Below, piece after piece: positions 1 to 32,885 of a stretch of DNA of 32,885 nucleotides. Where the stretch lies: assembly GCA_030827315.1 (NCBI GenBank), contig JAURER010000029.1:1-32885 (forward strand), written 5' to 3'. The DNA comes from Gemmatimonadota bacterium (GTDB taxonomy: Bacteria; Gemmatimonadota; Gemmatimonadetes; Longimicrobiales; Gaopeijiaceae). Position numbers and translations under genes: made by a program. Positions within the stretch are counted from its first letter, which is position 1, and each line of letters begins with the position of its first letter. The notes below the pieces were generated by a model. The model did no database searches. It had not been told where the DNA came from and saw only the letters and a list, made by a program, of their open reading frames with translations.

Positions 1-3000
1 CGAGGAGACCGGGCGACGGTACGCGGCGGGCTCCCACCGGTTCGGGCTCCACCGCCGGCGGCCGCGTCTGCGTCGGGCGCCCGCGCACGGCCGCATCGAT
101 GCGGTGCTCGGGCACCTCAGCGACCGGTGCAGCCTCCGCATCGCCGGTGGACGCGAAATGACGGCGGAAGAACAGCTCGAAGTCGTCGACCAGCGAGTAC
201 ATCACCGGCACGAGGATCAGCGTGAGGAAGGTGGCGAACAGAATCCCCGCGATGATGGCGACGGCCATGGGGCCCCACCACGCCGCCTGCTGACCACCCC
301 AGTACAGCTCCGGGTCCAGCGCTCCGAAGAGGCCGAAGAAGTCGAAATTGAGCCCGATCGCGAGCGGAACCATGCCCAGGGCCGTGGTCAGCGCCGTCAG
401 CACCACGGGACGAAATCTCGTCCTGCCCCCCTGCACCAGCGCCTCGCGCCGGTTCAGGGCGTCGCGGTCGCGGAGCACGTCGATGTAGTCGATCAGGATG
501 ATCGCGTTGTTCACCACGATGCCGGCCAGCGAGATGATGCCGACACCCGTGTTGATGATCCCGAACGGCATGCGGAACACGACGAGCCCGATCAGAACCC
601 CCATGGTCGACATAATCACCGACGTGAGGATGATCACCGGCTTGATCACCGAGTTGAACTGACTGATGAGAATGAAGCCGATGAGCAGCAGCGCCGTCAG
701 GAAGGCACCGCCGAGGAAGGCCGAAGCCTCGGCCTGCTCCTGCGACTGCCCCGTGTACCGCATGGTGTAGCCCGGCGGCAGCGCCCCCTGGAAGTCCTCG
801 AGCGTCGACTGCACTTCCGCGAGCACGGCGTTGTTCGCGTACCCCGCCGCCGCGTCAGCGCTGATGGTTGCCATGCGGGACTGATCCTTGCGACGGATCG
901 CGCCCGCGCCCTCCTCGACCGACCACGTCGCCACCGACACCAGCGGGACCTGGACTCCACCTTCGGCCATGACCGTCAACTCGCGCAGGCCCTCGAGCTC
1001 GTCCCGGTACCGCTCCGACAGGCGCACCACGATGTCGTACTCGTCGTTGCCGGTGCGGTACTTCGCCGCCTCCACCCCGTTGATCGCACTGCGGATGGCG
1101 CCGCCGACCTTCGAGGTATTGAGGTCGTAGAGCGCGGCCTTCTCGCGATCGACGACGACGGAGAGCTCGGGACGAGCGACGTCCAGATCGCTCTCGAGCC
1201 CGACCAGCTTCCGGAACACGGGGGCGTTCTCGAGGATGTCGATCAGGTCGTCCGACAGCGCCTGAAGCTGCGCCGGATCGTCACCGACGATCTCGATGCT
1301 TACCGGCGACCCCTGCGGCGGTCCCTCGGACACCTTGTCGACGACCACCGTGGCCCCTGCGATGTCCGAACCGATGGTGTTCTGCATCTCGGCCAGCGTC
1401 GCGAAGGCGTCCCGGTCCCTGTTCTGGAACTCGACCAGCGAGACCGAGATCCGTCCCGATTCAGGACCGCTCGAACCTCCGCCACCCATCGGGTTGCCCC
1501 CGCCACCGGCAGAGCCGGTGGTGGCGACCGTCGACTTCCAGTCGGACCGCCCCCCGATGGATTGGAGCTCCTCTTCGATGCGCTGCACCACCTCGTCGGT
1601 CACGTCCGCGCGAGTGCCCACCGGCGTTTCCACGTCGATCAGCAGCTGGCCCGGCGGCATGTTCTCGGGGAAGTACTCGACGCCCACGCCGAACCGTCCG
1701 AAGAGGAGCCCGGCGAAGACGAAAATGGCGAGGGTACCGGAGATGACCCGTGCGCGGTGATCGAGCGACCACCGAAGCTTCTTCTCGTAGTCGTCGATGA
1801 CCGCGGGGAGCAGGCGATCCTGGAAGGTCCTGGCCACCGCGTCGAGCACCCTCCGGTACAGAGCCCAGAGCAGGACCGCGGTCGCGACGAGCATGCCGGC
1901 CGTGAGCGGATTCGCACGCGCGATCAGCAGGAGCACGAGGCCCGTGCCGCCGACGAGGGTCCACCGCGCCGCCGGCCGGAGCGGCGTGGTGGGCGTGCCG
2001 TCGAGAGTCATGTACATCGAGCACAGCACCGGCACGATCACCAGCGCCACGAACAGCGAGCTCGAGAGCGTGATGATGAGCGTCCTGGGCATGTATCCCA
2101 TGAACTCGCCGACCTCACCGGGCCAGAAGAGCAGCGGCGCGAAGGCCGCGAGCGTGGTCGCCGTCGCGGCGATGATCGGGAGCGCCACCTCGCCCGTCGC
2201 TTTCCGGGCCGCGGTGACGCGGTCGAAGCCTTCCTCGAGAAAGCGGTACGCGTTCTCCACCACCACGATCGCGTTGTCGACGAGCATGCCGAGCGCGAGG
2301 ATCAGGCTGAAGAGCACGATCATGTTCATCGAGATGCCCAGGGCCTTGAGCACGATGAACGAGAGGAACATCGAGGACGGGATCGAGACCGCGACGAAGA
2401 GCGAGGTCCGAAGCCCCAGAAAGAACAGCAGGACGCCGACGATGAGGATGAGCCCGCTGATGATGTTGTTCTCGAGGCTCGACACCATGTCTTCGATGTC
2501 CGCCGACGAATCCGAAGTGATCACGACGTCGGTCGTCGGTGGAAAGAGCGCCCGCATCGACTCGATCTCCGCGCGTACCGCCTCGGCGGTCTCGATGATG
2601 TTCTCGCCGGAGCGCTTCACCACGTCGAGCGTGACGACCGCACGCCCGTCCATTCGCGCGAACGTCGCACGCTCGGCGAAGCCGAAGTCGACCGAGGCGA
2701 TGTCGCGCACGTAAACCGGGCGACCATTCTCGATGGTGATGACGAGATCTTCGATCATCGCCGGATCTTCGAACTCGCCATCCACGCGCACGAGGTACTT
2801 CGTGTCACCCACGTCGATCGATCCGCCCGGGATGTTCACGTTCTCGCTGCGGATCGCGTCCACGACGTCCTGGAGCGTGAGGCCGTAGTAGTTCATGCTC
2901 GAGAGGTCGACCTCGACCTTGATCTCGCGCTCGAGACCGCCGCGCACGTCGGCCCTCAGGACCGCCGGGATCGTCTCGATGCGATCCTGGAGCTCCTCGG

Positions 3001-3538
3001 CGATCTCCTTCAGCCGCACGAGACCATAATCGGCCGAAAGGTTGACCTGCATGATCGGCACTTCGGAGAAGTTGAACTCGATGATGCTCGGCTCCTGCGC
3101 GTCCTCGGGGAGGTCCACCTTTGCCAGGTCGACCTTCTCACGGACCTTCTGCAGCGCCTGATCCAGGTCCACGGAGGCGTCGAACTCCGCCGTGATGCTC
3201 GAGTACCCTTCGATGGAGGTCGATGTGAGCTCCTTGATGTCGCTGATGGTGGAGAGGTCCTCCTCGAGCACCCGCGTCACCTGGCTCTCGACGTCACCCG
3301 GTGAAACGCCCGGATAGATCGTGTTGATCACGAGGATCGGGATCGCGAGTTCGGGGAACGACTCCTTCGGTGTCGCCCGGTATGCAAGCGAGCCCATCAG
3401 CGCGATGATGAGCAGCAGCACCAGGACCGAGGTCCGCTGCGAGATCGCCAGACTCGTGAGCCCGAACTCCCGGAACGAATGGAGTCCGTCGCGGTCGGCG
3501 CCCCCGGCGCCGTTTCCCGTCGGTGTGTCCGAAGTCAT
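1..3538 (-). CDS. RND-family efflux pump permease (AcrB-like), C-terminus cut by window edge
   Basis: Inner-membrane proton-driven exporter that would work with the adaptor and TolC-like channel encoded just upstream. The reading frame opens at an ATG at 3538 and has no stop down to base 1, so about 1179 codons are present and the protein end is missing. The N-terminus has a first membrane segment (SVLVLLLIIALMG), then the porter-domain start with YPGVSP and ES. TM4 carries GMLVDNAIVVVEN with Asp421 and Asn422; AcrB has two Asp at this place. TM10 carries LAGIVVNNAIILIDYI, so the AcrB Lys940 position is Asn. The last membrane helix ends in FLTLILVPVMYSLVDD, after which a proline- and arginine-rich cytoplasmic tail of over 60 residues runs off the edge, longer than usual for the family. 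An AAGGGG ribosome site lies 5 bases before the ATG, and the adaptor stop is 8 bases upstream. The family is secure; the substrate cannot be told from sequence. Confidence 0.95.
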   Translation of the reverse strand, partial: MTSDTPTGNGAGGADRDGLHSFREFGLTSLAISQRTSVLVLLLIIALMGSLAYRATPKESFPELAIPILVINTIYPGVSPGDVESQVTRVLEEDLSTISDIKELTSTSIEGYSSITAEFDASVDLDQALQKVREKVDLAKVDLPEDAQEPSIIEFNFSEVPIMQVNLSADYGLVRLKEIAEELQDRIETIPAVLRADVRGGLEREIKVEVDLSSMNYYGLTLQDVVDAIRSENVNIPGGSIDVGDTKYLVRVDGEFEDPAMIEDLVITIENGRPVYVRDIASVDFGFAERATFARMDGRAVVTLDVVKRSGENIIETAEAVRAEIESMRALFPPTTDVVITSDSSADIEDMVSSLENNIISGLILIVGVLLFFLGLRTSLFVAVSIPSSMFLSFIVLKALGISMNMIVLFSLILALGMLVDNAIVVVENAYRFLEEGFDRVTAARKATGEVALPIIAATATTLAAFAPLLFWPGEVGEFMGYMPRTLIITLSSSLFVALVIVPVLCSMYMTLDGTPTTPLRPAARWTLVGGTGLVLLLIARANPLTAGMLVATAVLLWALYRRVLDAVARTFQDRLLPAVIDDYEKKLRWSLDHRARVISGTLAIFVFAGLLFGRFGVGVEYFPENMPPGQLLIDVETPVGTRADVTDEVVQRIEEELQSIGGRSDWKSTVATTGSAGGGGNPMGGGGSSGPESGRISVSLVEFQNRDRDAFATLAEMQNTIGSDIAGATVVVDKVSEGPPQGSPVSIEIVGDDPAQLQALSDDLIDILENAPVFRKLVGLESDLDVARPELSVVVDREKAALYDLNTSKVGGAIRSAINGVEAAKYRTGNDEYDIVVRLSERYRDELEGLRELTVMAEGGVQVPLVSVATWSVEEGAGAIRRKDQSRMATISADAAAGYANNAVLAEVQSTLEDFQGALPPGYTMRYTGQSQEQAEASAFLGGAFLTALLLIGFILISQFNSVIKPVIILTSVIMSTMGVLIGLVVFRMPFGIINTGVGIISLAGIVVNNAIILIDYIDVLRDRDALNRREALVQGGRTRFRPVVLTALTTALGMVPLAIGLNFDFFGLFGALDPELYWGGQQAAWWGPMAVAIIAGILFATFLTLILVPVMYSLVDDFELFFRRHFASTGDAEAAPVAEVPEHRIDAAVRGRPTQTRPPAVEPEPVGARRVPSPGLL

Positions 3539-3546
3539 GTTGCCCC

Positions 3547-4701
3547 TTACCGATCCACGACGTTGACGCGATCGCCGTCGGCGACCGACTTCTGTCCAAC
3601 GATCACGAGCCGTTCACCGGACTCGACGCCCGATTCGACGACCACCAGGTTGCGCCGCGCCGGCCCGAGCACGACCTCACGCACCTCGGCGACCTCGTTT
3701 CCGTCGCGCTCGGCCACCACGAAGACGACGTAGCCGCCTTCGACCCGGATGAGCGCGTCCTGCGGCACCACGATCGCCTCCTCCATGAGCCGCCGGGCGA
3801 GCGACACGTTTGCGACCATCTGAGGCTTGATCGCCCCATCGCGATTCGAGACCTCGGCCTCGATCCCGAACGTGCGGTTCTGCGCATCGACGGTGGAGCT
3901 CACGTACCGGATCCTCGCCGCGTACGTCGCCCCGCCGAGCGCCTCGAAGACCATCTCGACAGTGGCACCCACCGCGACGTCCGCTGCGTAACGCTCCGGA
4001 ACGCCCGCGACCACCTTCACGGGGTCCAGCTGCACGATCCGGCCAATCGTCTTGCCGGGTCCGACCATGGTCCCGACGTCCACATGGCGCTCGTCCAGGA
4101 CACCCCCGAAAGGCGCTCGGACCACCGTGCGGTCCAGTCGCTCCACCAGGACCGCGAGCGCGGCGGCGGACTGCTCGGCGGCGAACCTGGCCTCCAGGTA
4201 CGCGATTTCGGAGCCGACGCCCTCGTCCTCGAAGAGCCGGCGGCGTCGATCCCACGTCTGGGAAGCGAGGTCGGCCGCGGCCCGCGCCTGAGCGACCTGA
4301 GCCGTCAGGACCGCGTCGTCGATCTTGGCGATCCGGTCCCCGGGCGCGACACGATCGCCGCGGTCACGGAAGATCTCCGTGATCTGTCCGCTCTCCTCGG
4401 CCTCGATCATGACGTCTCGGTTCGCCATGGCGACGGCCGTGAGACGGATCTCCTCGACGAACCGCTCCCTGGTGATCGGAGCCACCTGCACATTGATGAC
4501 GCGAACGAACCGATCGCTCGCCTCCGCGTCCTCCGTACCGTCCGCCTGGGCGGACCCGCACGCGGCGAGGACGACCAGCGCCCCCGACGCGAACCATCTC
4601 CTGTATCGGGCCATCTTCGTTCGCTCGAATCTCTCGGTATGCATGATCTGGGTCCCCACGCCGCACGTTCCCCGCCCGTGCCCCCGCTCGTCGATCGTCA
4701 T
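3547..4701 (-). CDS. RND efflux periplasmic adaptor (HlyD/AcrA family), lipoprotein
   Basis: Membrane-fusion protein that bridges the pump (3538) to the outer-membrane channel. It reads as a classic adaptor: a lipoyl-like half (MIEAEESGQITEIF), an alpha-helical hairpin rich in Ala/Arg/Glu, the second lipoyl half (VVRAPFGGVLDERHVDVG), a beta-barrel domain (VVAGVPERYAADVAVG) and a membrane-proximal domain with VVPQDALI. A lipobox LAAC follows a hydrophobic stretch, so the mature protein should be lipid-anchored. The start is uncertain. The ATG at 4701 has a GAGGTGA ribosome site 8 bases upstream that also contains the stop of the tolC-like gene. This leaves about 29 residues before the signal peptide. 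ATG 4614, which gives MARYRRWF followed directly by the hydrophobic core, is the alternative and makes a more usual lipoprotein signal. Confidence 0.93.
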   Translation of the reverse strand: MTIDERGHGRGTCGVGTQIMHTERFERTKMARYRRWFASGALVVLAACGSAQADGTEDAEASDRFVRVINVQVAPITRERFVEEIRLTAVAMANRDVMIEAEESGQITEIFRDRGDRVAPGDRIAKIDDAVLTAQVAQARAAADLASQTWDRRRRLFEDEGVGSEIAYLEARFAAEQSAAALAVLVERLDRTVVRAPFGGVLDERHVDVGTMVGPGKTIGRIVQLDPVKVVAGVPERYAADVAVGATVEMVFEALGGATYAARIRYVSSTVDAQNRTFGIEAEVSNRDGAIKPQMVANVSLARRLMEEAIVVPQDALIRVEGGYVVFVVAERDGNEVAEVREVVLGPARRNLVVVESGVESGERLVIVGQKSVADGDRVNVVDR

Positions 4702-4709
4702 CGGTGTAC

Positions 4710-6200
4710 TCACCTCGCGTCCACGTCGATGACGGGCACCTGTCCCGTCGCCTCGTCGAACTGAGCGCGGGCTACGAGGTAGTCGTAGACCGCCTGGGCG
4801 TAATTGAACTCGCTTTGGCGAAGCGCCACCTCAGCGTCGGTCAGCTCCAGCTGACTCCCGATCCCCTCCCCGTACTGCGCGCTCGCGATCTCGAAGCCTC
4901 GCTGAGCCTGCCGGACCGCGAGCCTCTGGCCGCTTGCCCGGAGGTAGGCCTCTTCCACCGCTTCCATGATCGTCCGGACCTGACTCTGCGCCGCCTGAAC
5001 AGCCTGCTCGGAGTTGGCCCGGGCCTCGCGCAGGGCCGCACGCTTCTGATCGACCCGCGCGACGCGGCCGAGGCCCTGGAAGATCGGGAGCGACACGCGG
5101 AGCCCGAAGAACTTCGAATCGGCGCGCTGCCCCGAACCGGAGGCGAAGAAGCTCGGCGCCCCGTTGTTCTGCGCGCTCACGACGTAGTTCCCGAAGAGGG
5201 TGATCTCCGGCAGGTACGCGGCCTGTTCCGCACGCATCTCGGTACGCCGCAGCTCCTCAGTCAGATCGAGCTGACGGAGGTCCGACCGCTGCGTCAGCGC
5301 GACGGACAGACCCTCCTCCAGCGCCGCCTGGACCTCGTCGAGTCCGCCGATCGTGGCCCCGTTGAACGTCAGGACCTCCAGATTGTCGGGAGAGTTGGCC
5401 GAGACGTCGTCGAGGTCCATCTCCGCCAGCGAACCCCGCACCTCCAACGTTTCGTGGTCGGCGACATTCACCAGGATGGCCAGCTGTCGTCTGGCCTGGA
5501 GCACAGCGTTGCGGGCCCTCCGGAGATTCGGCTCGAGATTCGCCAGCTCGACCTCGAGCCGGAGCACGTCGTAGTCGTCCGAGAGGCCGGCGCGGTTGAG
5601 CGCGCGGGTCTCGTCCAGCGACTGGCGGACGCGCCGGACGGAGTTCTCCGTGAGCCGGGCCTGTTCCTGAGCGAGAAGCAGCTGGTAGTAACCCGAGCGC
5701 ACCCGGGTCACGATGCTCTGCTCCCGCCCCCGGACGGCCTCGCCCTGGAGGGTCTCGAAGCGCTGCGCCGCGCCGAGCGCCACGATGACGCCGGGCCGGA
5801 AGAGCGGCTGCTCCAGGGAGAGCGTGGAGTTCCAGACGTTGTCGGCGCCGAACTTGACGCCGATGTAGTCGTCCGGTCCGGCCGTCGGGTCGAAGATCAC
5901 GGCCGGGAGGAAGTTCACCGCCGCGGCAATATTCCTCTGGTACGACGCATTCAGGTCTACCGACGGCATCACCTGACTCCAGGCCTCGGAGACCTGCTCC
6001 TGCGCGGTCACGTACGCCTCCCGGGCCGCGATGAGCTCACGGTTCGAATCGAGCGCGAGGCGCACCAGCTCCACGAGCCCTTCCCGGCTCGAGTCCTGCG
6101 CTTGGGTGGGCACGGGCGCACCTGTCAGCACCGAAACGACGGCGAGCAGGATCAGTGTTCTCTTCATCGTCCACATTCTGCGGTTCTCGTTGACGGTCAT
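4710..6200 (-). CDS. TolC-family outer membrane efflux channel
   Basis: Outer-membrane factor of the tripartite efflux system. The 496-residue chain has a signal peptide (MKRTLILLAVVSVLTGAP, ending near AQAQ-type TQAQ), then two related halves rich in long Ala/Gln/Glu/Arg helices with the usual features of OEP repeats: EAWSQVMPSVDLNASY in the first half, and EAYLRASGQRLAVRQAQRGF and YGEGIGSQLELTDAEVAL in the second. The ATG at 6200 has an AAGGGG ribosome site 7 bases upstream and overlaps the TetR stop by 4 bases (ATGA), so translation is likely coupled. Eleven residues precede the signal core if 6200 is used; ATG 6167 is the alternative start. The TGA stop at 4710 is followed directly by the adaptor gene. 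Length and domain order fit the family. Confidence 0.95.
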   Translation of the reverse strand: MTVNENRRMWTMKRTLILLAVVSVLTGAPVPTQAQDSSREGLVELVRLALDSNRELIAAREAYVTAQEQVSEAWSQVMPSVDLNASYQRNIAAAVNFLPAVIFDPTAGPDDYIGVKFGADNVWNSTLSLEQPLFRPGVIVALGAAQRFETLQGEAVRGREQSIVTRVRSGYYQLLLAQEQARLTENSVRRVRQSLDETRALNRAGLSDDYDVLRLEVELANLEPNLRRARNAVLQARRQLAILVNVADHETLEVRGSLAEMDLDDVSANSPDNLEVLTFNGATIGGLDEVQAALEEGLSVALTQRSDLRQLDLTEELRRTEMRAEQAAYLPEITLFGNYVVSAQNNGAPSFFASGSGQRADSKFFGLRVSLPIFQGLGRVARVDQKRAALREARANSEQAVQAAQSQVRTIMEAVEEAYLRASGQRLAVRQAQRGFEIASAQYGEGIGSQLELTDAEVALRQSEFNYAQAVYDYLVARAQFDEATGQVPVIDVDAR

Positions 6201-6829
6201 CCACTCACCCCTTCTTCCTGAGCCAGATGCTCCAGCTCCGCGCCGAACTCCGGCGTCGCCACGCCCGCCATGAGGCGCCTGCCCGAGGCCTTGAAGAGCA
6301 TGCGGAATTCATCCTCGGACGCGTGCAGGCACCCTTGGTGGTAGAGGTGCACCATGCCATGCGCGTGCGCCCACATCGTGACCGCCGTCTCCTCGGGGTC
6401 CCCGTGCCGGAGAATCCCGGCCTGCATGCACTCCCGGACGCGATCGTTCCAGAACTGACTGATCGCGGCCTGCATCGCGGCGATGTCGCCCGGCAGCGCG
6501 TCCATGCCGAGATGCTCCGGCGCGGTGTGCATGATCGCATACCACCGCGGGTGATCGATCACGAAGCTCAGATACCCCTCGCCGGCACCGATGAAGCGCT
6601 CCAGGGGCGTCGGCGCACCCAGCGCGCCGTAGAGATATCGCGAGAAGAGCCGGTGCGCCTCGCGCAGCACCTCGGCGATGAGTTCTTCTCGACCGTCGTA
6701 ATGACGGTAGAGCGCCGGCGCGGTGACACCGACCTCGCGGGCCAGCTTGCGCATTGAAAAGCCTTCGATCCCGTGCTTCAGGTACAGGTCGCAGGCGCAG
6801 CCCAGGATGTGTTCGCGCTGATCTGACAT
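6197..6829 (-). CDS. TetR/AcrR-family repressor of the efflux operon
   Basis: DNA-binding repressor expected to control its own operon and the pump genes downstream. Residues 1-50 form the TetR helix-turn-helix: REHILGCACDLYLKHGIEGF, then MRKLAREVGVTAPALYRHY, which is the highly conserved recognition helix. The remaining 160 residues are the alpha-helical ligand and dimerization domain (about 210 aa in total, normal length). ATG 6829 is chosen because homologous proteins begin just before this helix. The frame stays open to 6901, but the extra residues look like non-coding translation, and the promoter lies inside that stretch. There is no ribosome site before 6829; the promoter position suggests a leaderless message. 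The gene end overlaps the tolC-like start by 4 bases. Confidence 0.92.
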   Translation of the reverse strand: MSDQREHILGCACDLYLKHGIEGFSMRKLAREVGVTAPALYRHYDGREELIAEVLREAHRLFSRYLYGALGAPTPLERFIGAGEGYLSFVIDHPRWYAIMHTAPEHLGMDALPGDIAAMQAAISQFWNDRVRECMQAGILRHGDPEETAVTMWAHAHGMVHLYHQGCLHASEDEFRMLFKASGRRLMAGVATPEFGAELEHLAQEEGVSG

Positions 6830-6845
6830 GTGAACACTGTACACA
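6829..6845. promoter_or_regulatory. Palindromic putative TetR operator
   Basis: The 17 bases read TGTGAACACTGTACACA on the plus strand. Fourteen of the 16 non-central positions are symmetric about the middle base. The site covers the -10 box and reaches the first base of the repressor's ATG, exactly where a self-repressing TetR protein would block transcription. That the TetR product binds here is inference from position and symmetry. Confidence 0.7.
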
Positions 6846-6864
6846 ATGAGGCCTTTTGGGTCAA
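6836..6864 (-). promoter_or_regulatory. Sigma70-type promoter of the tetR-tolC-adaptor-pump operon
   Basis: On the minus strand there is a -35 box TTGACC (6859-6864), a 17-base spacer, and a -10 box TACAGT (6836-6841). Only six bases separate the -10 box from the ATG at 6829, so the start of transcription should fall on or next to the start codon (leaderless mRNA). The -10 box sits within the palindrome at 6829-6845. Confidence 0.65.
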
Positions 6865-6897
6865 CGCAACCCAGCGCCCACACGATAACGCTGTTTA

Positions 6898-6911
6898 GCA
6901 CCTTTTGGTGC
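6898..6911 (-). terminator. Small hairpin downstream of the envelope cluster
   Basis: GCACC and GGTGC pair around a four-base loop. The hairpin lies between the last envelope gene (stop at 6964) and the tetR promoter, on a stretch of about 130 bases with no gene. The stem is only 5 bp and there is no U tract, so it is a weak candidate for the end of the upstream transcript. Confidence 0.25.
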
Positions 6912-6963
6912 GTTCTCCGTGTTTCGTCGTTTGTTCATATGTCACTCTTTCTCTTGGCGCCCC

Positions 6964-7542
6964 TCAGCGTTCTCCCGGAAGCCCGAGGTTGACCCAGCCC
7001 CGGCCCGGCCGCCGCCCCCGGTAAATCCCCCCGGCGACCGCCCCCATCACGATGCCGATCCACGCTCCGCGGATGCCGGCGGTGACGATCTGCCCCGGAG
7101 GCCGCGCGGGGTCGTGCGTGACACCGGACGCATTGAGCGCCACTCCGACGGCCGCACCCAGGAAGAGGCCTGTGGCCCCGCCCAGCACCAGACCGTGTCG
7201 CAAGCCCTCGCGGTTCGTGCGCCTCGTGAGGACCTGGAGCTTGTGCATCTGGAAGACGGAGACCGACCACGGGTCATCGAGGCCATGGACGTCCAGCAGC
7301 ATGGTCTCTCCACTCCACCCGAGGAACGACGCCGTGACCGGGAGCGCCGACGGGGTGACCATGACCCGGACGGTGTCCCCCTTCTCCACCCGGTTCGTGT
7401 CGGCCTCCTGTGCCGCTGCACCCCGGAAGGGGCCCCCGGCCGCCAGGACCAGGACGCTCGCGACCGCACGCCCACGAAGCCGTGAGCGGACGCCACGCGG
7501 TGCCACCGCGTGCCGTCTCGCCGGAGGTGCGTCGCGATCCAC
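6964..7542 (-). CDS. Exported small protein with LSM/SH3-like strand region and glycine-rich membrane-like tail, function unknown
   Basis: Not a family I can name. The N-terminus has an arginine-rich stretch then a hydrophobic core (VASVLVLAAGG) ending in GAAAQ, a good signal peptidase I site. Next comes a short beta-type region, GDTVRVMV...ASFLGWSGETMLLDV...VFQMHKLQVL, with the look of the small barrel domains that often start with a KGDTVRV phrase. Then two glycine/alanine-rich hydrophobic segments follow (HGLVLGGATGLFLGAAVGVAL and GAWIGIVMGAVAGGIYRG), resembling glycine-zipper membrane stretches. The start is uncertain: GTG 7542 (GAGGG 11 bases upstream) or GTG 7506, which leaves a compact 27-residue signal. 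The gene begins 14 bases after the Omp85-like gene and is the last of three co-directional envelope genes. No cysteine lipobox was seen. The function is open. Confidence 0.75.
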   Translation of the reverse strand: MDRDAPPARRHAVAPRGVRSRLRGRAVASVLVLAAGGPFRGAAAQEADTNRVEKGDTVRVMVTPSALPVTASFLGWSGETMLLDVHGLDDPWSVSVFQMHKLQVLTRRTNREGLRHGLVLGGATGLFLGAAVGVALNASGVTHDPARPPGQIVTAGIRGAWIGIVMGAVAGGIYRGRRPGRGWVNLGLPGER

Positions 7543-7556
7543 GTGCCGGGGGGCCC

Positions 7557-9794
7557 TCAGAGAGCTGCGTCGAGGTACAGGTCGAGGCGGAAGCCCCGGG
7601 GCGTGGTGAACCCGTACCCGGCGTCCAGCCGAAGGAGCCCGTCCACGAGCGACGCCCCTGCCCCGCCGGCGAAGAAACCGTTCTCGAGGTCGAACGCGTT
7701 TCTGTCCCCGGCCCACCCCCAGTCGCCGAACAGGAGCAGCGCCCCGAAGTCGAACGAACGCGCCACCTCCGCCCGCCCGCGGGCGAATGCCGTACCCGCC
7801 GCGAGGCGCGGTGCGTACCCGCGGAGGGTCCGCGGACCACCCACGTACCAGCGCCTCTGGACGGTGGGGTCGCCCCATGACGTCCCCGCCCCCGCCTCGA
7901 GCAGCACCCGCAGTCGCCCCGGAAACGGAATGACGGACCGACCAACCAGCGACGCACGCACGTAGTCGTCGATGCCGGTCGCTCCGAGGACGTGCAGATC
8001 GAATCCTCCCTGGGCCATCCGTGGGTCCGTCCCCCACCAGGGGCTGACGTCCACCGCGCCTCCGTACTCCCACCCCTCTTCGGCCACGATGTTGGTCCGG
8101 TACGCCCAGTCGTCGTGCCAGAACTGGAACAGGGCGAAGCTCGTGTTGACGTTCGCCGCCTGGTGGTATTCCGCGAAGCCCCGCACCCGGTACGACCGTC
8201 GGGCCGCGCCGGGCGGCTGGACTGTCAGCGATGCGCCCGACCGGTACCAGTAGTCCCCGTCGTCACGTCCAAAGAGCAGGGCGAGCAGGGAGTTCCCCGG
8301 GCCGAGGTGGCGCGCGCCTTCGTCGATCGGCACCAGATCGCGGTAGCCCGACACCGCGACCCGGCGTCTCAGCGTCTCCTGCGCCACGTCCACCCCGACA
8401 TTGGGCCACAGGTCGCCGAAACCGACGCGGCCCGTGAGCGACAGGGTCAGGGGACCGGCCGGACTCCCGGGCCGGGCCTGCCAGCGCCCACCGAGCGACA
8501 GCGCCTCAACCCGGTTGAAGCGGACGAGGTCGGGGCGCTGCAGCCCCCACCGGAATGTCGTGGGCATCTGCGGAAGCGAAGCCAGCGGCAGGTCGGCGAG
8601 CCGTGAGAACCTCTCCTCGAGCTCGGCCTCGGACGAGAAGCCCGCGGCATCGTCCCAGACGGGCGGAGGCAGCTCCGGGCTGGTTCCAAGGAAGGCCCGG
8701 TCCGTCGGCACCAGGTAGCTCGCCGCCCGGCGGTCCCGCGCTCGATCGTTCCAGCCGCTGTGCGACACCTCGAACGGGACCTCCTCGCCGAACGCCAGCT
8801 GGTTGAGGTACGCCATGGCCTCGCTGCGCTTGCGGAAGTTCGCCTCGGGCAGCGCCGGCACGCCGCGGGCGCGACCCGCCTCTGTGATCACCGCTTCGAT
8901 CTCGTAGGCGTAGTCCAGCGATATCGGTGCCTGGAGCACGCCCGCGGCCACGACGCCCTCCACCCTCATGCTGCGCGGGAGCCAGACCTCGAAGTCCCAG
9001 AGCGAGTAGTCGACCGAAATCATGGAAACTTCTGCCGTCCACGGCTTGAGCAGACCGGGGACCGAGCGCAGATCCGGATCGTCCTCCTCGAGGTCCGGGA
9101 CGTCGCGGAAGGCGTCGAAGGTGTCCGACAGTCGGTACACGGCGCGCACGAGGGCCCCGGACTCCGGTTCGATCCAGAGCGCCCCGGTCATGCGGTGGAC
9201 ATCCGCGACGCGCGGGACGACCTGGAGCTCCACAGCCACGATCCGCCGTCCGTCGGGCAAAGCCAGGACGAGGGAGTCCGCGGAGCTGAACCAGTAGCGG
9301 TCGACGTACTCCGGGTAGAGCGGGTGCTCGAACCGGAAGCCGTCTCCCTGAGCATCGCCCGCGTCTTCGCCGTCGCCCCCCAGCCCGAAGAAGAGGCGAT
9401 CGTTCATGGGATCGAACGCGGCATCGAACCGGCCGAGGTCGACGTTTTCGCGGTCGACGCCCGCGGGCGTCTGCTCCCGGTACGCGAGCAGCTGCACGAG
9501 GTTCTCGCCGTCGCGATCCCACCAGAGCCGGTGAGCCGACTCCGAGCGGTAGAGCGTCCGGTCCTTGAGCGGCATGCGGAGCGCCGCGGCGATCCGCTGG
9601 CGAACGACGGCCGTGTAGCGCAGTACGTCGTCGTCGATCCGTGCCCGCGCGTCCATGGCGGCGAGGTGCAGTCGGCGGGCGAGGGGGTCCCGGTAGCTGT
9701 CGGCCCGGGCGCCGACCGGCTCCTGCCCGCCCAGCGCGGACGCCGCGAACGATGAAGCGGCGAGCACTGCGGCCATGCGGGCACCAAGCTTCAT
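7557..9794 (-). CDS. Omp85/BamA-superfamily-like outer membrane protein with unfamiliar N-terminal domain
   Basis: A 745-residue exported protein. A signal peptide (MKLGARMAAVLAASSFAASA, then LGGQ) is followed by about 320 residues that do not look like standard POTRA repeats. This part includes TGALWIEPESGALVRAVYRL, reminiscent of the LolA-like fold seen in lipoprotein-handling proteins; that resemblance is weak and is inference. The last ~370 residues alternate aromatic and small residues as in a beta-barrel and contain GGPRTLRGY near residue 652. This matches the conserved RGY/F motif of Omp85 loop 6, and is followed by typical final strands. The last residue is Leu rather than the usual Phe. 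It could be a surface-antigen type barrel, a translocation or assembly factor, or a porin-like protein. The ATG overlaps the upstream gene's stop (ATGA), with GGAGA 7 bases upstream. Confidence 0.8.
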   Translation of the reverse strand: MKLGARMAAVLAASSFAASALGGQEPVGARADSYRDPLARRLHLAAMDARARIDDDVLRYTAVVRQRIAAALRMPLKDRTLYRSESAHRLWWDRDGENLVQLLAYREQTPAGVDRENVDLGRFDAAFDPMNDRLFFGLGGDGEDAGDAQGDGFRFEHPLYPEYVDRYWFSSADSLVLALPDGRRIVAVELQVVPRVADVHRMTGALWIEPESGALVRAVYRLSDTFDAFRDVPDLEEDDPDLRSVPGLLKPWTAEVSMISVDYSLWDFEVWLPRSMRVEGVVAAGVLQAPISLDYAYEIEAVITEAGRARGVPALPEANFRKRSEAMAYLNQLAFGEEVPFEVSHSGWNDRARDRRAASYLVPTDRAFLGTSPELPPPVWDDAAGFSSEAELEERFSRLADLPLASLPQMPTTFRWGLQRPDLVRFNRVEALSLGGRWQARPGSPAGPLTLSLTGRVGFGDLWPNVGVDVAQETLRRRVAVSGYRDLVPIDEGARHLGPGNSLLALLFGRDDGDYWYRSGASLTVQPPGAARRSYRVRGFAEYHQAANVNTSFALFQFWHDDWAYRTNIVAEEGWEYGGAVDVSPWWGTDPRMAQGGFDLHVLGATGIDDYVRASLVGRSVIPFPGRLRVLLEAGAGTSWGDPTVQRRWYVGGPRTLRGYAPRLAAGTAFARGRAEVARSFDFGALLLFGDWGWAGDRNAFDLENGFFAGGAGASLVDGLLRLDAGYGFTTPRGFRLDLYLDAAL

Positions 9795-11041
9795 CGGGAG
9801 ATCTCCAGGCGCTCGAAGTCCTGCCAGCGGACCAGCCTCGTCGGTCGGCCTTCCGGTGTCACGAAGATCCCGTCATGGAGCCTCCCGGCGTCGTGCAGAT
9901 CCTCGAGGACGATCTCGCGCCCGTCACGCAGCATGACCGCGACGCGCTCCTCGTCGAATCTGCGGATCGACGCGATCCGTCCGAACTCCACGCTCAGTTG
10001 CGTGTCACCGTGCCAGCCGTCCAGCGACTCCCAGAGCTGCTCTTCGTCGACGCCCCAGCGAACGGCACCCTCCAGCACGCGGCCGTCGCGGGCACGGACG
10101 GTTCCCCGAATCGGCGCGCCCGGTGAGAACTCGTCGCGCGGCCCCGCCGCCGGCGCCGGGTGCAGGCGCAGCGCGCGGAAGTCCACCCACCGTACCACGG
10201 CCTTCCCGAGCGCCGGGTCCGACACTTCGATGCCGCGGTTGCCCCGGTTCACCTCGTTCGAGCCTCGAAGCGTCCGCTCCTCTCCGCTGACGAGCACGAC
10301 GCGCACGCGACGCGGCCCATCCTGTTCGATCGATGCGATCTCTCTGAACGGAATCTCGACCGCTCCGCCGCCGTCCCGCCCTTCGAGCACGTCGCCGGTG
10401 AGGACGTCGTCGACGTCCCACGCGATGTCCCCCGTGAGCTCGAGGTCTCCCCACGTCACCACCGTGCCGTGAAGACGACGGCTCTCCGGACGGCGCAGCG
10501 AGTCGGGCGGCGAGAGGAAGTCCACGCGCTGGAGCTCACGCCAGCGGAAGGCGCGGTCGGGCAGACCGGATCGCTCCACCACCACCTCGCGCAGTCCGGT
10601 TCCGAGGTCCGTGGACGAGCTCTCCAGGATCAGCTCCTCCCCCGACCGCAGGGTGACCCGGGCGGTGCGCCCATCGACGACGCTCAGCGTCGCGACGTGC
10701 GCGAGGCGCATAGAGACCCGGGACGAAGGGGGATCGGCCAGGTCGTCCTCGTCCCATGTGATCCGCATGCCGAAGGCGACGAGGCTGCGCGCCTCGCGCT
10801 GGACCCGCGCGAAGTCGGGATCGAGGCGCTCGGCCTCCCGGATCCGGTCGGGCGAGATCTGCCGGCGTCCGTCGAGGAAGTCATTCGGCCCCGCTTCGTT
10901 GCGATCCCATCGGAGGAATCCCTCGACCACGTCGCCCTCGGCCGTGTGCACGCGTCCGTAGAGCCGGTCACCGTCGGGCTCCTGCGCGGGGTGAAGGAAG
11001 AGCGCGAGCGCGAACAACGCGCGGATCCACGTCAGCTCCAT
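9791..11041 (-). CDS. Exported protein with three tandem ~110-residue repeats, function unknown
   Basis: 416 residues. A hydrophobic N-terminus (ALFALALFLHPAQ) suggests export, although only one Arg precedes the core. The rest is three diverged copies of one unit, at about residues 27-176 (with an insertion), 189-295 and 310-415. Each copy begins with a G-x-V phrase (LYGRV, LHGTV, IRGTV), continues with an EG-x-(L/V)RW-type strand (GFLRWDRNE, GDIAWDVDD, GAVRWGVDE), has an I-x-SI turn (IASIEQ, IASIRR), a VxVxLxSGEE/RDGRE strand (VTLRSGEEL, VVLVSGEER, VMLRDGREI), and ends in a VRW-x-DF-like block (FRWRELQRVDF, VRWVDFRAL, VRWQDFERL). These look like small beta-barrel modules. No catalytic motif is seen. 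The first gene of the three-gene envelope cluster; ATG 11041 has GAGG 6 bases upstream. Confidence 0.78.
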   Translation of the reverse strand: MELTWIRALFALALFLHPAQEPDGDRLYGRVHTAEGDVVEGFLRWDRNEAGPNDFLDGRRQISPDRIREAERLDPDFARVQREARSLVAFGMRITWDEDDLADPPSSRVSMRLAHVATLSVVDGRTARVTLRSGEELILESSSTDLGTGLREVVVERSGLPDRAFRWRELQRVDFLSPPDSLRRPESRRLHGTVVTWGDLELTGDIAWDVDDVLTGDVLEGRDGGGAVEIPFREIASIEQDGPRRVRVVLVSGEERTLRGSNEVNRGNRGIEVSDPALGKAVVRWVDFRALRLHPAPAAGPRDEFSPGAPIRGTVRARDGRVLEGAVRWGVDEEQLWESLDGWHGDTQLSVEFGRIASIRRFDEERVAVMLRDGREIVLEDLHDAGRLHDGIFVTPEGRPTRLVRWQDFERLEISR

Positions 11042-11094
11042 CCGATCCTCGTCTGGGGTTCTCGTCGACGCTGACCCCTACGCCCGGCCGGACT

Positions 11095-11110
11095 GCCACG
11101 TTTCAGTGGC
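11095..11110. repeat. Inverted repeat in the divergent gap upstream of the envelope cluster
   Basis: GCCAC and GTGGC flank a six-base spacer between the divergent genes at 11041 (-) and 11170 (+). It could be an operator or just a chance hairpin. No convincing -35/-10 pair was found in this 128-base gap. Confidence 0.25.
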
Positions 11111-11169
11111 CCCCGGGCGTGCGCCACATGCCGGACCCGTTCCATGCCGCGCGGGTAGCCGCTCGAACG

Positions 11170-12189
11170 ATGACGAAACGCGAATCGGCTGGCCATACCA
11201 CCGTGCCCGCCCCACCACGACCGTTCCGGGCCCCGTGGTGGGCGCGGGGCCCTCACGTTCAGACCCTGCTCGCGCGGGCGCTCCGATCCGCGAAGGGGCC
11301 GGCGTTCGTCCGCGAGCGACTCGAGACCGCTGACGGGGACTTCCTCGACGTCGACTGGGGACCCGATCCCACCCCCGGCGCCCCGGTTGCGCTCGTCCTC
11401 CACGGGCTCGAAGGGTCGTCGCGCCGGACCTACGTGCGGAGCGTCTGCAGGGAGCTCCTGGCCCGGGGCGTTCGACCCGTGGCGATGAACTTCCGGGGAT
11501 GCAGTGGCGAGCCCAATCGTTCGCTCCGGTTCTATCACTCCGGAGAGACGTCCGACCCGAAGTTCGTCATCGAGGCGATCCGGGTCCGGTACCCCGGGAG
11601 GCGCGTCGGCGCGCTGGGCTTCTCGCTCGGTGGCAACATTCTGCTCAAGATGCTCGGTGAGCGGACGGATGGAGGAAGCGGCCTCCTCGACGCGGCGGTC
11701 GGGATGTCCGTTCCGTACGACCTCGCCGCGGGGTGCGACCTGCTCGAGCGCTCGTTCATGGGGCGCGCGTACTCGACGTACTTTCTGCGTTCTCTGCGCA
11801 GGAAGGTCGCGTGCAAGCGGGACCGCCTGGCGGCGGTGCTCGACCTAGCGGCCGTCGACGGAGCGCGCACCATTCGCGCGTTCGACGATCATTTGACGGC
11901 CCCGCTGAACGGCTTCGCCGACGCCAGCGAGTACTACGGGGCGTGCTCGAGTGAACGCTTTCTGTCGGGCATAAGGGTCCCCACGCTCCTGCTCCATGCC
12001 CGCAACGACCCCTTCCTTCCCCCCGAAGCGATTCCGGAATCGATCGCCCGCGCGAACCCGTCGCTCTACTGGTCGCTCGAGGAACGGGGCGGACACGTGG
12101 GCTTCGTCGAGGGATGGCCGTGGGCGCCGCGCTTCTGGGCCGACGCCGCAGCCGCCGACTTCCTCGCGGGGGGACTCGCGAGCGCCTGA
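11170..12189 (+). CDS. YheT-family alpha/beta hydrolase
   Basis: Serine hydrolase of the YheT/ABHD1-3 group, whose members act on lipids or esters; the true substrate is unknown. From ATG 11170 the protein is 339 aa. The family signature FRAPWWARGPHVQT appears near residue 19. The oxyanion region is LVLHGLEGSSRRTY (residues 76-88), followed by AMNFRGCSGE. The nucleophile is Ser152 in GFSLGGN, the acid is Asp280 in HARNDPF, and the base is His309 in GGHVGF. The catalytic triad is complete. GTG 11119 and ATG 11128 are in frame upstream, but they only add residues that homologues would not have and lack ribosome sites; ATG 11170 also has a weak site. It converges on the small gene at 12232. Confidence 0.92.
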   Translation: MTKRESAGHTTVPAPPRPFRAPWWARGPHVQTLLARALRSAKGPAFVRERLETADGDFLDVDWGPDPTPGAPVALVLHGLEGSSRRTYVRSVCRELLARGVRPVAMNFRGCSGEPNRSLRFYHSGETSDPKFVIEAIRVRYPGRRVGALGFSLGGNILLKMLGERTDGGSGLLDAAVGMSVPYDLAAGCDLLERSFMGRAYSTYFLRSLRRKVACKRDRLAAVLDLAAVDGARTIRAFDDHLTAPLNGFADASEYYGACSSERFLSGIRVPTLLLHARNDPFLPPEAIPESIARANPSLYWSLEERGGHVGFVEGWPWAPRFWADAAAADFLAGGLASA

Positions 12190-12190
12190 C

Positions 12191-12222
12191 GGGACGGAAC
12201 ACCGCCGCTCCCGGTTCCGCCC
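12191..12222. terminator. Hairpin between convergent genes
   Basis: GGGACGGAAC pairs with GTTCCGCCC (six perfect pairs, one A-C mismatch, then two or more G-C pairs) around a 13-base loop. It sits in the 42-base gap between the hydrolase stop and the stop of the convergent gene, so it may serve both strands. There is no T tract. Confidence 0.45.
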
Positions 12223-12231
12223 GGGGACCGA

Positions 12232-12741
12232 TCAGGCGGGACGTCTGCTTCGGAAGAAGACCCGCCCGTGCCATGTCTCGGCCGCCGGTCGCTCCAGCTC
12301 GCCGTCGCGGACCTGGGCGACGCGCGTCAGGCTCGTGTCGAAGACCCGGGTATCCGGTCCCACGCCACCGGCCTCCGCGAGCGCCCGGAACTCCGCCCTC
12401 GAGGCCGTGCGTACCTTCTCGCCGTCGCGGTACCACACAGGGGAATGGTCGATGAACGTGGCGCCCAGCTCCGCGCCGAGCGCACGCAGGTGACCCGTGA
12501 GGGCGTCGATGGAGCACCCCGAAGGCGCCTCCGCGTCCACGTCGACTCCGACCAGGAAAAACCGGCCTTCCCTGAGCTCGCGACCGGATCGGAGCGGATG
12601 CCCGTGCGCCGCCCACTGCTCCAGGAAGCGGTCGACGACCTCCACGCACCGACCCCGCTCGGCGTCCGTGAGCTCACGACTGAGCGGAAAGACCCAGAGC
12701 CGCCCGTGTCCGGGGAGATCCGGGAAAGGAACGCGCGGCAC
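12232..12741 (-). CDS. Conserved small protein of the type often mislabelled 'ABC transporter ATPase'
   Basis: About 169 residues. I recognise the pattern of a widespread, uncharacterised family: an opening LWVFPLSRELTD, a middle FLEQWAAHGHPL then FFLVGVDVD, a signature SGCSIDALTGHLRALG, then VWYRDGEKVRTASRAEFRAL, and a C-terminal TWHGRVFF. Despite the label such proteins often get, no Walker A, Walker B or ABC signature is present, so ATPase activity is not supported. The start is GTG 12741: it lies one base after the permease stop and has GGAGAC 5 bases upstream, so it is translationally coupled to the AI-2E-type gene. An in-frame extension to 12804 would run into the permease gene and lacks support. 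Confidence 0.85.
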   Translation of the reverse strand: MPRVPFPDLPGHGRLWVFPLSRELTDAERGRCVEVVDRFLEQWAAHGHPLRSGRELREGRFFLVGVDVDAEAPSGCSIDALTGHLRALGAELGATFIDHSPVWYRDGEKVRTASRAEFRALAEAGGVGPDTRVFDTSLTRVAQVRDGELERPAAETWHGRVFFRSRRPA

Positions 12742-12742
12742 G

Positions 12743-13813
12743 TCAGTCTCCGAGCTCGGGACGGACCGGGGTCTTCGGTGGATTTTTGTCCAGCAGGACC
12801 GCAACCCAGCGCAGGTCCCGCGTGTTCTCGAGCCAGATCTTCATGACGACCGTCAGCGGAACGGACAGAAGCGCGCCCAGCGGCCCCCATGCCCAGCCCC
12901 AGAAGAGAAGGGACAGGATGACCACGAGCGTCGAGAGTCCGAGCCGACGACCCATCAGGTTCGGTTCCAGGATGTTGCCGAAGAGGGTGTTCACGACCAC
13001 GTAGCCCAGGGTCACCAGCAGCGCGTGGCTGAGCGTCCCCACGAGAATCACGCTCAGCAGCACGGCGGGAACGGCGGCAATGATGGACCCCACCGTCGGC
13101 ACGTAGTTCAGCAGGAACGCGACGAGCCCCAGCAGGACGGGAAAGTCGAGCCCCATCGCATACGACCACGCGCCGAGCAGGAGCCCCGTCGCCAGCGACA
13201 CGACCGTCTTGATCCCTAGATACGTCTGGATCTCGCTGACCACCTTCCCGAGCCGGTCCTCGTCGGGCGAAGAGTGGCCCGTCAGGTAGTAGAATTTGTC
13301 GGGAAAGACTGTCGCCTCGCTGAGCATGAACGCCATGATCAGGAAGACCAGGAAGGTCATCGACAACAGCTGAGCGATCCGACCCAGCGCGTCGCGTGCG
13401 AAGCCCACGACCGCTGCGGGGTCGACGATCTCCGTCGTCACGTAGGCACCGAGCACGATGTCCGTGCGCGCCTCGAACGCCTCGAACCAGGACTCCTGCA
13501 GCTGCGTGAGCGTGTTGAGATAGCGCGGCAGCTCCTTCTGAAGCTCGGAGACGGAGCCGCTCAATACCAGGATCAGGAGCCCCACGCCGGCCACGTTGAC
13601 CAGCACGGGAATGACCACGGCACCCACCGTAGGGACGCGGTGGTTGCGGAGCCACGCCATGAGGGGCAGGCTGAGGATCGCCAGGAAGAGCGCGAGTGCC
13701 GACGGAAGAAGGATCGGCGCCGCGAACTTCAGCCCGTACACGATCACCACGAGACAGGCCAGGCTGAAGAGAAACTTCAGCCCCGGGTTACTGTCTGTGA
13801 GATCGAAGTTCAT
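12743..13813 (-). CDS. AI-2E/PerM-family membrane transporter
   Basis: A 356-residue polytopic membrane protein of the AI-2E transporter superfamily, which holds exporters for autoinducer-2, Na+/H+ antiporters and sporulation permeases; the substrate here is unknown. The first hydrophobic segments (FLFSLACLVVIVYGL, ILLPSALALFLAIL) are followed by the amphipathic soluble region with ELQKELPRYLNTLTQL. The C-terminal half carries the family blocks GLDFPVLLGLVAFLLNYVPT, VGSIIAAVPAVLLSV and GRRLGLSTLVVILSLLFWGW with LSVPLTVVMKIWLE near the end. ATG 13813 begins MNFDLTDSNPG; a longer frame to 13879 is less likely because those residues read as non-coding. The gene ends directly before the small coupled gene and faces away from the release-factor-like gene. 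Confidence 0.92.
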   Translation of the reverse strand: MNFDLTDSNPGLKFLFSLACLVVIVYGLKFAAPILLPSALALFLAILSLPLMAWLRNHRVPTVGAVVIPVLVNVAGVGLLILVLSGSVSELQKELPRYLNTLTQLQESWFEAFEARTDIVLGAYVTTEIVDPAAVVGFARDALGRIAQLLSMTFLVFLIMAFMLSEATVFPDKFYYLTGHSSPDEDRLGKVVSEIQTYLGIKTVVSLATGLLLGAWSYAMGLDFPVLLGLVAFLLNYVPTVGSIIAAVPAVLLSVILVGTLSHALLVTLGYVVVNTLFGNILEPNLMGRRLGLSTLVVILSLLFWGWAWGPLGALLSVPLTVVMKIWLENTRDLRWVAVLLDKNPPKTPVRPELGD

Positions 13814-13877
13814 CGACGGGCGGGAAGACGGAGTAGACCTGCGTAGAGTAGTGATTACCCTCAGCGAGTTCCATAGC

Positions 13878-14225
13878 ATGCCAACGGCCCCCGTCGACGA
13901 CGAAGCCCTGCTGGCCGAGTGCCGGGTGGAGACCTTCCGCGCGGGCGGTCCCGGGGGGCAGCATCAGAACACGACCGAGAGCGGGGTCCGGCTGGTGCAT
14001 TTGCCGACCGGCGTACGCGTGCTCGCGCGCGAGGAGCGCAGCCAGCACCGCAACCGGGCGGTCGCGCTGCGCCGGCTGCGCGAAAAGCTGGCGGAGCTCG
14101 CGCGCGTGGACAGGCCGCGCGTCCCGACCCGGCCCCCGGCCGCGTCGAAGCGACAGCGGGTCGACCAGAAGAAGCGTCGGGGTCGGACGAAACGGCTTCG
14201 CCGTCCGCCCGACCCCGAGGAGTGA
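13878..14225 (+). CDS. RF-1-domain, GGQ-containing peptide chain release factor-like protein
   Basis: A small (115 aa) peptidyl-tRNA hydrolase-type protein with no codon-recognition domain. The GGQ loop is intact as FRAGGPGGQHQNTTES, followed by GVRLVHLPTGVRVLAREERS and QHRNRAVALRRLREKL; the SQHRN motif is typical of the stand-alone RF-1 family related to bacterial ArfB and to mitochondrial MTRFR/C12orf65. The C-terminus is rich in Lys/Arg (KRQRVDQKKRRGRTKRLRR), as in ArfB, where such a tail enters the mRNA channel. The likely role is rescue of stalled ribosomes. ATG 13878 sits 64 bases from the divergent permease start; the ribosome site is weak. Confidence 0.9.
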   Translation: MPTAPVDDEALLAECRVETFRAGGPGGQHQNTTESGVRLVHLPTGVRVLAREERSQHRNRAVALRRLREKLAELARVDRPRVPTRPPAASKRQRVDQKKRRGRTKRLRRPPDPEE

Positions 14226-14233
14226 CGCACGCA

Positions 14234-14251
14234 CCGCACGGGACAGTGCGG
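14234..14251. terminator. Perfect 6-bp hairpin between the release-factor-like gene and the tRNA
   Basis: CCGCAC and GTGCGG pair perfectly around the loop GGGACA, 8 bases after the stop of the plus-strand gene and 6 bases past the tRNA 3' end on the other strand. It can act as a stop for both; no T tract follows. Confidence 0.45.
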
Positions 14252-14257
14252 CGCGAG

Positions 14258-14331
14258 TGGGCCCGCCAGGACTTGAACCTGGGACCTACCGATTATGAGT
14301 CGGCTGCTCTGACCAACTGAGCTACGGGCCC
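14258..14331 (-). tRNA. tRNA with CAU anticodon, most like tRNA-Ile2 (lysidine type), possibly elongator Met
   Basis: A full cloverleaf reads on the minus strand: acceptor GGGCCCG paired with CGGGCCC; D arm GCTC/GAGC; anticodon stem GCCGA/TCGGT with loop CTCATAA (anticodon at 14295-14297); T arm CCAGG/CCTGG with TTCAAGT; discriminator A. The 3' CCA is not encoded (CTC follows), so it is added after transcription. The C4-G69 and C5-G68 pairs match features important for TilS recognition in E. coli tRNA-Ile2, unlike E. coli elongator Met. That would make it the AUA-reading isoleucine tRNA. The identity is inferred; comparison with the other CAU tRNAs of the genome would settle it. Confidence 0.9.
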
Positions 14332-14341
14332 GGATGTTGGG

Positions 14342-14347
14342 AAGATA
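14342..14347 (-). promoter_or_regulatory. Putative -10 box of the tRNA gene
   Basis: TATCTT lies 10 bases before the first base of the mature tRNA on the minus strand, which is the correct distance for a short-leader transcript. The -35 region 17 bases further up is poor (CGTCCA). Confidence 0.4.
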
Positions 14348-14405
14348 GCCCGACGCGCGCCCTATGGACGAGTCCCCGCCAGCGCTAATTTCCCTCCCGT
14401 CGGGT

Positions 14406-14424
14406 CCTCCGACTCATGCGGAGG
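14406..14424 (+). promoter_or_regulatory. Hairpin in the trkA leader
   Basis: CCTCCG and CGGAGG form a 6-bp stem with a 7-base loop. A second small stem (GCGG/CCGC near 14438-14449) holds the only GGAG that could act as a ribosome site for trkA, 12 bases before the ATG. The role is unknown. The rest of the 124-base gap to the tRNA holds no gene. Confidence 0.25.
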
Positions 14425-14455
14425 GCCCCCGCTCACAGCGGAGTTCCGCGAAAAG

Positions 14456-15801
14456 ATGAGAGTCGTCGTGGTTGGCGCCGGCGAGGTGGGCTTCCACCTG
14501 GCCCAGCGCCTGTCGGAAGAAGCCCAGGACGTGATCGTGGTCGAGTCCGACCCCGACCGCGCCGAATTCGCCGCCCAGCAGCTCGACGTGCAGACCATCG
14601 TCGGAAACGGCGCGTCGCTCTCCGTGCTTCGGCAGGCCCAGGTGGAACAAGCCAGCATGCTGCTCGCGGTAACGAGTCGCGACGAGGTCAATCTCGTGGC
14701 CTGTCTCGCCGCGAAACGCCTGGGCGTGGGATACACCGTTGCACGCATCTCGAGCCCGGACTACTACGAAGCGAACTCCGTGCTTTCTCGTGAGCAGATG
14801 GGCATCGACCTCATGGTGAACCCCGAGCGCGAGTGCGCGCAGGAATCGTTCCTGATCCTTCAGAACGCCGCCTTCACGCAGGTGGTCGAATTCGCCGACG
14901 GGAAGGTCCGTCTCGTCGGACTCAAGGTCCGCGAGGGCGCGCCGGTGGCCGGGAGCACCATCCGGGACCTCAGGGAGCGTTTCAAGCAGGGCTACCACTA
15001 CGTCACCGCCGCCATCGTGCGCGACGGCACGACCCGAATCCCGAAACCGGACTCCACCATCGAGGCCGGCGATCTCGTCTATCTGATCTCGCCGTCCGAG
15101 GAGCTTGACGAGGTACCGCCGCTCGCCGGCTACGACCGCTTCGAGCTGCGCCGTGTGATGATCGCGGGGGGCAGCCCCGAAGGTCAGTACATTGCGGAAC
15201 TCCTCGAGGCGCATGGAGTGCAGTGCACCCTGCTCGACCGCGACCGGCGTCGCTGCGTCGAGCTGGCCGAGGCCCTGCCCCGCTCGCTCGTGCTGCACGG
15301 CGACGCGACCGACCTCGAACTCCTGGAGATGGAGGGCGTGAGCGGTGTCGACGGGTTCGTGGCTGCGACCGGCAACGACGAGACGAATCTCCTCTCCAGC
15401 CTTCTGGCGAAGAAGGCCGGCGCTCGGAAGGTCCTGAGCCTGGTCCACAAGTTCGAGTACATGCAGCTCGGCCCCACGGTCGGAGTCGACGCCAGCGTGT
15501 CGCCCCGCATCTCCGCGGTCAACGCGATCCTGCGCCGGATCCGGAGAGGCCAGGTCATGACGGTGGCCTCACTGTCGGAGATCGAGGCCGAAGCCATTGA
15601 GTTCGTGGTGCGGCCCCACTCCCGGATCGCGGGCAAGGCGCTTCGTGACGTGGCCTTCCCCAAGGAAGGCGTGGTCGGCACCATCCTCCGCGGCGACGAG
15701 ATCATCATCCCGCGAGGCACGGACGTGCTGCAGCCCGGAGACGACGTGATCGTCTTCGCCATGCCCGAGGCGATCCCCGAAGTCGAAGCGCTTTTCGACT
15801 G

Positions 15802-15802
<1 letters not shown>
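14456..15802 (+). CDS. trkA: Trk potassium uptake regulator TrkA (NAD-binding peripheral protein)
   Basis: Cytoplasmic ring-forming protein that gates the TrkH channel. It is 448 aa with the standard duplicated layout: RCK-N 1 (VVVGAGEVGFHLAQRLSEE, with the acidic VVESD strand end), RCK-C 1 near residues 140-220 (VGLKVREGAPVAGSTIRDL), RCK-N 2 (IAGGSPEGQYIAELLEAHG), and RCK-C 2 at the end (HSRIAGKALRDVAFP). In the second nucleotide-binding turn, GGSPEG replaces the more usual glycine-rich triplet, so that site may bind its ligand differently. The stop overlaps the trkH ATG by one base, so the two are made together. No good ribosome site before the ATG: the nearest GGAG is 12 bases away, within a small stem. 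Confidence 0.96.
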
Positions 15803-17259
<1,457 letters not shown>

Positions 17260-17263
17260 CATT

Positions 17264-17284
17264 CCGCGGGTCGGACTGCCGCGG
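17264..17284. terminator. Short hairpin between trkH and the convergent pseudouridine synthase gene
   Basis: Two copies of CCGCGG, a self-complementary hexamer, flank a nine-base loop in the 63-base gap between convergent genes. The 6-bp GC stem could slow polymerase on either strand; there is no T tract, so it is a weak call. Confidence 0.3.
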
Positions 17285-17322
17285 TTCCGAGACGGGCGCG
17301 GAAGCTGGCGAAGGCCGGGACG

Positions 17323-18045
17323 CTACCCGACCGCGCTGCGCAACTGACCGATTTCGGCGGCCGTCAGATCTCGCCACGCCGCTCGCTCGAGCCCTCCGAG
17401 CGTAATGGGCCCAAAGCGGATCCGGCGAAGCCGCAGGACCGGGTGTCCGACGGCCGAGAGCATGCGGCGAACCTCGCGCTTGCGCCCTTCGGCAAGCACG
17501 ATCGCGAGCGTGGAGGTGACCGGTCCGACCTCGATCATTTCGACCTTCCGGGCCCGCGCGGGACCGTCGTCGAGCACCACGCCGAGCCGCAGCCGCGTCG
17601 CCGCCTCGGGCCCGAACGTACCCGCCACCTCGACCCGGTACTCCCGCTCCACTTCCCGGCTCGGATGCTGCAGTGCGTTCGCTACGTCGCCCTCGTTCGT
17701 GAGCAGGAGCAGACCCTCGGCGTCGCGGTCCAGGCGCCCGACGTAGCGCAGGGATGCGAGCTCTTCCGGCAGCACGTCGTAGATGGTCCGCCCCCCGTGC
17801 GGGTCGTCCCGCGTGGTCAGGACTCCCGGTGGCTTGTTGAGCAGGATCCACCGGGGGGTGGCCGCGCCGACCTCCTTTCCATCGACAACGACGCGGTGCC
17901 GGCCCGGTACCACCCGCACGCCCAGCTCCCGGACGATCTCTCCGTCCACCGTTACGCGTCCCTCGATCATGAGGCGTTCCGCCTCGCGCCGCGAAGCGAT
18001 GCCGGCCTGCGAGAGGTACTTCTGGAGGCGTACGCCGTCGGACAC
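17323..18045 (-). CDS. rluB: RsuA/RluB-family rRNA pseudouridine synthase
   Basis: Isomerises a uridine in rRNA; the RluB subtype (23S rRNA) is favoured by the protein's length (240 aa) and full S4 domain, though RsuA or RluE/F cannot be excluded by eye. Residues 5-60 are the S4 RNA-binding domain (VRLQKYLSQAGIASRREAER, then GRVTVDGE). The catalytic block is RYVGRLDRDAEGLLLLTNEG with Asp106; KPPGVLTT and KREVRRMLSAVGHPVLRL are other family marks. The start is chosen as GTG 18045 because GAGG lies 9 bases upstream. The in-frame TTG at 18054 would leave no spacing to that site. It begins 11 bases after the scpB stop and closes the M50-scpAB operon, an arrangement common in many bacteria. Confidence 0.94.
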   Translation of the reverse strand: MSDGVRLQKYLSQAGIASRREAERLMIEGRVTVDGEIVRELGVRVVPGRHRVVVDGKEVGAATPRWILLNKPPGVLTTRDDPHGGRTIYDVLPEELASLRYVGRLDRDAEGLLLLTNEGDVANALQHPSREVEREYRVEVAGTFGPEAATRLRLGVVLDDGPARARKVEMIEVGPVTSTLAIVLAEGRKREVRRMLSAVGHPVLRLRRIRFGPITLGGLERAAWRDLTAAEIGQLRSAVG

Positions 18046-18056
18046 GCGTTCCAACC

Positions 18057-18911
18057 TCAGCTCGCGTCCGAGCGCTCCCGCTCGCCGGGAAGGTCGCCGT
18101 CGGCTGCGTCGTCGTCGGCGTCGAAGCCGACGTCCCGGTCGTCCCGATCTTCGGATCCACCGTCGGCCTTCGCGTCATCGCCAACATCATCCCCGTGTTC
18201 GACGTCCGCCGGGGCGTCGTCCAACTCCGCACGGGACGCCCCCGCATCCGCGGCGACCTCCTCGTCCGACGCGGCGGCCGGCGTATCGCCCCCTTCCTCG
18301 CCTGCAGTGACCTCCGAAGCCGGCACGGCGTCGTCGGCACTCTCCTCGGCGCCTTCTACGACCGGCTCCTCGGGGCCGAGCGGAATGCGCTCGCGCAGCA
18401 CGACCGGAAGCTCGTCCGGCCGCGGAAGGTCCTCGAGCGACTTGAAGCCGAAGTGCTCGAGGAAGAACTGGGTGGTGCCGTACAGGAGCGGACGGCCGAG
18501 CCCCTCGGCTCGACCCACCACGTCGATCAGCCGCCGGTCCTGCAGCGACTTGATGACACCGGACGCGCCGACCCCGCGGATGTACTCGACCTCGATGCGT
18601 CCGATCGGCTGGCGGTACGCGATGATGGCGAGGGTCTCGAGCGCCGGGCCCGAGAGCCGCGTCGGGCGCGGCACGTTGTCGAAACGCTCCAGATATGGGG
18701 CAAACTCGGCGCGCGTCAGGATCTGATACCCCTCCGCGACCTCCACCAGCTCGAATGACCGCGCCGCGTCGTCGTACTCCGCGCGGAGGAACTGCAGCGC
18801 CTCCTCGACCAGATCCTCGTCGAGCATCTCGTCCGCCCGCGCGATCTCGTCGGCGGTGAGGGGCGCGTCGGAGGCGAAGAGCACCGCCTCCACGATCTGG
18901 TGCGCGTTCAA
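18057..18911 (-). CDS. scpB: Segregation and condensation protein ScpB, with a long acidic tail
   Basis: Winged-helix subunit of the SMC-ScpAB condensin complex. Residues 1-160 are a normal ScpB: IVEAVLFASDAPLTADEI, then RPTRLSGPALETLAIIAYR, QPIGRIEVEYIRGV and GRPLLYGTTQFFLEHFGF, the last being the conserved end of the second winged helix. After residue ~165 comes about 120 residues dominated by Asp, Glu, Ala and Gly, with no hydrophobic core. ScpB is usually about 180-200 residues without such a tail. The start is TTG 18911, which overlaps the scpA stop (TTGA) and has AAGGAG 7 bases upstream, the best ribosome site in the window. No ATG or GTG near there fits. Confidence 0.93.
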   Translation of the reverse strand: MNAHQIVEAVLFASDAPLTADEIARADEMLDEDLVEEALQFLRAEYDDAARSFELVEVAEGYQILTRAEFAPYLERFDNVPRPTRLSGPALETLAIIAYRQPIGRIEVEYIRGVGASGVIKSLQDRRLIDVVGRAEGLGRPLLYGTTQFFLEHFGFKSLEDLPRPDELPVVLRERIPLGPEEPVVEGAEESADDAVPASEVTAGEEGGDTPAAASDEEVAADAGASRAELDDAPADVEHGDDVGDDAKADGGSEDRDDRDVGFDADDDAADGDLPGERERSDAS

Positions 18912-19741
18912 GCGTCGACTCCTTCGTCGTTCACGTGCGTTTCGACTCCGTCGGTCGCGGTGGCCGCGACGTGTTCGTCCAGGGCTTCGTCTCCGTCGTC
19001 TACCGGCGCATCCTCTCGCCGGTAGATCCAGAGTTCCGAGAATGGCCGGGTCTGTCTGAGGAAGAGCAGCCGGCGCCGCGTGAGCTCGAGGCCGGCGAGG
19101 AAGGTCATCACCCCGTGCGACCGCTCCCGGAATCCGTCGAGGAGCCTGCTGAACTCGATGCGGGTGGAGCGCTTCAGCAGGTCGAGGATGAGGACGGACT
19201 TCTCCTCCATCGTCACCGTGCGGGTCGTGACCCTGTGCTGGCGCTCCTTCGGCACGGGCATCCTGACCTGGAGGGCGGCGGCGTATATCTCGTCCCACAG
19301 GGTCTCGAGCGGCAGTTCGGAGACGTGCTGTCTCGGCCGGGGCGGCACGTACCCCTTGCCACGACGACGCCCGCGCTCCGCTTCGGCTACGCGCAGGCGC
19401 TCCGACACGTCACGGATCTGCTCGTATTCGAGGAGCCGGCGCACGAGCTCGGCACGAGGGTCCTCGTCCTCGTCCTCACCCGGGCGTGGCAGGAGCATCT
19501 GCGCCTTGATGTGGATGAGCGTGGCGGCCATCTCGAGGAACTCGCCCGCGCCGTCCAGATCGGTGACTTCGAGCGCCCGGATGACCTGGAGGAACTGGTC
19601 GGTGATCCGGGCGATGGGAATGTCGAAGACGTCGATGTCCTGCGTGCGAATCAGGTGCAGCAGGAGGTCAAGGGGGCCCTGGAAGCGGTCGATCTCGACC
19701 AGGAAGGTGCTGTCGCGCCCCGGAGCGCGCTCGGCGAGCAT
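18908..19741 (-). CDS. scpA: Segregation and condensation protein ScpA (kleisin)
   Basis: Kleisin subunit that closes the SMC ring and carries ScpB. 277 residues from ATG 19741. Near residue 18 is FQGPLDLLLHLIRTQDIDV, the N-terminal kleisin signature that binds the SMC neck, followed by PIARITDQFLQVIRAL and EFLEMAATLIHIKAQMLLPR. The middle is charged and presumably flexible, and the C-terminal winged helix is present (FSRLLDGFRERSHGVMTFLA then LELTRRRLLFLRQTRPFSEL). The C-terminus extends ~40 residues past the winged helix and is acidic. The start codon overlaps the M50 protease stop by one base (TGATG), and its end overlaps scpB by 4, so the three are coupled. Confidence 0.95.
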   Translation of the reverse strand: MLAERAPGRDSTFLVEIDRFQGPLDLLLHLIRTQDIDVFDIPIARITDQFLQVIRALEVTDLDGAGEFLEMAATLIHIKAQMLLPRPGEDEDEDPRAELVRRLLEYEQIRDVSERLRVAEAERGRRRGKGYVPPRPRQHVSELPLETLWDEIYAAALQVRMPVPKERQHRVTTRTVTMEEKSVLILDLLKRSTRIEFSRLLDGFRERSHGVMTFLAGLELTRRRLLFLRQTRPFSELWIYRREDAPVDDGDEALDEHVAATATDGVETHVNDEGVDA

Positions 19742-20394
19742 CACGTCCACAGGCGCACGAACCGATCGGCGAGTCCCGCAAGGAAGTCCACGGGCCAGAG
19801 GAGGGTGTCCAACGCACCCGGCGCGAAGTACATGAGCGCCATGAGGAGCAGGATGCCATACTGCCCGACCAGGCGGTACGGCAGCTGCAGATCCGTGGGA
19901 AGCAGGTGGGCCAGCACGTGGGAACCGTCGAGCGGAGGGATCGGGATCAGGTTGAAGAAGGCGAGGATCAGGTTGATGTAAAGGCCGTACCACAGAGCCG
20001 AGTACATCCAGTCGACCAGCGGGGCTGGACCAAGGTTCAGGCTCCCGACCTTCCCGACCACGGCCATCAGAAGCGTCGCCAGGAGCGCCAGCCCCAGATT
20101 CGACACGATGCCGGCCAGCGACACCCGGATGTCACCCCCGACGTAGTCCCGATAGTTCGCCGGGTTCACGGGGACCGGCTTCGCCCAACCGAAGAGGAAT
20201 CCGCTGCCACTGGCGTAGAGCAGAGCCGGGACGATGAACGAACCGAACACATCGAGGTGCGGAATCGGGTTCAGCGTGATCCGCCCCAGCCTCTCGGCCG
20301 TGTCGTCTCCCTCCCGCCGGGCCTGCCACGCATGCGCCACCTCGTGGACCACGATGGAAATCAGCAGGACGATGATCGCGACGAAGGCATTCAT
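19741..20394 (-). CDS. Site-2-protease-type membrane metalloprotease (M50 family)
   Basis: A small (217 aa) polytopic protease of the M50B type that often sits beside scpAB. The first membrane segment contains the zinc motif HEVAH (His17, Glu18, His21), the third ligand is in FFNLIPIPPLDGSHVL (Asp156), and NPANYRDYVGG and DIRVSLAGIVSNL are other family features. No PDZ domain is present, so it is the short group of unknown substrate rather than RseP. ATG 20394 has no ribosome site; a TACCTT -10-like box lies 8 bases upstream, so a leaderless message is possible. It is the first gene of the scpAB operon. Confidence 0.93.
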   Translation of the reverse strand: MNAFVAIIVLLISIVVHEVAHAWQARREGDDTAERLGRITLNPIPHLDVFGSFIVPALLYASGSGFLFGWAKPVPVNPANYRDYVGGDIRVSLAGIVSNLGLALLATLLMAVVGKVGSLNLGPAPLVDWMYSALWYGLYINLILAFFNLIPIPPLDGSHVLAHLLPTDLQLPYRLVGQYGILLLMALMYFAPGALDTLLWPVDFLAGLADRFVRLWT

Positions 20395-20402
20395 GGCCGA
20401 TT

Positions 20403-20408
20403 AAGGTA
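20403..20408 (-). promoter_or_regulatory. Possible -10 box for the M50-scpA-scpB operon
   Basis: TACCTT on the minus strand, 8 bases before the ATG at 20394. The -35 position is poor (TAGGGG). The distance suggests a leaderless transcript, as proposed for the tetR and glnS genes here. Confidence 0.35.
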
Positions 20409-20435
20409 CCGGCGCGGCCCGCAGGCCCCTACCCG

Positions 20436-20464
20436 TTGATCCCATCGCCGGTCTCCTCTAGCTT
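20436..20464 (+). promoter_or_regulatory. Promoter of rpsT
   Basis: TTGATC (20436-20441), a 17-base spacer and TAGCTT (20459-20464). Transcription would start near 20471, leaving about 37 bases of leader before the rpsT ATG at 20508. The -10 sequence is identical to the one proposed for glnS. It is divergent from the M50-scpAB operon. Confidence 0.6.
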
Positions 20465-20507
20465 TCCCTGCTTGAAAGTTGTCGAGAAACCGCTTCAGAG
20501 CGTCGCA

Positions 20508-20762
20508 ATGCCGAACATCAAGAGTGCCAAAAAGCGGATGGAACTGAGCGCCGCGGCCCGGCTCAAGAACCGGTCCGAGCGTTCCCGTATCCGTTCCGCC
20601 ATCAAGAACGTGCGCGCCGCGAGCAGCGCCGAGGAAGGAGCAGCCAAGCTCCGCGAGGCCGTGTCGATCCTCGACCGTGCCGCCACGCGCCGGCTCTACC
20701 ATCCGAATCGCGTGGCCCGCATCAAGAGCAGCCTGACCCGTCACGTCGACGCGCTGGCCTGA
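20508..20762 (+). CDS. rpsT: 30S ribosomal protein S20
   Basis: S20 binds 16S rRNA near the 5' domain and h44 in the small subunit. The 84-residue protein begins MPNIKSAKKRMELSAAARLK, the standard S20 opening, and continues with NRSERSRIRSAIKNVRAA and a C-terminal HPNRVARIKSSLTRHV; it is all helix and strongly basic, as expected. ATG 20508 fits the family start; a longer frame to 20436 is not used because it would place residues before that conserved start and would run into the promoter. It stands alone between divergent and convergent neighbours, with a good promoter in front and a strong hairpin after its stop. Confidence 0.97.
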   Translation: MPNIKSAKKRMELSAAARLKNRSERSRIRSAIKNVRAASSAEEGAAKLREAVSILDRAATRRLYHPNRVARIKSSLTRHVDALA

Positions 20763-20804
20763 CCGCGGAGGCGCCGGCGCTCCGGCGGTTCCTTTCGAAG
20801 CACC

Positions 20805-20839
20805 GAGACCCGGGCGGCTCCGCCGAGCCCCCGGGTCTC
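20805..20839. terminator. Strong bidirectional hairpin terminator after rpsT and pyrC
   Basis: GAGACCCGGG (20805-20814) is perfectly complementary to CCCGGGTCTC (20830-20839), a 10-bp stem with a 15-base loop that can itself fold as GGC/GCC. It lies 43 bases after the rpsT stop and 34 bases before the pyrC stop, so it can end both convergent transcripts. The downstream tract is short and not T-rich (TCGCTT). Confidence 0.8.
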
Positions 20840-20872
20840 TCGCTTGGCACCGGTCGCGGGCCGCGCCGACGA

Positions 20873-22156
20873 TCACCCGGACCAGACGATCCGCCCGCCC
20901 ACGATGGTCATCGTCGGGCGCCCGGTGAGCTCCCATCCTCCGAACGGCGTGTTCCGGCTCCTGGAGCGGAACTGCCCCGCGTCCACGACCCACCGCGCCC
21001 CGGGGTCGAACACCGTGACGTCGGCAGGGCCGCCGATCGCCAGCGTACCCCCCGGCAGGCCGAACGCCCGTGCGGGCTGACAGCTCATCCTCTCGATCAT
21101 CGTCGGCAGGTCGATGACGCCTTCTCCCACCACGTGGGTGAGCACGATCCCCAGAGCCGTCTCGAGCCCGACGATCCCGTTGGGCGCGTCGGCGAAGGCG
21201 GCTTCCTTTTCGTCGTAGTGATGCGGCGCGTGGTCCGTGGCGATGGTATCCAGCGTGCCATCGGCGAGGCCGGCGCGCACCGCGTCCACGTCCTCCTGCG
21301 CCCGGAGCGGCGGGTTCATCTTCGCCTCCGTCCGGTACCCGTCGACGGCCTCGTGCGTCAGCACCAGGTGGTGCGGTGATGCCTCGGCCGTCACGTGCAC
21401 GCCGCGGGCCTTGGCCTGCCGGATCGACTCGACACCGAAACGGGTCGACACGTGCTGAAGATGGATGTGCCCGCCGGTCAGCTCGGCGAGCAGGAGATCG
21501 CGCACGATGTGGATGTCCTCGCTCGCATTGGGCTTTCCGCCCAGACCCAGCCGCGACGAGACGATCCCCTCGTTCATGTGCCCACCGTCCGACAGCCCCA
21601 GGTCCTCGGGGTGGTCCGCGACCGGGATCCCGAAGGCCCGCGCATACTCCAGAGCCATGCGCATGAGCCCGGAATTCATGACCGGACTCCCGTCGTCGGT
21701 GATCGCCACCGCACCGGCGTCGACCATCTCGCCCACGAGCGCCAGGCGCTCGCCCGCCCGCCCGGAAGAGATGCACCCGACCGGGTACACGCGAGCGAGT
21801 CCCGCGGCCCGTCCCGCCGCCACCACGAAGCCGACGGCCGCCGGGTCGTCGATGGGCGGGTCGGTGTTGGGCATGGCGCACACGGCCGTGAACCCACCGG
21901 CGACCGCCGATGCAGCCCCGGTCGCGATGGTCTCCTTGTGCTCGCCGCCGGGCTCGCGCAGGTGCACGTGCACGTCGATGAGCCCGGGGCATACGACCTT
22001 GCCCGCGCAATCGACCGTCCGGGCGTCCTCGGGCGCCTCGATCCCGTCGGCGAGTCGGGCCACGCTGCCGTCGACGATCAGGACGTCGTGGACGCGGTCG
22101 AGTGACTGGCTCGGGTCCACCACCCGGCCACCCCTAAGAAGGATCTTCTCGCTCAC
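20873..22156 (-). CDS. pyrC: Dihydroorotase (class I)
   Basis: Zinc amidohydrolase forming dihydroorotate in pyrimidine synthesis. The 427-residue chain has the opening metal motif [13 protein letters not shown] (His63, His65), [23 protein letters not shown] (an Asp where a carboxylated Lys sits in many dihydroorotases), HIHLQHVST, and the catalytic Asp in [15 protein letters not shown]. The final part has [11 protein letters not shown]. The layout resembles the Aquifex-type class I enzyme, which there pairs with aspartate carbamoyltransferase; that is known for Aquifex and is inference here. The start is GTG 22156: it overlaps the pyrB stop (GTGA) and has a near-perfect GGAGGTGA 3 bases before it, so spacing is somewhat tight. 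Confidence 0.96.
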
Positions 22157-23124
22157 GCCTCACCTCCCTCCTTGGCGGCCTCGGCCCGTTCCGGCTGCCC
22201 GCCCGCGAGCAGGTAGAGGACGGCCATTCGAACGGCGACCCCGTTCGTCACCTGGTTCAGGATCACGGAGTGCGGCCCGTCGGCCACATCCGAGTCGATT
22301 TCGACGCCTCGGTTCATCGGGCCCGGGTGCAGCACCAGGATGTCTCTCGGTGCCGCCTCGAGCCGCGCGGTCGACACGCCCCAGATCCGGTTGTATTCGC
22401 GGAGGCTGGGCACGTAGCCGGCCTGCATCCGCTCGAGCTGGAGCCGGAGGACGTTGAGCACGTCCGCCCACTCGATGGCTTCTTCGACGCGGGAGAACAC
22501 GCGGCAGCCGAGTTCTTCGGGTGCCGGCGGCAGGAGCGTGCGCGGTCCGCACACCGCCACCTCGGCGCCCAGGGCCCGGAGGCCGTAAATGTTGGACCGG
22601 GCTACCCGCGAGTGCTTGATGTCACCGACGATGCAGACCCTGAGCCCCTCGATCCTGCCCATCCGGTCGCGGATCGTGAGGAGGTCGAGCAGCCCCTGCG
22701 TCGGGTGCTCATGCCAGCCGTCACCGGCGTTGATGACGTTCGACGGGATCCGCTCGGCCAGGAAGCGCGCGGCACCCGAAGCGCCGTGCCGGATCACGAC
22801 CATGTCGATCCGCATGGCCTCGAGGTTCCGCGCGGTGTCGACGAGCGTCTCACCCTTCGCCACGGACGAACCCGTCGACGAGATGTTGACGGTATCGGCG
22901 CTGAGCCGTTTCTCCGCGAACTCGAAGGAGATGCGCGTCCGGGTCGATGCTTCGAAGAAGAGGTTGACGATCGTCTTGCCGCGCAGCACCGGCACCTTCT
23001 TGATGCGCCGCTCCGAGATCTCCTTGAAGGGCTCGGCGGTGTCCAGGATCATGCGAAGCTGGTCGGCACTGAGCCCCTCGAGGCCCACCAGGTCCTTGCC
23101 CAGAGGCTTGCCGACCTCGCTCAC
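22153..23124 (-). CDS. pyrB: Aspartate carbamoyltransferase catalytic subunit
   Basis: Transfers the carbamoyl group to aspartate. 323 residues. The carbamoyl-phosphate motif FFEASTRTR lies at residues 56-64 (Ser60, Thr61, Arg62, Thr63, Arg64), then [32 protein letters not shown] and the second motif [14 protein letters not shown] (HPTQ), and finally [12 protein letters not shown]. No regulatory chain (pyrI) is seen in the window. GTG 23124 overlaps the pyrR stop (GTGA), with GGAGAG just upstream. Its end overlaps pyrC by 4 bases. Confidence 0.96.
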
Positions 23125-23681
23125 GAGCTCTCCGCCCCCTTCTCCACCAGATCGACTCCGAGGCGGCCGTCGTGCTCCGGAACGAGCACCTCCACGTGCT
23201 GGCCCTCAGGCACCTGAACCTCGCGTCCCGTGATGTCCGGCTGAATGGGAAGCTCCCTGCCACCGCGGTCGATGAGGACGCAGAGCACGATCCTGCGCGG
23301 CCTGCCCCAGTCGCCGACCTCGTTGAGGGCGGCCTTCGTGGTCCGCCCGGTGTAGGCGACGTCGTCAACGAGCACGACCACCTTGCCGTCGATGCCTGCA
23401 GCCGGGAGGTTCGAACCCCCGACGATGGGCCGCGGGCCGATGACCTCGAGGTCGTCCCGGTACAGGGTGATGTCGATGGAGCCGGTCGGGACCTCGACCC
23501 CCTCCGCCTCGCGGATCTCCCGCCGGACCATGTCGGCGATCTGGACACCCCTGCGATGGATGCCCATGAGAACCAGGCCGTCGGTACCCCCGTTCCGCTC
23601 CACGATCTCTCGCGCCATGCGGGCGACGGCTCGACGCACGTCGGACTCGCTCATCACGTGGTGGCGGGCTCGAGCGGTCAT
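23121..23681 (-). CDS. pyrR: PyrR, pyrimidine operon regulator / uracil phosphoribosyltransferase
   Basis: Dual-role protein: RNA-binding attenuator of pyr operons in many bacteria, and a UPRTase fold enzyme. 186 residues from ATG 23681. The start of the domain reads [20 protein letters not shown], then [30 protein letters not shown] and the PRPP loop [19 protein letters not shown] (about residues 102-119). The frame continues upstream to 23771, but those residues do not match the family. It is the first gene of pyrR-pyrB-pyrC, with a leader of about 120 bases containing two hairpins. ATG 23681 has no clear ribosome site. Confidence 0.95.
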
Positions 23682-23817
23682 GGCGGCGGGTTCGAGGGGC
23701 GCCAGCCGGGCGTCATGTGCTCCGGCTGTTCGGGGCGGCGGTAAGTTCGGCTCTCGCCCCTCCGCGGTCAACGACCGCTCCCGGGTCTGTCACGAATGGC
23801 ACAAAACACCCATTGTA
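23682..23817 (-). promoter_or_regulatory. pyr operon leader: -10 box and two hairpins
   Basis: TACAAT at 23812-23817 is a near-consensus -10 box; the -35 region is poor. The ~120-base leader before pyrR holds a 6-bp hairpin GCGGTC/GACCGC with a 3-base loop (23764-23778) and a 7-bp hairpin CAGCCGG/CCGGCTG with a 12-base loop (23703-23728). No U tract follows either one, and I see no convincing match to the PyrR anti-antiterminator consensus. The other part of the gap (to the antiporter ATG at 23890) holds no gene. Confidence 0.4.
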
Positions 23818-23889
23818 GCCGCGTCGCTTACCCTTCCCCGCACCTGCACGGGTGCCTGCCCGCGCCGGCCACAGCGCTCCTGCCCGCCC

Positions 23890-25836
23890 ATGCGCCTTCG
23901 TCCACTCGCCGCTGCGCTCGCTTCCCTCGCCCTGGCCGCTGCTTCCCCGGCGCCGGCGATGGCCCAGGAGCTTCTTCCGCCCGCCGTGATCCTGAAGGGC
24001 GTCCCGTTCGAGGTGACCGTCGTCGGCCCGGCGGGCGACGCCGCGCCCTGGAGCGTCACCACGGCCGACGGAACGGAGCTCGCGTCGGGCGTGGTGCCCC
24101 CGCGCGAACGTGCGACGGCTCATGATCTCGTCGTCGATTCGCCGGATCAGCTTCCGCTGCAGGTGGCCGTGGGAGGGTCGTCGTTCGAAGTCGACGCGAC
24201 GCTCACGAACGGCTGGATCTCGATCCTGCCCCCGCTCCTCGCCATCGCGCTGGCGCTGCTGTTCCGCGAGGTGGTGACGGCCCTCTTCGCCGGCGTCTGG
24301 CTCGGTGCATTCGTGGTCGCCGGCTGGAACCCCCTGGCGGCATTCGGGCGCCTCATGGACACCTTCGTCACGCCCGCAGTGGCCGATTCGGACCACGCGA
24401 GCATCATGGTGTTCTCGCTCCTGCTCGGCGGCATGGTGGGCCTCATTTCACGCAACGGTGGAACGCTGGGCATCGTGGAGGCCGTGGCCCCTTTCGCGAG
24501 CACGCAGCGCCGCGGCAAGCTCGCCACCTGGATCGCCGGCATGGCGATTTTCTTCGACGACTACGCCAACACGCTGATCGTCGGAAACACGATGCGACCG
24601 ATCACCGACCGTCTGAAGATCTCGCGCGAGAAGCTGGCGTATATCGTCGACTCCACCGCAGCCCCCGTGGCGGCCCTCGTGCCCATCTCGACCTGGGTGG
24701 GCTACGAGATCAGCCTCATCGGCGACGGCGTCGCCATCGCCGCCGAGCAGAATCCGGCGGTCGCCGCCGAACTCCTCGCGCTGAACCCCTTCACCGTGTT
24801 CATCGCGACGATCCCGCACCTCTTCTACCCGATCTTCGCACTCGTCCTCGTATTCCTGACCTCCGTGATGGACAGGGACTTCGGGCCCATGGCCGCGGCC
24901 GAGCGGCGCGCCTCGGGCGGACGGGGCCTCTATCGCCAGGGCGCGATGCTGGCCGCGGAGACCTCAGCCGACACGATGTCGCCCAAGGAGGGCGTGCCAC
25001 GCCGCTGGTGGAACGCGGGCATCCCGGTCTTCACGGTGGTCGGCGTCGTCCTCGTCGGTCTCTACACGTCCGGGGTCGCCCAGGTGGGAGCCGACGCCCC
25101 GCTGCGCGACATCTTCGGCGAGGCTGACCCCTTCGCGACCCTGCTCTGGGGCTCGCTCGCCGGCGTGCTGGTGGCGATGGCCATCTCCATCGGTCAGGGC
25201 TTCCTGAGTCTGGGCGAATGCATCGATTCCGTCGCTGGCGGGATGCGAGCGATGATGCTCGCGATGATCATCCTGGTGCTGGCGTGGTCGCTCGGCGCGG
25301 TGACGGAGGCCATCGGCACGTCGAACTTCCTGGCACTCATGCTTTCCGACCGGGTCGCTGTCGAGCTCCTCCCGGCGATCGTTTTCGTGACCTCCGCGGC
25401 CATGGCGTTCGCGACCGGAACCTCGTGGGGCACGATGGCGATCATGCTGCCCGTGGTGATTCCGCTCACCGTGGCGCTCGGGGGACCGGACGTGCATCCG
25501 GGTGCCGACAACGGCGCCGTCCTTCTGGGCGGCATCGCCTCGGTCCTGGCCGGGGCCATCTTCGGCGACCACTGCTCGCCGATCTCCGACACGACGGTCC
25601 TCTCGTCCACGGCCTCGGCATGCGACCACGTCGACCACGTCCGTACGCAGTTGCCGTACGCGCTCTTCGTCGCCGGGCTCGGCCTCGTGCTCGGGAACCT
25701 CGGCACGGCCTACGGACTGCCCACGTGGCTCGCGTTGGCGATTGGAATCGCCGTTCTGTGGGGTGCGGTGCGCTTCTTCGGCACCGCGACCGAAGACCCC
25801 GTCGTCCCGCAGGAGCCAGCGCACGCGTCGGAGTAG
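23890..25836 (+). CDS. NhaC-family Na+/H+ antiporter with exported N-terminal domain
   Basis: Exchanges Na+ (or a related solute) for protons across the inner membrane. 648 residues. The C-terminal ~520 hold the family blocks: FFDDYANTLIVGNTMRPITD, VDSTAAPVAALVPISTWVGY, FATGTSWGTMAIMLPVVIPL and FGDHCSPISDTTVLSS then DHVRTQLPYAL. Before the first membrane helix (SILPPLLAIALALLF) there is a cleavable-looking signal peptide (MRLRPLAAALASLALAAA, ending AMAQ) and about 80 residues of beta-type sequence (ILKGVPFEVTVVGPAG, SFEVDATLTNGW), probably a small periplasmic Ig-like domain. ATG 23890 is chosen because the signal peptide begins there. No ribosome site is seen. Confidence 0.92.
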   Translation: MRLRPLAAALASLALAAASPAPAMAQELLPPAVILKGVPFEVTVVGPAGDAAPWSVTTADGTELASGVVPPRERATAHDLVVDSPDQLPLQVAVGGSSFEVDATLTNGWISILPPLLAIALALLFREVVTALFAGVWLGAFVVAGWNPLAAFGRLMDTFVTPAVADSDHASIMVFSLLLGGMVGLISRNGGTLGIVEAVAPFASTQRRGKLATWIAGMAIFFDDYANTLIVGNTMRPITDRLKISREKLAYIVDSTAAPVAALVPISTWVGYEISLIGDGVAIAAEQNPAVAAELLALNPFTVFIATIPHLFYPIFALVLVFLTSVMDRDFGPMAAAERRASGGRGLYRQGAMLAAETSADTMSPKEGVPRRWWNAGIPVFTVVGVVLVGLYTSGVAQVGADAPLRDIFGEADPFATLLWGSLAGVLVAMAISIGQGFLSLGECIDSVAGGMRAMMLAMIILVLAWSLGAVTEAIGTSNFLALMLSDRVAVELLPAIVFVTSAAMAFATGTSWGTMAIMLPVVIPLTVALGGPDVHPGADNGAVLLGGIASVLAGAIFGDHCSPISDTTVLSSTASACDHVDHVRTQLPYALFVAGLGLVLGNLGTAYGLPTWLALAIGIAVLWGAVRFFGTATEDPVVPQEPAHASE

Positions 25837-25882
25837 GCGGCCTCGATCGAGTCCGCGCGGCCGGGCTCGTGGCCCCGCCGGC

Positions 25883-27265
25883 TCAGCGTCCGAAACGGGC
25901 CCGGCCGATCCGCCTGAGAAGCGGGTCTGTCGGGTCGCCCTGTCCTTCTCCCGCAGCCCAGTCGTAGGAGAAGAGGACGACGCCCCCCGCACCCTCCGCG
26001 CGCGCAATGTCGATCATGCCGAGCGTGCCTTCCGCGGGATTCATGTACGCTCCGATGCCGGCCCAAATCCGCTCCGGGGTCCCCGCGGCCTCGCGCGCGG
26101 CTCGTACCAGGGCCTCGAAGCGGGTCGCGTCCGAGGTGTAGGCCATCGGCACGGCGATGTCGATGAGCCCGTCGCGCAGCCAGGCGCGCCAGTCCTGGAA
26201 GCGATCGCTCCAGGCCACATCGGGGTCCGCGATCACCGCGGCCGACACCACGAGTCGCGGCCGCAACAGCTTTACGTCGGTCCGGATGCGTGACACCAGC
26301 CGGGTGACCTGCTCGCGACGGAACTCCGCCCAGAGGGCGGATTCGCCGTCCACGAACCCGAAAAGATCGTCCTCGTAGGCGGCGTCCAGCTCGACCCACC
26401 GTGCCTCGGGCAATTTCTCTCGCGACCAGAGACGGAAGCGCTCGAGCGCACCGACGGAGTAGTCGTACTGAGCCGAGGGGAACCGGATGTAGTCGAAGTG
26501 GATCCCGTCGAGGTCGTAGCGGGTCGCCAGATCGAGCCACACGGCGTGGACGCGGTCCTGCACCTCCGGGTGCGAGGGGCTCGAGTACAGCCCCTCGACC
26601 GTAGCGGGATTCTCCTCCGCCCACCGGACGAGTCGTTCCACGAAACGCCGGTCGAACGGATCGACGCCCGCCAGATCGACACCCAGCGCGCGTGGCACGG
26701 CGAGCCAGTCCGGGTGGGCGTTGACCAGGTGCTCGCGGCTCAGCGGCAGTGCGGCCGGACCCCACACGAGGTGCGTGTTGACCCACGCGTGGACCGCCAT
26801 GCCACGGGCGTGGGCTTCGGCGATGGTGAGCGCGAGCGGGTCGAAATCGGGGCCCTCGACGATCGATTCGCCCCGGGGCTCGATGTTGGACCGGTAGAAT
26901 GCGTCCGCCCGACCGCGGACCTGGACGATCAGCGTGTTGATCCCAGCGGTCTCGGCATCGCGGATCATGGCCCGGATCGCCTCGGCGCTGGTCATGGTGT
27001 ACCGCACGACCCACAGCGCCCTTACCTCGTCGAACCGGCGGACCGGGTCGAATCCCTGCTGGGGCGGCTCGACCGGCAGGGGCGCGCTCGTCTCGGCCCT
27101 CGGCTCGACCGGCGGCTGCGGGCTCGGAGGCGGGCCCGTCGTCACCCGCGGCTGCAGAGGCTCAGGCGCGGTGCGAACGACCGTGCAGCCCGCCGCCACG
27201 AGAAGGAGGACCACCGCGGTCGCGGCGCGGGACCACCACGCAGCCCGGACGGGAGCGAGCGTCAT
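25883..27265 (-). CDS. Lipoprotein, GHL10-type putative glycosidase (YngK-like)
   Basis: Glycoside-hydrolase-like family 10 protein. 460 residues from ATG 27265. The signal VVLLLVAAGC has a lipobox, so it is probably attached to a membrane; a proline-rich linker (about residues 36-75) follows. The domain starts at VRALWVVRYTM and has INTLIVQVRGRADAFYRSN, the conserved DGIHFDYIRFP motif, and DIAVPMAYTSDATRFEALV. The last part (AGGVVLFSYDWAAG) is also typical. Members cleave peptidoglycan-related or polysaccharide substrates, but no activity can be read from sequence. The ATG begins one base after the tadA stop, so it is part of that operon. Confidence 0.9.
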   Translation of the reverse strand: MTLAPVRAAWWSRAATAVVLLLVAAGCTVVRTAPEPLQPRVTTGPPPSPQPPVEPRAETSAPLPVEPPQQGFDPVRRFDEVRALWVVRYTMTSAEAIRAMIRDAETAGINTLIVQVRGRADAFYRSNIEPRGESIVEGPDFDPLALTIAEAHARGMAVHAWVNTHLVWGPAALPLSREHLVNAHPDWLAVPRALGVDLAGVDPFDRRFVERLVRWAEENPATVEGLYSSPSHPEVQDRVHAVWLDLATRYDLDGIHFDYIRFPSAQYDYSVGALERFRLWSREKLPEARWVELDAAYEDDLFGFVDGESALWAEFRREQVTRLVSRIRTDVKLLRPRLVVSAAVIADPDVAWSDRFQDWRAWLRDGLIDIAVPMAYTSDATRFEALVRAAREAAGTPERIWAGIGAYMNPAEGTLGMIDIARAEGAGGVVLFSYDWAAGEGQGDPTDPLLRRIGRARFGR

Positions 27266-27266
27266 T

Positions 27267-27743
27267 TCAGCGCCTGCGCATGCGGAAGAAGGCGCGCAGC
27301 ATCTCCGACGACTCCTCGGCACGCACACCGCGGTGCACCTCGCATCGATGGTTCAGGCGCTCGTCGCGAAGCAGGTCTCCCAGAGACCCGCCCATGCCGG
27401 CTTTCGGATCGTCGGCTCCGAAGACTACGCGCGGAATTCTCGCGAGCACGATGGCGCCGGCACACATCGCACACGGCTCGAGTGTGACGTAGAGCGTCGT
27501 GTCGGTCAGGCGCCAGTCACCGCGTCGAAGGGCAGCGGCGCGGATGGCGACCACTTCCGCGTGCGCAGTCGGGTCGGAGTCGATGACGGTGCGGTTCATG
27601 CCCTCAGCGAGGATCTCGTTTCGTTCCACGACGACGGCCCCGACGGGCACCTCGCCCATCTCCTCGGCCTGGCGAGCGAGATCGAGCGCGTAGCCCATCC
27701 ATTCATCGTCCCGGAACACGTCTCGTACCGTCGTTGCGGACAT
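27267..27743 (-). CDS. tadA: tRNA(Arg) adenosine-34 deaminase
   Basis: Makes inosine at the wobble position of tRNA-Arg(ACG). 158 residues. Zinc ligands and catalytic Glu are His61 and Glu63 in DPTAHAEVVAIR, and Cys91 and Cys94 in LEPCAMCAGAIVLARI; VPVGAVVVERNEILAEG and GADDPKAGMGGSLGDLL are other family marks. ATG 27743 is preferred: the longer frame (TTG 27764) has no ribosome site and adds residues not seen in the family. It lies 17 bases after the LexA-like gene's stop and one base before the glycosidase start. Sharing an operon with a repressor is unusual and may be incidental. Confidence 0.95.
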   Translation of the reverse strand: MSATTVRDVFRDDEWMGYALDLARQAEEMGEVPVGAVVVERNEILAEGMNRTVIDSDPTAHAEVVAIRAAALRRGDWRLTDTTLYVTLEPCAMCAGAIVLARIPRVVFGADDPKAGMGGSLGDLLRDERLNHRCEVHRGVRAEESSEMLRAFFRMRRR

Positions 27744-27760
27744 GGAGGTCCGCGCCACGC

Positions 27761-28453
27761 TCAATGCTGCGTGAGCGCGATCGCAGGAATCTCGTCGACG
27801 CGCCGATAGAAGCCGGCGACACGGCCCAAGATCTGGAGGGTGTTCGCATCGTCGACGTGCACCGAACCGCCGCCGGGGCGGAGCGCGTCCAGACGCGCAC
27901 CGCGCCCCTTCCGCGAAAAACGATGGAAGGAGGCAGCGCCGCCGACCTCGGCGACGATCACGGAGCCGTCATCCACGTCATCGACCGAAGCCGGGGAGAC
28001 CAGCAGAAGGTCACCCTCTCCGATACCCAGGACGGCCAGGTCCCCGGCGCTCGCGCGCAGCATGAACGATCCGTTCTCGCCACCCATCTGGCGATCCACG
28101 GAGAAGTACGTCTCAGCGTCCCGGCTTCGACCGTTCGACGGCACTTCGGAGAAGCACGGAACCGCGACCGTGTCGGCGCTGAGGTCGACGCCGAGGATCT
28201 TCACCCCTCGCGAGCGGGACGCATCGCGCTCGAGGAAGCCCTTCTCCGCCAGCGCCTGCAGATGCTCGGAAACCGTCTTCGTGCTCTTGATGCCAAAGCG
28301 TTCCCCGATCTCCCGGATCGACGGCTGATACGTGTTGGCGCGCAGGTACCGCACCATGAAATCGAGGATCTTGCGCTCGACCTCTGTGAGCGGCTCGACC
28401 TGACGACTCGAGGTAGGAACCTCGCGCGGGGCTGACGCTTCCGATCTGGCCAA
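27761..28453 (-). CDS. lexA: LexA-like repressor with a degenerate, probably inactive protease domain
   Basis: A winged-helix DNA-binding domain joined to an S24-type domain, 230 aa. Residues 22-75 match the LexA N-terminus (LTEVERKILDFMVRYL, PSIREIGERFGIKS, EHLQALAEKGFLE). The second domain aligns without gaps to E. coli LexA around the nucleophile: LLRVSGMSMKDIGIMDGDLL against MLRASAGDLAVLGIGEGDLL. This puts Asp138 at Ser119. The lysine site VKRL reads FHRF, with His177 for Lys156. The Ala-Gly cleavage bond of VAAG is not visible; the local sequence is EVPSNG. So cleavage in the SOS response looks lost. Start: TTG 28453 with AGGTG 7 bases upstream; GTG 28486 is the alternative. The fold is secure, the SOS role is not. 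Confidence 0.88.
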   Translation of the reverse strand: MARSEASAPREVPTSSRQVEPLTEVERKILDFMVRYLRANTYQPSIREIGERFGIKSTKTVSEHLQALAEKGFLERDASRSRGVKILGVDLSADTVAVPCFSEVPSNGRSRDAETYFSVDRQMGGENGSFMLRASAGDLAVLGIGEGDLLLVSPASVDDVDDGSVIVAEVGGAASFHRFSRKGRGARLDALRPGGGSVHVDDANTLQILGRVAGFYRRVDEIPAIALTQH

Positions 28454-28506
28454 CGAATCACACCTGCAGGGGGGCGCCGAACGCACCCGACTCTGGAATG
28501 GGGGCT

Positions 28507-28536
28507 ATCCTAATGTGCGCTTCGGAAAGGTGTCAA
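28507..28536 (-). promoter_or_regulatory. Strong promoter of the lexA-like operon
   Basis: A perfect -35 box TTGACA (28531-28536), an 18-base spacer and TAGGAT (28507-28512). An A/T-rich stretch (AAAACATTTC) directly upstream of the -35 box stands out in this GC-rich DNA and could act as an UP element. Transcription would start near 28500, giving a leader of about 47 bases. No LexA-type palindrome is evident on or near the promoter. Confidence 0.75.
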
Positions 28537-28580
28537 GAAATGTTTTCGTCGCGGTCCTCCTCGCGCCGATCCCCGAAAGC

Positions 28581-30014
28581 TCACGAGGCGCGAATACGCT
28601 TCACTGCGCGACCCATCCTGTCCTCCGAGCGCTCGCGCCCCAGAAGGACGAGAACGTCGAAGATCCCGGGACTGGCCATGTTGCCGGTCAACGCCACGCG
28701 GAGGGGATGGATGAGCTTGCCGGCCCCCGTGCCCATTTCCTCGGCGAGCGAACGCAGCCGGTCTTCGAGTGCGTCCTGCGTCCACGCAGCGCCGGCGAAC
28801 GCGTGCCGCGTACGCTCGAGCCTTTCGATGGCCTCGGCCGGATCCTTCAGCCAGTGTTTCTCGACGGCGTGCGGGTCGTAGTGCAGCTCGTCGCACGCGA
28901 AGGGGCGGGCCTGGTCACCGAGCTCGTCGAGCGTCCGTGCCCGCACCTTGATGACCGGCAGCAGGGCCGCCATCCAGGCCGGGTCGTCCAGCAGGTCGGC
29001 ACGCAGGGTCGCCTCGTCCGCCAGGTGCCTCCTGATGTGGCCGGCGAGTTCCGCATCGGGACGAACGGAGAGGTGCCGCCCGTTGAGCCACGACAGCTTT
29101 TCCGTGTCGAAGACGGAACTCTTCCTCAGTATCCGTTCCGGTGTGAAAGCCGCGATGAGCTCCTCGACGGTCATGAACTCGCGGTCGTCCCCGGGGCTCC
29201 ATCCGAGAAGCGCGAGAAAGTTGACCATCGCCTCGGGCAGGATCCCCTCCGCGGCGTAGTCGCCGATGGCCGTGGCGCCGTGCCGCTTCGAGAGTCGCTT
29301 CCCGTCCGCGCCCAGGATGAGCGGGACGTGCGCGAAGATCGGCTCCGGGAGGCCAAGCGCGCGGTAGAGGAGCACCTGCTTGGGCGTGTTGGAAAGGTGA
29401 TCGTCCCCCCGGATCACGTGCGTTATGCGCATGTCCGCGTCGTCGGAGACCACGGCGAGATTGTAGACCGGCGTGCCGTCCGACCGGAGAATGACGAGGT
29501 CGTCGATGTCGGAGTTGCCGAAGCGCATGTCGCCGTGCACGAGGTCCTGGAAGCGCGTCTCTCCGTCGGGAACCCGGAAACGGATCGCGAAAGGCTCACC
29601 CGCGGCGGCCCGTCGGTCGGACTCTCCCGGCGCGAGCGCGTCGGCCTTCTCGCGCGCCACCCGGCTCGGATGCATGTCTCTCTCCTGGGCCTCGGCACGC
29701 ACCTCGTCCGGATCCGAGAAGTCGCGGTAAGCCTTACCTTCCCCCAGTAGACGCAGCGCGTCGCGCCGGTGCCGCTCGACGCCCTCGTTCTGAAAGAAGG
29801 GACCCTCGTCCCAGTCCAGCCCGAGCCACGTCATGCCGTCGAGTATGGCGCGCGTGTGTTCGTCACTCGAGCGCTCGCGGTCCGTATCCTCGATGCGGAG
29901 GACGAAGACCCCACCCTCCTTGCGGGCCAGGAGCCAGTTGAAGATCGCCGTGCGCGCCCCGCCGACGTGGAGATACCCGGTCGGAGAAGGGGCGAAGCGG
30001 AGACGCATGGTCAC
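28581..30014 (-). CDS. gltX: Glutamyl-tRNA synthetase
   Basis: Charges tRNA-Glu with glutamate in the cytoplasm. 477 residues, normal length. It opens MTMRLRFAPSPTGYLHVGGA with the HIGH-type motif, followed by RIEDTDRERS, HVIRGDDHLSNTPKQ and the KMSKS-type loop GADGKRLSKRHGA. The C-terminal helical anticodon-binding domain is present (GTGAGKLIHPLRVALTG). The start is GTG 30014, overlapping the glnS stop (GTGA); ATG 30008 is also possible and would only remove two residues. glnS and gltX together in one operon is notable because both belong to the same class Ib group. Confidence 0.97.
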   Translation of the reverse strand: MTMRLRFAPSPTGYLHVGGARTAIFNWLLARKEGGVFVLRIEDTDRERSSDEHTRAILDGMTWLGLDWDEGPFFQNEGVERHRRDALRLLGEGKAYRDFSDPDEVRAEAQERDMHPSRVAREKADALAPGESDRRAAAGEPFAIRFRVPDGETRFQDLVHGDMRFGNSDIDDLVILRSDGTPVYNLAVVSDDADMRITHVIRGDDHLSNTPKQVLLYRALGLPEPIFAHVPLILGADGKRLSKRHGATAIGDYAAEGILPEAMVNFLALLGWSPGDDREFMTVEELIAAFTPERILRKSSVFDTEKLSWLNGRHLSVRPDAELAGHIRRHLADEATLRADLLDDPAWMAALLPVIKVRARTLDELGDQARPFACDELHYDPHAVEKHWLKDPAEAIERLERTRHAFAGAAWTQDALEDRLRSLAEEMGTGAGKLIHPLRVALTGNMASPGIFDVLVLLGRERSEDRMGRAVKRIRAS

Positions 30015-32425
30015 GAGTCGAGCCTTTGACTGAGCAGGGTTCGGACTACTTGTGGATCGGCGGCCCCACGGGTCGCCTTCATGACTTCGCCGACGAAGAG
30101 GCCCACGAGCTGGGGTCTCCCCTCGCGGTACTCCCGCACCTTGTCGGGCCAGCGCGCCAGCACGCCGTCGACGATAGCGGCGAGCTCGTCCGCGTCGGAC
30201 ACCGAGGCGAGTCCCATGGCCTCCACGAGCTCGGCGGGATCACCACCCTCGGCCGCCATGCGGGCCAGCACGTCCTTGCCCGCCCTGCGGGATACGGAAC
30301 CGGCGGCGACGAGCGCCACGAGCCGGCCGAGAGCCGCGCCGTCGAACGGCAGCTCCGAGATCCCTCGTCCGTCGAGCACGCCGCGAACGTCGCTGACGAC
30401 CCAGCCGGCGACCGTAGCGGCGTCGTCGTGGACCGCGAGCGCGGCCTCGAAGAAGTCCCCGGCCGCGGGCGTGCCCGTCAGCAGGTCCGCTTGCTCCTCC
30501 GGGAGTCCGAGCTCGCCCGTGTAGAGCTCGAAGCGGCGGGCGAGAGCGGGATCCTCTGCCCGAGCGCGGATGCGGGCGTCGCCGAGCTGCGGCCTCGCAC
30601 CCGGCCCGGACCCGGATGACGGCTGGCTGTCGCGCGGCGCCTTTCGATGACGGTCGGCCGCGGGTCGGTCAGCCCCGGCGGGCTCCGCCGCCCGGGCCCC
30701 GTCGTAGCCGCTCTTGAGTCCCACGATCCGGTTGAACACGAGCGCTTCGCCCCGGCCGTCGACCGGATCGCGCCAGAAGTAGCCGTTGCGCTCGAACTGA
30801 TAGCGGGTCGCGGGATCGTCCGAGGCCACCGACGGCTCCACCTTCGCCGTGCGCACCACCGTCAGCGATGCCGGATTCACGCGGGAGAGCAGACTCACCG
30901 CCGCCTCGTCCGCGACGGAAGCCCCAAGGGGGGCGTCAGCGTCTCGGGCCTCGGCGGCCTCCTCCTCCGACAGCAGCAGGGGCGCGAAGAGGCGCACCTC
31001 CGCGTCCCGCGCATGGCCGGCGGCCACCCAGTGGATCGTGCCCTTCACCTTTCGGCCATCCGGCGACGTTCCGCTGCGCGTCCGCGCATCGTACGTGCAC
31101 CGCAGCTCGGCGACCTCACCGAGCTCGTCGTGAACGACTTCGTCGCAGCGCACGACGTATGCATGGCGCAGTCGGACCTCGCCCCCCGGCACCAGCCGCC
31201 GGAAACCCTCGGGCGGATGCTCGGCGAAATCCGACCGCTCGATCCACAGCTCGCGGCCGAAAGGAACCACCCGGCTGCCCTCCCGGCCGACGTCGGGCGG
31301 GAAGTACGGAGCCTCGAGTTCCTCTTCGGCGCCTTCGGGCCAGTTCGTGATCACCAACTTGAGCGGGTCGAGGACCGCCATGACCCGGGGTGCTTCCGCG
31401 TTGAGCACCTCGCGGATGGCGAAGTCGAGCTTGGCCTCCTCCGTGCGGGCCCCGGAGCGGGTCACGCCGACGATCTTCGCGAAGAGGCGGATCGCCTCCG
31501 GCGGAATCCCACGGCGCCGATAGCCGGAAATGGTGGCGAGGCGCGGATCGTCCCATCCGGACACGACCCCGGCCTGGACCAGGGGGCCGATCGCGCGCTT
31601 CGAGAGCACCGCGTTCTCGAGGTCCAGCCCGGCCCACTCGTGCTGATGCGGCCGGGGCTCACCGAACCCCACGCTCTCGAGGACCCAGTCGTAGACCTCC
31701 CGGTTGTTCTCGAACTCGATGGTGCAGATCGAATGCGTCACTGCCTCGAACGCGTCCTCGAGGCAGTGCGCGTAGTCGTACAACGGGTAGATGCACCAGG
31801 CATCTCCCTGCCGGTAATGAGACGCGTGGCGGATCCGATAGAGCACCGGATCGCGCATGAGCATGTTCGGGTGACCCATGTCGATCCGGCCCCGCAGCAC
31901 GTGGGCACCGTCCCCGAACTCCCCCTCGCGCATGCGTCGGAAGAGATCCAGGTTTTCCTCGACGCCGCGGTCGCGATAGGGCGAGAGCCTGCCGGGCTCG
32001 TTCACCGTGCCACGCCCCTCCCGGATCGCCTCGAGCGGCTGGGAGTCCACGTACGCCAGCCCCTTCCGGATGAGGGTCACCGCGCACTCGTACATCCGCT
32101 CGAAGTAGTCGGACGCGTAGTAGAGGTGCTCGCCCCAGTCGAAGCCCAGCCAGCGCACGTCTTCCTGGATGGAGCGAGCGAACTCCTCGTTCTCCTTCTC
32201 CGGATTCGTGTCGTCGAAGCGGAGGTGGCACCGCCCACCGAACTCCGCCGCGATCCCGAAGTTCAGACAGATGCCGGTGGCGTGACCGACGTGCAGGTAG
32301 CCGTTCGGCTCGGGAGGAAAACGCGTGACGACGCGTCCGTCGTAGCGACCCGAAGCGAGGTCCGCGCGGACCCGCTGGCGAATGAAATCCATGCCGGCCG
32401 CGCCGGCGTCGCTGGTCTCGTTCAT
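30011..32425 (-). CDS. glnS: Glutaminyl-tRNA synthetase with C-terminal GatB/YqeY-type domain
   Basis: Charges tRNA-Gln directly. 804 residues versus about 550 in E. coli. Residues 1-573 are a full GlnRS: the HIGH motif FPPEPNGYLHVGHATGICLN, FDDTNPEKENEEF, YPLYDYAHCLEDAFEAVTHS, the KMSKS-type VLSKRAIG, then the beta-barrel anticodon domains (YVVRCDEVVHDELGEV). A low-complexity linker (574-615) leads to a ~190-residue helical tail with the YqeY/GatB pattern: GSVSRRAGKDVLARM and VREYREGRPQLVGLFVGEVM, then KATRGAADPQVV. Such a tail is known in Deinococcus GlnRS, where it helps bind tRNA-Gln. ATG 32425 lacks a ribosome site and lies 8 bases after a -10-like box, so a leaderless message is suggested. 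Confidence 0.96.
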   Translation of the reverse strand: MNETSDAGAAGMDFIRQRVRADLASGRYDGRVVTRFPPEPNGYLHVGHATGICLNFGIAAEFGGRCHLRFDDTNPEKENEEFARSIQEDVRWLGFDWGEHLYYASDYFERMYECAVTLIRKGLAYVDSQPLEAIREGRGTVNEPGRLSPYRDRGVEENLDLFRRMREGEFGDGAHVLRGRIDMGHPNMLMRDPVLYRIRHASHYRQGDAWCIYPLYDYAHCLEDAFEAVTHSICTIEFENNREVYDWVLESVGFGEPRPHQHEWAGLDLENAVLSKRAIGPLVQAGVVSGWDDPRLATISGYRRRGIPPEAIRLFAKIVGVTRSGARTEEAKLDFAIREVLNAEAPRVMAVLDPLKLVITNWPEGAEEELEAPYFPPDVGREGSRVVPFGRELWIERSDFAEHPPEGFRRLVPGGEVRLRHAYVVRCDEVVHDELGEVAELRCTYDARTRSGTSPDGRKVKGTIHWVAAGHARDAEVRLFAPLLLSEEEAAEARDADAPLGASVADEAAVSLLSRVNPASLTVVRTAKVEPSVASDDPATRYQFERNGYFWRDPVDGRGEALVFNRIVGLKSGYDGARAAEPAGADRPAADRHRKAPRDSQPSSGSGPGARPQLGDARIRARAEDPALARRFELYTGELGLPEEQADLLTGTPAAGDFFEAALAVHDDAATVAGWVVSDVRGVLDGRGISELPFDGAALGRLVALVAAGSVSRRAGKDVLARMAAEGGDPAELVEAMGLASVSDADELAAIVDGVLARWPDKVREYREGRPQLVGLFVGEVMKATRGAADPQVVRTLLSQRLDS

Positions 32426-32433
32426 GGCGGAGT

Positions 32434-32442
32434 AAGCTAGCA
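32434..32442 (-). promoter_or_regulatory. Extended -10 promoter of glnS-gltX
   Basis: TGCTAGCTT on the minus strand: an extended -10 (TGN followed by TAGCTT), 8 bases before the ATG at 32425. There is no ribosome site between, so a leaderless transcript is likely. The same TAGCTT box is used in the rpsT promoter proposal. No good -35 was found. Confidence 0.5.
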
Positions 32443-32561
32443 CATGCCGTGCGCGGCACGGACCCTGCGCCCGGAACGCAGATCGGAGCCGCAGCTCGCG
32501 GCCACGACTCCGACTCCGACGTCCCCGGGCTGGAGCCCGTGACCGACGATTGCGCCCCGGA

Positions 32562-32885
32562 TCAGCCTTGTCCGCCGGGGCGTCTCGCGACCGACGGGGT
32601 CGAACCGCCGCCCGAGGGGCGACTCGCGGCCGACGGGGTAGAACCGCCGCCTGAGGGGCGACGGACCGCCGACGGGGTAGAACCGCCACCGGAGGGGCGT
32701 CTCCCAGCCGACGGCGTCGAACCGCCGCCGGAGGGGCGACGGACCGCCGACGGGGTAGAACCGCCGCCGGAACGGGGTCGCGCACCGCCCGAAGAGGGAC
32801 GAGCGCTGCCGGCGGCCTCCCGAGAGCCACCGACCGAGTAGCTCGGCACCGGGGCACCGCCGCGCGGCCGGGCCGCTCGGCCCCC
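32562..32885 (-). CDS. C-terminal end of a Gly/Ser/Pro-rich protein, 5' part outside the window
   Basis: The frame is open from the right edge to a TGA at 32562 (about 107 codons). It reads as low-complexity sequence: PSYSVGGSREAAGSARPSSG, then five copies of a 13-residue RRPSGGGSTPSAV-like unit, ending ARRPGGQG. Such tails are typical of exported or surface proteins and linkers. No domain is visible. The opposite strand has an equally open frame (32449-32841, units of DGVEPPPEGRRTA). Because the wobble positions of the two frames coincide, base changes between repeats are silent in both, so strand choice rests on the amino acids and on the frame running off the edge. Treat it as a tentative gene. 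Confidence 0.45.
   Translation of the reverse strand, partial: GGRAARPRGGAPVPSYSVGGSREAAGSARPSSGGARPRSGGGSTPSAVRRPSGGGSTPSAGRRPSGGGSTPSAVRRPSGGGSTPSAASRPSGGGSTPSVARRPGGQG
32593..32775. repeat. 39-bp tandem repeat, five copies
   Basis: The word GACGGGGT (GACGGCGT once) recurs at 32593, 32632, 32671, 32710 and 32749, always 39 bases apart. The first four copies are full units; the fifth breaks down near 32775. A partial copy precedes the first (near 32572). Two kinds of unit end alternate (CGACGGACC and CGTCTCCCAG or CGACTCGCG). The period is a multiple of three, in keeping with coding sequence. Confidence 0.85.

Follow-up and report, generated by a model that had tools for sequence, protein, structure and literature searches.

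Do three neighbouring genes of a Gemmatimonadota bacterium, all read in the same direction, form a single envelope system and, if only some of them belong together, what might those do? The genes, termed A, B and C here, lie in a window of 32,885 nucleotides (the whole stretch of DNA that was analysed), which is contig C91 of a draft genome (3.07 Mb). None of the three exceeds the cut-off of any Pfam or NCBIfam family. The named relatives used for comparison are uncultured Gemmatimonadota, several of them labelled Longimicrobiales. The features on which the analysis turns are as follows.

11041-9791, minus strand: gene A, an ORF of 416 aa with a Sec-type signal peptide and three homologous beta modules
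Residues about 26-178, 187-296 and 309-416 of A: the three modules, mutually homologous (AlphaFold pLDDT 89.4)
10154..10483, minus strand: module 2 of A, residues 187-296, whose suggested fold recalls the ImpE domain of HsiE1/TagJ
9791..9794, minus strand: ATGA overlap of the A stop and the B start (translational coupling)
9794-7557, minus strand: gene B, 745 aa, with a signal peptide, a DUF5686-like periplasmic domain (residues about 36-306) and an Omp85-type barrel (residues about 411-745)
7815..7826, minus strand: LRGY loop-6 motif of B, residues 657-660 (converted to DNA positions from the B start at 9794)
7506-6964, minus strand: gene C, 180 aa from the GTG at 7506, with a small beta region and two Gly-rich hydrophobic stretches
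2..6901, minus strand: efflux operon neighbouring A, B and C, with TetR (6901-6197), TolC (6200-4710), MFP (4713-3547) and an RND pump (3538-2)

A preliminary description of this DNA had the three genes co-directional and overlapping or at most 14 bases apart. The minus-strand reading frames bear this out, the 14-base gap between B and C requiring that C start at an alternative GTG at 7542; from the GTG at 7506 the gap is 50 bases. The two glycine-rich membrane-like stretches described for C were also found, along with a hydrophobic start. In the neighbouring operon, TetR, TolC and MFP were identified by Pfam and NCBIfam and the RND pump by gene order and size, with matching genes in relatives. 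A promoter-like site, resting on weak consensus evidence, occurs at 6864-6836 of the window, just upstream of the likely ATG of TetR, and would separate TetR transcription from C. Elsewhere in the window, at 14456-17259, genes for TrkA and TrkH potassium uptake apparently form an operon, the TrkH start being next to the TrkA stop.

The barrel protein B

The outer membranes of bacteria and organelles are built by Omp85 proteins, in most cases by way of POTRA domains. B belongs to the Omp85 superfamily of barrels and carries the RGY motif, as had been proposed from the sequence. In its AlphaFold model (pLDDT 77.2), residues 411-745 match Sam50, TamA and BamA with Z of 20-21 over about 280-290 residues, and DSSP assigns 15-16 barrel strands. 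A search of the PDB with the B profile returns TamA at E 0.0011. The TLRGY motif is retained among 19 relatives, L657 and R658 being invariant and G659 near-invariant. Pfam searches with these relatives, at E up to 1, match Omp85 (PF01103) in 13 of the 19, with a best value of 3.9e-5, and DUF5686 in six; B itself matches neither family.

The periplasmic domain of B resembles DUF5686, at a level below the family cut-off, and takes the place of recognisable POTRAs, no POTRA family being present among the Pfam matches of the 19 relatives. The curated cut-off for DUF5686 (PF18939) is 39.2 bits, and the match of B in a genome scan (G029) reaches 21.3 bits. The domain is predicted to consist mostly of long strands, and a LolA-like fold was considered from this secondary-structure pattern; a profile search against the PDB gave no significant solved relative of the domain, and a fold search with the whole of B returned barrels. 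The likeness to DUF5686 consists of weak profile matches in relatives of B and in a remote paralog in the same genome, an Omp85/DUF5686-like protein on contig C36 (G000; L142:1402-3348) which has a weak DUF5686 match of its own. The plasmids searched for B contained no match.

B shares with TamA (which works with TamB), BamA and Sam50 the barrel fold (Z about 21), the loop-6 RGY motif and a periplasmic N-terminal domain, but differs from them in lacking a recognised POTRA, in the DUF5686-like character of that domain and in having a partner, A, which has no match to TamB. POTRA domains are usual in the Omp85 superfamily, yet optional in the scheme of PMC4104836. An Omp85 barrel joined to an unusual N-terminal domain also recalls PlpD and other non-standard subfamilies (PMC4104836, PMC11116518); B differs in that its non-standard part comprises a domain of DUF5686 type and a partner encoded by a gene of its own. 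The genome that carries B holds a separate BamA candidate and TamA/TamB candidates. Two strong Omp85 proteins are encoded elsewhere in it, one of them on contig C42 near the sole TamB match of the genome, so that B is not paired with TamB and would be an addition to BAM and TAM.

The repeat protein A

The three module copies attributed to A are true repeats. Profile-profile comparison with hhalign relates them at E values of 6.6e-23, 1.1e-20 and 1.1e-33, with 28-31% identity, and the AlphaFold model, built with 19 aligned relatives, has a mean pLDDT of 89.4. In a fold search, module 2 of the model resembles the C-terminal domain of HsiE1/TagJ (4uqy_A) with a VIA-align Z of 8.2 and an rmsd of 2.2 over 93 residues, a likeness bordering on common arrangements; the best unrelated entry scored Z 4.4. 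Matches to LytTR-like folds and to the haemolysin beta-prism were weak (Z at most 4.4) and were set aside.

This suggests that the modules resemble the ImpE domain of TagJ/HsiE1 in fold. Profile-profile comparison of the modules with ImpE proteins of related genomes gave probabilities of 0.2-3.8%, with only a short match around an IPF motif, and the genome that carries A has no match to PF07024 (ImpE). Since the sequence comparison is not significant, the suggested likeness is one of fold and does not extend to common descent. A further differs from the ImpE proteins in having three tandem copies and no TPR domain, and in being exported, whereas TagJ is a cytoplasmic T6SS accessory. In HsiE1, the ImpE fold and two preceding helices make up a groove which holds an extended TssB peptide (PMC4239648); the two pre-barrel helices are absent from modules 2 and 3 of A. 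No relatives of A were detected in the PDB at the sequence level.

Joint inheritance and loss

The partnership of A and B is well supported genetically. Among 20 loci selected for A, 18 have B after it; in the other two, A is interrupted by a stop (L032) or is a stand-alone paralog (L040). In a second collection of 56 orthologous loci, chosen for B and sharing some genomes with the first, the gene immediately upstream of B is A in 51. The exact 4-bp overlap recurs in 36 of 47 measured pairs, in a scan which took the start nearest the A stop and was hence biased to small distances, although not to 4 bp specifically. Trees of A and B drawn from 45 pairs have 24 of 33 well-supported splits in common and four conflicting pairs of splits; the distance correlation between the two proteins is 0.83, part of which reflects shared ancestry. 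Tandem A-B-A-B-B arrays in two loci (L088:440-10624 and L091:528-10359) represent a duplicated pair with an extra B, and their copies pair in the trees as A1-B1 and A2-B2. Outside the Gemmatimonadota, the locus appears in these data only on four contigs labelled Gammaproteobacteria (L072, L074, L075, L093), which are probably mislabelled or contaminated MAGs.

A and B have also been lost together. Six relatives have neither gene intact: the loss is clean in L125, L126 and L130, and remnants persist in L127, L129 and L167. The order in L126 is adenine glycosylase, C, TetR, TolC, MFP, RND, with neither A nor B, and the left side is the same in L125 and L130. In L127 (7451-9247) a deletion or a misassembly has fused the N-terminal part of A in frame with the C-terminal part of B. 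A C-terminal piece of B is the sole remnant in L129, and L167, from another genus, has pieces of both genes beside TolC-MFP-RND. Loss therefore strikes both genes, with the reservation that single cases could be assembly errors because these are draft genomes.

Part of this co-inheritance could be simple linkage. That linkage and translational coupling account for all of it, A and B serving separate processes, is an improbable reading. It draws on the persistence of B without A in five loci and on the existence of A without an adjacent B; it is opposed by several apparently separate losses which remove or damage both genes, by duplication of the pair as a unit and by retention of the overlap in most pairs measured. 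The near-constant joint inheritance and loss of A and B point to a two-part envelope machine.

The same deletions separate C from the pair. C is retained in L125-L127, L129 and L130, beside TetR-RND where the contig shows those genes. It is found in its own genus and a few relatives, and matches to it occur at only five of the 56 A-B loci, in one case at a distance of 2.7 kb. The preliminary description had seen in the beta region of C a likeness to the repeats of A; hhalign profiles give this a probability of 0.2-1.3% and show no homology. The proximity and common direction of the three genes, and the position of C after B in the nearest relatives, would suit a three-part system, but C is kept in genomes from which A and B have been deleted, most A-B loci lack it and it shows no homology to the A modules, so that such a system is very improbable. 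C as a third member was accordingly rejected, and the gene is more properly treated as a neighbour of the A-B unit. Of the single undescribed envelope cluster proposed earlier, the pairing of an Omp85-type barrel with a repeat protein therefore stands, and its gene order extends well beyond this strain; the membership of C does not.

An accessory role for A and B in the neighbouring TetR-TolC-MFP-RND efflux operon is equally improbable. In many relatives the pair runs in the same direction as the operon and either adjoins it or precedes it by a few genes; however, the operon persists without A and B in L126, other genera have the pair beside FtsX/MacB transporters or an amino-acid permease, and no RND genes were found next to the pair in L031, L036 and L039. 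Another neighbour, located in some relatives downstream of B and of an M1 peptidase gene, encodes a cyclophilin-type prolyl isomerase with fused HEAT repeats (L026:11588-13666).

A possible assembly or export module

The A-B pair is real and apparently undescribed. The reading tentatively favoured here, with confidence just short of even, is that A and B form a two-gene accessory module for outer-membrane assembly or export in which A is the dedicated periplasmic partner of B. The Omp85-type barrel of B would lie in the outer membrane, with its DUF5686-like beta domain on the periplasmic side. A, an exported periplasmic protein with no anchor, would dock on that domain as a dedicated subunit, and its three ImpE-like modules may hold an extended segment of a client, or deliver it to the barrel, for insertion into the outer membrane or passage across it. 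The module would be accessory and client-specific, working alongside BAM and TAM, and dispensable in that it can be lost. Physical contact between A and B, the handling of a client or cargo and the direction of transport are steps which we infer. Counted in favour of the module are the barrel match with its RGY motif, the coupling of the genes, their co-inheritance and joint decay, the presence of separate BamA-like and TamA/TamB-like genes, the contrast between the mostly plain signal peptide of A proteins paired with B and the membrane segment or lipobox-like site of most stand-alone A paralogs, and the part taken by the ImpE-fold domain of HsiE1 in binding an extended peptide (PMC4239648).

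If this reading is correct, the one-to-one association of an Omp85 barrel with an unrelated modular partner would represent another way of feeding or controlling such a barrel. Such a pair would, in addition, offer a first way into the function of the DUF5686-like Omp85 group, on which a search for DUF5686 found no paper in the literature searched. A bolder version, in which A and B are a new assembly or export machine, an Omp85 barrel with a DUF5686-like domain and an ImpE-fold partner replacing POTRA and TamB, and in which the partner fold has been reused as a membrane-anchored periplasmic protein, is rather doubtful.

Counted against the assembly/export module are occurrences of either gene without the other, together with the missing groove helices in modules 2 and 3. 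Five orthologous loci (L050, L085, L087, L092 and L094) have B but not A, the place of A being taken at L085 by a cytochrome P460-like gene; in some lineages, then, B can act alone or is on its way to loss. B-like proteins occur in 175 of 200 genomes of the phylum, throughout it and without A; A occurs in 34 of the 200, all of them from its own family except for a few that belong to a sister family. Two of these sister-family genomes (L113 and L164) have an A of the signal-peptide type without a neighbouring B. A paired with B mostly bears a plain signal peptide. Stand-alone A paralogs, found in other neighbourhoods, mostly have an N-terminal membrane segment and in a few cases a lipobox-like site.

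A full-length, colinear homolog of A with all three modules is carried by the Rufibacter tibetensis plasmid NZ_CP012644.1 (27% identity and E 2e-41 in pairwise comparison). Directly downstream of it come genes for a histidine kinase (PF06580) and for a response regulator of the LytTR type (L157:7983-11082), with polysaccharide lyase and TonB receptor genes nearby; a viral collection searched with this homolog gave no match. The placing of this homolog beside the kinase and LytTR genes, which also counts against the assembly/export module, leaves room for a sensing role of A. The main rival to that module, unlikely as it appears, is accordingly that A is a periplasmic protein for ligand binding or sensing and B mainly its outer-membrane anchor or gated channel, neither assembling nor translocating proteins. 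This would agree with the membrane anchors carried by A homologs that lack B, with the kinase, regulator and TonB receptor beside the Rufibacter homolog and with the case of PlpD, an Omp85 family member which PMC11116518 describes separately from those that serve assembly and translocation. Set against it, apart from the efflux-operon TetR no conserved regulator is linked to A and B in the Gemmatimonadota, and the barrel of B has kept the Omp85 loop-6 motif.
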